From the NCBI RefSeq assembly GCF_000317045.1, contig NC_019703.1, positions 2,468,501 to 2,532,500 on the forward strand: a DNA stretch of 64,000 nucleotides. Reading direction: 5' to 3'. The notes below the pieces were generated by a model. It worked only from the letters and a program-made list of their open reading frames with translations. It had not been told where the DNA came from and made no database searches. The DNA comes from Geitlerinema sp. PCC 7407 (GTDB lineage Bacteria; Cyanobacteriota; Cyanobacteriia; PCC-7407). The position numbers and the translations under genes are program-made. Below are positions 1-64,000 of the stretch, piece after piece; the first letter of the stretch is position 1, and each line of letters opens with the position of its first letter.

Positions 1-1799
1 TGTAGCCGATTGGGATCGCCCAGCACAGGCCCCAGGGTCGTATCTAGGTCGCTGACGATGGAGATGGACTTGGCGTCGGCGCTGAGCTGGACCGTCTCGA
101 TGGCGGCTTCGATGGTCGATGGCAGGGTGACGTGGGTCTGGTTGAGCACCAGTTTCCCGCGCAGAATGCGGGAGACATCGAGGAGATCTTCGATCAGCTG
201 GGCCTGGAGCTTGACGTTGCGCTCGATGGTTTCCAGGGCTCGGTGGGTGGTGGCCTCGTCTAGTTTGCGCGATCGCAGCAGCTTGGCCCAGCCCAAGATC
301 GGGTTGAGGGGCGATCGCAGCTCGTGGGACAAGATCGCCAGAAATTCATCCTTGATTCGGCTGGCCGCCTCCGCTTCAGCCCGGGCCGCCTGCTCGCTGG
401 CCAGGAGCTGCTCGCGCTCGGCTTCGCTCTGTTTGCGATCGGTGATGTCCTCGGTAATGCCCGTCACGCGCACCACTTCACCACTTTGGGCGTCGCGCAC
501 CGGAAAGCCGCGATCGCGCACCCAGCGGATCGAGCCGTCGGGTCGGATCACCCGATACTCCACCGAGAACTCGTCTCGCACCATGTTTTCGCACAAGAAA
601 AGCATCACGCGATCGCGATCGTCTGGGTGAATGGCGTCTAGCCACTCGTGGTAATCGTCATAGAGCGCTGACAGCGATCGCCCCCAGATCTGCTCATAGG
701 CCGGACTGACGTAGAGCAGCCGCTTCTGGTCCTCCGCCAGCTCAAAAATCCAGAACACATCTTGGATATTGTCCGCAAACTGGCGAAAGCGCTCATCGCT
801 CTGGCGCAGCGCCGCCTCCGTGGCCTTGCGTTTCGTAATGTCCAGGACCACCCCCATCATCTGGACTGCCTGCCCTTCAGCGTTGTAGAGGCCCCGTCCG
901 CGAGCCGCAATCCAGCGAATCTGGCCATCGGGCTCCAGCACCCGGTACTCTTCGTTGTACTCCTGGCGCGACCGGAGCACCTCAGCCACCACCCCCTGAA
1001 TGCGATCGCGATCGCCTGGGTGCAGCTTCGCCACAAACTCCGGATAGGTCATAGAGGTCTGGCCCTGAACCCCAAACAGATCCAGGCCTCGCGGCGTGAA
1101 GACAATTTCCCCCGTCGCCAGATCCCAAAACCACATGCCCAGATTCGCCGCCATCGTCGCCAGCCGCAGCCGCTTTTCGCTCTCCTGGAGCGCCAGTTCC
1201 GCCTGCTTGCGATCGCGAATCTCGCTTTCCAGGCTGCGATTGGTCGCCTCCAGCTGCGCCGTCCGCTGGAGCACTCGCTGCTCGAGGTCCGCATTGAGAT
1301 GGTTGAGCTGGCTATTGGCCACCTGGAGCTCGCGCTGAGTCATCTCAAGCTGCCGAGCCTGACGCTCCAGGGCCGCCGTTTTGCGGTAGAGATCGACAAA
1401 CACATTCACCTTAGAGCGCAAGATCGCCGGCTCCAGAGGCTTGAGCAGATAGTCCACCGCTCCCAGGGAGTAGCCCTTGAAGACCAGATTATTGCTAGTG
1501 CTAAAGGCCGTGACAAAAATAATCGGCGTCTGGCGCGATCGCGGCCGCTTGCGAATCAGCGTCGCCGTCTCAAAACCGTCTAGCTCCGGCATCTGCACAT
1601 CCAGCAAGATCACCGCAAAATCTTGCTCTAGCAGACAGCGCAGCGCCTCCTGGCCCGAGTGGGCCTTCACCAAGTTCTCCCCCAGATCCGCCAAGATCGC
1701 TTCCAGGGTCAAGAGATTTTCTGGGTGGTCATCCACCAGCAAAATATTCACCTTCTCCTGGTGAACCTGCGGCTCACAGGGCAAGACATCTGGCTGCAT
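1..1799 (-). CDS. Hybrid sensor histidine kinase with N-terminal receiver, partial
   Basis: Read from the ATG at 1799, the frame stays open to the left edge, so the C-terminus is missing. Domains seen in order: an N-terminal receiver (start NILLVDDHPENLL, phospho-acceptor region LLDVQMPELDGFE), a coiled-coil linker, two PAS_3-type PAS domains with PAC ends (LDITKRK, TEDITDRK), then HisKA with ILSHELRSPLNPILGW, where His492 is the expected phosphorylation site. The sequence stops at GDPNRL, just at the start of the HATPase N-box. Receiver-PAS-kinase order suggests a phosphorelay member that takes phosphate from another kinase. It starts 5 bp after the stop of the CheB gene and follows CheR and a large hybrid kinase on the same strand, so the four are probably one operon. 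Its input signal cannot be told from the sequence. Confidence 0.93.
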   Translation of the reverse strand, partial: MQPDVLPCEPQVHQEKVNILLVDDHPENLLTLEAILADLGENLVKAHSGQEALRCLLEQDFAVILLDVQMPELDGFETATLIRKRPRSRQTPIIFVTAFSTSNNLVFKGYSLGAVDYLLKPLEPAILRSKVNVFVDLYRKTAALERQARQLEMTQRELQVANSQLNHLNADLEQRVLQRTAQLEATNRSLESEIRDRKQAELALQESEKRLRLATMAANLGMWFWDLATGEIVFTPRGLDLFGVQGQTSMTYPEFVAKLHPGDRDRIQGVVAEVLRSRQEYNEEYRVLEPDGQIRWIAARGRGLYNAEGQAVQMMGVVLDITKRKATEAALRQSDERFRQFADNIQDVFWIFELAEDQKRLLYVSPAYEQIWGRSLSALYDDYHEWLDAIHPDDRDRVMLFLCENMVRDEFSVEYRVIRPDGSIRWVRDRGFPVRDAQSGEVVRVTGITEDITDRKQSEAEREQLLASEQAARAEAEAASRIKDEFLAILSHELRSPLNPILGWAKLLRSRKLDEATTHRALETIERNVKLQAQLIEDLLDVSRILRGKLVLNQTHVTLPSTIEAAIETVQLSADAKSISIVSDLDTTLGPVLGDPNRL

Positions 1800-1803
1800 G
1801 GGC

Positions 1804-2391
1804 TTACCTCAGCAAAGGCTGACACAACTTCATCAAGCAAGGAACAATTTCCGCTAGAGACAACACATAGTCCACCTCTGTCGTCGCGATCGCCGCCGTC
1901 GGCATCGTTGCACTTTCTGCCGTTCCCGGATCCTGCACAATGGTCCACCCCCCCTTCGCCTTAATTCGCTGTAATCCCTGCGCCCCGTCGCGGCTTGCCC
2001 CCGTCAGCACCACCCCCACCACCGCCTCGCCATAGGCGTCCGCCGCCGACTCAAACAGCACATCGATGGAAGGGCGGGCGTGCTGCACCGGCGCCTCCGT
2101 TGACAGCGAAAAACACGCTTTCTCGCCTAGCCGGGGCGACTCCACCAGCAGGTGATAGTCCGCCGGCGCCAGATACACCTGTCCCGGCGCCAGCGCCGTC
2201 TTGTCCTCCACCTCCAGCACCGGCAACGGACTAAAGCGCTGCAAAAAATTGCCCAGGTCTTCAGAGTGGCGGTGGCGATGCTGCACCACCGCGATCGGCA
2301 CCGCAAAGGTCGGCGGCAGATCCGGCAGCAGGGTCTCCAGCGCGTTTAGCCCGCCCCAGGACGTCCCCATCACGATCAGCTGGATCGACAT
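1804..2391 (-). CDS. cheB: CheB-type protein-glutamate methylesterase, catalytic domain only
   Basis: A 195-residue protein matching only the CheB catalytic domain, which hydrolyses glutamyl methyl esters on chemoreceptors. The catalytic triad is visible: Ser11 in GTSWGG, His38 in VVQH and Asp135 in LTGASRDG. The N-terminal receiver that normally controls CheB is absent, so regulation must come from elsewhere, perhaps the adjacent receiver-bearing kinases. The start ATG overlaps the CheR stop by one base (TAATG), giving translational coupling. No CheA, CheW or methyl-accepting receptor is in the window, so a classical chemotaxis role is not shown. CheB/CheR pairs beside PAS kinases occur in several bacteria, where the real substrate is usually unknown. 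Confidence 0.92.
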   Translation of the reverse strand: MSIQLIVMGTSWGGLNALETLLPDLPPTFAVPIAVVQHRHRHSEDLGNFLQRFSPLPVLEVEDKTALAPGQVYLAPADYHLLVESPRLGEKACFSLSTEAPVQHARPSIDVLFESAADAYGEAVVGVVLTGASRDGAQGLQRIKAKGGWTIVQDPGTAESATMPTAAIATTEVDYVLSLAEIVPCLMKLCQPLLR

Positions 2392-3227
2392 TAGTCGATC
2401 CTCCGATACAGCTTCTCACCCTTGACCAGCTGGCTATAGCGAGACTCGATCGCCTTCGTCTTCAGCGACTCGCGATGGCCAAGACCCAAAATTCCAAAGT
2501 GCGCCAGACTGTCGTGGAGCAGCCGGTGCACCTGATCTTGCAGCGTCTGGTTGAAATAAATCAGCACATTGCGACACAAGATGACATTGAACTCATTGAA
2601 AGAGCCATCCGTGACCAGATTGTGCGGCGAAAAGATGACCTTTTCTCGCAAAGAGGCCCGGAAGATCGCTGAATCCGAGTTCGCAGTGTAGTACTCCGAA
2701 AAAGAACGCTTTCCTCCCGCTCGAATATAGTTTTGGGTATACTCCTGCATCAGGCGCAGCGGAAAGATCCCCGCCGCAGCCTTTTGCAAAACCACTTCAT
2801 TCATATCGGTCGCGTAGATCTGACAACGGGAGTAGAGCCCTTCCTCCTCTAGGAGGATGGCAAGGGAATAGACCTCTTCTCCGCTGGAGCAGCCAGCATG
2901 CCAAATGCGAACGAACGGGTAGGTACGAAGAATGGGAATAACATGGCGACGAAAAGCCAGATAGAAACTGGGATCGCGGAACATCGCCGTGACGTTCACC
3001 GAGACGCCGAGCAAAAATCGCTCTAGACAGGCCGGATCATGGAACAGTTTCTCTTGCAGGCCGGAGATGGTGCTTAGCTTTTCGGCCTGGACGAGGTTCC
3101 AGATGCGACGCTTGAGGGAACTGACCGCGTAGTTGCGGAAGTCGAAACCGCAGTAGCGGTAGAGACCTTCTATCAGAAGAGATACTTCAATGTCTTCTAG
3201 GTCGGGTCGTGACTTCGGCACACTCAT
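2391..3227 (-). CDS. cheR: CheR-type protein-glutamate methyltransferase
   Basis: A 278-residue SAM-dependent methyltransferase of the CheR family. It has an all-alpha N-terminal segment (residues about 10-80), then the SAM-binding fold with the signature HAGCSSGEEVYSLAILLEE, the IYATDMNE acidic strand and VILCRNVLIYF, all characteristic of CheR. Length is normal for CheR. It would methylate glutamates that CheB demethylates; the two genes overlap by one base. It lies 139 bp after the 1232-residue hybrid kinase on the same strand. No ribosome site stands out ahead of the ATG at 3227. The substrate cannot be deduced, since no receptor with methylation helices is in the window, although the CHASE3/HAMP/coiled-coil kinase upstream is a possible partner. 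Confidence 0.93.
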   Translation of the reverse strand: MSVPKSRPDLEDIEVSLLIEGLYRYCGFDFRNYAVSSLKRRIWNLVQAEKLSTISGLQEKLFHDPACLERFLLGVSVNVTAMFRDPSFYLAFRRHVIPILRTYPFVRIWHAGCSSGEEVYSLAILLEEEGLYSRCQIYATDMNEVVLQKAAAGIFPLRLMQEYTQNYIRAGGKRSFSEYYTANSDSAIFRASLREKVIFSPHNLVTDGSFNEFNVILCRNVLIYFNQTLQDQVHRLLHDSLAHFGILGLGHRESLKTKAIESRYSQLVKGEKLYRRID

Positions 3228-3366
3228 TCCACTATGACTTTGATCTAGAAGGATGGCGCAACAAGGATAAATCAGGACAACAGCCCTGGGATCGCGCTGG
3301 AGAAACCAACCGACAGATCAAAGGTTGACCTGTAGTGTAGCGCTTTCTTTAGCAGGAGCAGTCTCT

Positions 3367-6300
3367 CTAACGATAGAGCCAAACTCGCAGGAGAGAAATA
3401 AGCTGCTCCGTATCGACGGGTTTGGCAATGTAGTCAGAGGCACCAGCCTCGATGCATTTTTGGCGATCGCCCTGCATGGCCTTAGCGGTGAGGGCGATGA
3501 TGGGCAGGTGACGAAACTGGGGCTGCTGGCGAATGCAGCGGGTCGTCTCGTAGCCGTCCATCTCTGGCATCATCACGTCCATCAGGACAATGTCGAGATC
3601 GGGGTTCGACTTCACCAGCTCCACCGCATCGCGGCCATTCTCCGCGAAGAGCACCTCCATTTGATACTCCTCCAGCAGGCTGGTCAGAGCAAAGATATTG
3701 CGCACATCGTCATCGACAATCAGCGCCTTTTTGCCGACGAGGACGGGATCTACTTCCCGCAGGCGCTCTAGGATCTGGCGCTGGGGCCGAGGCAAGTTGG
3801 CCTGATCGCGGTGCAAAAAGAGGGAAGTCTCTTCGAGCAGGCGCTCGGGCGATCGCACATCTTTGAGAATGATGCTGTCGGTCATGCGCTTGAGGCGGGT
3901 TTCCTCCGCGCGCGTGAGATCTTTGCCGGTGTAGACGATGGTCGGCAGGGGCGGCAGCCCCCGCTGGGCCAGGGTCGCCTGAATTTGCTCGATCAGCTCG
4001 AAGCCATTCATATCCGGCAGGCCCAGATCCAACACCAGACAGTCGAACTGGTCCCCCCGCAGAGCGCCAAGGGCCTCAGCCCCGGTGCTGACCGCCGTGG
4101 TGCGAATGTCGCCGCCCCCCACCAGCTCTAGGATGCTCTGGCGCTGGAGATCGTTGTCCTCGACCACTAGCAGGTTGCGGGTCGATCGCTCCAGGAACTG
4201 GCGGATGTTTTGGAGGACGCGGGCCAAGTCGTCGGGGCCGACGGGCTTCTGGGTGTAGCGCAGGGCGCCCTGCTGGAGGGCTCGCTGGCGGGCGTCTAGG
4301 GCCGACAGGACATAGACCGGGATGTGGCGGGTGTTGGCGTCGCGCTTGAGGCGATCGAGCACCGTCCAGCCGTCGGTTTGGGGCAGGTCCAGATCCAGGG
4401 AGATGGCGTCGGGCTTGAACTCTTGGGCCATGGCCAGTCCCACCTCCCCTCGGAGCGCCACCAGCACCTTGAAGCCCTGCTGCCGCGCGCTGTCTCGCAG
4501 CACCTCCGCAAAGCTGGGGTCATCTTCGAGGATCAGCAGCACGCGATCGCCCGACGAGAGGCTATCGCGATCGTCCTGCAAGAGGTTGGCCGAAAAGGGC
4601 ACCGACTCCGGCGGCAGCGTCTCGCGGAGGGCCAGCGTCTCTGGGGAGCTCTCCGCCGAGGGAGAGGGCTGGGGGAATCTGGCCTCGGGCGGCACCGCCA
4701 TCAGCAAATTGCCGGGCGGAATCGCCGACGGCACGATGGTCCCGTAGATTTGGGGCAGGTAGAGGGTGAAGGTGCTGCCCTGGCCCACGGCGCTGCTCAG
4801 GACAATCTGGCCCCCCAGCAGCTGGCTGATCTCCCGGCTGATGGACAGGCCCAGGCCCGTGCCGCCGTACTTGCGGCTGGTCGTGCCGTCCGCCTGCTGG
4901 AACGCCTCGAAAATCACGCCCTGCTTGGCGGGGTCAATGCCAATGCCGGTGTCGATGACGCTAAAGGCGACCACGCATTCAGCCTGGGACAGGGTGGGGT
5001 GATCGGTGCTCCAGCCGTCGCGGGCCGTCGCGATCCGCAGGGTGACGCTGCCCTGTTCTGTGAACTTGAAGGCATTGGCCAAAAGATTTTTCAGCACCTG
5101 CTGGAGACGCTTGGAGTCGGTCTGGATCGTGTCGGGCAGGTCTTCTGCCATCTCGATGCGGAAGTCGAGCCCTTTGTCGATAGCGATTTGCTGAAAGATC
5201 CGCGTGGTCTCGTTTCGCAGATCGTCAAAGCGCATGAGGTCAATTTCGACGGACATGGTGCCCGACTCGATCTTGGCCAGATCCAAAATGTCGTTGATCA
5301 AGCTGAGCAGGTCGGTGCCTGCGGCGTGAATGGTCCGGCTGTACTCGATCTGTTTGGGGGTCAAGTTGCCGTCGCCGTTGTCGGCCAGCATGCGCGAGAG
5401 GATCAGCAGGCTGTTGAGGGGGGTGCGCAGCTCGTGGGACATATTGGCCAAGAACTCCGACTTGTATTTGGAGGTCAGGGCGAGCTGCTCGGCCTTGCGC
5501 TCGAGATCGAGCTTGGTCACCTCGAGCTCGATATTTTTTTGCTCGACTTCGCGCTTTTGCACCTCTAGCAGTTCGGCTTTTTCTTCGAGCTCTTCGTTGA
5601 GCTGCTGCAGCTCTTCGTTGGACTGCTGCAGCTCTTCTTGCTGCTGGGTGAGGAGCTCTTCGGAAGCTTTCAGGGCTTCGGCCTGCTGCTGCAATTCTTC
5701 GTTGCGCTCTTGGAGCTCTTCTTGCTGGGTTTGCAGTTCTTCGGTGAGGATTTGGGCCTGGCGCAGCAGCACCTGGGTGCGCATATCGGCGGCGATCGCC
5801 GTTAGCACGACGCCAATGGAATCGCTGACTTCGCTCAGGAACGAAAGATAGAGCTCATTGAAGCGCTGAAAAGACGCCAGCTCGATCACCCCCAGCAGCT
5901 CTTGCTCAAACAAGATCGGCAGCACCAAGATATTCAGCGGCGGCGCTTCCCCCAGGCCGGAGTTGATGCGGATATAGTCGCTGGGGACCTCGCTGAGCAA
6001 GATCGGCTGGCGCTCGAGGGCGCACTGGCCGACGAGGCCCTCACCCAGGCGGAATTCGCTGCCGAGGTGCTTGCGCTCTTGGTAGGCGTAGCTGCTCAGG
6101 AGCTTGAGGGTGGGGGCGTCTTGGCTCGAGTCCAGCAGATAGAAAACGCCGTGCTGGGCCTCGACAAGGGGCGCTAGGCGAGACATAACCAAGCGGGCCA
6201 CGCGTTCGAGATCGCGCTCTCCCTGGAGGAGCTGGGTAAAGTTTGCCAGGTTGGACTTGAGCCAGGTCTGGGCTTCATTGCGATTGGCGCTCTCGCGCAG

Positions 6301-7065
6301 GGAGACCACCATTTGATTGAAGGTGCGCGAGAGGATGCCGATTTCGTCCTGGCGATCGCCCTCTGAGACAGACACCGACAGGTCGCCTTCTCGCAGGCGA
6401 TCGGCGGCGCTGGAGATGCGGCGCAGCGGGTCAGAGATATTGCGCGCCAAGACGAGGCCAACGATACCCAGCAGCGCCAGGGAGGTGGGCACGCCGTAGG
6501 TGATCGTGTTGATAGTTTGGCGGTTGGCGGCCTCGGCGGCTTCGAGGCGATCTTGCAAGGCTTCGGTTTCGGTAGTGCGCATGGTTTCTGCCAGGGCGCG
6601 CACTTCGGTCATGGTCTGGCGTCCGCGATCTTCACGGATAAAGGCGATCGCCGCATTGAGTCCTGACTGACGCCGCAGATTCAGCGCTGCCTCCAAGATG
6701 CTGAGACGCTCCTCGATCAGCGGCTCTAGGCGCTCGAGACGTTCCTGCTGGATCATGTGACCCTCGGTGAGCTTCTGCATCTCTTGTAGATGCTCATCAA
6801 TGCTGCCCAGAGCCGCCTTGTAGGGCTGGAGATAGCGCTCCTCGCCAGTCAGGATGTAGCCGCGCTGGCCGGTTTCGGCGTCCTTGAGAGTCGAGAGGAG
6901 CTCTTCTAGCTTGGTGAGAAATTCGTAGGCTCGCTTTTGCTGGCGATCGGTTTCGATGCTGCGCATTGCATCGCGATAGGCAGAGATGCCAATGAGGGCA
7001 AAGATAGTGATCCCGAAAGCAAAACTGAGGCCAATTTTGCTGCCAATTCTCAGATTGTTAACCAT
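3367..7065 (-). CDS. CHASE3-HAMP-GAF hybrid histidine kinase with three receivers
   Basis: A 1232-residue membrane hybrid kinase. Seen in order: transmembrane helix (about 8-30), extracytoplasmic CHASE3 domain with [15 protein letters not shown], second transmembrane helix (about 188-206), HAMP, GAF (about 290-430), a long Gln/Glu-rich coiled coil (about 435-540), HisKA with [14 protein letters not shown] and phospho-acceptor His544, HATPase_c ([13 protein letters not shown]), then three receiver domains with conserved Asp in [18 protein letters not shown] and [11 protein letters not shown]. Three receivers in a row suggest a branched or buffered phosphorelay; the last ([10 protein letters not shown]) is the type common at the end of cyanobacterial super-kinases. 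It probably heads the operon with cheR, cheB and the next kinase. A divergent CHASE3 kinase starts 246 bp away. The ligand is unknown. Confidence 0.95.
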
Positions 7066-7311
7066 GGGCGCTCTCCGCGCGATCGCCCTTCGATTGTCTC
7101 ACGGGAGATCCTTTTGGGACCGGCATTTATTCACTGCTGGGAAGGGGTTTGCGCACTTTTTGCGAGTTGGCGCACCGACTTTACTTTTTTAAAGCTTTTA
7201 GGGCCTCAAAAGAGTGAATGCTTTCGCCGCTCCTTTGGGGAAAAGTAGAAAGATTGCGCAAAGAAAACGCCCCTAGGTTATCGTCAAGGTACAATTTGGG
7301 GCTGCGAACTC

Positions 7312-9663
7312 ATGCCAGAAGGACAGGGGATTCGGCCTTTTCTGGAAAGGAGCGTGACGCAACGGCGATGGGGTTTGCTATGGGTGAACCTGCTGACGCT
7401 GACGGCCGTTGTGCTCGGCGCCCACTACAGCACTCGGCAGTTGCTCCAGGTCTTGCACGAGGAAACGCAAACCCAAGAAACGCTGGCTGAGCTCCAGACG
7501 GTGCTGACCTTGGTCACGGATGCAGAAACCGGGGGGCGGGGATATCTGCTGAGCGGCGAGACCAGTTTTTTGGAGCCCTATACTGCTGCCCAGCAGTCCC
7601 TCACTGCCTCTCTAGAAGGGCTGGCCGAGCACCTCAGGGGCGATCGCCTCCAGCAAACTCGCTTTACCCAGCTCAAGGCCCTCCTGCGCGAGCGGCTTGA
7701 TCTGCTGGAAGTCTCTATTGCGGTTTACAAGACGGGAGCCAACCAAGCGGTTCAGGCCGACTTCTTGCGGGAGGGCAAACAGGTTCACGATCGCATTCGT
7801 CAGACGATTGACGAGATGGCCGACCATGAGCAGCGGCAGCTGCGGCAGGTGATGGCCCGCTCTGAGGTTCTCGCAGACCGAATGAACTGGATCTTGCTAG
7901 GCGGGTTTGGCCTGAACTGGGTGATTTTTTGGGTGACCTATGGGCTGCTCGATCGCCAAATCTTGGCGCGGCAGAGAGCGGAGCAGGAGCTCCAGCAGGT
8001 CAACCGGGCGCTCAAGGCGCTGAGCGCCTGCAATCAGCTGCTGGTGCGGGCGGAGCGGGAAGGGGAGTTTCTTCAGCAGATCTGTCAGGCGATCGCCACG
8101 GTGGGCGGCTATCCCTCAGTTTCGATCGCGCTAGCGATTGCCGAAGCGCCTTTTTGGCGGGCGATCGCCCACGCCGGGGTGGAGACGGCGCTGCCCGACA
8201 ATCCCACTCTGCCCACCGGCCAGAGCACCCGGGGGACAGCCTCTCACACATCCGGGGAGCAGACCGCTGCGATCGCGCTGCCGCTGTCTTTTGAGGGCGA
8301 TCGCGGCTGTTTGCAGATCTCTCACCCTCCCGACAAACCCTTTAGTCCATCGGAGATCCAGCTCCTAGAGGAGCTGGCAGGGGACATCACCTACGGGGTG
8401 GAGATGCTGCGGACCCGCCGCGCCCGCGAGCAGGCCGAAGAGGCCCTTCGTCTGGCCAAAAGCAATCTGGAACTGCGGGTGCAGGAGCGAACCGCAGCCC
8501 TCACGATCACCAACCATCGCCTAGAGCAGGAGCTGCTGGAGCGCCAGCGCATCGAAGAAGCTCTCCGGCAGAGCGAGAGCCGGTTTCGCAGCGCCTTTGA
8601 TGATGCGGCGGTGGGGATGGCCATTGTGGATCTAGACGGCTTTTGGGTGAAGGTCAACAGCAAGGTGCAGACGATCTTGGGCTACTCCGATGCGGAGCTG
8701 CTGATGACGACTTTTGCGGCGCTGACCTACCCCGAAGACTTGGAAATGAGTCTGCAAAATATGCACGATTTGCTGTCGGGAAAGATAGACGCCGTAGAGG
8801 TCGAAAAGCGCTATTTTCACAAGCTGGGACATATCGTTTGGGTCTTGCTGAGCGTCTCTCTGGTGCGCGATCGCGCGGGGCAGCCGCTCTATTTTGTTGC
8901 TCAGCTCCAGGACATCACCGAGCGAAGGGCGATCGAGAAGATGAAAAGTGAATTTATCTCAGTGGTAAGCCACGAGCTGCGCACGCCCCTAACCGCTATT
9001 CACGGCTCGATCAGCTTGCTAGTCTCGGGCGTTCTCGATCACAAGCCCGACAAGGCTCAGCGCATGCTGGAGATCGCCTCTGCGGAGACAAAGCGCCTCG
9101 TGCGCCTAGTGAATGACATTCTCGATTTGGAGCGGCTGGAGTGTTCGACGGTCGTTTTGGAGCGGGAGTGGTGCGACGCGGCAGGGCTGATCATGCAGGC
9201 GATCGAGGCGATCCAGGCGATCGCCGACAAAGCCGGGATCTCTCTCCAGCCAGAAACGGTCTCGATGCAGATCTGGGCCGCTCCCGATCGCGTTATCCAG
9301 ATCCTGACCAATCTCCTGAGCAATGCGATCAAGTTCTCGCCCGCAGACAGCACGATCCGGCTCGGCGTAGAACCCTCAAGCCAAGACGGTCTGGAATACG
9401 CCCGCTTTTTTGTCAGCGATCGGGGGCGCGGCATCCCGGCGGACAAGCTAGAAAGTATCTTTGGCCGCTTTCAGCAGGTAGATGTCTCGGATTCTCGTCG
9501 CCGGGGCGGTACGGGCCTGGGCCTAGCGATCTCTCGCAGCATCGTGACGCAGCACGGCGGCCGCATCTGGGCCGAAAGCACCCTCGGCGAGGGCAGCACT
9601 TTCTATTTCACAATTCCCATTCCGATTGCACCGGAGAAGGCGCAGTCTCTCTGCGAAGAGTGA
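7312..9663 (+). CDS. CHASE3-GAF-PAS sensor histidine kinase
   Basis: A 783-residue membrane kinase. It has an N-terminal transmembrane helix (about 20-38), CHASE3 with DAETGGRGYLLSGE, a second transmembrane helix (about 184-207), a GAF domain (about 235-365), a coiled coil, a PAS domain (about 410-530, ending LQDITERR), HisKA with [18 protein letters not shown] (His554) and HATPase_c (NLLSNAIKFS, GGTGLGLAIS). No receiver is fused, so it must signal to a separate regulator, possibly one of the receivers across the divergent promoter. The CHASE3 domains of the two divergent kinases share the same DAETG-RGY motif, suggesting related inputs. The ATG at 7312 has no clear ribosome site; an in-frame GTG at 7354 follows AAAGGAG, but only one base separates them. 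Confidence 0.94.
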   Translation: MPEGQGIRPFLERSVTQRRWGLLWVNLLTLTAVVLGAHYSTRQLLQVLHEETQTQETLAELQTVLTLVTDAETGGRGYLLSGETSFLEPYTAAQQSLTASLEGLAEHLRGDRLQQTRFTQLKALLRERLDLLEVSIAVYKTGANQAVQADFLREGKQVHDRIRQTIDEMADHEQRQLRQVMARSEVLADRMNWILLGGFGLNWVIFWVTYGLLDRQILARQRAEQELQQVNRALKALSACNQLLVRAEREGEFLQQICQAIATVGGYPSVSIALAIAEAPFWRAIAHAGVETALPDNPTLPTGQSTRGTASHTSGEQTAAIALPLSFEGDRGCLQISHPPDKPFSPSEIQLLEELAGDITYGVEMLRTRRAREQAEEALRLAKSNLELRVQERTAALTITNHRLEQELLERQRIEEALRQSESRFRSAFDDAAVGMAIVDLDGFWVKVNSKVQTILGYSDAELLMTTFAALTYPEDLEMSLQNMHDLLSGKIDAVEVEKRYFHKLGHIVWVLLSVSLVRDRAGQPLYFVAQLQDITERRAIEKMKSEFISVVSHELRTPLTAIHGSISLLVSGVLDHKPDKAQRMLEIASAETKRLVRLVNDILDLERLECSTVVLEREWCDAAGLIMQAIEAIQAIADKAGISLQPETVSMQIWAAPDRVIQILTNLLSNAIKFSPADSTIRLGVEPSSQDGLEYARFFVSDRGRGIPADKLESIFGRFQQVDVSDSRRRGGTGLGLAISRSIVTQHGGRIWAESTLGEGSTFYFTIPIPIAPEKAQSLCEE

Positions 9664-9724
9664 GAGAGAAGCAATTTAAAGCTAGATCCTACTGGTGATT
9701 CAAAGATTCATTAATAGGTAACAG

Positions 9725-9764
9725 AGAACTATATAAGTTTGTAGTTCTATACTTTCATAAAGTA
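9725..9764. other. Two adjacent AT-rich inverted repeats
   Basis: Just past the CHASE3 kinase lie AGAACTA/TAGTTCT (9725-9731 and 9742-9748) and TACTTT/AAAGTA (9750-9755 and 9759-9764). Neither is followed by a clean T-run, so I do not call a terminator. The 9664-9941 gap holds nothing else I can name apart from the hairpin at 9865. Confidence 0.35.
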
Positions 9765-9864
9765 CAGAATTAGCCTTGCCAAATCGGACCTTGCCTCAGT
9801 CAGGATCGAAAACATGGTTTTGAAAAAAGATAGTTTTGATTTAACTTTTAGGGGCGATCGCGTC

Positions 9865-9894
9865 ATATCACCCAGAGAAATCTCCGGGTGATAT
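9865..9894 (-). terminator. Hairpin downstream of the small gene at 9942
   Basis: A perfect 9-bp inverted repeat, ATATCACCC (9865-9873) and GGGTGATAT (9886-9894), with a further short internal pairing. It lies 48 bp past the stop of the leftward 69-residue gene. The T-rich tail expected of an intrinsic terminator is weak on both strands, so it may instead be a 3'-end stabilising hairpin. Confidence 0.4.
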
Positions 9895-9941
9895 GTTTGG
9901 GCATAGAGCCAGATTAACAATAATAGAAAGGGATTCACGCC

Positions 9942-10151
9942 CTAGTAGCTATCCTCACCCCCTGCGCTGCTGAGGCCCAGCATTCGGTTGGCCTGGTAGA
10001 GCTGAGTGGCGATCGCCAGACGTCGTCCCAAACTCACACTCCCATCAGCCAAAACCTCCTGGGCCAGCTCTCGATAGAGCGCTCCAGTCGCACTATCCAC
10101 TTGATCAATATTTCTCAGATTGGCGTAGATTGTATGGGTCGAGATCGGCAT
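9942..10151 (-). CDS. Small hypothetical protein, 69 residues
   Basis: A short, soluble, mildly acidic protein that I do not recognise. It starts MPISTHTIYANLRN and ends SSAGGEDSY; the middle is helix-like (ATGALYRELAQEVLADG, RRLAIATQLYQANRML). The case for a real gene rests on a good ribosome site: GGAGG eight bases ahead of the ATG at 10151, in sequence where the opposite strand offers nothing better. There is no membrane segment or signal peptide, and no cysteine or histidine pattern suggesting metal binding. It stands alone between a kinase and aqpZ and has its own downstream hairpin at 9865. I assign no function. Confidence 0.6.
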   Translation of the reverse strand: MPISTHTIYANLRNIDQVDSATGALYRELAQEVLADGSVSLGRRLAIATQLYQANRMLGLSSAGGEDSY

Positions 10152-10564
10152 GATGTAGCCTCCAAAAAGTCGATCGCAGTGAGAGCAGCCAGCAATCTTA
10201 GGTCAAGGTGAGGGTGAAGGGATAAGCCGCAACCTCTAGAATGCTCGTAGCGAAGGCTGCTGTACTCTCATCGTGCCTTGGTTCAGAGCCCCACAACCAA
10301 TTTAGTAACAAAGTTTGATACAAAACCGCAGCCCATTCTCCAGCCCTGTGGCCCTAGCAGCGCCAGCACCGCCCCCAGAGCCACCCCTAGCGCCAGCACG
10401 ACAGCAAGCATTGGGTCACGAAGATGGCAAAGACACCCGCGCAGAAAATCACAAAAAGAAGAAAAAAGAAGGATAGTACACAGACTATCCCCCTCTCAGA
10501 CACTATTAGAGATCTACTCAGACATTCATTAAGAGTCAGGGTTTCAATCCCCATACTCCAGACA
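10152..10564. other. Gap between the small gene and aqpZ
   Basis: Contains the aqpZ terminator (10462-10490) and no gene I can defend. A 42-codon hydrophobic frame on the minus strand (10283-10411, start MLAVVLALGV) could encode a single-span peptide, but it has no ribosome site that I can see and lies past the aqpZ terminator. Confidence 0.4.
10462..10490 (-). terminator. Intrinsic terminator of aqpZ
   Basis: Perfect 7-bp stem GGATAGT (10471-10477) and ACTATCC (10484-10490) with a 6-base loop. Read on the minus strand it is followed directly by TTCTTTTTTCTTC. It lies 74 bp past the aqpZ stop codon. Confidence 0.75.
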
Positions 10565-11332
10565 TCAGGGATTGGGGGCCATCTCCTCAGCCACTTCTGG
10601 CGTTGTGGGAGCCTCAAACAGCGTGTAGTAGAGCCACCCCGCCGCGATCGCCCCCAAAATCGGGAACACCCAAAAGACCCAAAGCTGACCGATCAGCTCC
10701 ACCCCCGCAAAGAGAGCCGGACCCGTGCTGCGCGCCGGATTCACCGAGGTATTGGTGACCGGGATGCTGATCAGGTGAATCAGCGTGAGCGCAAAGCCAA
10801 TGGCAAGGGGCGCAAACCCACTCGCCGCCAGCCGATCCGTCGAGCCAATGATGATCAACAGGAAAAAGAATGTCATCACAAACTCAGTGACGATCGCCCC
10901 CAGCAGGGAATAGCCCGCCGGAGAGTGCTCGCCAAAGCCGTTTGTCGCGAAGGGATTGGAACCAGCCAAGGTAAATTCTGGCTGGCTGCTGGCGATCAAA
11001 TACAAAATACCCGAAGCGGCGATCGCCCCCACCACCTGGGACGCGATATAGGGCAACAGATCCGCCCCCGGAAAGCGCTTCGCCGCAAATAACCCAAAAG
11101 AAACCGCCGGATTAAAATGTCCGCCGGAGATATGGCCCACCGCATAGGCCATCGTCAGCACCGTCAGACCAAAAGCAAGGGAGACCCCCACCAGACCGAT
11201 TCCCAGGGGGTTAGCCTCATTGCCGTAGGGGAAACCGGCCGCGAGCACCGCGCTGCCGCAGCCCCCGAGCACCAGCCAGAATGTGCCAAAAAATTCTGCA
11301 ATACACCGTTTCGTCAAAGTCGCTTTTGCCAT
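10565..11332 (-). CDS. aqpZ: Aquaporin Z (water channel)
   Basis: A 255-residue MIP-family inner-membrane channel with six transmembrane helices and two half-helices. Both NPA boxes are intact: Asn74-Pro75-Ala76 in GGHFNPAVS and Asn198-Pro199-Ala200 in SVNPARS. The selectivity-filter residues match the water-specific AqpZ type, with His186, Thr195 and Arg201 at the same mutual spacing as His174/Thr183/Arg189 of the E. coli protein, so water rather than glycerol is the expected substrate. Aquaporins of this type help cyanobacteria through osmotic change. The gene stands alone with its own terminator. A perfect 16-bp palindrome lies 64 bp upstream of the start and may be an operator. Confidence 0.96.
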
Positions 11333-11395
11333 GGATTCTCCTATAAACGCCTATCAGTTAGGTCGTTGGCCAATTTGCCAGGCTGTCGTCAGGCG

Positions 11396-11411
11396 TGACT
11401 CTATAGAGTCA
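11396..11411. promoter_or_regulatory. 16-bp perfect palindrome upstream of aqpZ
   Basis: TGACTCTATAGAGTCA is perfectly self-complementary and lies 64-79 bp ahead of the aqpZ start. Size and position fit a dimeric repressor or activator site. The binding factor is unknown and I see no second copy nearby. Confidence 0.4.
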
Positions 11412-11688
11412 ATGCAGTCGAATGCAGAGCTAGGATGCTCGAAAAATATCTTGCACCATGGACAGTTTGCCGAATCTCTCCAAGGAGAAACCGGCAAAAT
11501 TTGTCACTCTTCGGCATCAGCCACCCGCCATCAACGTATCTTGTCGAAACAAAAGAAGCTGAAAACAATGCCATGAGAAACAAGCAGGTACGCCGGTTTT
11601 AGGGCAAACCAGGGCACCAAACAAGGGCCAAAGCCAAAGAACTAGCAGCGATCGCCGTGAGAGACTGGATTGCTAGCCAGCACACAAT

Positions 11689-11795
11689 AGATCTCCCGAG
11701 AGAGATCTCAACTTTGTAAAATTGATGACGGGTGAGATCCGTCACGTTGAAAGAATACAAAGAATATTAGGAGATCTCTGCTCAAAGATCTCACC
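11689..11795. repeat. Cluster of GAGATCT/AGATCTC motifs able to form nested hairpins
   Basis: Within 107 bp there are five copies of GAGATC or its complement: AGATCTC at 11689, GAGATCT at 11702, GAGATCC at 11734, GAGATCT at 11771 and AGATCTC at 11786. They pair as two local hairpins (11689-11708 and 11771-11792), and GGTGAGATC (11731-11739) is a perfect inverted match to GATCTCACC (11787-11795). The cluster sits in the 536-bp gap between aqpZ and the iron-binding protein gene, which otherwise holds no gene that I can see. Confidence 0.5.
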
Positions 11796-11830
11796 AAGCG
11801 CTAGAGATTTATCTTTCCTTAAGAAACGGT

Positions 11831-11850
11831 CCGCTACCGCGCAAAAGCGG
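11831..11850 (-). terminator. Possible terminator of the iron-binding protein gene
   Basis: A short stem CCGCT (11831-11835) and AGCGG (11846-11850), followed on the minus strand by ACCGTTTCTT. It lies 19 bp past the stop codon at 11869. The stem is short and the T-run interrupted, so this is tentative. Confidence 0.3.
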
Positions 11851-11868
11851 CGATCGCCCGTTCGCGCC

Positions 11869-12795
11869 TCAGGCTGCCGCGCCCAGAGCCGCCACAGTCC
11901 GCTGGATCAGTCGCTCCGTCGACAGCGGCCCCCCAAAAAACCAGGTATCTTCTCCCAAAGAATAGGTGCGCTCTTGCGCCACAAAGTCCAGCTTTTGCCA
12001 TAGCGGGTTGCGCTGGATCTGCTCGAAATTGGCGTCAGCAGCAGCAATGTAGAGAAAGTTGGCGTTTTGGTTGGCCGTGGTGAGCTCTTCGAGGCCCAGG
12101 CTGTTGTAGCCGTAGGGATCGACAGCGCCCTGCCAAGCATTGGTGAGGCCCAGGGCAATCAGGGTCTGGGTCGCGAGGGCTCGGTCATTGAAGAGGCGAA
12201 AGGGCGGCGTCGCCGACAGTACCTGGGCCAGCAGAAAAGGACGCTCCATCGCGCCAGCCTCCCGGAGGGTAGCCGATCCCTGGGTCAACGCAGTTTGTAG
12301 CCGCTGCACCACCGCTTCGCCTTCGGCCTGCTTGCCCACGGCAGCGGCGATCGCCCCCAGGGTCTGCTGCATCTCCGTCAGGGGATCGGGGCCATTGGCC
12401 GCGTAGGGATCAAAAATCTGGGTCGGGGCGATCGCCTCCAGGGTCGAGGCAATGGCGCGATGGCGAAAAGCCACCCCCAAGATCAGGTCTGGCTTCAGGC
12501 GAGCAATGGTCTCCAGGTTGGGCTCTTGGCGCGTGCCCACATCCACCACCTCAGGTCCCAGCTCCGGCGACACATTCACATAGCTGCGATAGTCCTGGAT
12601 GTCTGCCACCCCCACCGGCTGCATCCCCAGCGCCAGCAAGTCCTCTGCATAGACCCACTCCAGGGCCACCACACGCTGGGCCGGACCCGTGGGAGTTGGC
12701 GCGACGGCCTGAGAGTCGGGGCGGCGACCGCACGCAGTCGCCACCGCCGCCGCCCCAGCCGCCAACAGAAAATGACGCCGCGTCCAGGATTGCAT
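11869..12795 (-). CDS. Iron-siderophore ABC transporter substrate-binding protein (FecB-like)
   Basis: A 308-residue exported binding protein of the FecB/FhuD class (Peripla_BP_2). The N-terminus reads MQSWTRRHFLLAAGAAAVATACG: a twin arginine before a hydrophobic stretch, then Cys22 in a weak lipobox. Typical class features follow: RVVALEWVYAEDLLALG, NLETIARLKPDLILG and the C-terminal STERL segment. I chose the ATG at 12795 because GGAG lies six bases before it; an ATG at 12801 and one at 12846 are also in frame but poorly placed. The gene is divergent from a TonB-dependent receptor 444 bp away, so the two probably handle one ferric siderophore and share control. The permease and ATPase are not in the window. 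Confidence 0.88.
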   Translation of the reverse strand: MQSWTRRHFLLAAGAAAVATACGRRPDSQAVAPTPTGPAQRVVALEWVYAEDLLALGMQPVGVADIQDYRSYVNVSPELGPEVVDVGTRQEPNLETIARLKPDLILGVAFRHRAIASTLEAIAPTQIFDPYAANGPDPLTEMQQTLGAIAAAVGKQAEGEAVVQRLQTALTQGSATLREAGAMERPFLLAQVLSATPPFRLFNDRALATQTLIALGLTNAWQGAVDPYGYNSLGLEELTTANQNANFLYIAAADANFEQIQRNPLWQKLDFVAQERTYSLGEDTWFFGGPLSTERLIQRTVAALGAAA

Positions 12796-12846
12796 GATCA
12801 TCTCCGCCTTCGATTCCCTCTGATAGCGATTCTTCTGACTTTTCAC

Positions 12847-13239
12847 GACGCCCTAGCGCTTCTCCCAAGGGAAGATTGCATTCCCCGAAGCTAGTTGAGA
12901 ATACTTCTTCTAAAGCAGGCTAATAGCATTGAAAATACTTGTCAAGCCTGACTCATTTTTGTAGCAGCTTTTTCTGCAAAGTGCGTTGAGCACTTGACTC
13001 AATAGAATCATCAAAGATCCTCAGAGTGGGCTTTTTAGACCAGGCCGGATCATAGATCTGACAAATTTATCTTGACACAAGCTGCGAAATCTTCTAAATC
13101 TGGATTGCTCAGTAATTGCAAATTAGTTTCAATAAGCTAGAGCAGCAAGGCAAAACCGAGTCGGTTTTGACCGGAAATTTTGGGCGCGATCCCTTGGCGC
13201 GATCGCGGGTTGTTGTTGTTGCAAAAAGGGTTGTGAGGA
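12847..13239. promoter_or_regulatory. Divergent control region of the iron-uptake genes
   Basis: It drives the binding protein leftward and the TonB receptor rightward. The clearest element is AAGTGC-GTTGA-GCACTT (12979-12995), a perfect 6-bp inverted repeat. It overlaps TTGAG/CTCAA (12986-12990 and 12998-13002). TTGACA hexamers occur on the plus strand at 13072-13077 and on the minus strand at 12945-12940. I found no convincing match to the classical 19-bp Fur box. A ferric-uptake regulator is expected from the gene content but not shown. Confidence 0.4.
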
Positions 13240-15831
13240 ATGACGGTTCGTCAGTGGATACAGGCTGGGATGATTTCGGGGGCGGCGATCGCCGCTCTGG
13301 TGCAGCCCGCATGGGCGCAGGAGGTCAGCATCACGGCCATTGACCTTGAGCAAGCCGCCGATGGCGTGCGGCTACAGCTCGAAACCAGCGGCGTGCCGGA
13401 GATCGTTCCTAGCACCGAAGGGAACGCTTACATCGTGGAGATCCGGGGAGCCCAGCTCCGTCTGGCAGAAGGGAGCACCTTCGAGCAGGCCAACCCCAAC
13501 ACGGCGATCGCCTCGGTTCAGGTCACCGCCGTTGACGACAGCACCGTTCGCATCGTCATCCAGGGCGCCGCCGAGCTGCCCGCCGGGGAAGTGGTCTACG
13601 TGCCGGGCGGCGTGAACGTACTGGCAACCTCCCCCGCCGCCTTCACTTCAGTGGCCAGCGGCCTCTCGACCGGGGCACCCGTGCCGACGGCTGACGCAGG
13701 ATCAGAAGGCGACATGGCCGAGGGGGACATGGCGGAAGGGGACATGGCCGAGGGAGACGCTAGCTCCGAAAGCGCTCAGCCCCTCACGGTGATCGTCACC
13801 GCCACCCGCACCGAAACGGAAGCCGATCGCGTCCCCCGCTCGGTCACCGTCATCTCCCGCGAGCAAGTTCAGCAGCAGACCCGCCTCTCTCGCGACGTGG
13901 GCGAGGCCCTCGGCAAACTCGTCCCCGGCTTCGGACCGCCGACCCAGAGCAGCAGCGGCTTCGGCCAGTCCCTGCGGGGCCGCAGCGTCTCGGTGCTGAT
14001 CGACGGGGTGCCCCAGTCCGTCAGCCGGAACGTGTTCCGCGACCTCAACACCATTGACCCCGACGCCATCGAGCGAATCGAGGTGCTGCGCGGACCGACG
14101 GCGATCTACGGTGACGGCGCGACGGGCGGCGTGATCAACATCATCACGCGGCGGGCCAGCGAGGACCGCCTGGAGGTGACCACCGAGGTGGGCGTAGACA
14201 CGGCGGCGGGCGGCGATGCCTTCCTAGAGGGCGACAGCATCGGCTATTCCTTTGGCCAGTCGATCTCGGGAACCGATGGCGGCTTTGACTATGTTTTGTC
14301 GGCGACCTTTGCGGGGATTGGCAGCTTTTATGATGCCCAGGGCGATCGCGTGCCGCCAGACCCCAACGCCCAGGGCGGTCTTGCTGATGCCGATCGGATC
14401 AACCTGCTGAGCAAGCTGGGGGTCGAGCTGGCCGAAAATCAGCGGCTCCAGTTTACCTTTGAGCACTTCGAGGACAACCAAAACACCGACTTCACCAGCG
14501 ATCTGAGCATTGACCAGATCCCCGGTCGCCAGAAGGCTCGGGCGCGGCGGGGCCTGGTGCTCGAAGACCCGGCGGGCAGCGAAAACACGGTGCTCAACCT
14601 CGACTACACCCACCGCGACTTTCTCAATGGCCGCCTCCACGGTCAAGCCTACTACCGCAACTTCAAGGGGCGCTTTTTCCCCTTTGACGCGCGCAGCTTC
14701 GCCAGTTTGGGCAACACGATCTTCCAGTCGGAGCTCCAGTCCGAGAAGTGGGGAACGCGCCTCGATCTCGATACGCCGCTAACCCAAGATCGCTCTGTGC
14801 GGCTGCTGTGGGGCCTGGACTACAACAACGAAGACGTCAGCCAGCCCCTGGATATCTTTGATCCGGTGACCCTCGAAAATAGCGGCGGCCTGGTGTTCCG
14901 GAAGATCGGCGATCGCAGCTGGACGCCGCCCTACACCCAAAAAGCCCTCGGCCTGTTTGCTCAGCTCAACTGGGACATCAGCGATCGTTTCTTGATCAAT
15001 GGCGGCGTTCGGCACGAGCGCGTGGGCGTCGATGTGGACACCTTCACTACGATTCGGGGCGACAACATCGGCGGCGGCGACTTAGACTACAACGCGACCC
15101 TATTTAATGTGGGAACCGTGGTCGGGATCACCGACGAAGTGAACGCCTTTGCAAACTTCGCCCAGGGCTTCTCTCTGGCGGATGTGGGCTTGGCGCTGCG
15201 CAACGCTCCGGCGGGCTTCTCGGTCGAGACCCTGCGGCCCGAACCCCAAAAAGTCGATCACTACGAGATCGGCCTGCGGGGCGACTGGGACAAAGTGCAA
15301 GGCTCCATCGCGGCTTTTTATAACCAGTCGGACCTGGGCACAAGCTTCACGGCACCGGGGGAGGTTCTTCGCGATCCCCAGCGGATCTATGGGGTCGAGC
15401 TAACGCTGGATGCCCAGCCGAGCGATCGCTGGCAGGTCGGGGGCAACCTCAGCCTGTCCGAGGGCGATCGCGACAGCGACGATGATGGCGACTACGAGAG
15501 CGATCTGAACGGCTTTAGCATTTCGCCCCTGAAGATCTCGGCCTATGTCGAGCACGCCACCACGCCGGGCTGGAGCAACCGGCTTCAGGCGCTCTTCTCC
15601 GGATCGCGCGATCCAGAGGGAGACGGCTTTGGTCTGGGTGAGGTAGAGAGCTATTTCACCGTGGACTATCTCAGCAGCATTGAGCTAGGCCGCGGCACTC
15701 TCACCCTCGGGGTCGAGAACCTCTTCAACAACCAGTATTTCCCAGTGGTTTCTCAGCTCCAGTCTGCTGACTCCAGCTACTCTGCTGCTCGAGGCCGCAC
15801 GATCCGCGCGAGCTATTCTTTCTCCTGGTAG
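13240..15831 (+). CDS. TonB-dependent siderophore receptor with N-terminal AMIN domain
   Basis: An 863-residue outer-membrane receptor. A signal peptide (residues 1-26, cleavage after AWA) leads into an AMIN domain (about 28-135), a feature of cyanobacterial TonB receptors thought to anchor to the cell wall. An acidic repeated linker (GDMAE units, about 157-175) follows. The TonB box and plug begin near TVIVTATRTETEADRVPRSV; the plug continues with VSVLIDGVPQS and IERIEVLRGPTAIYGDGATGGVINIITRR, and the 22-strand barrel ends in an aromatic residue (SYSFSW). Substrate is probably a ferric siderophore, judged from the divergent FecB-like gene. The ribosome site AAAAGGG lies nine bases before the ATG. 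A strong terminator follows at 15879. Confidence 0.95.
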   Translation: MTVRQWIQAGMISGAAIAALVQPAWAQEVSITAIDLEQAADGVRLQLETSGVPEIVPSTEGNAYIVEIRGAQLRLAEGSTFEQANPNTAIASVQVTAVDDSTVRIVIQGAAELPAGEVVYVPGGVNVLATSPAAFTSVASGLSTGAPVPTADAGSEGDMAEGDMAEGDMAEGDASSESAQPLTVIVTATRTETEADRVPRSVTVISREQVQQQTRLSRDVGEALGKLVPGFGPPTQSSSGFGQSLRGRSVSVLIDGVPQSVSRNVFRDLNTIDPDAIERIEVLRGPTAIYGDGATGGVINIITRRASEDRLEVTTEVGVDTAAGGDAFLEGDSIGYSFGQSISGTDGGFDYVLSATFAGIGSFYDAQGDRVPPDPNAQGGLADADRINLLSKLGVELAENQRLQFTFEHFEDNQNTDFTSDLSIDQIPGRQKARARRGLVLEDPAGSENTVLNLDYTHRDFLNGRLHGQAYYRNFKGRFFPFDARSFASLGNTIFQSELQSEKWGTRLDLDTPLTQDRSVRLLWGLDYNNEDVSQPLDIFDPVTLENSGGLVFRKIGDRSWTPPYTQKALGLFAQLNWDISDRFLINGGVRHERVGVDVDTFTTIRGDNIGGGDLDYNATLFNVGTVVGITDEVNAFANFAQGFSLADVGLALRNAPAGFSVETLRPEPQKVDHYEIGLRGDWDKVQGSIAAFYNQSDLGTSFTAPGEVLRDPQRIYGVELTLDAQPSDRWQVGGNLSLSEGDRDSDDDGDYESDLNGFSISPLKISAYVEHATTPGWSNRLQALFSGSRDPEGDGFGLGEVESYFTVDYLSSIELGRGTLTLGVENLFNNQYFPVVSQLQSADSSYSAARGRTIRASYSFSW
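13708..13752 (+). repeat. Three tandem 15-bp units encoding Gly-Asp-Met-Ala-Glu
   Basis: The units (13708-13722, 13723-13737, 13738-13752) differ by a few synonymous bases and encode GDMAE three times. A partial fourth unit follows. They form the acidic linker between the AMIN domain and the plug, and could change copy number by slippage without breaking the frame. Confidence 0.85.
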
Positions 15832-15839
15832 TTTTCCAC

Positions 15840-15870
15840 CACCACACCTGAGTTTTATCACCACACCTGA
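15840..15870 (+). repeat. 12-bp direct repeat after the TonB receptor gene
   Basis: CACCACACCTGA occurs at 15840-15851 and again at 15859-15870, just ahead of the terminator. Significance unknown. Confidence 0.6.
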
Positions 15871-15878
15871 ATCAATAG

Positions 15879-15910
15879 AGGCCCTGGGCGATCGCCTAGG
15901 GCCTTTTTTT
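15879..15910 (+). terminator. Intrinsic terminator with HIP1 core, after the TonB receptor
   Basis: AGGCCCT (15879-15885) pairs with AGGGCCT (15898-15904). The interior GGCGATCGCC continues the stem, leaving one G-U pair and a tight apex. Seven T follow. It lies 48 bp after the receptor stop. The rest of the 15832-16209 gap shows no gene. Confidence 0.88.
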
Positions 15911-16209
15911 AAATCTGTGGAAGAATCTACAAAGGAGATTTGTTCTCCCAGAGAAAAGACTTAGAATCAGTTCAGATTCTCTGAAAGTATGCTCGGACAG
16001 CCAGAGCCTTATTAAAGAAATATAAATTTTCGCGAAGATGTGCCACAGAAAAGACGGCGATCGCCGGTAGATTGGGAGCTAGGCCACCTGACTCAAGGAT
16101 ACTTAGAGAAAAAGGTGATTTCTAACACGTTTCGTACCCCCGTCCGAAGCGAATTCAAGGGTCAATAAAGCGGTACTCTCCTCGATCTAGACATCAAGAA
16201 GCTTTCTGC

Positions 16210-19200
16210 ATGGTCATGAGTCAATTCCCCAATGCCCATTTGACAGACGGGGATTTCGCCTTACCAGTGCCTGATTTTGCGGCTGTGGCGCGGGTCATGC
16301 AGGCGATCGCCCGGGCCTCCCATCGCCCAGCGCTTTTCAAGACGCTTCTAGAAGCAGCGCTTCAGGAATGGGGAGCTCAGGAAGCCGGGCTGGCGATCGC
16401 GACCCCCATCGGTCTGAGCATCGTCGCTCAGCTGCCCGAGGAACCCTCGGAGGCGGCCCGAGGCTTTGCCCATCGATCGGAGGGATTCGAGGCTTTTTTG
16501 CAGCGGGTCCAGACCACCCGGCGGCACCAGGTTGAGGCGATCGCAGATTCGGGTGTCCGCGCGGCGCTGGTCGGCGTTCCCCTCCTTGACGGTGAGCGCT
16601 GTGAGGGGGTTTTGTGCTTTCGGCACGAGCACGGTCTGGCGTTTGGGGAGGCCCAGTGGCAGCCGCTGCTGGCGATCGCAACTCAGGGGGCGATCGCCCT
16701 CCATCAGATCCATCGGCACAGCCAGACCCACCAGCGGGTGCAGCAGCTTGAAGATCAGCTCCAGAGCCAGCTTCAGCAGATCCATCACCTGATGAGCGAT
16801 CGCCTCCAGATCACCGAGAAACTCACCTGGCTCTTTGAGGGTTCTCCCTACCCGATCTTGTTATTTTCGCTACCGAGCGGCCAATATCGCGACGTCAACA
16901 ATAGCTTTTGCCAGATGCTCGGTTTGCAGCGAGCGGAGGTGCTCGGACAGACCGGCAACACCCTAAATATCTGGCTCGATCCTGGCGATCGCGATCGCCT
17001 CGTGGCGGTGGCCCGCACCACCGGCACCCTCGACAACTATGAGTGTCGCCTGCGCACCAAATCCGGTGATATTCGCACCTGGCTGATTTCTCTGCGCGTG
17101 ATCTTGCTAGAGGGCCAGCCCCACGGATTTGTCGTCGGCAATGATATCACCGAGCGCAAGCGAGCGGAGGAGCTTTTTGGGCTGGTCTTTCGGGCCTCGC
17201 CGGGGGCGATCGTCTTGGCCCAGTTTTCGACGGGCAGGATCATCGATGTCAATCAGAGTTTTTGCGATCTGCTGGGCTATAGCCGCAGCGAGGTTCTGGG
17301 GCGCGACGGCCAAACCCTCAACCTCCTGGTCAACTCTGAGCAGCGGGAGTCCTTGCGGGAGTATCTCCAGCACCAAGGCGTCTTTCGAGATATCACCCTG
17401 GAGTGTCAGACCAAGGCAGGCCAGGTTCGCACCTGTCTCCTTTCAGCAGAGCTGATCCAGTCCCACAACCTCGATCTTTGTATTGTAGCGATCAAAGATA
17501 TTACGGCTTGGAGCCAGACAGAGCAGGCGTTGCGCCAGAGTGAGCAGCGCTGGCAGCTTGCCATCGGCGCTAACAATGACGCCATTTGGGACTATGACTT
17601 TCTTACCGACCAGACCTTTCGATCCGATCGCTGGTTTGAAATTTTGGGCTATACGCCCGAAGATCTCACCAGAAGTGGAGAGTCCTGGTTTCAGCGTATC
17701 CACCCCGACGATCGCGATCGCATTCTCCAGCACCGTCAGGCCTTTCTCGATCGCAAAGTCTCGACTTATCACGTGGAATATCGTCTGCGCGCCTCGGACG
17801 GCAGCTACAAGTGGGTGAGCGATCGCGCCCAGTGTCTCTGGGATAGCGAAGGGCAGCCCCTGCGCCTCATCGGCTCCATGAGTGATATCACTTTGCGCCG
17901 CCGCATGGAGGAGGCCCTGCGCCACAGCGAGGAGCAGTTTCGCCGTCTCGTGTTTAATATCCCGGGCGCAATCCATCGCTGTCGATATCTCCACTGTGGC
18001 GCTTCTACAGAGTTTATCAGCGACTTTATCGAAGAAATGAGCGGCTATCCAGCCAGCGACTTTATCCAAGAGAGAGTTCGATCCTATCTCGATATTGTCC
18101 ATCCCGATGATGCGCAGCACTTTTTAGAAGTCTGCTATCAGGCTGTCCAGAGCCAGGATCCCTTCATCATGGAATATCGCATCTGCCACGCCGATGGCAG
18201 CATTCGCTGGATGTATGAGAAGGGTCGCGCCACGGTGGATGAGGCTGGAACGACCTATGTCGACAGCGCAGTGTTTGACATCACCGATCGCAAGCTGGCC
18301 GAAGAAGCTCTCCGAGAGAGTGAGCAGCGCTTTCGGACGCTCATCGAAGAATTGCAGGTGGGAGTTTTGCTTCAGGGAGCCAATGCTGAGGTACTGGTGG
18401 CAAACCGCGCCGCGCTCAAGCTCCTGGGCCTGACCGAAGCCGAGATTACCCATCTCGATATCTATGATCCGATCTGGCAGGTGGTGCACGAAGATGGTCG
18501 CCCGTTTTGTGTAGAAGAGCAGCCCACGCCGCTGGCGATCGCCACCCGCCAGTCGGTGCGCAATGTGGTGATGGGAGTGGGGAGACCCGATGGCACCCTA
18601 GCCTGGCTGCTGGTCAACGCAGAACCCCAGTTCACCCAAGAGGGAGAAGTTTCCCAGGTGATCTGCACCCTCAGCGACATCACAGAGCGCAAGCAGGTCG
18701 AAGAAGCCCTTCAGCAGGCCAAGGACGCCGCCGACGCCGCCAACAAGGCCAAGAGTGAGTTTTTGGCCAACATGAGCCATGAGCTGCGAACGCCCCTCAC
18801 AGCGATCTTGGGGCTCTCAGAGGTCCTCGCCGACCAGGTTTATGGCTCCCTCAACGAGCAGCAGATTCGCTATCTAGAGACGATCGCCCAGAGTGGAAAA
18901 CATCTCCTAGAGCTGATTAACGATCTTCTAGATTTAGCCAAGGTAGAAGCCGGCAAGATTGATCTCCACTTGGTGCCCACATCCGTGCAGGATCTGTGTG
19001 AATCCAGTTTGATGTTTGTGCGGGAGCAGGCTCACCAGCGAAATATCACCCTGAGCCTGGAAATACCGCCCGAAGCGTCTCTGGTAACCGTTGATGAGCG
19101 CCGAATGCAGCAGGTGCTGATCAATCTTCTCAGCAATGCCGTGAAGTTTACCCCCGCTGGGGGAAAGGTTGCCGTGGAGGTACAGGTCGATCGCGATCGC

Positions 19201-19953
19201 GGACTGCTGCGGCTCATGGTCACCGATACGGGTATTGGCATCGCCGCCGAAGATCTTCATCAGCTTTTTCAGCCCTTTGTCCAGGTCGAGAGCTCTCTGT
19301 CTCGGCGCTACTCCGGGACGGGCCTGGGCTTGACCCTTGTACGACGAATTGTGGAGCTCCATCAGGGGAGCGTCTCGGTAGAAAGCCAGCCCAACGAGGG
19401 TAGCTGTTTTACGGTCTCCCTTCCCTGGCCGCTCACGCGTTCCCTGCGCGAGATCAGGGCCTTTGAGGGAGGCTTTTACGCTGCTCGGGAAATCTCTCTG
19501 GAGGAGGCAGAGCCACAGATCCAGCGATCGCCCTGCCCAGACGCGCACCTTCGGCCGCTCATTTTGCTGGCAGAGGACAACGAAGCGAGTCTCACAACGC
19601 TGCGGGACTATCTCCAGTCCTGCGGCTATCAGGTGATCGCCGCCCGCAACGGCATCGAAGCGGTGCATATGACCAAAATGCAGACGCCGGAGCTAATTTT
19701 GATGGATATTCAGATGCCCCAAATGGACGGCTTGGAGGCGATGCGCCACTTGCGGCGAGACGTGAATTTTAGCCATATCCCAATTCTGACCCTCACGTCT
19801 CTGGTGATGCCGGGCGATCGCGATCGCTGTCTGAGTGCTGGAGCCAATGAATATCTCTGCAAGCCCATCGTGCTCAGAGAACTCCATCAAATGATCCAGC
19901 ACTATCTTCCGTGCAATCGAGAGAGACCTCCGAGGGAATCTAGGACGCCCTAG
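16210..19953 (+). CDS. Hybrid histidine kinase with GAF-like and five PAS domains
   Basis: A 1247-residue protein without transmembrane segments, so probably cytoplasmic. Domains: a GAF-like N-terminus (about 20-165), five PAS/PAC units (about 210-325, 325-440, 445-570, 575-700 and 705-835; PAC ends such as NDITERK, SDITLRR, FDITDRK and SDITERK), HisKA with [18 protein letters not shown] (His857), HATPase_c (NLLSNAVKFTP, GTGLGLTLVRRI), and a C-terminal receiver (LLAEDNEASL, LMDIQMPQMDG). PAS domains 3 and 4 are of the PAS_3 type (HPDDRDRI, HPDDAQH). Redox, light or small-molecule sensing is possible but not determinable; no Cys of a LOV or phytochrome site is evident. A second in-frame ATG lies at 16216. 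Its TAG stop is embedded in the stop of the convergent neighbour. Confidence 0.95.
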   Translation: MVMSQFPNAHLTDGDFALPVPDFAAVARVMQAIARASHRPALFKTLLEAALQEWGAQEAGLAIATPIGLSIVAQLPEEPSEAARGFAHRSEGFEAFLQRVQTTRRHQVEAIADSGVRAALVGVPLLDGERCEGVLCFRHEHGLAFGEAQWQPLLAIATQGAIALHQIHRHSQTHQRVQQLEDQLQSQLQQIHHLMSDRLQITEKLTWLFEGSPYPILLFSLPSGQYRDVNNSFCQMLGLQRAEVLGQTGNTLNIWLDPGDRDRLVAVARTTGTLDNYECRLRTKSGDIRTWLISLRVILLEGQPHGFVVGNDITERKRAEELFGLVFRASPGAIVLAQFSTGRIIDVNQSFCDLLGYSRSEVLGRDGQTLNLLVNSEQRESLREYLQHQGVFRDITLECQTKAGQVRTCLLSAELIQSHNLDLCIVAIKDITAWSQTEQALRQSEQRWQLAIGANNDAIWDYDFLTDQTFRSDRWFEILGYTPEDLTRSGESWFQRIHPDDRDRILQHRQAFLDRKVSTYHVEYRLRASDGSYKWVSDRAQCLWDSEGQPLRLIGSMSDITLRRRMEEALRHSEEQFRRLVFNIPGAIHRCRYLHCGASTEFISDFIEEMSGYPASDFIQERVRSYLDIVHPDDAQHFLEVCYQAVQSQDPFIMEYRICHADGSIRWMYEKGRATVDEAGTTYVDSAVFDITDRKLAEEALRESEQRFRTLIEELQVGVLLQGANAEVLVANRAALKLLGLTEAEITHLDIYDPIWQVVHEDGRPFCVEEQPTPLAIATRQSVRNVVMGVGRPDGTLAWLLVNAEPQFTQEGEVSQVICTLSDITERKQVEEALQQAKDAADAANKAKSEFLANMSHELRTPLTAILGLSEVLADQVYGSLNEQQIRYLETIAQSGKHLLELINDLLDLAKVEAGKIDLHLVPTSVQDLCESSLMFVREQAHQRNITLSLEIPPEASLVTVDERRMQQVLINLLSNAVKFTPAGGKVAVEVQVDRDRGLLRLMVTDTGIGIAAEDLHQLFQPFVQVESSLSRRYSGTGLGLTLVRRIVELHQGSVSVESQPNEGSCFTVSLPWPLTRSLREIRAFEGGFYAAREISLEEAEPQIQRSPCPDAHLRPLILLAEDNEASLTTLRDYLQSCGYQVIAARNGIEAVHMTKMQTPELILMDIQMPQMDGLEAMRHLRRDVNFSHIPILTLTSLVMPGDRDRCLSAGANEYLCKPIVLRELHQMIQHYLPCNRERPPRESRTP

Positions 19954-20306
19954 AGGCCCAGTTTTTCACGAATGACTGGCTCTTTTTCCCGAAAGCCCAC
20001 CAGCACGGCTGAGCCATCTTTGACAAAAAGAGGACGCCGCAGCAGCATGGCATCTTGGGTGAAGGCGTCGATCCACTGCTGATCGGTCCAGGTATTTTTC
20101 TCGTCACCTAGGGCGCGGTAGGATTGGCCCGAGGTATTGCGCATGGCCTTGGCGCCCAGGGCCTTGACCCAGTCAGCGATCGCGCTTTTGGTGGGCGGGT
20201 GATCTTTGGTGTTGATAAATTCATACTCAACACCATTATCCGCGAGCCACTGAAAGGCTTTCTTGCAGGTGCCGCAGTTGGGAATTCCGTAGACTTGGAG
20301 AGACAT
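19950..20306 (-). CDS. ArsC/Spx-family thioredoxin-fold reductase
   Basis: A 118-residue member of the ArsC/Spx/MgsR/YffB group. It has Cys11 and Cys14 in GIPNCGTCKKA and the family segment LLRRPLFVKDG near residues 88-98. YffB-like proteins bind glutathione and their substrate is uncertain; true arsenate reductases of this fold carry one active Cys and a specific Arg triad. No arsenic-resistance neighbour (ArsB, ArsR, ArsH) is present, so arsenate reduction is only one option. The gene converges on the five-PAS kinase, and the two TAG stops share the palindrome CTAG at 19950-19953, leaving no intergenic space and no terminator between them. Confidence 0.88.
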   Translation of the reverse strand: MSLQVYGIPNCGTCKKAFQWLADNGVEYEFINTKDHPPTKSAIADWVKALGAKAMRNTSGQSYRALGDEKNTWTDQQWIDAFTQDAMLLRRPLFVKDGSAVLVGFREKEPVIREKLGL

Positions 20307-20488
20307 AGACTCTGATATAGATTCTGACTTTGATCAAGCGCTTTGTAGCATAACGCCGCAGCGCGATCGCCATTGTCACTCAAATTGGCGCGCGGGCGAT
20401 CGCCCTTGAATTTTCGCTAGGGAGATTCGGGATCTGCGAAAACCAGTTTTTATCTCAATCCTTAGACGCTAGTGAGACCTTCGCTGTG

Positions 20489-22033
20489 TCAGCAGCCAAT
20501 GGCTTCTAGCATTTGCCAGTGCTGGGCGATCGGCGCTAGGGTGTTGGCCGCGATCATGCCGCTGGCCGCCACAGCCGGCAGACCGATGCCGGGAAAGGTA
20601 GAGTCCCCGCAGCACAGCAGGCCGGGTAAGGGCGTCTTGGGGCCGGGAAAGAGCGCCTGACCCGCCCGCAGAGCAGGGCCGTAGGAGCCGCGATGTCGCC
20701 GCAAAAAGCGCTCGTGGGTGAGGGGCGTGCCGACCAGGGTGACTTCGCAGCGCGATCGCACATCGGGAATCACGCGCTCGAGCGATCGCCAGAGAACTTC
20801 GGCCCGACGCTCTTTTTGCTGGCGATAGGCCTCACTGCGCCGGTCCAGACCCTGCCAGAGATCGTAGGGCTCACTACCGGGAGTATAGGCGTGAATCACC
20901 TGCTTACCCAGCGGCGCCAAGGTGGGATCGAGCAGCGAAGGAATCGAGATCAGGGCGAGATTCTGGGGCGACGCAATGCCCAGGTTCCAGTCCTGCACGA
21001 CGATGTGGTGGCAGGCGAGATCGGCGGGCAGATCGCGCCCGTCGATCCCCAAGTGGAGATGCATAAAGCTCTCGCACTCGGGCGTAGACTGGCGATCGCT
21101 GACGAATCTTTGCGGCAGGGCTCCCGCCGGAATCAGCGACAGGGTATCCCACACCGACGCATTGGAGACCACGGCGCGGCGCGATCGCAGGATCTCTCCG
21201 CTGCGCAGGTGCACCCCCGCCGCGCGATCGCCCTCCACCAGCACCTGCTCGACGTGAGCACTGAGCCGGAGCTTGCCGCCAAAGCGCTCGAGCCCCCGCA
21301 CCAGGGCCGCCACCAGCGCTCCGCTGCCGCCCACGGGATAGTCTAGCTGCACCCCGGGCCGATACCAGTCTGCGAACATAAAGGCTACCTCAGCGGCGCT
21401 CGTTCCGTCCGCAGGCAGGCCCGACAGCAAGAAGCACAGCATATCCAGCCAGCGATCGATAAAGGGATCCTGGATCACCCCTTGCATCACCTGCCGAAAT
21501 GATCCCGTCAGCTTGGAAATATGGGGGAGATGCTTGAGCAGAGAGGGGGCGTAGCGACCGGCGGTCACCACAGCGCCCCAGTCAGCCCGCAGTGCCGCTG
21601 GTGGAAGGGCGATCGCAGCTTCTGCCAGCGGCTCCATATATTTCTGGAGACGCCGCCACTCTGCGACGGCGCTCTCCCCTCGCAGCCGCCGCAGCACCTC
21701 ACAAAACTGGTCCGCCCCCACCGAAGTTTCGAAGTCTCCCTCCGGCAGGCAGCATCCCCAGGTGTCATAGGTGATCCACGCTAGATCTTCGTCGAGGGCA
21801 TCCAGCACCTGACGCAACGGATTGGGAGAGGGACTATAGGAGAGACCAGAATAGAGAGAAGGCCCAGAGTCAAAGCGAAAACCCTCCCGCTCGAAGCCGT
21901 GGGCAGCCCCACCCGCTAGGCTATGGCTCTCGCATACCGTCACCTCGAAGCCGTAGCGCGCCAGCAGTGCCCCGCAGCACAGTCCGCCAATGCCGCTCCC
22001 AATCACGATTACATCTGTCTCTGTCATGCCCAC
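20489..22033 (-). CDS. FAD-dependent oxidoreductase of the CrtI/CrtISO family
   Basis: A 514-residue flavoprotein. The dinucleotide-binding motif DVIVIGSGIGGLCCGALLARYG is at residues 7-28, followed by the phytoene desaturase/isomerase signature around SLAGGAAHGFEREGFRFDSGPSL, and the C-terminal FAD-binding motif PGLLCCGDSTFPGIGLPAVAASG. This fits the COG1233 group that includes carotenoid isomerase CrtISO/CrtH and desaturases; several cyanobacterial paralogues of this group have no proven substrate. No other carotenoid gene is nearby, so the specific reaction is open. The start may be the ATG at 22033 or the one at 22027, which would give MTETDVIVIG. It is alone, with gaps of about 180 and 400 bp on either side. 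Confidence 0.85.
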   Translation of the reverse strand: MGMTETDVIVIGSGIGGLCCGALLARYGFEVTVCESHSLAGGAAHGFEREGFRFDSGPSLYSGLSYSPSPNPLRQVLDALDEDLAWITYDTWGCCLPEGDFETSVGADQFCEVLRRLRGESAVAEWRRLQKYMEPLAEAAIALPPAALRADWGAVVTAGRYAPSLLKHLPHISKLTGSFRQVMQGVIQDPFIDRWLDMLCFLLSGLPADGTSAAEVAFMFADWYRPGVQLDYPVGGSGALVAALVRGLERFGGKLRLSAHVEQVLVEGDRAAGVHLRSGEILRSRRAVVSNASVWDTLSLIPAGALPQRFVSDRQSTPECESFMHLHLGIDGRDLPADLACHHIVVQDWNLGIASPQNLALISIPSLLDPTLAPLGKQVIHAYTPGSEPYDLWQGLDRRSEAYRQQKERRAEVLWRSLERVIPDVRSRCEVTLVGTPLTHERFLRRHRGSYGPALRAGQALFPGPKTPLPGLLCCGDSTFPGIGLPAVAASGMIAANTLAPIAQHWQMLEAIGC

Positions 22034-22433
22034 TTAAATTAATCTCGATGTCCTACGGCGATCGCCCTGAGAGGATGTTTGAGAAGCCAAAGAATTGCCC
22101 TCATCCCCCAACCCCTTCTCCCAAAATTGGGAGAAGGGGAGTGAAATCTCTCTCCGAATCTCTCTCTTTCTCTCGCATCTTGAGAAAAATCCACCTTCGG
22201 AAATTTAGGTTGCAGAGCTCTAGCGCAAAGTTTCAGTTCTCTCTTTTCTTGCCTCTTTTGTTAAAAAAGGAGATCTTTGACTTGGTGCAAGATCTAATCT
22301 TTCTGTTTCTTCCACAGGCTAGCTCTGCTAGTCACCCTAAAGCTGCCCACCCACTCTCTCGAACAAGAAATAGAAAGTAGATAGACAGCTTGAGGGATTT
22401 AGAAAGAAATAGAGGCCACGCCCGGGAGAACGG
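22034..22433. other. 400-bp gap between the oxidoreductase and pepP
   Basis: Holds the palindromic element at 22112-22139 and otherwise T-rich, pyrimidine-biased sequence (22140-22320, rich in CTCT and TTTCTT runs). No convincing gene is seen. Confidence 0.5.
22112..22139. repeat. Palindromic intergenic element, dispersed cyanobacterial type
   Basis: Arms CCCCTTCTCCCAA (22112-22124) and TTGGGAGAAGGGG (22127-22139) are perfectly complementary across two A residues, within the longer context CCTCATCCCCCAACCCC (22099-22115). From memory this phrase recurs in intergenic regions of many filamentous cyanobacteria. Only one copy is in this window. It may act as a stem-loop in RNA or be a small mobile palindrome. 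Confidence 0.7.
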
Positions 22434-23741
22434 TTAGCGCTCGAGGTCGGCGATCGCCTTGGGTACCGCCGCCGTCAAGACTTCGTGGCCCGTGGCCGTC
22501 ACCAGCACATCATCCTCAATGCGGATGCCGATGCCGCGCCACTGCTCCGGTACCTCCGGCTGTCCCTCCACCGGCTGGATATCCGGGCCAAGATAGAGAC
22601 CAGGCTCCACCGTCACCACGTGACCCGCTTGGAGACTTTGCCAAGTATCCCCGTGCTTGTAGACCCCCACATCGTGGACGTCTAGGCCGAGCCAGTGACC
22701 GGTCCGGTGCATATAAAAAGGCTTGTAGGCTTCCTGCTCGATCAGCCCGTCCACGTCGCCGCACAGCAAGCCCAGATCGACTAGCCCCTCGACGAGAATC
22801 CGCACCGCTGTGTCGTGAAACTGGTTGTAAGGGTTGCCCGGTTGGACTTGGGCGATCGCCTTTTCCTGGGCCTCCAGGACAATGGCATAGAGCGATCGCT
22901 GCTCCGCCGTAAAGCGGCCGCTAATGGGAAACGTGCGGGTGATATCCGAGTTGTAATAGTCCACTGCGCACCCCGCGTCGATCAGCAGCAGCTCGTTGTC
23001 CTGCATTTGGCGCGTGTTTTCGACGTAGTGGAGAATGCAGGCATTAGGCCCGGAGGCGACGATGGAGGGATAGGCCGGCCCCATGGCTCCGTGCATCCGA
23101 AAGATTCGCTCGATCTCGGCCTGCACCTGATATTCGTGCTGTCCCGGCGCCGCAAACTGCTGCGCGTGGATGTGGGCCTCAGCCGCGATCGCCGCCGCGC
23201 GGCGCATCTGCTCCATTTCCGCGTCGCTCTTGATCTGGCGCATGGCGTGAAGGATGGGGCCGGGATCTTCGAGGGCGACGGGACCGGTCCCGGTGCGCGG
23301 ATACTGGGCGATGCAGCGCTGCCAGTGGCGCAGCACCGTGTCATTGAAGGCGCGATCGCGCCCCAGGTGATAAAAAATGCGATCGGCTCCCCGGAGATAC
23401 TCCGGCAGCTTGGCGTCGAGCTCCTCGATCGAATAGGCCTCATCCGCCCCGTAGCGCTCCTTGGCGCCCTCGACCCCCGCCCGATAGCCCGTCCAGACCT
23501 CCTGGCGCGGATCGCGCGGCTGCACAAACAGCACAAACCGGTGCTCATCGTGGTGCGGCGCCAGCACCGCGACCGCCTCCGGCTCATTAAACCCCGTCAG
23601 ATAAAAGAAATCGCTGTCTTGGCGATAGTTGTACTCAACGTCGTTGTGCATCACGGCCATGGGAGCACTGCGAATAATCGCGGTCCCCGAGCCGATTTTT
23701 TGCATGAGCTGTTCGCGGCGGTGACGGTACTCTGGGTGCAT
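22434..23741 (-). CDS. pepP: Xaa-Pro aminopeptidase (M24B metallopeptidase)
   Basis: A 435-residue cytoplasmic peptidase that removes N-terminal residues preceding proline. The N-terminal AMP_N domain (about 1-135) has the typical SDFFYLTGFNEPEAVAVL. The pita-bread catalytic domain shows the dinuclear metal ligands in order: the two Asp of LLIDAGCAVDYYNSDITRTFP, the His of HRTGHWLGLDVHD, the Glu of VTVEPGLYL and the Glu of GIRIEDDVLVT. Length equals that of E. coli PepP. It starts at the ATG at 23741 and reads toward the palindromic element. It shares its orientation with the MBL-fold gene 131 bp upstream, but co-transcription is not established. Confidence 0.95.
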   Translation of the reverse strand: MHPEYRHRREQLMQKIGSGTAIIRSAPMAVMHNDVEYNYRQDSDFFYLTGFNEPEAVAVLAPHHDEHRFVLFVQPRDPRQEVWTGYRAGVEGAKERYGADEAYSIEELDAKLPEYLRGADRIFYHLGRDRAFNDTVLRHWQRCIAQYPRTGTGPVALEDPGPILHAMRQIKSDAEMEQMRRAAAIAAEAHIHAQQFAAPGQHEYQVQAEIERIFRMHGAMGPAYPSIVASGPNACILHYVENTRQMQDNELLLIDAGCAVDYYNSDITRTFPISGRFTAEQRSLYAIVLEAQEKAIAQVQPGNPYNQFHDTAVRILVEGLVDLGLLCGDVDGLIEQEAYKPFYMHRTGHWLGLDVHDVGVYKHGDTWQSLQAGHVVTVEPGLYLGPDIQPVEGQPEVPEQWRGIGIRIEDDVLVTATGHEVLTAAVPKAIADLER

Positions 23742-23872
23742 AGGGTGGAAACGGAAATTAGCAAAATTAACGGGGCCTCAGGTCGGCCAAAAACAGCGCG
23801 ATCGCCGTATTTCAACCTTATCCCAAGCGCCCCAAAATTGGCCGTTTCGCCGTGCTTTCAGGTCAAAAGCCC

Positions 23873-24640
23873 CTAGAAGCCGTAGCTAAACACCGTGATC
23901 ACCGGGCCATTTTCAGGAATATCGGCCGAGCTGAGACTCATGGAGCTGCCAATGCGCCGCACCGGCGTCCCCTCCATCAGCGCCAAGAACTCTTCTACCG
24001 CCACGATGTCGCAGGCGTTGGGATCGGCGGCCTGACTGCGGAACTGCGTCGGCACGATCATCTTGGGATTGAGGACTTGGATAGCCTCCTTGGCCTGTTG
24101 CGGATTGTAGGCCTTGGGGCCGCCGCCCACGGGGATAAACAGCACGTCGGGCCGCCCCATCAGGATTTGCTGCTCGAGGGTGACCGGAGCCGCTGCGCCG
24201 CCCATGTGCAGGATCTTGACGCCGCCCTGGGTCCACTTCCAGACGATGTTACTGCCAAAGCGGCGGCCATTGAGCCGGTCGTGGTCCGTCAGCAGCCCCT
24301 GGACCTGGAAGCCATCAAACTGGTAGACGCTGGGCTCAAACAGAATGCGCGGCGATCCGGGCACCTCTTCGACCGCGCCTTCATCTAGGAGGCGGCTGCT
24401 GATCAGCACCAAATCGGCGTCGACCTTGGGCGATCGATAGTTAGCGGTACAGCCGATGGGCTGGAAGGGATTCACCAAGATTCGGCGACCGCTGCCGCTA
24501 AAGAGGAAACAGGTATGGCCGAGGTACTGGATCGACAGCGGGCCGGTGGACTGGGCCTGACCGCGATCGCTCGATGCCAGGACAATGCCGCCGGTCACCA
24601 GGCTCGCACCTGCGTAGCGCAAGAAATTCCGTCGCTTCAT
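23873..24640 (-). CDS. Exported metallo-beta-lactamase-fold protein with degenerate metal site
   Basis: A 255-residue protein resembling the UlaG-like branch of the MBL superfamily. It begins MKRRNFLRYAGASLVTGG, a twin-arginine signal, with likely cleavage near GQAQ. The fold is traceable: IQYLGHTCFLF (His42), NPF, VDADLVLIS, ILFEPSVYQFDGFQVQG, then LTDHD (His120) and KILHMGG (His145). The canonical THxHxDH box, however, reads SSRLLDEG (residues 81-88), keeping only the Asp, and the usual HLGD has become HMGG. Most zinc ligands are therefore lost. It is probably a non-hydrolytic binding protein or uses other ligands. Some cyanobacterial homologues are simply annotated as MBL-fold hydrolases; catalysis should not be assumed here. 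Confidence 0.8.
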   Translation of the reverse strand: MKRRNFLRYAGASLVTGGIVLASSDRGQAQSTGPLSIQYLGHTCFLFSGSGRRILVNPFQPIGCTANYRSPKVDADLVLISSRLLDEGAVEEVPGSPRILFEPSVYQFDGFQVQGLLTDHDRLNGRRFGSNIVWKWTQGGVKILHMGGAAAPVTLEQQILMGRPDVLFIPVGGGPKAYNPQQAKEAIQVLNPKMIVPTQFRSQAADPNACDIVAVEEFLALMEGTPVRRIGSSMSLSSADIPENGPVITVFSYGF

Positions 24641-24945
24641 GTTTTGTGAATCATCCCCTCAAAAGTTTGGTGCTGGACTCCAAAGAGCCGCGATCGCCCG
24701 TCGCTACCAAGCCTTGCCCAAGGCCCAGCCAAACGTCAGGCACGCTATAGCCATTGGAAGTCCTGGTCTCGGTTTTGTTCCTGTTCGACCAGGGGTGCTA
24801 GACACACCAACTCCCTATGGTGACACACTCCTACCCCGATGCTGACGCGCAAAGGCCAGCTTCCCGACCTCCCGCGCAGACAGAGGCGTTTGCCAAGCCC
24901 GGGTGCCTGCCAGTCGACAAAATCCCCTGCCCATCCCCCGTCAGC
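24641..24945. other. 305-bp gap with no recognised feature
   Basis: Upstream of the MBL-fold gene and downstream of the small membrane protein gene. I see no supported gene, strong hairpin or promoter in it. A 68-codon plus-strand frame (24639-24845) has no ribosome site and no recognisable protein features. Confidence 0.4.
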
Positions 24946-25233
24946 CTAGGAGGCGCGGGGCCGGCGACGGGTGCGCAGCCACATGAGCAGCCCCGTGATT
25001 AGCAGCGTTAGCAGTCCCAGCGCATTCAAAAAGGGATAGATCTTGGACAAGTTCACGACGCCGAAGTTGCCTCGATGGAGCTGGATCAGCCAGAAAAACT
25101 GCGATTCTTGGCCCGTCAGCTCCGCAAACTGAAACAGAGATCCCGTCACTAGGGTCAGCAGCAGCGGCAGAGCCATGATGGGCGCTAGGGCCATGTGGAG
25201 GTGGCGGACCTTAAGGGGGTTAATGCGTGGCAT
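24946..25233 (-). CDS. Small two-span membrane protein, PepSY-associated type
   Basis: A 95-residue protein with two predicted membrane helices (about 13-36, LHMALAPIMALPLLLTLVTG, and 66-86, PFLNALGLLTLLITGLLMWL) and a basic C-terminus (RTRRRPRAS). The first helix with its preceding LKVRHLHM and the SLFQFAELTG that follows resembles PepSY-associated transmembrane proteins, which often sit with iron or redox systems. Here no such partner is adjacent. I start it at the ATG at 25233 (MPRINPLKVRHLHM) because the 45 codons upstream in the longer frame look non-coding. Function is not known. Confidence 0.72.
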   Translation of the reverse strand: MPRINPLKVRHLHMALAPIMALPLLLTLVTGSLFQFAELTGQESQFFWLIQLHRGNFGVVNLSKIYPFLNALGLLTLLITGLLMWLRTRRRPRAS

Positions 25234-25366
25234 GGTGGTATTTTCTCTTTGTTTCTTAAAAATTTGGTGGGAGGTGGCGCGACGCTGGGCAGCTGCGATC
25301 GCGCCTCTCATCACCCTCCGCCATTGTCCCCCAGGGAACAGGCCACAGCCCGGGCCCAACCATGAC

Positions 25367-25392
25367 AAAAGGGAGGCGATCGCCTCCCTTTT
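25367..25392 (-). terminator. Perfect 26-bp HIP1-centred terminator
   Basis: A perfect palindrome: AAAAGGGAGGC, then GATC at the centre, then GCCTCCCTTTT. It is both a G+C-rich stem and, through the terminal A4/T4, a short T-run on either strand. It lies 42 bp past the stop of the leftward DUF937 gene. The symmetric form could stop transcription in both directions. Confidence 0.78.
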
Positions 25393-25434
25393 GGACGTGA
25401 AACTCGATGCTACTTTGGCACAGGAGCACCGCCC

Positions 25435-25956
25435 CTAGCGCTGCATAAAGCGCCCCGCCAGATTCAGCGCGTCTCCCACATCAAAGCTGCCGTCTCCATT
25501 GGTATCTAGGAACGAATGCAGCACCGGGTTAGAACCCTGGGCAGACTGCGTCGGCGCCCCCGTCTTCAGCAGATTCAAAATAATGGGCACCACCACCGGC
25601 AGCAGCGCCTGCACGGTCTCCAGATTGAGGCCTGTGCCCTGGGAGGTTGCCTGAGCCACTTGCTGCTGCTGCTGAGGCGAGAAAAGCGACTGCACCGCCG
25701 CCGGGCTGGGCTGGGTTCCCCCAAACTGATTCACGATCGCCTGGGCCTGGGCCTCGCCCCCCGCCTGGCTTTTTTCCTGGAGGGCGCTGCGCACAAAGCT
25801 TCCCACCAGCGAGATCATGGCCTGGGTCGTGTTGGCATCCAGGTTGCGGCTGCCCGACAGCTGCTGCACCGCGCCCAAGATGCTGCCCAGCTGATCGGGG
25901 CTGGCCTGCTGATCGGGGCTGTTGATCGCCCCCACAATGGCATCAAAGAGTCCCAT
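25435..25956 (-). CDS. DUF937 (YidB-like) protein with a C-terminal EF-hand-like loop
   Basis: A 173-residue protein starting MGLFDAIVGAINSP. The body is a DUF937/YidB-like helical domain (DQLGSILGAVQQLSG, TQAMISLVGSFVRSAL, VQALLPVVVPIILNLLK). The C-terminus has DTNGDGSFDVGDAL (about 150-163), matching the calcium-loop pattern DxNxDGxxDxxD of dockerin and EF-hand motifs. Gln-rich PQQQQQVAQA lies between. The role of DUF937 proteins is not known; a calcium-responsive scaffold is an inference from the loop. It follows the BON-domain gene on the same strand, separated by a 127-bp gap with a strong hairpin. Its terminator is the HIP1-centred palindrome at 25367. Confidence 0.82.
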   Translation of the reverse strand: MGLFDAIVGAINSPDQQASPDQLGSILGAVQQLSGSRNLDANTTQAMISLVGSFVRSALQEKSQAGGEAQAQAIVNQFGGTQPSPAAVQSLFSPQQQQQVAQATSQGTGLNLETVQALLPVVVPIILNLLKTGAPTQSAQGSNPVLHSFLDTNGDGSFDVGDALNLAGRFMQR

Positions 25957-26011
25957 AGTTTTCTTGGTTATTTTTCTGATTAATCAAATTTTCAGATTCA
26001 CTGGATAGATC

Positions 26012-26055
26012 CTTCAGGCCCAGAGAAGAGCCGTGGCGTTTCTCTGGACCTGAAG
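26012..26055 (-). other. Strong 44-bp hairpin between the BON and DUF937 genes
   Basis: CTTCAGG-C-CCAGAGAA (26012-26027) pairs with TTCTCTGG-A-CCTGAAG (26040-26055): fifteen base pairs with one mismatch and a 12-base loop. It lies 29 bp after the BON gene stop. No T-run follows, so it is better read as an mRNA end-stabiliser or processing site than as a terminator. Confidence 0.6.
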
Positions 26056-26083
26056 ATGGAGTCCCAAACGCTCCTAGCCGTCT

Positions 26084-26449
26084 CTAGCCAACTTCAACTT
26101 GGCTGGTGTCAACGCTGGTTGCCCCCCGGACAGTGCGGGCAACGTTCACCATCTTGTCCAAGATGGCCTGGTTGGGAGCTTTGCCCTTGAGGACGACGGT
26201 GCCGCCGGTCTGAGCGACAAACACGGTCTCGATATCGTCAATTTCGGCGTCCTGGTCAAAGGCCAGAGCAACGCGCTTGGCCAGACCGCTCTGGTCGTAC
26301 TCGCCGGTCAGGCCCATGCGCTCTGGGGGGATGGTTTCCTGGGCCGTGGTGTTGGTGGCTGCGGTAGCAGCAGGCGCTGGGCCAGGATTGGGCGAAACCT
26401 GAGCATTTTGAGGCTTATTAATCCCAAAGAGTCGTTGTAGCCAAGCCAT
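26084..26449 (-). CDS. BON-domain protein
   Basis: A 121-residue protein. The N-terminal half is low-complexity (Pro/Ala/Thr-rich, about residues 14-43). The C-terminal half is a BON domain (about 53-119): LAKRVALAFDQDAEIDDIETVFVAQTGGTVVLKGKAPNQ, then MVNVARTVRGATSVDTSQVEV, with the conserved Gly pattern. BON domains bind phospholipids or peptidoglycan and are common in osmotic-stress proteins such as OsmY, which has a signal peptide; none is obvious here (start MAWLQRLFGINK). The neighbouring DUF937 gene lies downstream on the same strand, and similar pairings occur with LysM/BON proteins. Function beyond the domain is unknown. Confidence 0.8.
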   Translation of the reverse strand: MAWLQRLFGINKPQNAQVSPNPGPAPAATAATNTTAQETIPPERMGLTGEYDQSGLAKRVALAFDQDAEIDDIETVFVAQTGGTVVLKGKAPNQAILDKMVNVARTVRGATSVDTSQVEVG

Positions 26450-27240
26450 AGTTTTAGATTCCTCTTGATTGAAATGATGGATGAAAAGCGTGAACGAGTC
26501 TTGGAGAAGATTTGTGCAGCTACCAGAGTATTTTCGGAGGAAATTCCGGGAAGGTGCGGTATTTTTTAGGCAATCCTCAGATTTCGCAGATCGGGTGGTT
26601 CCAAAGTTGCCAGTCTGATAGGGCGGTGGGCGATCGCGCTTCTAGCCGAAGGGCCGGACCGGTTTAGACCCGCTAAACTCGCTCCTCGCTTCTAAGGGGA
26701 TCAAGCGATACTGGCAGTAGGTCCTAGCCGCGATTTCACCGAATCTCAGAGGACTTCGGAAGCACTAGTTGCGATCCGACTGTATTTCAGGCGCTGCATC
26801 TCCTTTACTCTGACCCCATGGTCGAGAATGTTGCTCAGGGTGACCACTGTCGATTGATATAGATTCCAAGGCTGAAATGGGAGAGATTTTCGCTAAGATT
26901 TGCGATCGCCCTCGATTAGAGCCGATTTCTTAGAAGATCCTGGAAGGGCAAATCTCTTCGTGGGACAACCGCAAAATAGCTGAACCATTTCAGTCCACCT
27001 GCGCAGGGAAATGGTGGAAATTACGGGGCAAACCTGCGATCGCCCGCTTGTTTGGGGAACTCTTAGACAGAATGGGGCGATCGCCGCGGCGATCGCGCCA
27101 AACTTGAAAGACACACCGTCGGTTGGATGCCCACGGTAGAGCACCCCAGAGCACCACACGGGCCTGAAAATGGCCCTTGCCGGACTTCTTGCCGGCCTCA
27201 AACCAAATCTTGAATGGGTCTTGGCTGTCAGCTTTCCACT
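26450..27240. other. 791-bp gap upstream of the exopolysaccharide cluster
   Basis: No gene is supported. It holds a 20-bp perfect palindrome of two HIP1 octamers (27077-27096), an inverted repeat GGGCC/GGCCC (27160-27164 and 27172-27176), and direct repeats of AGAGCACC and CTTGCCGG within the last 110 bp. The promoter of the exopolysaccharide genes should be here, but I see no convincing -35/-10 pair. Confidence 0.45.
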
Positions 27241-29442
27241 ATGGAATTTCAACACTATCCAGAAGAAATTGACTTTCAGAAGTACTGGCTGATCCTCAAG
27301 CGCCACTGGCTCCCCGCCACCGGAGCTTTTCTGCTGGCGGTCTGCGGCGCTGCGGCCATGGCGTTTACCGCTGAGCCAATTTACGAGGCTCAGGGCAAGC
27401 TGCTGCTGAAAAAGAAAAATACCACCTCGGCCTTGGTCACCGACGCCAGCGCCAAAGTCGGCGAGCTCGACACCCTCAGCGACAAGGACACCCCCCTCGA
27501 CACCGAGGCTGAAGTCATCCGCTCGACCCCGATCGCCGAAGAAGTCATCACCTCCATGGGGCTCCGCAGCAGCTCTGGCAAACCCATGAAGCCCGAAAGC
27601 TTTCTGCGGGGGCTTGAGGTCAAAACCATTCGCGGCACCGACGTTTTGCTGATCACCTACACCAGCGACGATCCCCAGGAAGCCGCCAACGTGGTGAACG
27701 TGCTGATGGAGATCTACATCAAGGAGAATATTCGGGCCAACCGCGCTGAAGCCACCGCTGCCCGGAAGTTCATCACGGAGCTGCTGCCCAAGACCGAAGC
27801 CAGTCTCCGGCAGGCTGAGGCCCAGCTGCGCGACTTCAAAGAGCGAAACGGCGTCATCTCCCTGAATGAAGAAGCCCGCACAGCCGTGGAGTCCATCGCC
27901 ACCCTCAGCACCATGATCGCCCAGAGCGAGGCCATGCTCCAGGACGCAACGGCGCGATCGGGCCAGCTCCAGCGATCTCTGGGCATGGATGCTCGGCAGG
28001 CGATCGCCATGAACGCCGTCGGCGAATCGCCCGCCGTTCAGCAGGCCCTGTCGGAGCTACAGCAGATCGAAGATGAGCTGGCCGTGGCGCGGACCCGCTA
28101 CCAAGAACAGCACCCAACGATCGCGGGCCTCCGCCGCAAGCAGGCCGCCCTCCAGAGCCTGGTCCAAGAGCGGGTCGGCCAAGTCCTCAACGGCACCCCC
28201 GCCAGCGACATCAACCCCAGCTATCAGTCCGGCGAGCTGCACCGCACCCTCACCAACAACCTCGTCGAGACAGAAAATCAGCGGCGCGGCCTACGAGAGC
28301 AGGTCACCGCCCTGCGCGAGTCCCAGGTACAGTATCAGCAGCGCGCCAACGTCCTGCCCCAGCTCGAGCAGCGACAGCGCGACCTAGAGCGACAGCTGGC
28401 CACCTACCAGTCCACCTACGACATCCTGTCGCGCAACCTCCAGCAGGTTCAGATCATCGAGAACCAAAACGTTGGTAACGCGCGCATCGTCAGCTCAGCC
28501 TCCTTTCCCAGCAAGCCCGTCGGCCCCAACAAAAAAGTGGTGCTCATGGGCGGCATGGTCGTGGGCGGCATGCTTTACCTGATCGTGGCGTTTGTTTTCG
28601 AGCTGATCGATCCGACGGTCAAAACAGCCAAGGAAATTCGCAATCTGTACCAGTACACGCTGCTGGGCATGATTCCTCGCTCCAAGAAAAAGCGGTGGTG
28701 GTTCGGCTCCGGCAGCAACACCAGCGTCCCCAAGGTGGTCGTCCAGGAAGCGCCCCACTCGATCATCAGCGAAAACTATCGGATGCTCCAGGCCAACCTG
28801 CGCTTTTTGAGCCCCGATCGCGAGCTGAAAGTGATCGTGGTGACCAGTCCCGTCCCCCAGGAAGGCAAGTCTACGGTGTCGGCCAACCTCGCGGCGGCCA
28901 TGGCCCAGCTGGGTCGGCGGGTGCTGCTGGTGGACGCGGACATGCGCCATCCTATGCAGCATCACGTCTGGCACCTCACCAACTTGGCGGGCCTGAGCAA
29001 CGTGATCATGAAGCAAACGGACCTCTCCGAGGCCGTCAACCCCGTGATGGACAATCTGGACGTGCTGACCTGCGGCGCGATTCCGCCCAATCCCCTGGCG
29101 CTGCTGGACTCCCAGCGGATGCAGTCCCTGGTTCAGGAGTTTGGGCAGCAGTATGACTTTGTCATCATTGACACACCGCCGATGGTTTTGATGGCGGATG
29201 CCCTCAGCCTGGCCAAGATGACCGACGGGATTTTGCTGGTGTCGCGGCCGGGGGTGATCGACACGGTGACCGCGCGGGCTGCTAAGGAGCTCCTCAATCA
29301 GTCCGGGCAGCCTGTCTTGGGCCTGGTGATCAATGGGGTCATGCTCGACAACGAGCCAGACAACTATCTGCACCACGCGCAGTTCTACAGCGGCTATGAC
29401 GAGTCAGCAGCCACGCCAACTTCGACGATGGTGCCGCGCTAG
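27241..29442 (+). CDS. Polysaccharide co-polymerase/BY-kinase (Wzc-like)
   Basis: A 733-residue inner-membrane protein that sets chain length and couples polymerisation to export. A Wzz domain follows the first membrane helix (about 25-45). The periplasmic coiled coil (about 170-410) contains GNVR-like segments, and a second membrane helix lies near 430-450. The cytoplasmic tyrosine-kinase domain has the Walker A VTSPVPQEGKSTVSANLA, Walker A' VLLVDADMRHP and Walker B FVIIDTPP. A small C-terminal tyrosine cluster (NYLHHAQFYSGYDE) provides autophosphorylation sites. I start at the ATG at 27241 (MEFQHYPEEIDFQKYW), which opens with the usual cytoplasmic lead; an in-frame upstream ATG at 27214 adds nine unlikely residues. 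It is the first gene of the cluster. Confidence 0.94.
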   Translation: MEFQHYPEEIDFQKYWLILKRHWLPATGAFLLAVCGAAAMAFTAEPIYEAQGKLLLKKKNTTSALVTDASAKVGELDTLSDKDTPLDTEAEVIRSTPIAEEVITSMGLRSSSGKPMKPESFLRGLEVKTIRGTDVLLITYTSDDPQEAANVVNVLMEIYIKENIRANRAEATAARKFITELLPKTEASLRQAEAQLRDFKERNGVISLNEEARTAVESIATLSTMIAQSEAMLQDATARSGQLQRSLGMDARQAIAMNAVGESPAVQQALSELQQIEDELAVARTRYQEQHPTIAGLRRKQAALQSLVQERVGQVLNGTPASDINPSYQSGELHRTLTNNLVETENQRRGLREQVTALRESQVQYQQRANVLPQLEQRQRDLERQLATYQSTYDILSRNLQQVQIIENQNVGNARIVSSASFPSKPVGPNKKVVLMGGMVVGGMLYLIVAFVFELIDPTVKTAKEIRNLYQYTLLGMIPRSKKKRWWFGSGSNTSVPKVVVQEAPHSIISENYRMLQANLRFLSPDRELKVIVVTSPVPQEGKSTVSANLAAAMAQLGRRVLLVDADMRHPMQHHVWHLTNLAGLSNVIMKQTDLSEAVNPVMDNLDVLTCGAIPPNPLALLDSQRMQSLVQEFGQQYDFVIIDTPPMVLMADALSLAKMTDGILLVSRPGVIDTVTARAAKELLNQSGQPVLGLVINGVMLDNEPDNYLHHAQFYSGYDESAATPTSTMVPR

Positions 29443-29490
29443 ATGCAGTCAGTTTTGCTTTGCCGGTCCCCCAAGGGGAGTGCTATTGCT

Positions 29491-30702
29491 ATGTCTCAAA
29501 AGGTTTTTTGCGGGGCGATCGCAGGCGTCGCCCTGATGTCCAGTGTGCTAGTGGCCCCTGCAGGGCGATCGCAGTCTAGCCTGCCGCCCCTGGCCCCTGA
29601 CCCGACCACCGGTCCGATGCCGAGCCCCAGTCCGGCGCCTCGTCTCGAGCCCAGTCCTAGACCATCAGAAGGGCGATCGCCCGCTGAGGTGACGCCTTTT
29701 CCCTCCGAACCCCTTCCCCGCCGCCTGAGCGCCCCGGCGGCCAGTCCCTCTCCTATCCCTGACACCAGCGCGGTCAACCAGCTGACGGGCCTCAGCTCCG
29801 GCTATCTGCTTGGCCCCGGCGATCAGGTCGATCTCAATGTGTACGAGTATCCCGAGTTCACGGGACCGCGCGTCGTGTTGCCCGACGGCACGATTGCGCT
29901 GCCGCTGGTCGGCAGCGTCATGGCCGCCAACCGCACGCCGGACGAGCTAGCTCAGGATCTGACTCAGAAGCTCAGCGCCTGGCTGGTCAACCCGGTGGTG
30001 AGTATTGGCTTGACGCGCCTGCGCCCGGTGCGGATCAATGTCTCGGGCGAGGTGCAGCGGCCCGGACCGGTGCAGCTGCGCAGCCCGACGGATTTTGAGA
30101 ACAGCACCGTCATTTCTGAGCTGCCGACGGTGGGTCTGGCGCTGCTCCAGGCAGGGGGTGTGACCCGAGAGGCCGACCTGCGGAGCATCACGGTGCAGCG
30201 CATCTTGCCCGGAGGCCGGGTGAGCGCCGTCAACGTGAATCTGTGGGAGGCACTGATCTCGGAGGAAGCGCCTTCTAACTTGATTTTGCAGGACGGGGAC
30301 TCGGTGTATGTGCCGACGCTGGCGGAGGGCGATCCCCTCGATCGCCGCCTGATCGCGCGATCGAGCATCGCGCCGGAGCGGGTGCGGGTGCGAGTGGTGG
30401 GAGAGGTGAAGCAGCCCGGAGAGGTGCTGGTGCCGCCCAATAGCTCCATTTCTGGGGCGATCGCCATTGCAGGCGGCCCCACGGACAAGGGTTCTCTAAA
30501 ACACGTTCGCTTTGTGCGCATGGAGGACAATGGCCGGATCAGTGAACAGGAACTCGACCTGCGGCAGCTGAACGACACCTACCAAATCCAGGACGGGGAC
30601 GTGGTGTATGTGGCCAAGAAGGACGGCTTCCGAGCGCTGGATGTGGTCGGTCCCCTGGTCTCCCCCCTCAACTTTTTGCTCAATCTGCTGCGAGGTTCCT
30701 AA
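29491..30702 (+). CDS. Polysaccharide export protein (Wza/SLBB family)
   Basis: A 403-residue exported protein. Start chosen at the ATG at 29491 because AAGGGGAG lies ten bases before it and it begins a good signal peptide (MSQKVFCGAIAGVALMSSVLVAPAG); an ATG at 29443 directly after the previous stop is less likely. After a Pro-rich stretch (about 30-90), the Poly_export domain begins at GYLLGPGDQVDLNVYEYPEFTGPRVVLPDGTIALPLVG, followed by two SLBB beta-grasp domains (about 195-290 and 310-385). These proteins form the outer-membrane/periplasmic channel for capsule or released polysaccharide. No lipobox Cys is seen, unlike E. coli Wza. It follows the BY-kinase gene closely and is surely co-transcribed with it. 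Confidence 0.92.
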   Translation: MSQKVFCGAIAGVALMSSVLVAPAGRSQSSLPPLAPDPTTGPMPSPSPAPRLEPSPRPSEGRSPAEVTPFPSEPLPRRLSAPAASPSPIPDTSAVNQLTGLSSGYLLGPGDQVDLNVYEYPEFTGPRVVLPDGTIALPLVGSVMAANRTPDELAQDLTQKLSAWLVNPVVSIGLTRLRPVRINVSGEVQRPGPVQLRSPTDFENSTVISELPTVGLALLQAGGVTREADLRSITVQRILPGGRVSAVNVNLWEALISEEAPSNLILQDGDSVYVPTLAEGDPLDRRLIARSSIAPERVRVRVVGEVKQPGEVLVPPNSSISGAIAIAGGPTDKGSLKHVRFVRMEDNGRISEQELDLRQLNDTYQIQDGDVVYVAKKDGFRALDVVGPLVSPLNFLLNLLRGS

Positions 30703-30823
30703 TCCGGGATTTCTCGGCTAAAAACAGGATCAGGCAATAATTTTATACAGAGGCATACGCACATATGGCTGAAGATCGCCCGTTAGGGCTCCCGGCGATC
30801 GCCACTAGAGGAGGGCACCCCCG

Positions 30824-32209
30824 ATGAGCTTGCGGTCCCAGGTGATGCGCGGTGGCGTCTACCTCGCCCTGCGCCAAGGACTCGGCATGGTGATCAGCCT
30901 AGGGGGCGTTTTGCTCCTCACTCGCACCATCGGTCCCGACCAATACGGCATTTACACGGCGGTTTACAGCCTCTTTTGGTACCTCCAGACCATCAGCCAG
31001 CTAGGCATCAGCGTCTACCTAGTCCGGCGCGAAGGCCAAGAAGAGCAAAAATTTATCTACGACCAGGGCTTCACTTTGCTCCTGCTGATGGCCCTCAGCG
31101 CCGTGGCGATCGCCTTTGTCGGGTTGCCCTGGATCGGCCAGTGGGTCCGCCTAGAGTCCTTCCAGCCCGTGGCGCGCACCATGCTCTTCACCCTGCCCCT
31201 GGTGCTGGTGGGCCAAGTCGGCATGGCCCAGCTCGAGCGAAAGCTGGACTATCGCCGAGTGGCCCTGATCGAGCTCGCCAACCAGCTGATGTTTTATCTG
31301 GTGGGCCTGGGCTGCGCCTTCCAGGGGATGGGCGTGTGGGCTCCGGTGGCAGGCTGGTGGGCGCAGCAGGCCCAGTCGGTGATCTTGCTGCTGTGGGCGG
31401 CTCGCTACCGCCCCCAATTTCACTGGGATCCCAAGCTGATTCGGGAAATGCTGGGCTACAGCGTCGGCTTTTCGGCCTCCTACTGGATTTGGCAGGCCCG
31501 AGTCCTAGTCAACCCGCTGATCGTCGGTCGCTACGCGGGGGCCGATGCCGTCGGCTACATTGCGCTGGCGATCCGGATGGTCGAGGTGCTGGGCTTTGTC
31601 AAAGGGGTCACTTGGCGCATCTCCATTGCGGCTTTGGCCCGCCTCCAGGATGACACCGAGCGCCTGCGCAAGGCCGTCAATGAAGGCATGGGGCTGCAAA
31701 TTTTGGCCATCGGGCCGCTGCTGGTGGTGCTGGCGATCGCCCTTCCCTATCTGCTGCCGGTCATGTTTGGCCCGGAATGGCTGCCCGTCTTGAGCGTTTT
31801 CCCCTTCATTGCCCTCAGCTCCCTCAGCAACTCCCTGTTCAACATGCACTCCTCGGTGCTGTACGTGCTCAAGCACAACTGGCACGTGAGCCTCTTCCAC
31901 CTGGCCAATATCGTCCTGTTTGGCGGCGCGGCTGCCGTGCTGGTGCCGCGCTTGGGCCTGGTGGGCTATGGCTGGGCCGAGATGGTGACATTGCTGAGCT
32001 ATTGCGTCATTCACTATTCCCTGAGCAAGGCCGTGGGCAGCCCTGACTACCGCCTCGCCGGCGTGTGGTGGGCCGGGCTCAGCCTAGGGCTCTTTGTCTA
32101 TCAGCTGGGCTGGTGGACCCTGATCGCCGTCGGCGCGATCGCCCTTCTCCCCCAAACCCATCGCCAAATCAAAGCCTACATTCACAGCCTGAGGAGCAGC
32201 AAAGCGTGA
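30824..32209 (+). CDS. Oligosaccharide flippase (Wzx-like, MOP superfamily)
   Basis: A 461-residue polytopic protein with about 12-14 hydrophobic helices. It starts MSLRSQVMRGGVYLALRQGLGMVISLGGVLLLTRTIGPDQYGIYTAV, the typical opening of polysaccharide transporters that move lipid-linked repeat units across the inner membrane. AGAGGAGGG lies eight bases before the ATG. The last four bases (GTGA) overlap the start of the next glycosyltransferase gene, showing translational coupling. The 121-bp gap upstream is the largest inside the first half of the cluster and could hold an internal promoter. Confidence 0.92.
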   Translation: MSLRSQVMRGGVYLALRQGLGMVISLGGVLLLTRTIGPDQYGIYTAVYSLFWYLQTISQLGISVYLVRREGQEEQKFIYDQGFTLLLLMALSAVAIAFVGLPWIGQWVRLESFQPVARTMLFTLPLVLVGQVGMAQLERKLDYRRVALIELANQLMFYLVGLGCAFQGMGVWAPVAGWWAQQAQSVILLLWAARYRPQFHWDPKLIREMLGYSVGFSASYWIWQARVLVNPLIVGRYAGADAVGYIALAIRMVEVLGFVKGVTWRISIAALARLQDDTERLRKAVNEGMGLQILAIGPLLVVLAIALPYLLPVMFGPEWLPVLSVFPFIALSSLSNSLFNMHSSVLYVLKHNWHVSLFHLANIVLFGGAAAVLVPRLGLVGYGWAEMVTLLSYCVIHYSLSKAVGSPDYRLAGVWWAGLSLGLFVYQLGWWTLIAVGAIALLPQTHRQIKAYIHSLRSSKA

Positions 32210-33111
32210 CTCCCCCTCTCGTCAGCATCCTGATCAACAACTATAACTACGGGAATTTTTTGGCCGAGGCCATCGAGAGCGCCCTTGCCCAGACCTATCC
32301 CCACACTGAAGTCATCGTGGTAGACGACGGCTCCACCGACAACTCCCATGAGGTCCTAGCGGAGTACCGCGATCGCATCCAGGCCATCTTGAAGCCCAAC
32401 GGCGGCCAAGCCTCCGCCTTCAACGCGGGCTTTGAGGCCAGTCGCGGCGACCTGGTGTGCTTTCTAGATGCCGACGATCTGTTTCAGCCCACCAAAGCCG
32501 CCGCGATCGCCCAGATCTTCACCGATCACCCCGAAGCGGAGTGGTGCTTTCATCCCCTTAGCTTCCAGGGCGCCAACCTCGCCAGCGCCACCGCCACCGC
32601 CAAAACCGGCCTCGCTGGCGTCTATGATCTGCGAGAACCCATGAGTCGCGGCAAACTGCGCGGCTACCTGCCCATTCCCGGCACCGCCACCTCCGGCATG
32701 GCTTTGCGGCGATCGCTCTTGGCGCGCATCCTGCCCATGCCCGAAGAGATCAACATCACCAGCGATGACTACATCAAGTACATCGCCCTCGGCATCACCC
32801 CCGGCTACGTCAGCCTCGACGAGCTCGCCATCCAGCGCATCCACGGCAACAACGCCTACACCTTTCGCGCTGACAAGCGTCCCCTGCGCGCTCGCATTCA
32901 CATTCTGACCGCCTTCTGGATCAAGACTCACTTTCCCGAGCTGACCACCTTCGCCAATGGCCTCTTCGCCTCGGGCCTCAGCATGGCCTGGGGCCGCAAA
33001 GATCTCGACCCGGGCGTCACCCCTATCATCGACAAATACCTCGATGCCGCCAGCCTCAGCGAAGAAGCCAAAATCTACCTGCGCGCCCTCTACTACCGAC
33101 TCAAGCGGTAA
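32206..33111 (+). CDS. Family 2 glycosyltransferase, GTG start
   Basis: A 301-residue GT-A enzyme. The start is the GTG at 32206, overlapping the flippase stop as GTGA and preceded by GAGGAG nine bases upstream; this gives MTPPLVSILINNYNYGNFLAEAIESAL, the standard GT2 opening. Further motifs are VIVVDDGSTDNS, GGQASAFNAGFEAS and the metal-binding CFLDADD. No transmembrane helices are present, so it should act at the cytoplasmic face on a lipid-linked acceptor. The sugar cannot be deduced. A longer open frame upstream overlaps the flippase and is not needed. Confidence 0.9.
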   Translation: MTPPLVSILINNYNYGNFLAEAIESALAQTYPHTEVIVVDDGSTDNSHEVLAEYRDRIQAILKPNGGQASAFNAGFEASRGDLVCFLDADDLFQPTKAAAIAQIFTDHPEAEWCFHPLSFQGANLASATATAKTGLAGVYDLREPMSRGKLRGYLPIPGTATSGMALRRSLLARILPMPEEINITSDDYIKYIALGITPGYVSLDELAIQRIHGNNAYTFRADKRPLRARIHILTAFWIKTHFPELTTFANGLFASGLSMAWGRKDLDPGVTPIIDKYLDAASLSEEAKIYLRALYYRLKR

Positions 33112-33116
33112 CTGCC

Positions 33117-34421
33117 ATGCTGGCCTACTTTGAGAAACGATTTGCCATCTTCGGGCTGATCTTCCTCAGCGACGTCATCGGCGTCTATAGTCTCTTTGTC
33201 GATCCTGACCCCGCTGCCGACAGCGGCGGAGCCTACAACCCCCTGTACCCGGTCTTGTCTTTGATCCAGTACAGCGTGTACGGCATCACCTTCTTTTTGC
33301 TGGTCGCGAGGCCCCACGGCTCAGTTCGCACGGTGCTTCGCGACCCGCTGGTTTGGTGCTTGACCCTGCTGGCCCCGCTGTCCTTCCTCTGGTCTGATGT
33401 CGGCACCGACTCCCTGCGCAAGGGGGTCACCCTTTTCCAGACCAGCACCTTTGGCCTCTACTTGGCCACCCGGTTTACGCCCCGCGAGCAAATCCGGCTG
33501 CTGACCTGGGCCTTGGGACTGATTGCGCTTTTCTCATTGCTGTTCACCCTGGCAAAACCGGGCTCGGCCATTGAGGCGGGCGCCAATGCTGGCTCCTGGC
33601 GAGGCCCCTTTGTGCAAAAAAATATCTTTGCGCGGGTAGAAGTGCTCTCCGCCGCAGTCTTTTTGGTCGAAATCATGCTGGCTCAGCATCCGTCGCGCTG
33701 GATTTGGGGCGGGTTTTGGCTCTCGCTGCTGCTGGTCTTCCTCACCGGCTCCAAAACAGCCCTGCTGGTCTTCATTGCGCTCCTGATTCTGGTTCCCCTT
33801 TACCGAGCCCTGCGCTGGAATACAACCATTGTGATTCCCATCATCATCACGGTGCTGCTAATCATGGGCAGCCTCACAACGGTGGTCGTCGGCAACTGGG
33901 AGGGACTCTTGCTGGGGCTAGGAAAGGACCCGACCCTCAGCGGCCGCACTCACCTGTGGGAAATCGCCCTGGAGAAGATCGCCAACCGGCCCTGGCTAGG
34001 CTATGGCTATATGGGGTTCTGGCAGTCTCGGGGCGAGGCGTTTGATATCTGGAAGGCGGTGGGCTATCGGCCTCCCCATGCCCACAACGGCTATATCAAT
34101 ATGGCCCTCGATTTTGGCTATGTGGGCTTTGGGCTGTTTGCCATGAGCATTATCGTCAATTTTCGCCGCGGCATCGAGTGGGTGCGCTCGGGCACAACGG
34201 CTACAGAGATCTGGCCGATTCTCTACGTGACCTTCTTTTTTCTCTACAACTACAGCGAAAGCACAATCGTGCAGCATAATTCGCTTTTTTGGGCACTGTA
34301 TGTGGCAGCAGGGCTGACGATGCGGCGGGTGTCGCGTCATCGAATGGCTGAGGCTCCGCCGCCGCCGGTCGTGAGGCGATCGCCGGTTTCTCAGGAGAGC
34401 CAGTTCAACCCTGAAGCATAG
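33117..34421 (+). CDS. O-antigen ligase/polymerase family protein (Wzy-like)
   Basis: A 434-residue membrane protein with ten or more hydrophobic helices and the Wzy_C signature around the large periplasmic loop: GRTHLWEIALEKIANRPWLGYGYMGFW and PHAHNGYINMALDFGYVG. This pattern is shared by ExoQ-type polymerases and O-antigen ligases; in an exopolysaccharide cluster with a flippase and co-polymerase, polymerisation of repeat units is the better guess. The C-terminal tail (about 410-434) is soluble and Pro-rich. It starts five bases after the previous stop. Confidence 0.9.
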   Translation: MLAYFEKRFAIFGLIFLSDVIGVYSLFVDPDPAADSGGAYNPLYPVLSLIQYSVYGITFFLLVARPHGSVRTVLRDPLVWCLTLLAPLSFLWSDVGTDSLRKGVTLFQTSTFGLYLATRFTPREQIRLLTWALGLIALFSLLFTLAKPGSAIEAGANAGSWRGPFVQKNIFARVEVLSAAVFLVEIMLAQHPSRWIWGGFWLSLLLVFLTGSKTALLVFIALLILVPLYRALRWNTTIVIPIIITVLLIMGSLTTVVVGNWEGLLLGLGKDPTLSGRTHLWEIALEKIANRPWLGYGYMGFWQSRGEAFDIWKAVGYRPPHAHNGYINMALDFGYVGFGLFAMSIIVNFRRGIEWVRSGTTATEIWPILYVTFFFLYNYSESTIVQHNSLFWALYVAAGLTMRRVSRHRMAEAPPPPVVRRSPVSQESQFNPEA

Positions 34422-34442
34422 AACACCGGTGGGGGGAGGCCC

Positions 34443-35537
34443 ATGGCAAAGTTTGCGTTTTTCTTGATGGATCTGCGGGGTGGCGGCGCGGAGCGGGTGA
34501 TGCTGAATCTGGCCCGGGGCTTCGGCGATCGCGGCCATGAGGTCCATCTGGTCTTGGTGCGGGCGGAGGGGCCGTATCTGAGCCAGGTCCCGCCCCAGGT
34601 GAAGGTGGTGCGCCTGGAGGCCCGGCGGCTGCTGCTGAGCGTGTTCGCCCTGGCCAACTATCTGCGGCGGGAGCGGCCAGCGGCGCTGATCTCGGCCCTG
34701 GAGGACACCAATATCATCGCCCTATGGGCTCAGCGGCTGGCGCGGGTGCGCACCGAGGTGGTGGTGACAGTCCACAACACGCTGTCTCGGGAGGCGCGCA
34801 GCTCGACCCAGCTGAAGCGACGGCTGGCCCCGACCCTGGCTCGCTGGTTCTATCCCTGGGCCAAGGCGGTGGTGGGGGTCTCCGAAGGGGTGGCCGCGGA
34901 CCTGCGCCAGATGGGCCTCCGGCGGGCGATCGCCATCTACAATCCCATCGTGACCCCGGAGGTGCTAGAGCAAGTCCACGCGCCCCTGGATCATCCGTGG
35001 TTTGGGGCGGGGGAGCCACCGGTGATCCTGGCGGTGGGCCGCCTGGAGGCCCAAAAGGACTTCGATACGCTGGTGCGGGCCTTTGCGCAGGTGCACCCGC
35101 AGCGGCCCTGTCGGCTGATGATCCTGGGCGAGGGAGACGAGCGATCGCGCCTGGAGGCCCTAATTGCGCAGCTGGGCCTGACCGAGGCCGTCGCCCTGCC
35201 CGGCTTTGTCGAGAACCCCTACATCTACATGCGAGACGCTGGGGTGCTGGTCCTGTCTTCGGCCTGGGAAGGCTTTGGCAATGTGCTGGTGGAGGCAATG
35301 GTGGCGGGCACGCCGGTGGTCTCCACGGACTGCGAGAGCGGCCCGGCGGAGATTTTGGCGGGGGGAGAGTATGGCCGACTGGTGCCGGTGGGCGACGCGG
35401 ACGCCATGGCCCAGGCGATCGCCCTCACCCTGGCCACGCCTGACCCGCCCGAGCGCCTGAAGGCCCACGCCATGACCTTTTCTCTCGATCGCGCCGTGAC
35501 GGAATATCTGAGAATTTTCGGAGAGTCTTCGGTGTGA
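34443..35537 (+). CDS. Family 4 glycosyltransferase
   Basis: A 364-residue GT-B enzyme. The N-terminal half opens MAKFAFFLMDLRGGGAERVMLNLARGF, the usual acceptor-side glycine loop. The C-terminal half has VILAVGRLEAQKDFDTLVRAFA, LMILGEGDERSRLEAL and the donor-binding E-x7-E motif in SSAWEGFGNVLVEAMVAGTPVVSTDCESGPAEIL. Retaining transfer from a nucleotide sugar is expected; the sugar is unknown. The spacing of 21 bp from the Wzy-like gene and the purine-rich GGGGGGAGG before the ATG support operon membership. Confidence 0.93.
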   Translation: MAKFAFFLMDLRGGGAERVMLNLARGFGDRGHEVHLVLVRAEGPYLSQVPPQVKVVRLEARRLLLSVFALANYLRRERPAALISALEDTNIIALWAQRLARVRTEVVVTVHNTLSREARSSTQLKRRLAPTLARWFYPWAKAVVGVSEGVAADLRQMGLRRAIAIYNPIVTPEVLEQVHAPLDHPWFGAGEPPVILAVGRLEAQKDFDTLVRAFAQVHPQRPCRLMILGEGDERSRLEALIAQLGLTEAVALPGFVENPYIYMRDAGVLVLSSAWEGFGNVLVEAMVAGTPVVSTDCESGPAEILAGGEYGRLVPVGDADAMAQAIALTLATPDPPERLKAHAMTFSLDRAVTEYLRIFGESSV

Positions 35538-35613
35538 TTTTACGCTAGGATGTGGGCGATTTTACGGATTGTCCCTCCTCGGCCCCGAGCTGCTTTTATT
35601 GCTGCAACTATCT

Positions 35614-36273
35614 ATGAACAGCCCCGTAAAAATTCAGAGCCCCGCTGAGATCTGGCACGCCTGGCAGGCAGACCTCGATCGCTACGTCTACATAGCCGGG
35701 GGCAAATATCCCCCGCTGCTGATCGTGCTCACCGACCAGGGCATGTGGATGAGCACCCAGTACCGCTTCAGCTACTGGGTCCATCACCATCTCAAGGTGC
35801 CGGTGGTGCGGCCTTTGATGAAAGTTTTCTGTGCGATCTGGCAAAAGGTGATTGAGATTGTCACCTCCAGCGAAATGCCTAACCGAGCGGCCATCGGCGG
35901 CGGGCTGCTGATCTCCCACGGTCACGGTATCTTTTTACACTGCAATGCAGTGCTGGGGGAGAACTGCAACCTCGGTCATGATGTCACCATTGGGGTCGGC
36001 GGTCGGGGGGACAAGCGGGGCACACCGGTCTTGGGCGATCGCGTCTATGTGGGGCCGGGCGCGAAGATTTTTGGGGCGATCCGGATCGGCAATGACGTAG
36101 CCATCGGAGCCAACGCCGTCGTGACCAAGGACATCCCTGACAATGCGGTCGCCGTGGGCATTCCGGCCAAGGTGATCAGCTACCAGGGATCGCGGGACTT
36201 TGTGGTGTACCGGGGCCACGAGCTGGACCTGCTAGCCGACGAACTGATCCAGGAGCAGACCCTTGAAAATTAG
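35614..36273 (+). CDS. Serine O-acetyltransferase-like left-handed beta-helix acyltransferase
   Basis: A 219-residue hexapeptide-repeat enzyme. The start ATG at 35614 gives MNSPVKIQSPAEIWHAWQADLDRYVY; the open frame extends to a TTG at 35571 but adds no conserved sequence. The beta-helix runs from about 95 to 190 (GGGLLISHGHGIFLHCNAVLGENCNLGHDVTIGVGG, GDRVYVGPGAKIFGAIRIGNDVAIGANAVVTKDIPDNAVAVGIPAKVI) and contains the His and DG-type residues of the CysE/WcaF group. In this cluster it probably O-acetylates a sugar of the polymer rather than serine, which is inference from context. It overlaps the next gene by 11 bases. Confidence 0.86.
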   Translation: MNSPVKIQSPAEIWHAWQADLDRYVYIAGGKYPPLLIVLTDQGMWMSTQYRFSYWVHHHLKVPVVRPLMKVFCAIWQKVIEIVTSSEMPNRAAIGGGLLISHGHGIFLHCNAVLGENCNLGHDVTIGVGGRGDKRGTPVLGDRVYVGPGAKIFGAIRIGNDVAIGANAVVTKDIPDNAVAVGIPAKVISYQGSRDFVVYRGHELDLLADELIQEQTLEN

Positions 36274-37330
36274 CATTGGCATTTTGGCCTACAACGAGGC
36301 CGACACCATCGCCCCGACGCTGCGATCGCTCTTTTCCCAAAGCCTGCTCACCGATCCGAGCCACCCCTGGCAAGTGGAGGTGGTGGTGGTGCCCAACGGC
36401 TGCCGAGACGCCACGGCGACGGTCTCCGAGGGGCTGCTAGCTCAGCTCACCACCAGCTTGGGCCATGGCCGCGTCACGGCGCGGGTGTGCGAGGTGACGC
36501 GCCCCGGCAAATCCAACGCCTGGAATTTGTTTGTTCACGAGTTCTCGGACCCGGCGGCCCAGTACCTGCTGCTGATGGATGCCGATATTCTCTTCATCGA
36601 GCCGGAGACCCTGGAGAACGTGATCGGCACTCTGGAGACGACCCCCGAGGCCTGGGTCTCGACGGATCGGCCGGTCAAAGATGTCTTTTTCAAGGCCCAG
36701 AAAACCTGGAGCGATCGCCTGTCTATGGCGGCGTCTCGCGTCTCTGGCGGCAATGCTTCTTGGATTTGTGGCCAGCTCTACGGCGGGCGGGCGGAGGTAC
36801 TGCGCCGGATCTGGATGCCCCTGGACATCCGGGTGGAGGATGGCTTTTTGTGGATGATGGTCGTCACCGACGGCCTGCGATCGCCCACCGACCTCCGCCG
36901 GGTGCGCCGCGCCGATCGCGCCTCTCACCAGTTTGAGGCCTACACCGGCCTAGAGGGCCTCTTCAAGCACGAGCGCTGGCAGATCGTCGGCAACACGATT
37001 AATTCCCTGATCTATGAAGAGATTCAGCGGGCCGTCGGCCAGGATCAGCCTGCCGGGGCCTACGTCGCCCAGCGCAACCGCGACAATCCCCGCTGGGTGG
37101 CCGAGCTGACCCAGGCCGCCGTAGAAAGTCGGCGGTGGCGGGTGATTCCGCGATCGCTGGTATTTCGGCGCTTCCGCAGCCTGCAAAACCGATCGCTGCC
37201 CCTGGCGATCGCCCTGTTTCCGGTGGTTTTGGCGGCTTTTCTGCTGGATTTGGTGATTGTCTTCCAGGCCCTGGGGGAACTCTCTCGGGAAGGCGATCGC
37301 CAGTTTCGGCCTTCTTCCCAGCTGTCCTAG
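36263..37330 (+). CDS. Family 2 glycosyltransferase with C-terminal membrane helix, TTG start
   Basis: A 355-residue GT2 enzyme beginning at a TTG (36263), inside the end of the acetyltransferase gene. The start is supported by AGGAG seven bases upstream and by the product opening MKISIGILAYNEADTIAPTLRSLF. Other motifs are VEVVVVPNGCRDAT, GKSNAWNLFVHEF and the metal-binding LLMDADILF. A hydrophobic C-terminal helix (about 312-336, LPLAIALFPVVLAAFLLDLVIVF) would anchor it to the inner membrane. The rare start codon and 11-base overlap suggest output is held below that of the upstream gene or coupled to it. Confidence 0.88.
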   Translation: MKISIGILAYNEADTIAPTLRSLFSQSLLTDPSHPWQVEVVVVPNGCRDATATVSEGLLAQLTTSLGHGRVTARVCEVTRPGKSNAWNLFVHEFSDPAAQYLLLMDADILFIEPETLENVIGTLETTPEAWVSTDRPVKDVFFKAQKTWSDRLSMAASRVSGGNASWICGQLYGGRAEVLRRIWMPLDIRVEDGFLWMMVVTDGLRSPTDLRRVRRADRASHQFEAYTGLEGLFKHERWQIVGNTINSLIYEEIQRAVGQDQPAGAYVAQRNRDNPRWVAELTQAAVESRRWRVIPRSLVFRRFRSLQNRSLPLAIALFPVVLAAFLLDLVIVFQALGELSREGDRQFRPSSQLS

Positions 37331-37380
37331 TTCTGGCGAAGGCAGCATCGATCTATTAAGCGGCAAGGATTCTCCAAACT

Positions 37381-38589
37381 ATGGCCAGAGCAGTCAAGGC
37401 AGCCCCCCGAGCCTCTGTCTCCCTCAAAGACAACCTGAGAGAAAAACTTTTTTGGGTTAAGGTATACGCCCTGCGAAGCGCCCGCTGGCTCGCCAGTCTG
37501 GTCTGGCGCAAGGCTCTCGATCGCTCGGCTTCTATGGCGCTGCTGCAGCCCGACACGGTCTATCAGGTCCAGCCGACCCCGGTGGACACGGTGCCGTTTT
37601 GGTCCGAGGACCGGCAGGTTTCGCTGACCCTAGAAGACTTGCAAAACCCCGAGCACCTCGGGGAAGAGGATATTTATTTTGAGCCGGACTCGGTGTGGCG
37701 CTTGACCACGGGCGATCGCCACCGCAGCTTGGCGCTCACGCGCTCCGGCATCGCCCTGATCAACCAGCGCTTGCTGCTGGATCTGGACTTCGGCAACGTG
37801 GCCGGCTTCAAGGAATCGCCCTTCAAACGCCAGATCGTCGAGTACCCCCTGGTGGTCGCGCCCTGGACCCACCTGACGTCCTTTGCCTACTACGGTTTCG
37901 TGGCGCTGGTGCTAGGCAAGCTGTGCCGGATCGAGAAGGCCCTGGGGCCGGAGATTTGGCAGCAGGCCAAGGTTTGCTATCCGCTGTTCAACACGGCCTA
38001 CGAGCGGGAATACCTGGCCAAGCTGGGGATTCCGGCGGAGGCGATCGTGGACACCCGCCAACAGGGCGTGCAGATCCGGGCGCGTCAGCTAATTCTGGCC
38101 AACAGCCAGACCAAGGTGAATCGCGTCAGCCCCGAGGACGTGGCCCTGGTGCGATCGCGCTTTTGCCTGCCGGGGGTCCAGCAGGGAACGCGGCGGCTCT
38201 TTTTTCCGCGACGGGGAAAGCGCGTGATCACCAACCAGGACGCCGTCTGGGAGGTGCTGGAGTCCTTCGGGTTTGAGGTGGTGGACGATCGGCGGCGCAC
38301 CGTGGATGAGCAGATTCGCCTGTTTCAGGAGGCGGCCTTTGTCGTGGCTCCCCACGGCGCTGGTCTGACCAACCTGATGTGGTGCCAGCCGGGAACGAAG
38401 GTGCTGGAGCTTTTCTACGGCGGCTACAAAAAGGCGGGCTACTACTACCTGTGCAAGCTGCTGGATTTGGACTACGGCTGCGTGCTCGATCGCTCCAATG
38501 CCTCCGAGCATTTCGTCTACCAGTACCACGACATGACCATTGACCCTGGGGAGCTGCGCCACGAGCTTCAGCGGCTGCTGGCAAGCTGA
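37381..38589 (+). CDS. Family 61 glycosyltransferase (DUF563)
   Basis: A 402-residue protein with the GT61 hallmark region near the C-terminus: RVITNQDAVWEVLESFGFEVVDDRRRTVDEQIRLFQEAAFVVAPHGAGLTNLMWCQPG (written here as a region, about residues 278-342; key core APHGAGLTN). GT61 enzymes include xylosyl- and GlcNAc-transferases in plants and animals and many bacterial capsule enzymes. The N-terminus is basic with a weakly hydrophobic segment rather than a signal peptide. The TGA stop overlaps the next ATG by one base (TGATG), coupling it to the GH74-type gene. Confidence 0.85.
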   Translation: MARAVKAAPRASVSLKDNLREKLFWVKVYALRSARWLASLVWRKALDRSASMALLQPDTVYQVQPTPVDTVPFWSEDRQVSLTLEDLQNPEHLGEEDIYFEPDSVWRLTTGDRHRSLALTRSGIALINQRLLLDLDFGNVAGFKESPFKRQIVEYPLVVAPWTHLTSFAYYGFVALVLGKLCRIEKALGPEIWQQAKVCYPLFNTAYEREYLAKLGIPAEAIVDTRQQGVQIRARQLILANSQTKVNRVSPEDVALVRSRFCLPGVQQGTRRLFFPRRGKRVITNQDAVWEVLESFGFEVVDDRRRTVDEQIRLFQEAAFVVAPHGAGLTNLMWCQPGTKVLELFYGGYKKAGYYYLCKLLDLDYGCVLDRSNASEHFVYQYHDMTIDPGELRHELQRLLAS

Positions 38590-40829
38590 TGGCTAGATCA
38601 AAAGCGCTTTGGGGCGCGATCGCTGCTTTGGGGCTGGCGGGGTGCGGAACCTGGCAGGTTTGGGCTGAAAGTCGCCCACCAGAAGCCTCCCAGGCGTCTT
38701 CGCCCGTCAGCCGCGATCTCGTGCAGGCCCCCTACGAATGGCGCAACGTGGCCATTGGCGGCATGGGCTTTGTGACGGGCATTGTGATCCATCCCCAGGA
38801 TCCAGAGGTGGTGTACGCCCGCACCGACGTGGGCGGCCTGTTTCGCTGGGAGGAGGGGGAGCAGCGCTGGGTCGCCCTGATGGACGGCCTGCCGCGATCG
38901 CAGCGATCGCGCTATGGCATCGAGAGCGTGGCCCTCGACCCCACCGATCCCCAGACGGTTTACGTGGCGGCGGGCATGTACCTGCGCCAGGACACCAGCG
39001 ATATTTTGCGGTCCCGCGACGGCGGCCGCACCTGGGAGGCTGCTGGCCTGCGATCGCCCACAGGAAAGCCTGTCCGCATGGGCGGCAACGAAGAGTGGCG
39101 CTGGGCCGGAGAGCGGCTGGCCGTCGATCCCCAAAATTCCCAAAAGATCTACTTCGGCTCGCGCCTCGATGGCCTCTACCGCAGCACCAACGGCGGCGAC
39201 TCCTGGCAGGCCCTAACCGGTTTTCCGGCCCTGGACGAAAAAGCGCAAATCGCCTTTGTGGAGGTGGGACCCGAGGTTCTCTACGTGGGGGTGATCAACC
39301 AAGGGATCTACGCCAGTCGCGACGACGGCCAGACTTGGCAGCGCCTCGCTGGCGGTCCTCCCGAGCCCCAGCGCCCCCAGCAAAGCGCGATCGCCCCTGA
39401 TGGGACGCTCTACGTGACGTTCTTTCAGCGCAAGGATCGGGGGGGCGGCGTGTGGCGCTATCGCCAGGACCGCTGGCAGGACATCACGCCCAAAGCCAAC
39501 AAGGACTACGGGGCGATCGCCCTCGACCCCACCAATCCCCAAACCCTGCTGGTGTCCCAGTTTCCCCTCAGCCCCAAGGCCCTCCACCGCTCCCAGGACG
39601 GCGGCGACTCCTGGCAGCCCGTCGCGCTCCAGGCCGAGCGGGTCGCTTGGTGGCCTGACTGGCACCTGTACACCCTGATGGGCGGGCTCGCCATTGATCC
39701 CCAGCGGCCCCAGCGCGTGTGGCTGACCAATGGCTTTGGGGTTTTGCGGACCGAGGATATTACTCAGCCTCGCCGGGCCTGGCAGCCGATCATGCAGGGC
39801 CTTGAGGAGCTAGTCACCTTCGTGATCAAGAGCCCGCCGGTCCCCGGCGGCGCTGATCTGCTGAGCGGGGTCGCGGACATGGACGGCTTTCGCCACCTAT
39901 CCCGCGATCGCCAGCCCACCCACACCTACGATCGCGGCACGTTTGGCGATACGACGGGGCTGGACTTTTCGGAAGCCGATCCCCGGATCGTGGCCCGCGT
40001 CGGCAGCTTCCCAGGCCCCGGCGGCCGCGAAGACAGCCAGTCTCGCGGCGCCTACTCCTCGGACAATGGCCGCACCTGGACGCCCTTCGAGCAGCCGCCC
40101 CCCGGCGCGGTCAATGGCAAAATCGCCCTTTCGGCGACGCTCCAGGCCAACGGCAAGCCGGTGATGGTCTGGGCGCCCCAGGACGACGTGTATCCCCACC
40201 GATCCCTCGACGGCGGCCGCACCTGGCAGCCGGTGAAGGGCGCTCCCAACCGCACCACCCTCCAGCTCTGGTTTCCCAGTCAGGCGATCGCCTCGGACCG
40301 GGTAGACGGCCAGGTGTTTTACCTCTATCACTACGGCCAGGGCGGCACCATGTACCGCAGCGACGACAGCGGCGCGACCTGGCGACCCGTGGCCAAGGGT
40401 TTGCCCGATTCGCACAAGCACCATTTGCAGGCCCGACCCGGCCAGCGGGGCGATCTGTGGCTGAGCTTCGAGGGGGAGGCGCTGTACCGCTCCACCGACG
40501 CTGGTGAGACCTTCGAGAAAGTGGCCCAGATCGCCGAGGCCGATAAGTTCGCCTTTGGCGGACCTGCCCCCGGACGCACCAACCCGACGATCTTTGTCTA
40601 CGGCATCATCAACGGCCAGGAGGGCCTGTTTCGCTCCGACGACGCGACCAGTCTGCCGGGTCCCGCCACCGGGGCGACCTGGCGGCGCATTTCCACCACC
40701 GAGCAGACCCTGAGCAAGGTGAAATTTTTGGAGGGCGATCGCCGGGTGTTTGGCCGGGTCTACGTGGGGACGGGGGGACGGGGGATTTTTTATGGCGAGC
40801 CTAGGGCAAGGCAGGCACCTCGTCCGTGA
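38589..40829 (+). CDS. Secreted GH74-type glucanase lipoprotein
   Basis: A 746-residue protein with a lipoprotein signal (lipobox LAGC, Cys19). The mature part matches glycoside hydrolase family 74 (endo-xyloglucanase/glucanase), a tandem of two seven-bladed propellers. The family opening YEWRNVAIGGMGFVTGIVIHP is at residues 49-69, and many blades carry the Asp-box pattern SxDGGxTW (for example SRDGGRTW, STNGGDSW, SRDDGQTW, SLDGGRTW, STDAGETF). Both expected catalytic acids are present: Asp80 in YARTDVGG and Asp430 in SGVADMDGFRH. A glucanase at the end of a polysaccharide operon could trim or release the polymer. Its 3' end overlaps the convergent phosphatase gene by 29 bases. Confidence 0.86.
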   Translation: MARSKALWGAIAALGLAGCGTWQVWAESRPPEASQASSPVSRDLVQAPYEWRNVAIGGMGFVTGIVIHPQDPEVVYARTDVGGLFRWEEGEQRWVALMDGLPRSQRSRYGIESVALDPTDPQTVYVAAGMYLRQDTSDILRSRDGGRTWEAAGLRSPTGKPVRMGGNEEWRWAGERLAVDPQNSQKIYFGSRLDGLYRSTNGGDSWQALTGFPALDEKAQIAFVEVGPEVLYVGVINQGIYASRDDGQTWQRLAGGPPEPQRPQQSAIAPDGTLYVTFFQRKDRGGGVWRYRQDRWQDITPKANKDYGAIALDPTNPQTLLVSQFPLSPKALHRSQDGGDSWQPVALQAERVAWWPDWHLYTLMGGLAIDPQRPQRVWLTNGFGVLRTEDITQPRRAWQPIMQGLEELVTFVIKSPPVPGGADLLSGVADMDGFRHLSRDRQPTHTYDRGTFGDTTGLDFSEADPRIVARVGSFPGPGGREDSQSRGAYSSDNGRTWTPFEQPPPGAVNGKIALSATLQANGKPVMVWAPQDDVYPHRSLDGGRTWQPVKGAPNRTTLQLWFPSQAIASDRVDGQVFYLYHYGQGGTMYRSDDSGATWRPVAKGLPDSHKHHLQARPGQRGDLWLSFEGEALYRSTDAGETFEKVAQIAEADKFAFGGPAPGRTNPTIFVYGIINGQEGLFRSDDATSLPGPATGATWRRISTTEQTLSKVKFLEGDRRVFGRVYVGTGGRGIFYGEPRARQAPRP

Positions 40830-43263
40830 CCGGCTCATCGTAGAGCTTGAGCAGGGGCGGCGGGGGCGCTGGGGTCAGGGGCACCACGTAGCGGGTGTAC
40901 ACCAGATGATCGAGCTGCCAGGGAGTCTGCCAGTAGACGTCTTGGCAAACGGCTTTTTCGCCCTCGGCGGGCCAGCGGACGGTGACGATGCTGATGTTGT
41001 TGAGGCCGACGACTTCTCGGCCCTCCTGGAACCAGCGGTTGCGCCAGGGCCAGGTGAGCCACTGGCGCAAGCGAGAGGGCTTTTGGGTGAGGGGCCAGCG
41101 CATCCAGGGGACGTCTTGGGCCGGGGGGCGGGGAATCCACTCGAACTGGTACTGCCAGTCGGGGAGAGAGTCGGGGTCCTGAATGGCGATCGCCCAGGCC
41201 AGGGTTTCATTGCCCCGAAAGCGATGGATCTGGCGCAGGATCGGCCCTTCTGCGGGCAGGTCGGCCTTGAGATAGCGCACGCCCTCGGGGGAAATTTGCA
41301 CCTCGACCAGACGGGGGGGCCGGTGCCAGCCCGCCCACTGCTGGGGCACTTCGGGGACGAGCGCCTTTAGCTTGGTGTGGACCAGGCGCGTTTTGGTCTC
41401 GGCGTTTTTGTAGGCGCTGGCCGTGAGCTGGGCAAGGACGCAGGCGCGGGGAGAGTGGCGGTTTTCGTAGGACCAGTAGTGGAGGAGCACGGCGCTGCTG
41501 TAGTGGATGTCGCCGGTGAGGATCACGACGCGATCGCGCTGGCGAAAGAGCTCCGTTAGCAGCCGGCTAAAGGCCGCCGCGTTCAGGTTCCAGGAGTCCC
41601 CAGCGTCGGTGCTGAAGCCCCGGCCCTGGTCGAGGGCAAATAGCTGGATTTGGTCAATTAGCTCCAGGCTGATCAAATTGGTAGGCAGCACCACCAGGGT
41701 CAGCGCGATCGCGGGGGGTGTCTGGGCGAGGGGGTCCTGGAGCTGCTGCCCAAAGGCCGTGGGGCTGAGCAGGCGCGGCGGGCTGAAGCCGTCGCCGTCG
41801 GTGGGGTAGCCGCGCCAGGTGCGCGTGTCCAGCACCAGCACTTCGTGGCGCGGGCCGCGAACGGTGTAGTGCCAGTTGAGCACCGCATGGTCGGCGATCG
41901 GGGGGCGGCGCAGAATTTCGACCGCTTCGTCGGTGATGTAGGTCTGGGCATGAAAAGCGCGATCGCGCTCTGTGACGCTGTCGGCGGTGACCGTCGGTGG
42001 CAGGCCCAGGATCTGGCTGATGTCCTGGAGCAGCTCGGGGCGGGTGCCGCAGCTCGCCGACCAATGGCGCACCAGGTCCAGCAGGCGATCGCCCGGTTGA
42101 CCCGCTTCAAACTGGCTTGGCGTGTTGCCCCAGGCCTGGCACAGCGCGTAGCCCAAGATGGCGTTGGTCAGCACCCGCCGCCCCAGGGGCTTGCTCAAAA
42201 CGCGATCGCACCATTCCCGATTCAGATACCAGTCATCGGTGACGTCGTGGTCATCGCAAATCATGTAGGTGGGGACATTGGCCAAGGCCCGTCGCACCCG
42301 CCCCAGATCGCGGTAAAAGTCCTTGAGCAAGCGGCTTTCCTTGGTCCAGCGCTTGGCGCGCTGGGAGCTGGCCTGACGAATATCTAAAAAAGGCGGCAGA
42401 TCCTCCGGCCACAGCACCGGCGACCAGACAAACAGGTACATGGCCAGGTATTCGGCCAGGGACAGCAGATGGCTTTTGGCCTTTTCTTCGTTGCCGTGGG
42501 CCATGGCCGTGAAGCCCGCCTGACGTTCGGCGATCGCGCACCGCTCCCCCGGCAGGATCTGCGAGGCCAAAAGGGTCTCCTCGGGATGGCGATCGCTGGG
42601 CAGCAGCGGCAGCACCTCCTGCCAGCCCAGCAGCGTCTCTCCCGCATCGGTGAGCATCCACAGCAGCGGGTCCGCGACGTCGTCGCCGTAGATCTGGTCG
42701 CCGGTCAAAAAGAGCTGGTGGGGACGACTGCGCCCGCTCGTCGCGTGGTGACCAATGAAGTCATCCAGCATCACCAGCGCATCCCGGCCTTCTCCGTGGG
42801 GCTTGCGACAGGAGCCATGCACAATGCACAGGTCGTCAAGATCCCCAGGCGGCAGGCTAAAGGTGGGCAGCTGGTGGTCAAAGTAGCTGATGGGTGCAGG
42901 CGGCAGGGGATTGGTTTCCTGGGGGGGCGTCAGAGCCGTGATCAGGTCGCGATCGCCAAAGGTCAGATCATAGGCATAGACCTGGTCCGGGGCCAAAACC
43001 TGCTCTCCCCGGGGCCGCGCCGTCACCGCCACCAGATGCAAGTACGGCCCCAGCGCCGTCGTGGTCTGCGTTCCCTCCAGCACGACGGCTTGGGGCACGA
43101 TGCCCTGGCCCGCCTCGGTGGCCAGCACGCTCAGCCGGACCTCGTGGGGCTCCCGCAGCACTAGCCATACAGTCACAGCATCCGGCTCGACCCGACGGAG
43201 AACCGGTCCCGTCAAGACCAGCGGCAGGGTCGAGAGGCGATCGCGCAACGGAGTCCAGGCCAT
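40801..43263 (-). CDS. PhoD-like metallophosphoesterase
   Basis: An 820-residue protein of the PhoD-like phosphatase class. A beta-rich N-terminal domain (about 15-130, RRVEPDAVTVWLVL) precedes the metallophosphatase core, with metal-binding segments LCIVHGSCRKPHG, LFLTGDQIYGDDVADPLLW, YMICDDHDVTDDW and RVVILTGDIHYSSAVLLHYW. There is no signal peptide, unlike classical exported PhoD, so a cytoplasmic or peripheral role is likely and the substrate is uncertain. Length is about 300 residues more than Bacillus PhoD. The C-terminal 29 bases overlap the GH74 gene on the other strand. A PhoX phosphatase lies only 2.3 kb away, so both may answer phosphate limitation. Confidence 0.87.
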   Translation of the reverse strand: MAWTPLRDRLSTLPLVLTGPVLRRVEPDAVTVWLVLREPHEVRLSVLATEAGQGIVPQAVVLEGTQTTTALGPYLHLVAVTARPRGEQVLAPDQVYAYDLTFGDRDLITALTPPQETNPLPPAPISYFDHQLPTFSLPPGDLDDLCIVHGSCRKPHGEGRDALVMLDDFIGHHATSGRSRPHQLFLTGDQIYGDDVADPLLWMLTDAGETLLGWQEVLPLLPSDRHPEETLLASQILPGERCAIAERQAGFTAMAHGNEEKAKSHLLSLAEYLAMYLFVWSPVLWPEDLPPFLDIRQASSQRAKRWTKESRLLKDFYRDLGRVRRALANVPTYMICDDHDVTDDWYLNREWCDRVLSKPLGRRVLTNAILGYALCQAWGNTPSQFEAGQPGDRLLDLVRHWSASCGTRPELLQDISQILGLPPTVTADSVTERDRAFHAQTYITDEAVEILRRPPIADHAVLNWHYTVRGPRHEVLVLDTRTWRGYPTDGDGFSPPRLLSPTAFGQQLQDPLAQTPPAIALTLVVLPTNLISLELIDQIQLFALDQGRGFSTDAGDSWNLNAAAFSRLLTELFRQRDRVVILTGDIHYSSAVLLHYWSYENRHSPRACVLAQLTASAYKNAETKTRLVHTKLKALVPEVPQQWAGWHRPPRLVEVQISPEGVRYLKADLPAEGPILRQIHRFRGNETLAWAIAIQDPDSLPDWQYQFEWIPRPPAQDVPWMRWPLTQKPSRLRQWLTWPWRNRWFQEGREVVGLNNISIVTVRWPAEGEKAVCQDVYWQTPWQLDHLVYTRYVVPLTPAPPPPLLKLYDEPVTDEVPALP

Positions 43264-43546
43264 GGAGCAAGTTCCCGAGAAACGAAGCAGCAGCGAGGAA
43301 AACCCTCAGATGTCTCGATTTTGCGCAACTTCTTTTGGCGCTGCAAGTTCTCCCAGGGGGGATTTGCGCCCGCTCTGGCCCTGGCCAGGACCAAGGGCGA
43401 TCGCTCCATAGATTCAAGGTTATGAAGTTTTGATTTTGTCAGTCGAAATTCAAAGTTTCTCGACAAAGGTTTGGTTTAATTCAAAAATCAAACCTGCCAT
43501 ACTAAATACTGCTTTATCGCTATTTAGTTAAGATCGCGATTTTCCA

Positions 43547-44641
43547 ATGATTGATCTCCTCCCCTCTCTCCAAATTGGCCCCCACCGCGTCCGCTATCCA
43601 ATTCTCCAGGGAGCCATGGCGGTGCGCGTCTCCGGGGCCAATCTGGCCGCCGCCGTGGCCGAGGCGGGAGGAGTGGGGGTGATCTCTGCCTTTGGGCTGG
43701 GGCTGACGCCTCGCGGGCGATCGCCCCAGGGAGGGTCCTTTGGGGAGGCCACCCAGGCCGCTCTGGTCGCCGAGCTGGCCAAGGCCCGTGCCCAGAGTCC
43801 CCAGGGCGTGCTGGGGGTGAATGTCCTGGCCGCCGCCCGAGGCTACCGGGCGATCGCCCGCACCGCCGCCGCCGCTGGCGCTGACGTGATCATCATCGGG
43901 GCCGGTCTGCCCCTGGATCTGCCAGAGCATTTGGCCGACTATCCCCAGGTCGCCCTGGTGCCCATGGTGTCCAACGCCGCCGCCGCCCGCACCCTCTGCC
44001 AGACCTGGCAGCAGCGCTATCAGCGCCTCCCCGACGCCCTCATTGTCGAGAACTGCCGCACCATTGGCGGGCACTTCAGCCAGTGCGAGCACCTCGACGA
44101 CCAGGCCCAGCCCCTCCAGGTGGCGATCGCCCAGGTCCGGGCCGCCCTCACCGAGCTCAAGGTAACGCTGCCCCTGATCGCGGCGGGGGGCATCTGGGAC
44201 CACAGCGACCTCCGCCACGCCCTCGCCCTCGGCGCCGACGGCGTCCAGATCGGCAGCCGCTTCATCACCACCCACGAGTGCGACGCCCACCCCCGCTACA
44301 AGGCCTTTCACCTCCAGGCCCAGGGGCAGGACGTGATGGTGGTGCCCAGCCCCGTCGGCAAACCGGGCCGCGCCCTGCGCAATGCCTTCGCCGAGCGGGC
44401 GATCGCCGGTTCTCTTCGCCAAGAGCAGCGCTGCATCGCCAACTGTTTAGAATCGTGTTTGTGCCGCGACCACCGCCAGACCTACTGTCTGCTCCAGGCC
44501 TTGGCGATCGCCGCCCAGGGAGACATCGAGAACGGCCTCATCTTCGCCGGGGCCGCCATCAAAGGGAGCGATCGCCTGCTCTCGGTCGCCGAGCTGATGA
44601 CCGAGCTCACCCGCCCCGCCGACTTGTGCGTCCATTCCTAG
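43547..44641 (+). CDS. Nitronate monooxygenase-like FMN oxidoreductase
   Basis: A 364-residue TIM-barrel flavoprotein of the NMO/2-nitropropane dioxygenase/FabK group. Motifs: RYPILQGAMAVRVSGANLAAAVAEAGGVGVIS at the N-terminus, ADVIIIGAGLP, ENCRTIGGHF, LPLIAAGGIWDHSDLRHALALGADGVQIGSRF (phosphate-binding barrel end) and SPVGKPGRALRN. The C-terminal ANCLESCLCRDH cysteine cluster is seen in the NAD(P)H:quinone reductase/NMO class II branch. It could detoxify alkyl nitronates or act as an NADH:quinone reductase; the sequence does not decide. It starts 283 bp after the divergent phosphatase gene and is followed 34 bp later by the pentapeptide gene on the same strand. Confidence 0.88.
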   Translation: MIDLLPSLQIGPHRVRYPILQGAMAVRVSGANLAAAVAEAGGVGVISAFGLGLTPRGRSPQGGSFGEATQAALVAELAKARAQSPQGVLGVNVLAAARGYRAIARTAAAAGADVIIIGAGLPLDLPEHLADYPQVALVPMVSNAAAARTLCQTWQQRYQRLPDALIVENCRTIGGHFSQCEHLDDQAQPLQVAIAQVRAALTELKVTLPLIAAGGIWDHSDLRHALALGADGVQIGSRFITTHECDAHPRYKAFHLQAQGQDVMVVPSPVGKPGRALRNAFAERAIAGSLRQEQRCIANCLESCLCRDHRQTYCLLQALAIAAQGDIENGLIFAGAAIKGSDRLLSVAELMTELTRPADLCVHS

Positions 44642-44675
44642 TCCCCTTGCACCCCGACGACCCGCAGAAATCACC

Positions 44676-45389
44676 GTGACGATCGAAGAACTCTTGCAGC
44701 AATACCTTCAAGGCAAACGACGCTTTTGGGGCGCAGCCTTGCGGGAAGCCGAACTGATGAATGTCGCCCTCGGCGGCATCGACCTGAGCTATGGAGACCT
44801 GCGCCACATCCGCATCGGCAAAGCCAACCTCAGCCGCGCCTCTCTCCGCCAAACGGACCTCAGCGAAGCCATTTTGTGGGGGACCGACCTCAGCGAAGCC
44901 GACCTCTACCAGGCCGTGCTGCGCGAAGCCGACCTGACCGGCGCCAAGCTGGTCCAGGCCCGTCTTGATGAGGCTGTCCTGCTCAAGGCCAGTCTGGGCG
45001 GCGCCAACCTCACCCGCGCCAAGCTCGCCCAGGCCATGCTGATCCACGCCGATCTGCGCCCGAGCTCCGATCAGCGCACCGACCTGGGCTGGGCGGACCT
45101 CACCCGCGCCGACCTCAGCTACGCGGACCTGGGAGCCGCCACCCTGCGCCACGCCAACCTCACCCACGCCAAGCTGTGCCGCGCCAACCTCAGCCGGCGA
45201 TCGCAGTGGGGAGACGTCGTCACCGATCTCAGCCACGCCTGCCTGCGTCACGCCGATCTCAGCTACGCGGACCTGCGGGGGGCCGCCCTGCACGAGGCTG
45301 ATCTGCGGGGCGCGGATCTCACCGGCACCCTTCTAGAAGGCGCCGATCTCCAGGGAGCCACAATGCCAGACGGCACCGTACAGGGCTGA
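44676..45389 (+). CDS. Pentapeptide-repeat protein, GTG start
   Basis: A 237-residue protein made almost wholly of A(D/N)LxX pentapeptide units (for example LSYGDLRHIRIGKANLSRASL, ADLTRADLSYADL, ADLRGADLTGTLL), which fold as a right-handed quadrilateral beta-helix. A short N-terminal helix (IEELLQQYLQGKRRFWGAALREAEL) precedes the repeats, a layout frequent in cyanobacterial members. An interruption occurs at about residues 127-134 (RPSSDQRT) and another at 176-186. Some pentapeptide proteins mimic DNA and inhibit gyrase; others, such as HetL, have regulatory roles. None of that is shown here. GTG at 44676 is the only start giving the full N-terminal helix. Confidence 0.9.
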   Translation: MTIEELLQQYLQGKRRFWGAALREAELMNVALGGIDLSYGDLRHIRIGKANLSRASLRQTDLSEAILWGTDLSEADLYQAVLREADLTGAKLVQARLDEAVLLKASLGGANLTRAKLAQAMLIHADLRPSSDQRTDLGWADLTRADLSYADLGAATLRHANLTHAKLCRANLSRRSQWGDVVTDLSHACLRHADLSYADLRGAALHEADLRGADLTGTLLEGADLQGATMPDGTVQG

Positions 45390-45420
45390 ACAACGGTCCT
45401 GAAAAACAGCCCTGCAAGAC

Positions 45421-45450
45421 AAAAACCGGCAGGGATAAGCACCCTGCCGG
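45421..45450 (-). terminator. Intrinsic terminator downstream of phoX
   Basis: Perfect 9-bp stem CCGGCAGGG (45426-45434) and CCCTGCCGG (45442-45450), 7-base loop, followed on the minus strand by TTTTT (45425-45421). It serves the leftward phoX gene about 150 bp upstream. The pentapeptide gene converges on it. Confidence 0.85.
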
Positions 45451-45466
45451 ACTCTGAAGCTGAGGA

Positions 45467-45502
45467 TTGTTGCGATCGCAACAACTGCGCGATCGCGCAG
45501 TT
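45467..45502. repeat. Two adjoining HIP1-centred perfect palindromes
   Basis: TTGTTGCGATCGCAACAA (45467-45484) and AACTGCGCGATCGCGCAGTT (45483-45502) share two bases. Each extends the GCGATCGC octamer by five or six complementary bases on both sides. They lie between convergent genes. Confidence 0.85.
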
Positions 45503-45542
45503 AAAGATCAACCATTCAAGATCAAGCGTTCAAGATCAATCT
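45501..45542. repeat. Three tandem 14-bp units with core AAGATCA
   Basis: TTAAAGATCAACCA, TTCAAGATCAAGCG and TTCAAGATCAATCT follow one another with exact 14-bp spacing. They begin where the second HIP1 palindrome ends. Such iterons can be protein-binding sites; none is known to me for this sequence. Confidence 0.75.
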
Positions 45543-45598
45543 TTACGGTTGCAAGATCCAATACTGTTGGAAGCGCTGAAACTTCAGCGATCGAGCGC

Positions 45599-46909
45599 TT
45601 AGCCGCGCTGCGTCGACCAGGGACCCCAGATCGCGAAGGTAATTCCAGGATTTTGAATGTTCACAAACATGGTGCGGCCCGAGGGCGAGAAGCAAACGCC
45701 AGCCACCTCTGAGTCGTTGATGGCGTTGCGGGCAAAGGGGTAAAGCTCGCCCCGAGCATTGACGCCGACCACGTAGTTCGAGCCGTCGCCGTCTTCGCAC
45801 AGGAAGACATCGCCGAAGGGAGACACGATCACGTTGTCGGGGTTTTCCAGCACCGAGGCGTCGTTGGGCTCCGCGAAGAGCTCCAGATAGCCGCCTTCCT
45901 GGGCGATCCGTCCGGGAATATAGCGCCACACCTGGCCCTTGCCCAGCGGTCCACCGCTGGTGCAGGCAAAGTAGATTTCACCGTTGCCGTAGGCGATGCC
46001 CTCACCGCGAGCAAAGGTGGCTGCTCCTTTGGAGATGCCTTCGTAGCGGACGGTGTCCTGAGCGGGGTCGACTTCGTCGATGCGCACCCACTCGACGGGC
46101 AGGCGCTGGCCGATGCTGAAGCCGCGAGCGGTGTTGACGCTGCCGCTGCCTTGGATCTTGAGGGCTTCGAGGACGCCGCCTTCGGTCAGGACGCTGGACC
46201 GGTTGGGCAAGAAGCGATAGAACAGGCTGTCGCCCCGGTCTTCGGTTTGGTAAATGATGCCGGTGCGAGGATCCACGGCGATCGCCTCGTGGTTGAAGCG
46301 GCCCATGGCCACCAGGGGCACCGGGGTTACCGGACCGGTCGCCGTTGCCGGAACTTCAAAGTTGTAGCCGTGGCGCTTGGTGACGCGGGGGTTGGTTTGG
46401 GGGGTGGAAACGTCTTCTTCGCAGCTAATCCAGCTTCCCCAGGGAGTAGCGCCGCCAGCGCAGTTGCGGAAGGTCCCGGCCAAGGAGACATAGTGGCGCA
46501 CCAGTTCCCGGTTCGGGCCGACCACGAGGGTGGTCGTACCGCCCATACAGGCCGGGTCGTATTGGTTGGTCGCGATCACAGGGGCGCTGGCGCTGGTGCC
46601 CAGCTCGTGGTTGCGCACCAGGATCGTGTTGCCCTGAGAGCCTTCGAAAGCCGCCATACCGTCGTGGTTGCTGGGCGCTGGCGTGCCGTCACTCATCAGA
46701 TCTTTAGTGCGAGAGAAGGCGCGATACTGAAATCCCCGTGGCAGCTCGAGCAGGCCCTTAGGATCGGGCTGTAGGGGACCATAGCCAGCGCCCCGCGTGG
46801 GAAGGCCCTGGGCTTCCCGGGCGTAGAGCTTGCGGAGAGGATCGGCAAGGATCACAGAAGCGGTGGTGGCACCGGCGATCGCAAAGAAGCGGCGACGAGA
46901 AAAAGACAT
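45599..46909 (-). CDS. phoX: PhoX-family (DUF839) alkaline phosphatase
   Basis: A 436-residue exported protein with a twin-arginine signal (MSFSRRRFFAIAGATTASVILADPL), as expected for PhoX, which folds in the cytoplasm with its Ca/Fe cofactor. Family features: PSNHDGMAAFEGSQGNTILVRNHELG, CMGGTTTLVVGPNRELVRHYVSLAGTFRNCAGGATPWGSWISCEED, FNHEAIAVDPRTG, YQTEDRGDSLFYRF, ARGEGIAYGNGEIYFACTSGG and the LENPDNVIVSPFGDVFLCEDG segment. PhoX hydrolyses phosphomonoesters in the periplasm under phosphate starvation. It has its own terminator at 45421. Upstream, an 11-bp periodic pattern of TTAA-like half-sites (47003-47046) may be a Pho box. Confidence 0.92.
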   Translation of the reverse strand: MSFSRRRFFAIAGATTASVILADPLRKLYAREAQGLPTRGAGYGPLQPDPKGLLELPRGFQYRAFSRTKDLMSDGTPAPSNHDGMAAFEGSQGNTILVRNHELGTSASAPVIATNQYDPACMGGTTTLVVGPNRELVRHYVSLAGTFRNCAGGATPWGSWISCEEDVSTPQTNPRVTKRHGYNFEVPATATGPVTPVPLVAMGRFNHEAIAVDPRTGIIYQTEDRGDSLFYRFLPNRSSVLTEGGVLEALKIQGSGSVNTARGFSIGQRLPVEWVRIDEVDPAQDTVRYEGISKGAATFARGEGIAYGNGEIYFACTSGGPLGKGQVWRYIPGRIAQEGGYLELFAEPNDASVLENPDNVIVSPFGDVFLCEDGDGSNYVVGVNARGELYPFARNAINDSEVAGVCFSPSGRTMFVNIQNPGITFAIWGPWSTQRG

Positions 46910-47002
46910 GGTTCTCTGGACTCACTAGACTCACAAGGATCGGCGTCTTCGCTGCTGACAAAAGCCGAGCAAGACGTTTCCCAAGGGCTCAGCCTAGAAG
47001 AC

Positions 47003-47046
47003 AGAGATCAAGTCCAGAACAACGTTTGTTTAACAATTCATTAAAG
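47003..47046 (-). promoter_or_regulatory. Possible Pho-box-like array upstream of phoX
   Basis: On the minus strand, CTTTAAT, TGTTAAAC, CGTTGTTC and ACTTGATC recur at 11-bp spacing about 95-135 bp ahead of the phoX start. Cyanobacterial SphR sites are reported as CTTAACCT-like repeats at this period. The matches are loose, so this is a weak call resting mainly on the gene downstream. Confidence 0.25.
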
Positions 47047-47136
47047 ATTAATCTGGTTTTCAACGAAAAACGTAAACTTACCATTTTTTAATCCGTCTTT
47101 AATAAAGGGTTCGGCGGGCGAGTTTGGCAGCCAAAC

Positions 47137-47167
47137 ACAAAAACCCCCAGCAGATCGCTAGAGGTTT
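47137..47167 (-). terminator. Intrinsic terminator of the DJ-1/PfpI gene
   Basis: Read on the minus strand, AACCTCTAGC (from 47166) pairs with GCTGGGGGTT (to 47142) using two G-U pairs across a 5-base loop, and is followed by a T-run from 47143. It lies about 30 bp past the stop codon at 47198. A second small inverted repeat, GTTTGGC/GCCAAAC, sits just beyond (47122-47136). Confidence 0.65.
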
Positions 47168-47197
47168 CGGCTCCGATTTCACTGGCAAAGGCGATCG

Positions 47198-47794
47198 CTA
47201 GACCTGAGCTGCCGCCAGATGCTCGACTTTGGTGCCCATCACCTGCAAAAACTCCGCTAGCCAGCGCGGATGGGCCGGCCAAGCCGGAGCCGTCACCAAG
47301 TTGCCATCGGCGATCGCCTCCGTCACCGGAATATCCACATATTCTCCGCCCGCCGCCTTCACCTCCGGCGCACAGGCCGGATAGGCCGAGCAGCGCTTGC
47401 CCCGCAGCACATCCGCCGCCGCCAGCAGCTGGGCCCCGTGGCAGATGGACGCGATCGGCTTATTCGCCTGGGCAAAATGCTGCACGATGGCGATCACCGC
47501 TCCATTCAGGCGGATATACTCGGGCGCCCGTCCTCCCGGAATCACCAAAGCGTCATAGTCTGCGGCCGAGATCTCTGCAAAGGTCGCGTTCAAGGTGAAG
47601 TTGTGGCCCGGCTTCTCGCTGTAGGTCTGATCTCCTTCGAAGTCATGGACCGCCGTCCGCACAAACTGCCCCGATCGCTTGTCTGGACAGACCGCATGGA
47701 CCGTATAACCCACCATTTGCAGCGCCTGGAAGGGGACCATCACCTCATAGTCTTCGACGAAGTCACCCACCAACATCAAAATTTTCTTCGCCAT
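47198..47794 (-). CDS. DJ-1/PfpI family protein
   Basis: A 198-residue member of the PfpI/DJ-1 class I glutamine-amidotransferase-like superfamily. The nucleophile elbow is SICHGAQLL with Cys118 and adjacent His119, and the acidic partner region is [10 protein letters not shown] near the N-terminus (residues 10-19). [15 protein letters not shown] is the usual strand-turn. Members are variously proteases, chaperones or glyoxalase-type deglycases; the sequence does not choose between them. The gene sits alone, leftward, with its own terminator. No signal peptide is present. Confidence 0.9.
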
Positions 47795-47904
47795 AGCATT
47801 TCCTCAAATCATGACCTCAAATACGAGGTGCGAATGTGCAACTACGAGCCCTTTTTTCAGAGTACCGAGGGAAATTTCGCGCAGGGCGATCGCGTTTCAG
47901 AACT

Positions 47905-48420
47905 TTAAGAAAGTTCCTCCGACAGAGCCTCTCTCTCGGGCAAAAATGTCCAGTTCGCAAAGGTCGCAGCCTGCCCGAGGCGATCGCCCCCTTCGTCCAC
48001 CACATTCCAAATCAGCACTCGCTCAATCCCAAAGCGCCGCCCCGTCCGGGTAACGCGAATGCCCCGATAGTTCTCAAAAAAGCCCTGCTTTTGGCACGCC
48101 TCCAGCATCTGCTGGCGCTCGGCTCGGCGATCGGGCTCGACGCTTTGATTTGACGGCATCTGCACAAAGTCCTCCCAAGGGACTTCCCACAAATCCAGAG
48201 CCGTTTGATTGCCGTAGTTAAAAATCGGGCTGGCCTGGGTCCCGTGGGAAACCACCACAAAGGGAGCCAAAAAAAGCGCCTGGGACTGGGCGATCGCGTC
48301 TTTTTGGGGAGCCATTAGATCTCGGCCCACCCAGCGCCGATAGCTCCGCAGCAGGTGCTCAGTCCACGCCACCACCTCAGGATGGCTCCAAATTGCCTCA
48401 GCGTCAGGCTTCAGCGTCAT
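47905..48420 (-). CDS. MEKHLA-domain protein
   Basis: About 171 residues. It resembles the MEKHLA domain, a PAS-related fold found in plant HD-ZIP III regulators and as stand-alone proteins in cyanobacteria: FNYGNQTALDLWEVPWEDFVQMPSNQSVEPDRRAERQQML, then FFENYRGIRVTRTGRRFGIERVLIWNVVDEGGDRLGQAATFANW. The function of free-standing MEKHLA proteins is unknown. I take the ATG at 48420 (MTLKPDAEAIW) as the start; in-frame ATGs at 48435 and 48453 would add 5 or 11 residues. It is divergent from the alpha/beta hydrolase gene 51 bp away, so the promoters must overlap. Confidence 0.83.
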   Translation of the reverse strand: MTLKPDAEAIWSHPEVVAWTEHLLRSYRRWVGRDLMAPQKDAIAQSQALFLAPFVVVSHGTQASPIFNYGNQTALDLWEVPWEDFVQMPSNQSVEPDRRAERQQMLEACQKQGFFENYRGIRVTRTGRRFGIERVLIWNVVDEGGDRLGQAATFANWTFLPEREALSEELS

Positions 48421-48471
48421 AGCTTTCCCACTCATAATGATTAAACAAGACAAAAGTTTTCATAGAACACT

Positions 48472-49365
48472 ATGACCGCCGTATCAACCGTCCTCTCAGC
48501 ATCCATCGAAAAACACGACTGGCTCTGGAACGGCCACCGCATCAAGTACACCATCCAGGGGGAAGGGAGTCCGCTGGTGCTGGTCCACGGCTTTGGCGCC
48601 TCCATCGGCCACTGGCGAAAGAATATCCCGGTGCTCGCAGAGCGGGGATATCGCGTCTATGCCCTGGATCTGCTGGGGTTCGGTGACTCTGCCAAGCCTC
48701 CCGAGGCCTACTCCCTTGACCTGTGGCGATCGCTGCTCTATGACTTCTGGACCGAGCACATCCAGGCTCCCACGGTCTTTATTGGCAACTCTATCGGCGC
48801 CCTCTTGAGCTTGATGATGGTGGTCGAGCATCCCGAGACCGCCACCGGCGGGGTCCTGCTCAACTGCGCTGGCGGTCTCAATCACCGCCCCGAAGAGCTG
48901 AGCCTGCCGCTGCGGGCCATCATGGGCAGCTTCGCAGGCCTCGTCAACTCAGAAGCCATTGGTCCCTTTTTGTTCAATCAAGTTCGCAAAAAGCACCGCA
49001 TCCGCAACACGCTGCGCCAGGTCTACCGCAACCCCAGCGCCATCACCGACGAGCTCGTCGATCTGCTCTACGAGCCCTCCTGTCACGACGGCGCCCAAAA
49101 AGTCTTTGCGTCTATCTTGGCAGCGCCGCCCGGCCCCCGCCCCGAAGATCTCTTGCCCAAGGCCGAGCGCCCTCTGCTGGTGCTGTGGGGAGAAGATGAT
49201 CCCTGGACGCCCATCAAGCGAGGCCGCATCTACGAGGAATTTGTGGGCGATCGCGATCTGCTGCGGTTCGTGGCGCTGCCCAAAACCGGCCACTGTCCCC
49301 ACGACGAGCGCCCCGAGATCGTCAATCCTCTCATTCTCGATTGGCTCGCCACCATCTCTCACTAG
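48472..49365 (+). CDS. Alpha/beta hydrolase
   Basis: A 297-residue alpha/beta-fold hydrolase. The oxyanion motif VLVHGFGAS is at about 37-45, the nucleophile Ser107 lies in IGNSIGALLS, the acid in LVLWGEDDPWTP and the catalytic His in LPKTGHCPHDE. The KPPEAYSLDLW cap region and overall length match the cyanobacterial/plastid hydrolases related to pheophytinase and chlorophyll dephytylase, but that similarity is from memory and the substrate is open. It shares a very short divergent control region with the MEKHLA gene and ends at a bidirectional HIP1-centred terminator. Confidence 0.87.
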   Translation: MTAVSTVLSASIEKHDWLWNGHRIKYTIQGEGSPLVLVHGFGASIGHWRKNIPVLAERGYRVYALDLLGFGDSAKPPEAYSLDLWRSLLYDFWTEHIQAPTVFIGNSIGALLSLMMVVEHPETATGGVLLNCAGGLNHRPEELSLPLRAIMGSFAGLVNSEAIGPFLFNQVRKKHRIRNTLRQVYRNPSAITDELVDLLYEPSCHDGAQKVFASILAAPPGPRPEDLLPKAERPLLVLWGEDDPWTPIKRGRIYEEFVGDRDLLRFVALPKTGHCPHDERPEIVNPLILDWLATISH

Positions 49366-49400
49366 TCCGAGATCTGGCCAGATCTCTCCTCTTCTATACA

Positions 49401-49424
49401 AAAGGGGCGCGATCGCGCCCCTTT
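49401..49424. terminator. Bidirectional HIP1-centred terminator
   Basis: A perfect 24-bp palindrome, AAAGGGG-CGCGATCGCG-CCCCTTT, between the convergent hydrolase and cynS genes. It lies 35 bp past one stop and 63 bp past the other. T-runs are short on each side (TTTCTT on the plus strand, TTTTG on the minus). Confidence 0.8.
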
Positions 49425-49487
49425 CTTGATATCAAGTTAGTGCCACAGAAGGGTTAGAGAGTCGGGTTAAATTCCCAAAAATCCCTC

Positions 49488-49931
49488 TTACCACTTCTTG
49501 TAAGGCAAGAACTTGCCGCACATGGTTACCTTCACGCGATCGCCCTTGGGATCTTCTTCTTTCTCGATATCCAAGGTGAAGTCGATCGCGCTCATAATGC
49601 CATCGCCAAACTTTTCGTGGATTACCGCCTTCATCGGCATGCCATAGACCTGCATGATTTCATAAAAGCGATAGATCAGCGGATCTGTCGGAATCACCGG
49701 ATCGAGCGAGCCCTTCACTGGGAAATCCGTCAGCGCGATCGCCACCTCTGGCCCCAGTCCCAGCGCCTCTACGATCTTCTGCGCTTCTTCTTCCGAGGCG
49801 CTGGCCTGACGATAGATTACCGACGCGATCCACACCTCATCTCGACCGAGAATCTGCTCAAGATCGGCAAAAGTCATATCCTTTGCTTTCTTAGCCGCTA
49901 GCAGCTTCTCGGTAATTTCAGGAATAGACAT
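49488..49931 (-). CDS. cynS: Cyanate hydratase (cyanase)
   Basis: A 147-residue enzyme converting cyanate plus bicarbonate to ammonia and CO2. Start at the ATG at 49931 ([21 protein letters not shown]), preceded by GAGGAG seven bases upstream; the open frame continues 11 codons further without support. The N-terminal helix-turn-helix-like domain (about 10-75) and the C-terminal catalytic domain are complete. Active-site Arg88, Glu91 and Ser114 ([19 protein letters not shown]) have the same spacing as Arg96, Glu99 and Ser122 of E. coli CynS. It stands alone, and the upstream region carries an excellent NtcA-type promoter, so nitrogen control is expected. Confidence 0.97.
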
Positions 49932-49964
49932 CAAATACTCCTCACCAACGCTTCTAATTGCCAA

Positions 49965-50602
49965 CCCAAGACTGCCATCATACCTTCTCTATTTGTCAGC
50001 TCTTGCTCAAACCACGCAAACTCTGCTCATAAATTCAGAAAAAATCCGTGGAAAATCATTAGAGCGGTTTTACGAGAGTTCTTTTGTATAGATTCATACA
50101 GATTTTTGAGCGATCGAGGGCTGGTCGTTATTTCTTGCAGTTTAGCATTAGTCATGTTTTGCAAGAATGACGTTGACTTACCAGCCATCCACAAAACAAT
50201 TCAAAGGAATAGTTCAAAAATCAAAAACATCTCTCAAAGCAGCATTACGGTTTCATCGCCTCTTAGACTCGTTTTCATAAGAAGATACAATATAATTACA
50301 GCTCATATTTTCTGTTCTGATCAGATAACTTCTTCAAAGATCAGAATCCATTCAGTGAACTCTTAATATAAACAAAGTCATTTTTCGATCTCTTAGAAGC
50401 TTCGAGATTGACTCTCCTTAATCTTCTTAATATCATCATAGATACTGCAAGGAGATCGGACTCGAAATAAGTCTCTTTATGGACTCTCTCTTAATATATT
50501 AAAAATACAGATAACATCCACGGACAGTGTCAAACAAGATATCATTCAGCATTTTAATGATTTGACTTAGAAATCAAAAAACCAGAATATCTCTCCAAGA
50601 AA
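49965..50602. other. AT-rich 638-bp island between cynS and the amine oxidase
   Basis: Much lower in G+C than its surroundings: the 60-base lines starting at 50161 and 50281 count 37% and 28%. No HIP1 octamer appears. An 86-codon frame (50106-50366, plus strand) exists, but it has no ribosome site or recognisable features. The cynS promoter occupies its left end. It may be a remnant of inserted DNA. Confidence 0.6.
50058..50099 (-). promoter_or_regulatory. NtcA-activated promoter of cynS
   Basis: GTA-N8-TAC (50086-50099; GTATAGATTCATAC on the plus strand, palindromic at its ends) is followed on the minus strand, exactly 22 bases later, by TCTAAT (50063-50058), five of six to TATAAT. This is the arrangement of class II NtcA-dependent cyanobacterial promoters. 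A start near 50051 would leave a leader of about 120 bases. Confidence 0.8.
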
Positions 50603-51889
50603 ATGCGTGAAACCATCATCGTAGTCGGGGCAGGCATCGCCGGTTTGGCCGCAGCCCGCCATCTCCAAGATCAAGGGCAATCGGTCATTGTTTTAGAGGC
50701 GCGCGATCGCGTGGGAGGACGCATTTTCACGAGCCGGTATTGGCCAGGGGCACCGGTAGAGCTAGGGGCTGTCTGGATCCACGGCGCCAAAGACAATCCC
50801 CTAACAGCGCTGGCCAAGCAGTGGCATCTTGCCACGCAAAAAATAGACGAGGAGCAGCACTGGCTCTACAACACCGACGGCACGCTGATCAGCGATCGCG
50901 ATCATGACGCCCTAGAAGCGAGGTTTGAAGATCTTCTCGAGCTCTGGGAAGCGCGCCAGTACGAGCGATCGCCCGCGATCGCCACGCTGAGTGAGGGTCT
51001 CACCCCAATTCTCCAAAGCTGGCATCTCACCCCCCAGGAGCAGAAGCAGATCAACTATCTCATCCACTCCGAAATCGAGCAGGAATACGGCGCAGATATC
51101 ACCGAGCTCTCTCCCTGGTACTGGGACAGCGGGCGGGAATTTCGCGGCAGCGATCGCTTTTTTCTCCAGGGATATGACGCTCTCTGCGATCGCCTCTCAG
51201 CCGGGTTAGAGATCCATCTCTCTCATCCGGTACGGGAAATCAAAGGCGAGTCTCAGGGCATTAGAGCGATCACCGATCAGGGAGAGTTTGCGGGCGATCG
51301 CGCGGTGGTGACGCTGCCTCTCGGCGTTCTCAAGCGCGGATCGGTGGCCTTCTCGCCGCCCCTGCCGCCGGAGAAGCAGCAGGCGATCGCCAAGCTCGGC
51401 ATGGGCACCCTCAACGCCGTTGCCCTGCGCTTTCCTCAGCGTTTCTGGCCCAAAAAAGCAGAGCTTTTGGGGTATGTCTCTGCGCGCAAAGGGGTTTGGA
51501 GTGAGTTTTATAGCTTTACCCACCACGCCCCCATTCTGCTGGCGTTTAATGCTGGATCGGCGGCCCGGGAGATAGAGCTTTTGCCCGACGGGGAAATTCT
51601 CACCCAGGTGATGCAAACGCTGCGCCAAATTTTTGGTCCCAGCGTTCCCGATCCCGTCGGTTGGCAGATTGCCCGCTGGACCCAGGACCCCTGGAGCTTG
51701 GGCGCCTATTCCTTCATTGCCGCTGGTGCAGCGCCAGCGGACTACGACACGCTAGCAGCGCCCGTGGGCGATCGCCTTTTCTTCGCCGGAGAGGCCACAT
51801 CCGGCGATTTTGCTGCCACCGTGCACGGAGCCTACCTGTCGGGCCTGCGAGAAGGCGATCGCATTTTGGCATTACAGTCTCGCTCTTGA
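50603..51889 (+). CDS. FAD-dependent amine oxidase (polyamine/monoamine oxidase family)
   Basis: A 428-residue flavoprotein. N-terminal IIVVGAGIAGLAAARHLQDQGQSVIVLEARDRVGGR (a region at residues 5-40) is the Rossmann FAD motif plus the GG-R signature. WPGAPVELGAVWIHG, VVTLPLGVLK and the C-terminal RLFFAGEATSGDFAATVHGAYLSGLREGDRI complete the family pattern; the HG of WIHG and GEAT flavin loop match polyamine oxidase/LSD1-type enzymes. No signal peptide or Tat motif is evident, so it is cytoplasmic. The substrate is unproven; polyamines are likeliest. Behind the AT-rich island, no promoter is evident. Confidence 0.88.
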   Translation: MRETIIVVGAGIAGLAAARHLQDQGQSVIVLEARDRVGGRIFTSRYWPGAPVELGAVWIHGAKDNPLTALAKQWHLATQKIDEEQHWLYNTDGTLISDRDHDALEARFEDLLELWEARQYERSPAIATLSEGLTPILQSWHLTPQEQKQINYLIHSEIEQEYGADITELSPWYWDSGREFRGSDRFFLQGYDALCDRLSAGLEIHLSHPVREIKGESQGIRAITDQGEFAGDRAVVTLPLGVLKRGSVAFSPPLPPEKQQAIAKLGMGTLNAVALRFPQRFWPKKAELLGYVSARKGVWSEFYSFTHHAPILLAFNAGSAAREIELLPDGEILTQVMQTLRQIFGPSVPDPVGWQIARWTQDPWSLGAYSFIAAGAAPADYDTLAAPVGDRLFFAGEATSGDFAATVHGAYLSGLREGDRILALQSRS

Positions 51890-52097
51890 GCTTTAGAGTG
51901 AAGACTGAAGAGCGATCGCCCCCGCGACCAGCGTCCTTAACACATCTCAAAGCGAAGCAGGTGCGAGTTGGCAGGCACTACGCTACCCTAGGAGATATGG
52001 AGTTACACTCAGTCCCGGGATTGCCCCCAAAGCGGCGATCGCCCCTTGCAGCCCAGGACCCATCCACAAACCCTATCGAATTCAACAAGAGGACAAG

Positions 52098-52586
52098 ATT
52101 ATCGCTAAGAAACAACTGATTAATCGACAAATCAAATCTCCTCAGGTTCTTTTGATCGATCACGAAAACAACAATCGTGGCCTGACCGATACCCGCGACG
52201 CGCTTCAGCTTGCCGAGGAAGTGGGACTTGATTTGGTCGTCGTCTCAGACGGCAAAGAAGTGCCCGTTGTAAAGATCCTGGACTACGGCAAACATCAATA
52301 TCAACAAAAGAAACGTCAGCGCCAAACCTCGCAGCCCACTGTCAAAGAAGTGAAGCTGCGACCCAACGTCGGTGAATCTGACTATAGCCTTCGCATCAAC
52401 CGGGCTGTGGAGTGGTTGGGCAAAGGCGACTCTGTGAAATTCCAGATTCGTCTGCGAGGCCGCGAGCACCAGCACCGCGATCGCGCAGCCGAGCTGCTCG
52501 ACCGGGTGGTGGCCGACCTCGGTCCCGCCGGCAAGGTGCAATCTCTTGATAAACGCGCTCTGATTGTGCAAGTGACTCCCGGCTAA
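52098..52586 (+). CDS. infC: Translation initiation factor IF-3, apparent ATT start
   Basis: A 162-residue IF-3, which binds the 30S subunit and checks initiator tRNA pairing. Conserved segments: LINRQIKSPQVLLIDHENNNRGL (N-domain), ALQLAEEVGLDLVVVSD, VPVVKILDYGKHQYQQKK linker, and C-domain VKEVKLRPNVGESDYSLRINRAVEWLGKGDSVKFQIRLRGREHQH. No ATG, GTG or TTG precedes the conserved N-domain in frame; the first TTG (52152) would delete it. ATT at 52098 has AAGAGGA just upstream with five bases from GAGG, and gives an N-terminus of normal length. AUU is the classical self-regulatory start codon of infC in enterobacteria. A terminator follows at 52660. The usual rpmI-rplT neighbours are absent. Confidence 0.9.
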   Translation: MIAKKQLINRQIKSPQVLLIDHENNNRGLTDTRDALQLAEEVGLDLVVVSDGKEVPVVKILDYGKHQYQQKKRQRQTSQPTVKEVKLRPNVGESDYSLRINRAVEWLGKGDSVKFQIRLRGREHQHRDRAAELLDRVVADLGPAGKVQSLDKRALIVQVTPG

Positions 52587-52659
52587 CGAGTCCGCACCCA
52601 GGGATCGATCCGGTCATCTTGCACAAAGAGTCCAGGCGATCGATCCCTGCGCTCCTAGC

Positions 52660-52697
52660 AAAAGCGGCCCAGCGACCGCACGCTGAACCGCTTTTTT
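52660..52697 (+). terminator. Intrinsic terminator of infC
   Basis: AAAAGCGG (52660-52667) pairs with CCGCTTTT (52688-52695), and inside it CAGCG (52670-52674) pairs with CGCTG (52681-52685). It ends in six T. It lies 73 bp after the infC stop. Confidence 0.88.
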
Positions 52698-52765
52698 GGT
52701 TTGTTCTCCTTCAGCCGCTGTGCGCAGCCGTCGCCCAAACCCTCCAGAGACGCTGCCCAGGCGCG

Positions 52766-55651
52766 CTAGGCAGAGGCGATCGTGACTCGGCCCTCCACGC
52801 GACCAAACTGAAGATAGTGCTGGAAGCCGCTGGCAAACGCGCCGCCGTCCACCGCCGCCGCCACATCCCCATAGCGCTGGAGATAATCCGCCTCACTAAA
52901 GCCCGCGCTGGGATTGCGGCCCTCGTACTGACCAAACTCCACGTAGTGCTCGAGGGCGTTCTCGAACACGCCACCCAAGATTGCCACCGCCACATCTCGG
53001 TAAGCGCCCAGGTAGTACGCCTCGTCAAAGAGCATCACCTGGGGACCGCGCCCTTCTGCCTGGCCGAACTGGAGATAGTGCTGGAAGCCGCTGACAAACA
53101 CGCCTCCCGTCACCGCATCCGCCACGTCTGGGTTGGCCGCGAGATAGGTCTGCTCATCAAACACCGCGCTGGGATCGCGGCCTTCTGTCTGGCCGAAGTA
53201 GAGATAGTGCTGGAAGCCGCTCTCGATCGCGCCGCTGGCCACCCCCGCTGCGATATCCGGGTTTTGGCTCAGGTAGTAGTCCTCATCATAGAGAACGCTC
53301 GGATCGCGGCCCTCCCGCTGCCCAAACAGCACAAAATGCTCATAGCCACTGCGAAACGTCCCGGCCCCCACCGCGGCCGCCACGTCTGGATTGCCGGACA
53401 AATAAAACGTTTCGTCAAACAGCTTCAGCAAAGGCAGCGGCGTCGCCGGGTTGGGCAGCACCGTCGTGGTGGTGGTCGTCGTGGTCGTTTGGGTGACCTG
53501 GGGCGCACCAAAATTAGTGCCAAACAGCACCAAATCTCGGAAGCTCACCGGAGCAGTGGTTTCCGTCGTCTGGGTCACCCCCAGGTACTGCGTCTGGAAG
53601 AAGGACTGCTCGAAGTTAACATTCGCCCCGCCCAGGTTGAAAAACTGGGTGTGCTGAACATAGTTGAAAAAGCCACTCACCAAGGGCGTCGCCCCAGGGG
53701 TCGGCAAGGGAGTCGGCAGCGGCGAAGGCCCCGGCAAGCTCCCCAGATCCTGGTAGGGCAGCAGGCCCGGATCGCGAATTTCAGCGCTGGCGGTGATGCG
53801 GGCCACGTCATTGGGATCGTTGGTCAGCGGTCCGGGGAACTGGATATTGCCGCCGCCCTCCAGCAGTTGGCGCGTGGTTTGCTGCTGGACGTTGTAGGGA
53901 TTATTCGCCGTGTTGTAGGCCACGACGGACCCTGCCAGGGTGATCGCCTGGGAGCCCGCCGCGAAGCCGCCCCCGTAGGCTCCTGCTTGGTTGTAGATGA
54001 CGTCGGTGTCGCTGATGTTGACCGGATAAGTGCTGGTCGCCACGAAGATGCCGCCTCCGAGGCCGCCACCCGCCGAGTCGTCCGCCCGATTTTCAGAAAA
54101 GGTGCTGCCGCTGATGGTGACGGGGGAGGCTTCGCCGAGCCACAGACCGCCGCCTTGCTGGAGGGCCAAGTTTTGGGAAAAGACCGTGTTGCGCAGGATG
54201 AGTTCGCTGTTGCCGTGGCGCAGGCCGCCGCCTAGGGCGTCCCCGCTGGCGTTGCGCACGACGGTGTTGCCCACGATGACGCTGTCTTCGACGGTGATGC
54301 GATCGGGCAGGTAGGCGTAGAGAAACAGGCCGCCGCCCTGGCCCGCGCCGATGTTGTCCTCGAAGCGGCTGGTGCGAATGGTGATGGTGCGGCCAATGGA
54401 GCCCACGGGCGCTGCTACGTTAGCCCCGTCGGTGAAGACGGCGCCGCCGTAGCCGCTGGTGGCGGCCCCTGCGGCACCGGGGGTGGTGTCATTGGCCAGA
54501 AACGTGGAGCCCTCGATCAGCAGCTGGCTACTGACGGAGTTGATGGCGCCGCCGTTGATGCCGCGGTTGCGGGTGAAGGTGCTGCCCTGGACGGTGAGAA
54601 TGCACTGGCTGTCGGTGGCGATCGCCCCGCCGCCCCGCTCCAGGTTCGCCAAGGAGCCATCGTTGCCGGTGAACTGGCTGTTGATGATGGTCGCCTGGGT
54701 GCGGAAGCTGATGTACACACCGCCGCCAAAGCCCGCCGAGCTGTTGTTGACCTGGGTGTTTTCGAGGGTGAGCACAGCGTTTTCGCCGGTCCAGATGCCG
54801 CCGCCCGCACCCGTCGCTTCATCAGCGCCGCTGACTCGGCCATTGGCCACGATCAGGTTGCGCAGGGTGGCGGTGGTGCCGCCCGTGATCTGGAAGACGC
54901 GGCTGGCGTTGTTGCCGCTGATGGTCAGGCCCGGAGCGCCAGCGCCGTCTAGGGTGAGGGTTTTATTAATCGTGAGCTGGCCGCTGGTCAGGGTGATGGT
55001 CTGGTTGGCCAGGGCCGGAGCAAACTGGATGGTGTCGCCGGACTGGGCGATCGCCAGGGTGTCTCGCAGAGAGCCCGGACCGCTGTCTGCGGTGCTGGTC
55101 ACCGTCAGCACCGCCATCAGACCCGGATAGCTGGCCATCGCTTCGGGCCGGAGAATCTGAGGGGCGATCGCCCCCGAGAGACGATCTTCGAGGTCCCAGT
55201 TGCCGCCGCGCGCTGCGCTGCCCGTCGGGCTCGTAGACGCAAAGACCTGCACGCCGAGGCGCGATCGCAACTCCTGCACAAAGGCCGAACCGAGGGCCGT
55301 CGCCGCCACGTTGCAGCCGTACAGCACCAGGACCGCTGAGGCCGTCGCCCGCTCGAAGCTCCGCCGCAGGCGATCGCCCCAGAACGCTTCATTCTCCAGG
55401 CTCAGGACCGACGTCCCCAAGAACAGCCGCCCCGGTGCTCCGTGGGAAAAGATATGCACAGCCTCGACCCGCTCCGCCTGGTCGAGGACCTCCGCAATCT
55501 GCTCAACACCATCGCGATCGGGCGTCAAAAATGTCACATGGCCCTTGGGCAAGAGTCCCTCGACCAAATGCTGAGGAGCGTCAAGGGCCGCATCAACAAA
55601 GACGAAGTGGGTGGAAGGATAGGAGTTCATCGGGTGCTGGGTGCTGAACAT
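52766..55651 (-). CDS. DUF4347 / parallel beta-helix / 5x repeat surface protein
   Basis: A 961-residue mosaic. Residues about 13-175 match DUF4347, a domain found at the front of large cyanobacterial adhesin-like proteins; it has His70 in HIFSHG and Cys113 in LYGCNVA, a His/Cys pair reminiscent of caspase-fold peptidases. Residues about 180-640 form a parallel beta-helix (many GGG-IxxxN turns such as GGGVYI, GGGLFLY, GGGLWLG). A Pro/Thr linker includes nine consecutive Thr. The C-terminus (about 740-958) holds five repeats of roughly 43-44 residues with the pattern FDExYYLxxNPDVA-AV-GxFxSGxxHYxxFGQ-EGR. No Sec signal is seen at either possible start (55651 or 55630). Surface display is likely from the family; export route unknown. 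Confidence 0.88.
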   Translation of the reverse strand: MFSTQHPMNSYPSTHFVFVDAALDAPQHLVEGLLPKGHVTFLTPDRDGVEQIAEVLDQAERVEAVHIFSHGAPGRLFLGTSVLSLENEAFWGDRLRRSFERATASAVLVLYGCNVAATALGSAFVQELRSRLGVQVFASTSPTGSAARGGNWDLEDRLSGAIAPQILRPEAMASYPGLMAVLTVTSTADSGPGSLRDTLAIAQSGDTIQFAPALANQTITLTSGQLTINKTLTLDGAGAPGLTISGNNASRVFQITGGTTATLRNLIVANGRVSGADEATGAGGGIWTGENAVLTLENTQVNNSSAGFGGGVYISFRTQATIINSQFTGNDGSLANLERGGGAIATDSQCILTVQGSTFTRNRGINGGAINSVSSQLLIEGSTFLANDTTPGAAGAATSGYGGAVFTDGANVAAPVGSIGRTITIRTSRFEDNIGAGQGGGLFLYAYLPDRITVEDSVIVGNTVVRNASGDALGGGLRHGNSELILRNTVFSQNLALQQGGGLWLGEASPVTISGSTFSENRADDSAGGGLGGGIFVATSTYPVNISDTDVIYNQAGAYGGGFAAGSQAITLAGSVVAYNTANNPYNVQQQTTRQLLEGGGNIQFPGPLTNDPNDVARITASAEIRDPGLLPYQDLGSLPGPSPLPTPLPTPGATPLVSGFFNYVQHTQFFNLGGANVNFEQSFFQTQYLGVTQTTETTAPVSFRDLVLFGTNFGAPQVTQTTTTTTTTTVLPNPATPLPLLKLFDETFYLSGNPDVAAAVGAGTFRSGYEHFVLFGQREGRDPSVLYDEDYYLSQNPDIAAGVASGAIESGFQHYLYFGQTEGRDPSAVFDEQTYLAANPDVADAVTGGVFVSGFQHYLQFGQAEGRGPQVMLFDEAYYLGAYRDVAVAILGGVFENALEHYVEFGQYEGRNPSAGFSEADYLQRYGDVAAAVDGGAFASGFQHYLQFGRVEGRVTIASA

Positions 55652-55752
55652 TGAGGTTGCTAGCTACCCTTACGAAGACGACAGAAATTGTCCGGAGTTC
55701 GAAGAAAAAATCCGTATTCCTACGTCTTCTGCAAATCCTGCCAAGATTTTTC

Positions 55753-55773
55753 AAAGAAGTTGACAGCTTCTTT
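55753..55773 (+). promoter_or_regulatory. Inverted repeat embracing a TTGACA box
   Basis: AAAGAAG (55753-55759) and CTTCTTT (55767-55773) are perfect complements flanking TTGACAG. TTGACA would be a -35 element for the rightward ATPase gene. TATAAA follows at 55777 but only 11 bp away, too close for a standard promoter. It lies about 130 bp ahead of the ATPase start. Operator is an inference. Confidence 0.35.
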
Positions 55774-55900
55774 GCGTATAAACCAGTAATTAATCGTAAG
55801 AATACGGGTTTTCACGGTGTCAGACGGCACCGCGCCGCCGAGGTCTGCCTCTAGCCCAGCAGCGGCCCTAGAATAGACTTCAGCGTGAGGAATATCTCTA

Positions 55901-57223
55901 GTGAGCGATCGCCTAACCCGGATCTACAACTCCTTCGATCCATCTCGTCCCCTGCCCGCTGGCGACCCCCAGTACATCGACTGCCGCGAGGTGCGGGGCG
56001 ACGAAGACATTGTCAGCGACCTCGGGAAGCGCATCCGCAACTCAGACCAGATGACCTACCAGCTCTACACCGGTCACCGAGGCAGCGGCAAGTCTACCGA
56101 GCTGCGACGCCTGCAAAAAAGCCTCGAAGAGCACGGGTTCTTTGTGGTGTATTTCGAGGCAGACGAAGAAGATATTGATCCCCAGAATGTCGAATATATC
56201 GATATTTTGCTGGCCTGCACCCGCCGATTTCTCAAGGAGATGCACACCCTCGGTGATGCTGGCCCCATCCGGCGCTGGCTCCAAGACCGCTGGCAAGAGC
56301 TCAAAGATCTGGCCCAGATGGAGCTATCGGTCGAAAAAATCAGCCTCGATCAGGCGCTCTCGGTCTTCACCAAGCTCACCGCCAGCATTCGCGCCGAGCC
56401 CTCCCAGCGCAGCAAGATCCGCGAAAAGGTGAATCCCCACACCACGACTCTGTTAGCGGCCCTGAATGAATTTATTGCCGATGCGCGCCAGCATCTCCCC
56501 AACGGCAAGACAAAGCTAGCCATGATCGTCGATAACCTCGACCGAATCCCCATTGATTTTCGGGACAATGGCCGCAGCAATCATGAAGAGATCTTTCTCG
56601 ATCGCAGCGAGCAGCTCCGGGGCCTGGACTGCCACATGGTCTACACGGTCCCCATTGCTCTGGTCTACTCCCGCTGGGCCAACGACGTACAAACTATCTA
56701 CGGCAAAACCCTGGTTCTCCCGATGGTGATGGTCCAGCATCTCACGGGCGGCCCGCACTCAGTGGGCTTGGGCAAGCTGCGAGAGGCGATTCAGGTGCGG
56801 GTGCAGCCCCACGCCGCCGATCTCGACCTGGAAACGGAGGTTTTCGACAGTGCAGAAACGCTGGAGCGGCTTTGTCTGGCCTGCGGCGGCCACATCCGGG
56901 AGCTGATGCAGATGATGCAGGAGGCGGTCAACCGGATCGATGAGCTGCCTATCACGGCAAAGGCGGTGCAACGGGCGATCGCGGAATTGCGCCAAGTCTA
57001 TCAGCGGGCTGTGGAGGAGTCGGAGTGGGAGCGCCTCGCCCAAGTTGCCCTCAGCCACAAAATCCCCAATGACAATGAGCATCGCGGCCTGCTCCAGCGG
57101 CGCTGCATTCTGGAGTATCGCTGTCTGGACGAGGAGGGCGAAATCCTAACGTGGTATGACGCCCATCCGCTGATATACAAGCTACCCAGGTTCGCGGAGG
57201 AACTCGCTAAACTAAAAGCATGA
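55901..57223 (+). CDS. P-loop ATPase, first gene of an ATPase-TPR module
   Basis: A 440-residue cytoplasmic NTPase. GTG start at 55901, with GAGG ten bases upstream. A lead region (IYNSFDPSRPLPAGDPQYIDCREVRGDEDI) precedes the intact Walker A GHRGSGKST (Gly58-Ser65), then VVYFEADEEDID. Walker B is KLAMIVDNLDRIP (Asp211, Asp214). A sensor-like strand CHMVYTVPIALVYS and a helical lid (ETLERLCLACGGHIRELMQMMQEAVNRI) follow. The layout is that of AAA+/STAND ATPases, such as Cdc6/Orc-like or pNACHT groups. The C-terminus (YRCLDEEGEILTWYDAHPLI) resembles a winged-helix end. It overlaps the next gene by four bases (ATGA). I do not recognise a named family; the pair may be a regulatory, conflict or defence module, which is inference. 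Confidence 0.85.
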   Translation: MSDRLTRIYNSFDPSRPLPAGDPQYIDCREVRGDEDIVSDLGKRIRNSDQMTYQLYTGHRGSGKSTELRRLQKSLEEHGFFVVYFEADEEDIDPQNVEYIDILLACTRRFLKEMHTLGDAGPIRRWLQDRWQELKDLAQMELSVEKISLDQALSVFTKLTASIRAEPSQRSKIREKVNPHTTTLLAALNEFIADARQHLPNGKTKLAMIVDNLDRIPIDFRDNGRSNHEEIFLDRSEQLRGLDCHMVYTVPIALVYSRWANDVQTIYGKTLVLPMVMVQHLTGGPHSVGLGKLREAIQVRVQPHAADLDLETEVFDSAETLERLCLACGGHIRELMQMMQEAVNRIDELPITAKAVQRAIAELRQVYQRAVEESEWERLAQVALSHKIPNDNEHRGLLQRRCILEYRCLDEEGEILTWYDAHPLIYKLPRFAEELAKLKA

Positions 57224-58737
57224 CGACAGATTCCTTTGACTGGGATGATGAGCTGCCTCCGGAGACTGAGGAGGAGGTCTATCGAGCACTGCTGCGGGCA
57301 CTGCGTCGCAAGCAGGGTTTTGGCCTGTTTTTTGTGCAGTGCACCCCAGCCCAAGGCAAAAAAATCGTTGCGAATCTGCGTCGAGACTTAGCCCAGCAGC
57401 GGATCGAGGAGATGCACCTCGAGGGTGAGGTTTTGACCCTCTATGATCGGTTGACTGCTCTGTGGAAAGCCCAGCCCTTTGATGTGCTGATCGTGGAGGG
57501 GCTGCAACATTCTCTCTACGCCTACGAAGATACAAAGCGCTTTAGCGGCTGGAGCAGCAGCGAAATTTATAACTACAGCTGGAAAGGGGTTCCCCAAATT
57601 TTGAACCACCTGAACCAGCAGCGCGAACGTCTACGCGATGAGTTTCCAGCGCGCTTTGTTTTCTTAGTGCCGCCTTTTGTGGTGGACTATTTCATCCAGC
57701 GCGCTGCGGATTTTCTGGACTGGCGATCGGGCCTTTTTCGCTTTCCCCGCGATCCCCAAGACGTCCTGAAAGAAGCTAAATTTTTAGTTGATGAGCATGA
57801 TTTTGAACAATACTTTAAGCTGAGTTTTCAAGAACGAGTTGCTAAAACCTTGGAACTCAAAACCTCTTTGCAAGCCCTAGAAGATTTATCAGATAGAGCC
57901 CCAACAACTCAAAGCATATCATTACTTCCTACACTAGATTACCAGGTCGATATTGCATTTGATCTCAGTCATCTCTTTATGCTAGAAGGAGATTATAAGA
58001 GCGTAATTACTAGTCTAAATAAAGTTTTGCATTTGAATCCAAACTCTTATTTAGCTTGGATCAATCGAGGAGTTGCTTTTAGCTATTTAGGTCAGTATGA
58101 AGATGCACTTGTTAGCTTTGGTAAAGCTATAAAGCTAGACTCTCATGATAGCGCAGCTTGCTTCAATCAAGGAGTTGCCCTTAGCCATTTAGGCCGATAT
58201 GAAGATGCACTTATCAGCTTTGATAAAGCCATAAAACTGGACCCGAATGATAGCGCAGCTTGGTTCAATCGAGGGTTTTCGCTTTACAGACTAGACCGCT
58301 ATGAAGATGCAGTTATTAGTTTTGACGATACATTACGCCTGAATTCAAATGACTATCTAGCCTGGACTATTCGAGGAATTTCTCTTGATACATTAGGATA
58401 TTATGAGGATGCGATTTTTAGCCTTGATAGTGCTTTGAAAATTAAATCAGATTTCCACATGGCCTGGATCGGCCGGGGAATTTCATTTGACAATCTAGGT
58501 CATTATGACGATGCAATTAGTAGTTACGAGAGATCTCTTGAATTAGATCCAGACTTTCACCCAATTTGGTTTTTAAAGGCTGGCTGCCATGGATTGCAAG
58601 CTCAGGCTGATTTGGCGATCGCCTCTCTACAAAAAGCGATCGCCCTCGACACTAAATATAAAGAGATGGCAAGAACCGATAGTGACTTTGATGCCATCCG
58701 AGAAGATGAGCGATTTCAGGCGCTACTGAGAGAATAA
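57220..58737 (+). CDS. Degenerate P-loop plus seven-TPR protein, second gene of the module
   Basis: A 505-residue protein translationally coupled to the ATPase gene. Its N-terminal 240 residues look like a decayed NTPase domain: GFGLFFVQCTPAQGKK stands where Walker A should be (CTPAQGKK at 41-48, lacking the Ser/Thr), VLIVEGL (89-95) replaces Walker B, and ARFVFLVPPFVVDYFI is a sensor-like strand. From about 243 to 480 there are seven consecutive 34-residue tetratricopeptide repeats (for example SYLAWINRGVAFSYLGQYED, DSAAWFNRGFSLYRLDRYED). The end, TDSDFDAIREDERFQALL, is a common TPR-protein terminus. The TPR half is AT-rich and has almost no HIP1, unlike the N-terminal half. TPRs probably sense or hold a protein partner for the ATPase. 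Confidence 0.85.
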   Translation: MTTDSFDWDDELPPETEEEVYRALLRALRRKQGFGLFFVQCTPAQGKKIVANLRRDLAQQRIEEMHLEGEVLTLYDRLTALWKAQPFDVLIVEGLQHSLYAYEDTKRFSGWSSSEIYNYSWKGVPQILNHLNQQRERLRDEFPARFVFLVPPFVVDYFIQRAADFLDWRSGLFRFPRDPQDVLKEAKFLVDEHDFEQYFKLSFQERVAKTLELKTSLQALEDLSDRAPTTQSISLLPTLDYQVDIAFDLSHLFMLEGDYKSVITSLNKVLHLNPNSYLAWINRGVAFSYLGQYEDALVSFGKAIKLDSHDSAACFNQGVALSHLGRYEDALISFDKAIKLDPNDSAAWFNRGFSLYRLDRYEDAVISFDDTLRLNSNDYLAWTIRGISLDTLGYYEDAIFSLDSALKIKSDFHMAWIGRGISFDNLGHYDDAISSYERSLELDPDFHPIWFLKAGCHGLQAQADLAIASLQKAIALDTKYKEMARTDSDFDAIREDERFQALLRE

Positions 58738-58882
58738 TCTTAACTAGCAGCCTGTAGTCGAGATTTAGACTTTGAGCTGGAGTCTAGAGGCATATCATAT
58801 CGAATGTGCCCTTGGCCCGGCGCGCAGCCACGGCGCAGTGTAGATCCAGCATAGAAGGCAGAGTATCGAGTATCACTCCGAG

Positions 58883-58920
58883 GCGTGCTGCAGGATCTTC
58901 AACGCGATCTGACAGCACGC
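58883..58920 (-). terminator. Hairpin downstream of the sulfate operon
   Basis: A perfect 8-bp stem, GCGTGCTG (58883-58890) and CAGCACGC (58913-58920), eight bases past the NIL gene stop on the minus strand. The loop is 22 bases and no T-run follows, so Rho-independent termination is uncertain. A weaker repeat, TAGACT/AGTCTA (58766-58786), follows the TPR gene. Confidence 0.45.
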
Positions 58921-58927
58921 CCGAGCA

Positions 58928-59209
58928 TCACCAAGTCTCCTCTGCTCCCGCCGACTCTCGCCAGATCTCTAGATCTAGATCATTTAAATAGAGCAATCCA
59001 CCCTGAATTTGATCAACCGTGCCGTTCAGTTCTAGATCAAACCATCCGTCATCTCGCGCATTGGAGCTGAGCAGCGCCGCCGCAATATTCACCGTCAAAC
59101 CGTGCTGGGTAATCAGATTGGAAATAATGGGCTCCTGCTGATACTGCTTGGGAATGCGCAGCCGAATGCGGGTATGACCGTGGCGATGGGTTTCTGCGGA
59201 AAAAGACAT
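58928..59209 (-). CDS. NIL-domain protein of the sulfate transport operon
   Basis: A 93-residue protein made of one NIL domain (RIRLRIPKQYQQEPIISNLITQHGLTVNIAAALL, then GWFDLELNGTVDQIQGGLLYL). NIL domains are ligand-binding ferredoxin-like folds known from the C-terminus of methionine ABC ATPases (MetN), where methionine inhibits transport. Start at the ATG at 59209: GGAGG lies five bases before it, and it follows the cysW stop by only 17 bp. A free-standing NIL protein here could bind a sulfur metabolite and tune the sulfate permease, an inference from the MetN case and from gene order. Confidence 0.87.
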   Translation of the reverse strand: MSFSAETHRHGHTRIRLRIPKQYQQEPIISNLITQHGLTVNIAAALLSSNARDDGWFDLELNGTVDQIQGGLLYLNDLDLEIWRESAGAEETW

Positions 59210-59226
59210 AGGGGCCTCCATTAGGC

Positions 59227-60084
59227 TTATTCGACATCATTGATCCGAGTTTTGCGTTCGAGGATTTCCTTGAGGACCAGCGTTACCACCGCCAGCAGCG
59301 CCAGCAGCACCGCCGCCGCGTAGGCAGACTGGGTTTGGTATTGTTTGTAGGCTTCCTCCACATACAGTGGCAGCGTTTGGGTTTTGCCGGAGATGCTGCC
59401 CGATACCACCGCCACCGCCCCAAACTCCCCCATGGCGCGGGCATTGGTCAAAATCAGCCCGTAGAGGAGACTCCAGCGGATCGAGGGTAGCGTCACGCGC
59501 CAAAAGGTCTGCCAGTCGCTGGCTCCTAGGGTTTTGGCAGCTTCCTCTTGGTCGTGGCCGATCTCTTCGAGGACGGGCAGCACCTCCCGCGCCACGAAAG
59601 GCAAGCTGACAAAGGACGTCGCCAGCACCATCCCCGGCAGCGCAAAGATAATGCGCACGCCTGCCTCGTCGAGGAATGGGCCAAACCAGCCGTTGCGGCC
59701 GTAGAGCAGCACCAGCATCAGGCCCGCCACCACCGGAGACACCGAGAAAGGCAGGTCGATCACGCTGATCAGCAGGGCACGGCCGGGAAAGCGGTGGCGG
59801 GCCAAGGCCCAGGCCGCGCACAGCCCAAAGACGGCGTTTAGGGGGACGGCGATCGCCGCCATCAAGACCGTCAGCTGAACGGCGATCGCGAAGTTGCGGT
59901 GGCGCAGCGTCTCCAGAAACGGCCCAACCCCGCCACGAAACGCCTCCACAAACACATTGAGCGCTGGTACAAAGAGCACAAGTCCCAAGTACAGCACCAC
60001 TCCGATGATCAGAGCGGGCTTGATCCAGGTCGCGGTCTCTGGCGGCTGAGTCAGCGAGCCGCGCCGAAATTCTCTAGGCGTCAT
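59227..60084 (-). CDS. cysW: Sulfate ABC transporter permease CysW
   Basis: A 285-residue inner-membrane permease with six hydrophobic helices. The cytoplasmic EAA loop that contacts the ATPase is present: [56 protein letters not shown] near the C-terminus is typical of CysW. It overlaps the preceding cysT gene by 11 bases and is followed by the NIL gene. With CysT it forms the membrane channel of the sulfate/thiosulfate importer. Confidence 0.94.
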
Positions 60085-60925
60085 AGCGTCGTCCCCAAGC
60101 TTGCAGCAAATTAATTCCCACCAGCACCACCAGCGACACTAGGAGCATCACCGAGCCAATCACCGTCGCCCCCGCGTAGTCATACTGCTCAAGCCGCTGG
60201 AAAATCAGCACCGGCGCAATCAAATCTTTGAAGGGAAGGTTGGCCGCAACGATCACGATGGAGCCGTATTCCCCGACGGCGCGGGAGAAACCGAGGGCCA
60301 CCCCGGTCAAAATGGCGGGCATCAGCGGCGGCAAGATCACGCGCCAAAAGGTCTGACCCCGAGACGCTCCCAGGCACCAGGCCGCCTCTTCAATTTCGGC
60401 CTCCAGTTCCTGGAGCACGGGCTGCACCGTCCGCACCACAAAGGGCAGCGAGATAAAGATCATCGCGACGCCCACCCCCAAGCGACTAAATGCCACCTTG
60501 ATCCCGAGGGGCGCAAGCAGGGAGCCGATCCAGCCATTGTCGCTGTAGACCGTGGCCAGGGTCAGGCCCGCCACCGCCGTCGGCAAGGCAAAGGGCAGGT
60601 CAATCGCAGCATCCAAAATGCGGCGCAGAGGAAAGTCATAGCGCACCAGCACCCAGGCCACCGCGACTCCGGCCACGCCATTGATCAAGGCGGTGACTAG
60701 GGCGGTAACAAAGGTGACTTCGTAGGCAGATAGGGCGATCGGATCTGTAGCGATGCGCCAGATCTGGGCAGGGGGGAGGGTGCTGGCCTTGATCAGCATG
60801 GCGGTCAGGGGCACCAGCAGCATCACCGTCAGGTAGAAGCCGGTCACCTGCCAGGGCCAGGAGAGCGAGAATTTCCGCGCGATCGCGCTGGGCGGCGACG
60901 CGCTCGCGGTTGAAGCGTGGGTCAT
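60074..60925 (-). CDS. cysT: Sulfate ABC transporter permease CysT
   Basis: A 283-residue permease homologous to CysT/CysU. It has six hydrophobic helices, the EAA loop [32 protein letters not shown], and [26 protein letters not shown], which is characteristic of Cys[38 protein letters not shown] matches the family C-terminal part. It overlaps cysW by 11 bases and follows sbpA by 69 bp on the same strand. Confidence 0.95.
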
Positions 60926-60994
60926 GGGCGTTATTTCTCTGGTTCAGAGTCGAGGGGCGATGCGCAACAGGGAAGAAAAAGGGCGATCGCAGGC

Positions 60995-62071
60995 TTATTG
61001 CTTGGCCTGAATCTGGTCAAACAGCGCCCCATCATCAAAGAACTGCTGCTGTACCTTGTCCCAGCCCCCCAGATCCTGCACCGTGTAGAGCTTGGCGATT
61101 TTGGGGAACTTATTGGCGACTTCTTGCTGCACCGAGGCGTCCACGGGCCGGAAGCCTACCGCCGCAAACTCCCGCTGGGCCTCTGGGGTAAACAGGAACT
61201 GCACAAAGGCTTCGGCAACTTCCCGCGTGCCGTTCTTATCGACATTCTTATCCACGACAGCCACGGGGTTATCAATGGAGATATTGACGCCAGGGACCAC
61301 GTAGGGCAGGTTTTCGCCCTTTTGATTGGCCAAAATGACTTCGTTTTCGTAGTTAATCAAGACATCACCCTGACCTTGCTTGAAGAAAACATCGGTGGAT
61401 TCCCGAGCATCCTTCGGCAAGATGGGGACGTTTTGGATCACGCGGGTTGCGTAGTCGAGGGCTGCCGTTTCGTTGCCGCCGTTTTGGGTGATCGCGCCCC
61501 AGAGCGCCAGGAAGTTCCAGCGGGCGCCGCCGGAGGTCTTGGGGTTGGCGGTGATCACGCTGACGTCATCGCGCGATAGATCCGACCAGTCTTTGATGTT
61601 TTTGGGGTTGCCTTCTCGGGTGACGAGGGCGGCGACCGACGAGTGAACAATGGAGTCGTTGGGAGCTTCTGTTTCCCAGCCCGGCTCGATCAGGCCCGCT
61701 TTCTCGATTTTTTGGGTGTCGAGGGCCAGAGCTAGGGCGACGACGTCGGCTTCGAGGCCGTCGATCACGGCGCGGGTCTGGGAGCCGGAGCCGCCATAGC
61801 TTTGGTTAAACTCTACCTCTTGGCCGCGCTCGGCTTTCCACTTGGCCGCGAACTTAGGAATGATTTTTTCGTAGGCCGATTGGGTGACGGCGTAGGACAC
61901 CAGGGTGAGCTGGACTTTTTCGGGAGCGGCGGCTGAGGAGCTGCCGCTGGCGGAGGCTTCGGGGGGCGTGGCTGGCCCGGAGCAGGCGGCGATCGCCCCG
62001 CTTAGGGCCGCGCCAAACACAAAAAAGGTAACGAAACGCTGAAAGGGTTTGGGTTTCAGGAGATCAATCAC
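60995..62071 (-). CDS. sbpA: Sulfate-binding lipoprotein SbpA
   Basis: A 358-residue binding protein with a lipoprotein signal (lipobox IAAC, Cys30) and a Ser/Ala-rich tether. The mature part has QLTLVSYAVTQSAYEKIIPKFAAKWK, FNQSYGGSGSQTRAVIDGLEADVVALAL, ITANPKTSGGARWNFLALWG and GQGDVLINYENEVI, the hallmarks of Sbp/CysP proteins whose main-chain NH groups bind the sulfate dianion. It heads the cysT-cysW-NIL operon. No cysA ATPase gene follows in this window. Confidence 0.95.
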   Translation of the reverse strand: MIDLLKPKPFQRFVTFFVFGAALSGAIAACSGPATPPEASASGSSSAAAPEKVQLTLVSYAVTQSAYEKIIPKFAAKWKAERGQEVEFNQSYGGSGSQTRAVIDGLEADVVALALALDTQKIEKAGLIEPGWETEAPNDSIVHSSVAALVTREGNPKNIKDWSDLSRDDVSVITANPKTSGGARWNFLALWGAITQNGGNETAALDYATRVIQNVPILPKDARESTDVFFKQGQGDVLINYENEVILANQKGENLPYVVPGVNISIDNPVAVVDKNVDKNGTREVAEAFVQFLFTPEAQREFAAVGFRPVDASVQQEVANKFPKIAKLYTVQDLGGWDKVQQQFFDDGALFDQIQAKQ

Positions 62072-62215
62072 GGAAGCTGCCTCACAAATCTACGGTAAAC
62101 CGATCAAGTTAATGGAGTTAACCGACGTATGAGGAATCACGATATCCGAAGTTTTTCAAAAAGTACAGTAACCCGATGAGTTTTTAGGAGTTTAATTTTA
62201 CCTAAAACCGTCAAA

Positions 62216-62255
62216 GCCTGATCAGCTCAGGCATCTGGGCGATCGCTGGTCGCCC
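62216..62255 (-). other. Two small inverted repeats between chrA and sbpA
   Basis: GCCTGA/TCAGGC (62216-62221 and 62227-62232) and GGGCGA/TCGCCC (62237-62242 and 62250-62255). They lie 70-110 bp past the chrA stop and 145-185 bp ahead of sbpA. They could act as a chrA terminator or as operator sites for the sulfate operon; no T-run is attached. Confidence 0.35.
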
Positions 62256-62324
62256 TCAAAGAGTCTTTTCACCCTCATCCTCGGCCATCAACCGGAGATT
62301 TACTTGTAGGCGATCGCCCTTTGC

Positions 62325-63509
62325 CTAGAAGCTTTGGCTCAGAAACCCGATCAGCCCACCGGCCAATACCAGCCAGACCGCGTTGATTTTGAAGCGAAAG
62401 ACCAGCACGGTGCTGAGGATTGCCAGGGCGATCGTTAGGCCATCCACCAGCGCCGCTCGGCCCAGGGTGTAGGTCACCGTCGCCATCAGGCCCAATGAAG
62501 CGGCATTGACGCCATCTAGAAAACTGCTCACCCAGGGCGATCGCCGCAGTTTGGGCACCCAGGGATTGACCAGGCCCACCAGCAGGAATCCCGGCAGAAA
62601 AATGCCCACCGTCGCCGCGATCGCCCCGCGGTGGCCCGCCAGCACATACCCCACAAAAGTCGCCGTTGTAAAAAGCGGCCCCGGCGTCACCTGGCCAATG
62701 GCGATCGCGTCTAGCAGCTGCTGGGAGGTCAGCCACTGGGAGCGCTCCACCAAATCCCGCTGCAAAAAGGCCAGCAGCACGTAGCCACCCCCGTAGAGCA
62801 CCGAGCCGATTTTCAGAAAAAACCAAAACACCTGGTGCCAGGCGATCGCCAGAGCTTCGCTGCTCGCCGTCATTTGGGCCAAGGGCAGCGGCAGCCAGAG
62901 CAGCCCCGAAAAGCTCCCCGGCAACCGGCGATTTTTGATCACCATGACCGCCAACCCCGCCAGCACCAGCAGCAAAATCTCATCGATCTGGACAAAAAAC
63001 GCCACCATCACAGCCACGCCCGCCAGAGTCGTCGGCCAGTCCTTGGCCGCCTTTCGCCCCAGTTTCCCCAGAGCCTGCACGATGATCGCGATAATCACCG
63101 GCTTGATGCCGTACATTAGCCAGCCCAGGGCAGGCACGCTCTGGTAGCGGACATACACCATCGCCAAAACCCACACGATCAGGGCCGCTGGCAGGATGAA
63201 GCACACCCCGGCGATCGCCAGTCCCCGCCAGCCGCCGCGCTCATAGCCGATGTGAATCGCTAGCTCAGTGGAGTTAGGGCCTGGGATCAGGTTCGTGACG
63301 CCGATCAGATCCAGCAGCGCTTCGCTGGTCAGCCACCCTCGGCGAGTGACGACCTCATCCTGGATGAGGGCAGTGTGGGCCGCCGGCCCGCCAAAGGCGA
63401 TCGCCCCTAGCTTGAGAAACACGATCGCCAGATCTCGCAAACGCTGGCGCTGCTCGGCGGGCGGCAGCTTAGCAAAAGGAAGTGAAGCAGGCGCATGCGG
63501 GGACGTCAT
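62325..63509 (-). CDS. chrA: Chromate transporter ChrA, long-chain type
   Basis: A 394-residue CHR-family membrane protein with the two homologous halves of long-chain ChrA. First half: FLKLGAIAFGGPAAHTALIQDEVVTRRGWL, then GVTNLIPGPNSTELAIHIGYERGGWRGL. Second half: FLKIGSVLYGGGYVLLAFLQRDLVERSQWLT, then AIGQVTPGPLFTTATFVGYVLAGHRGA. ChrA exports chromate, a sulfate analogue that enters through the sulfate permease. Its place directly upstream of sbpA on the same strand, 253 bp away, suggests joint control; the cyanobacterial plasmid relative SrpC is known to be sulfur-regulated. A Crp-family gene is divergent from it. Confidence 0.94.
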   Translation of the reverse strand: MTSPHAPASLPFAKLPPAEQRQRLRDLAIVFLKLGAIAFGGPAAHTALIQDEVVTRRGWLTSEALLDLIGVTNLIPGPNSTELAIHIGYERGGWRGLAIAGVCFILPAALIVWVLAMVYVRYQSVPALGWLMYGIKPVIIAIIVQALGKLGRKAAKDWPTTLAGVAVMVAFFVQIDEILLLVLAGLAVMVIKNRRLPGSFSGLLWLPLPLAQMTASSEALAIAWHQVFWFFLKIGSVLYGGGYVLLAFLQRDLVERSQWLTSQQLLDAIAIGQVTPGPLFTTATFVGYVLAGHRGAIAATVGIFLPGFLLVGLVNPWVPKLRRSPWVSSFLDGVNAASLGLMATVTYTLGRAALVDGLTIALAILSTVLVFRFKINAVWLVLAGGLIGFLSQSF

Positions 63510-63644
63510 AGGTTCTCAGCCTACAAAAAGAACAAGAGGGCGATCGCAGGAATTGCTTGATTTCTCGTTAAACCACGGTTAGTCTATCAAGATACCGTAT
63601 TTTACAATTCTCTCCTCAGCGCTCCCCTAGGGGCGAATTTTGCC

Positions 63645-64000
63645 ATGCTGCTTTCCCTCGCAACCACTCAAGGCGCGATCGCACCCCCCGTCCGCACTTT
63701 TGCTCGCCGCTCTAACCTGCCCCTCCTGCCCAATCAGCTCTGGCAGATTCACAGCGGAGTCGTCCGCACCCTCACCTGGACCGAAGCAGGCGAGGTCGTC
63801 ACCCTTGGTCTTTGGGGGCCGGGAGACGTGTTGGGAATTCCTCTTTCGAGCGCCGATCCGCTCCAGGCCGAATGCGTAACAGAGGTGGTCGCTCGCTCGC
63901 TCCAGCCGCAGGATTGGCCCCAGGTGACCGACGCCCTGCTCCGCCACGCCCGCCAAACCGAGGAGCTGCTGAGCATGGTGCGATCGGGCCCTGTCCAAGC
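63645..64000 (+). CDS. Crp/Fnr-family transcription regulator, partial
   Basis: From the ATG at 63645 the frame stays open to the right edge (118 codons). The sequence matches the cyclic-nucleotide-binding fold of Crp-family proteins: LWQIHSGVVRTLTWTEAGEVVTLGLWGPGDVLGIPLSSADPLQAECVTEVVARSL is the beta-roll (about residues 32-87), and DALLRHARQTEELLSMV starts the dimer helix. The helix-turn-helix is beyond the window. The Arg and Glu that contact cAMP in true Crp are not evident. Next to chrA and the sulfate operon it is a good candidate for a CysR-like sulfur regulator, CysR being a Crp-family protein encoded near sulfate genes in Synechococcus. That identity is inference. Confidence 0.8.
   Translation, partial: MLLSLATTQGAIAPPVRTFARRSNLPLLPNQLWQIHSGVVRTLTWTEAGEVVTLGLWGPGDVLGIPLSSADPLQAECVTEVVARSLQPQDWPQVTDALLRHARQTEELLSMVRSGPVQ

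Follow-up and report, generated by a model that had tools for sequence, protein, structure and literature searches.

The nearest published design to the gene pair described here is the predicted nSTAND2 two-gene system, a mobile operon composed of an active and an eroded STAND module (Kaur et al. 2021, PMC8195603, Fig. 6C). The likeness lies in a two-module active/inactive operon, a predicted hetero-multimer with a conserved arginine finger, and an eroded module with a variable C-terminus, and it is a likeness to the design as described, with partners that here share no sequence homology. Adjoining active and inactive STAND/AAA+ modules are found in both. However, the inactive nSTAND2 protein is fused to effectors (mostly GT4 or HEPN), whereas the inactive partner here carries tetratricopeptide repeats (TPRs), which are the only Pfam matches of the second gene, or, in a sister branch, nSTAND1-WD40. 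In the iSTAND and iSTAND2 MoxR-vWA ternary systems (Kaur et al. 2020, 2021), an inactive STAND protein is the predicted sensor and the systems are concentrated in cyanobacteria. An inactive module as the predicted sensing component and the cyanobacterial concentration recur in the pair described here, but no MoxR or vWA gene flanks it and the inactive partner is paired with a single active STAND-like ATPase. Avs and other bacterial NLR-like proteins share the logic of a STAND ATPase with a TPR sensor, and Foldseek lists Avs4 among the matches to the domain of the second gene, but in those proteins one polypeptide also carries an N-terminal effector, while here the ATPase and the sensor are on separate proteins and there is no effector. 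The TPR and WD arrays of fungal NLRs, with their high internal conservation and changes in repeat number (PMC4986451), are also comparable as conserved repeat arrays, though they belong to other organisms and to another NTPase family. No paper naming the gene pair was found in the literature searched. A preliminary description that knew of no named system with this pairing was nearly right, though the nSTAND2 two-gene system is a close conceptual precedent for it.

The pair lies in a stretch of 64 000 nucleotides (the window) from Geitlerinema sp. PCC 7407. Both genes are on the forward strand; gene 1 (positions 55901–57223, GTG start, 440 aa) encodes an ORC/STAND-like AAA+ ATPase and gene 2 (positions 57220–58737, ATG start, 505 aa) encodes an inactive AAA+-fold domain followed by a TPR array. 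The two open reading frames and the ATGA by which they overlap (positions 57220–57223) are as first described. A scan of the locus for promoters and terminators gave no signal above that of shuffled sequences.

Gene 1 matches the Pfam families AAA_16 (3e-7) and AAA_22 (6e-6), and is a P-loop NTPase with an intact Walker A motif (GHRGSGKST, aa 58–66, positions 56072–56098, forward strand) and an intact Walker B motif (LAMIVDNLDR, aa 206–215, positions 56516–56545, forward strand), both recognized in the preliminary description and both conserved in homologues. Among 61 homologues, no variation was seen at G58, G61, G63, K64, D211 and L213, and N212, D214 and R215 are conserved in at least 90 %. 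Gene 1 is predicted to hydrolyse ATP. A weak match to the Sll1717-family P-loop ATPases (NF047389, 9.6e-6) extends over the P-loop half and scores 25 bits where the cut-off is 75, so gene 1 is not a member of that family. The best match in PADLOC-DB 2.0.0 (PDC-S20, 2.3e-6) also covers the P-loop half only, and no useful solved relatives of either gene were found by sequence. The AlphaFold2 model of gene 1 (pLDDT 93.5) was compared with known structures, and the highest scores were to TnsC (Z 15.4), the archaeal ATPases SSO1545 and PABY2304 (Z 15), ORC/Cdc6 (Z 13–15), CED-4 (Z 13–14) and NRC4 (Z 12.7–14.5). These values are closely spaced, at 12–15 for TnsC, SSO1545, ORC, CED-4 and NRC4, so they do not separate STAND from ORC/TnsC; gene 1 scores no better against CED-4 and NRC4, with their AAA+ core and C-terminal helical or winged-helix region, than against ORC and TnsC. 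With TnsC and ORC/Cdc6 among the best neighbours of gene 1, and with inactive STAND domains having been proposed as nucleic-acid receptors (PMC8195603), gene 1 might load onto DNA or RNA, with gene 2 recruiting other proteins, in the manner of replication initiators or Tn7-like transposons. However, SSO1545, CED-4 and NRC4 are equally similar to gene 1, and apart from TnpB, which is scattered, no transposase and no gene for replication recurs among the loci surveyed, and we consider such a DNA-bound module very improbable. In the STAND proteins superstructure-forming repeats are fused to the NTPase in a single polypeptide and here they are on the partner gene; hence the pair would work like a split STAND, and membership of the STAND class is not claimed.

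The first 230 aa of gene 2 (positions 57220–57909, forward strand) have no sequence match in Pfam, NCBIfam, PADLOC or the PDB. When modelled by AlphaFold2 with an alignment of 57 homologues, this region adopts an AAA+ fold (pLDDT 86), and its structural neighbours (p97, ORC, TnsC, RFC and dynein; Z about 11 over ~140 residues) are AAA+ ATPases; hence it is an AAA+-fold domain without a P-loop. An unrelated fold, which would have undone the original proposal, is ruled out by the model, by Foldseek and by the structural Z values. At the P-loop position lies CTPAQGKK (aa 41–48, positions 57340–57363, forward strand), noted previously as lacking the Ser/Thr, and GK[ST] is present in none of the 29 of 57 aligned homologues listed. 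Position-wise counts over ~160 gene-2 sequences gave S/T/N-P/Y-A/E at this place. The motif is thus conserved as something other than a P-loop and is not a recent lesion; with the reading frame also conserved, the possibility that gene 2 is a pseudogene was rejected. Comparison of the profiles of gene 1 and of the gene-2 domain by hhalign returned a probability of 1.6 %, and the two have no detectable sequence homology, which rules out their being recent duplicates. The term active/inactive pair is, therefore, a matter of fold and of pairing, and the earlier wording of a matching but decayed half is correct for fold and position but not for sequence.

The adjacency of the two genes was examined in 340 cyanobacterial genomes. 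Relatives of gene 1 were found in 180 and relatives of gene 2 in 191, with 174 genomes having both and 143 neither; the Fisher value for this co-occurrence is tiny, in a test that ignores phylogeny and genome size. In subfamily A, to which the gene 1 of the window belongs, 85 of 90 close relatives of gene 1 are followed directly by a gene 2 on the same strand, far above what is expected by chance, and chance adjacency was ruled out on this basis. The identical 4-nt ATGA overlap is present in 45 of 110 non-redundant pairs. Distances between gene-1 proteins and between gene-2 proteins are correlated (r=0.92), with species history accounting for part of the correlation. The active/inactive pairing and its conservation, both put forward in the preliminary description, are supported, and we regard the ATPase fold and the partnership as well supported. 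In the tree of gene 1, subfamily A forms a single group (94/97), in which the gene from the window groups with those of two genomes from other families. Outside the cyanobacteria, a strongly diverged pair was found on a plasmid of Acidisarcina (Acidobacteriota), where the first gene matches the gene-1 profile (E=9e-51) and the one that follows it matches the gene-2 profile (E=2.7e-8) and includes TPRs; two further genes lie close by, one with TPRs and one for a CHAT-domain protein in whose sequence there is also a P-loop region. This non-cyanobacterial case came from plasmid records only.

In some genomes there are relatives of gene 2 with no adjoining gene 1, here called orphans, and these were compared with paired genes. 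Two motifs were found to be associated with pairing, N132-xx-R135-xxx-R139 (positions 57613–57636) and R161-A-x-D-F-x-x-W-R-S-G (positions 57700–57732), both on the forward strand. N132, R135, R161, A162, D164, F165 and W168 are each present in 100 % of 123 paired gene-2 domains of subfamily A, and second copies of gene 2 that adjoin a pair retain the motif. Among 23 orphan domains these residues are mostly lost: N132 is found in none, R135 in one and R161 in two, and W168 is missing from the residues listed for them, while core positions of the gene-2 domain such as C41 and F148 are retained. The orphans look like one clade and the loss of the motifs may, therefore, have been a single event. 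This pattern of conservation is as expected for a surface whose role is contact with gene 1, and the dead domain of gene 2 probably contacts and regulates gene 1. In the AlphaFold2 model of gene 2, R161 sits where the helix between strands 4 and 5 ends, the site at which AAA+ proteins carry their arginine finger, and an arginine acting in trans is, therefore, the natural reading. In the sister branch the arginine is one residue off from the position of R161. Contact between the two proteins, the trans arginine finger and an oligomer would all be parts of the proposed mechanism.

The TPR part of gene 2 (Pfam TPR_1, E=1e-45) comprises seven units of 34 residues, as originally reported and as counted by eye (about aa 246–479, positions 57955–58656, forward strand), and it ends in a conserved C-terminal cap, TDSDFDAIREDERFQALL (positions 58657–58734, forward strand; NF047558 TPR_END_plus, aa 450–503), an ending that is the same in most homologues. 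A compositionally foreign block (aa 186–450, positions 57775–58569, forward strand) takes in the last part of the linker and the greater part of the TPR array, with a GC3 of 0.28 compared to 0.62 for residues 1–185. This is the lowest value among 336 windows of 265 codons taken over the 64 kb, where GC3 is 0.65–0.86 for most long open reading frames. Twenty other TPR genes of the same genome average 0.78 (range 0.57–0.97); hence AT-richness is not inherent to the TPRs of this genome. A small and rough check in four other genomes, in which some frames were mis-set, also found that ordinary TPR genes match the composition of their host. When compared to the two nearest homologues, residues 1–185 share 76–79 % identity and residues 186–450 share 36–47 %, the latter with array lengths that differ and a register that is uncertain, while the TPR parts of the two homologues are 71–79 % identical to each other.

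The same split in composition is seen in other members of the family. Over 93 pairs, the GC3 of the gene-2 N-domain tracks that of gene 1 (slope 0.90, r 0.94), while that of the TPR part hardly does so (slope 0.31, r 0.46). In other high-GC hosts GC3 falls from gene 1 to the TPR part (0.73 to 0.31 and 0.70 to 0.34), and in low-GC hosts it rises. In 52 of 99 relatives the array includes TPR units with a DNA identity of 90 % or more, and 44 of 130 arrays passed a test of high internal conservation modelled on that used for fungal NLRs (PMC4986451). The array in the window is less uniform (0.83 for DNA, 0.64 for protein). Because the composition of the TPRs is decoupled from that of the host, many arrays hold near-identical units, and the N-domain tracks gene 1, the TPR sensor appears to have been re-amplified and exchanged between genomes while the pair of ATPase folds was inherited as a constant unit. 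For the block in the window, import of a cassette would account for the foreign composition, and other forces may account for part of the low GC3. The block is single-copy, with no second copy in the same genome, and no recent donor was found in the 340 genomes; the best matches, at 64–79 %, cover short stretches, several of them in other gene-2 arrays. The lack of a donor would also suit a locally AT-biased or decaying stretch in a gene that is losing its function, in which a rise in AT is possible. However, the reading frame and all seven TPR units are intact, other TPR genes of the genome do not reach such low values, and decay does not predict that GC3 should rise in low-GC hosts and drop in high-GC hosts, and we judge this explanation improbable. 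The cassette-like behaviour of the array suggests that it senses a ligand.

Related systems carry nSTAND1-WD40 or TIR. A second subfamily of gene 1, sharing about 36 % identity with the first, has a much longer partner gene that encodes, in order, the same pseudo-AAA+ domain in a shorter form, TPR-like repeats, an nSTAND1 NTPase (PF20703, 6e-39) that is active, usually a transmembrane segment, and WD40 propellers. In one genome (L106), an extra paralogue of gene 1 fused to TIR (1.2e-31) is found between the two genes. On a conjugative Acaryochloris plasmid the sister form adjoins NB-ARC, TIR and TPR genes, and on a Nostoc plasmid an ATPase resembling gene 1, with an intact Walker A motif and fused to a SAV_2336 N-terminal domain, adjoins a MoxR ATPase. 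These contexts match the conflict systems of Kaur et al. (PMC7159879, PMC8195603). Together with the structural similarity of gene 1 to CED-4, NRC4, ORC and TnsC, they bear out the STAND-like design that had been suggested for the pair. By analogy with these relatives, the pair may act in conflicts with phages or between self and non-self, to which we give slightly less than even chances.

The surroundings of the pairs themselves do not point to defence. The flanks in the window are ordinary, with genes for a DUF4347 protein, NIL, sulfate ABC permeases and binding protein, ChrA, IF-3 and an amine oxidase. The IF-3 gene is a patchily distributed second paralogue and so is no housekeeping yardstick for lateral transfer, which is not claimed for the pair. 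PADLOC matches were not clearly commoner near family-A pairs than at distances of at least 4 kb (90 near versus 90 far neighbours, a small sample) and the proximity to defence genes that had been anticipated was not borne out. Neither gene has a strong match to a defence model in PADLOC-DB 2.0.0, where gene 2 has generic TPR matches only, and INPHARED and IMG/VR, at the sensitivity of the searches, yielded no phage or viral copies. The window's pair includes no effector domain. The missing effector, the ordinary flanks and the lack of a defence-island signal would suit a non-immune pair serving as an AAA+ adaptor or in remodelling, with gene 1 as the remodelling ATPase, gene 2 as its receptor for substrates, and TPRs that bind clients of the cell in ordinary stress physiology or in the assembly of complexes. 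In the Nostocales many copies occupy one stable, conserved chromosomal position, orphan relatives of gene 2 persist as chromosomal genes, and a diverged standalone relative is present in the same genome, all of which favour such a role. However, swapped and freshly amplified TPR arrays are unusual for fixed housekeeping clients, the pair is present patchily (in about half of genomes) with several copies per genome, and the sister systems include nSTAND1, WD40 and TIR. We therefore consider the adaptor explanation unlikely, though it deserves attention.

We somewhat favour a two-protein switch of the STAND/ORC type with an exchangeable TPR sensor. In such a switch, gene 1 would bind and hydrolyse ATP, and the pseudo-AAA+ domain of gene 2, itself unable to do so, would dock on gene 1 via the conserved patch, probably placing R161 at or near the ATP site of gene 1, so that gene 2 would hold or license the assembly of gene 1. 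The TPR array would be the sensor, a cassette subject to replacement and re-amplification alongside an unchanging pair of ATPase folds. Binding of a ligand to the TPRs would shift the state of the hetero-oligomer, and a signal would thereby pass to an effector encoded elsewhere. A still broader reading, that this is an unrecognized cross-phylum immune or self-recognition system in the form of a split NLR, with an active ATPase gated by a pseudo-AAA+ receptor that supplies a trans arginine and with a TPR cassette that is exchanged horizontally, independently of the rest, is tentative and rather doubtful.

The module is unnamed and widespread. If the favoured switch is correct, about half of cyanobacterial genomes would encode an uncharacterized split NLR-like switch of either subfamily, and, with more than 100 natural alleles available, both the binding properties of the sensor and gating by a dead partner are directly testable. 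It would also offer a clear-cut example of recognition arrays that travel between genomes independently of the signalling core.

Within gene 2, the pseudo-AAA+/TPR partner of the window pair, an AT-rich block with sharp limits extends from 57775 to 58569 and has a GC content at third codon positions of 0.28, the value typical of the genome being near 0.77. This block reads as a TPR cassette that was imported or exchanged.

Upstream of gene 1, the ORC/STAND-like ATPase gene, lies a gene for a surface-type DUF4347 protein of 961 aa (52766–55651, minus strand) that includes C-terminal tandem repeats (FDExYYLxxNPDVAAAV...). A shortened second IF-3-like gene (52152–52586) retains both IF3 domains, and copies sharing 72–76 % identity were found in three of the 12 cyanobacteria checked, each of which also includes a gene approximately 47 % identical to it. 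It is an IF-3 paralogue of patchy occurrence.

A diverged, standalone relative of the gene-2 domain with TPRs (L257:3043–5649; sequence within it, ...SPEFWRWRSGVFEF...) lies in the genome of the window itself, at C1:1841042–1843648, and has no recognised gene-1-type ATPase beside it. One gene-2 relative (L073:8768–12136) includes two pseudo-AAA+ domains in tandem, and another locus (L106:6912–10670) matches the gene-2 domain profile more than once. At L100 (5788–8166), the gene-1 relative is extended at the C-terminus and is followed directly by a 200 aa protein without a Pfam match in place of gene 2; its partner has possibly been replaced. In L106, a gene-1 paralogue fused at its C-terminus to a TIR domain (4735–6825) separates gene 1 from the nSTAND1-type gene 2 and may be a third component that bears an effector.

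An Acidisarcina plasmid (Acidobacteriota; L201:5992–8924) carries a diverged gene-1/gene-2 pair, with genes for a CHAT-domain protein and a TPR protein nearby. In Nostoc sp. C057 plasmid p057_J (L202:5397–9269), a gene-1-like ATPase with an intact Walker A is fused to a SAV_2336 N-terminal domain, and the fusion gene adjoins a MoxR ATPase gene, with an FGE-domain gene farther along. This locus looks like a MoxR-type conflict system employing the gene-1 ATPase family.
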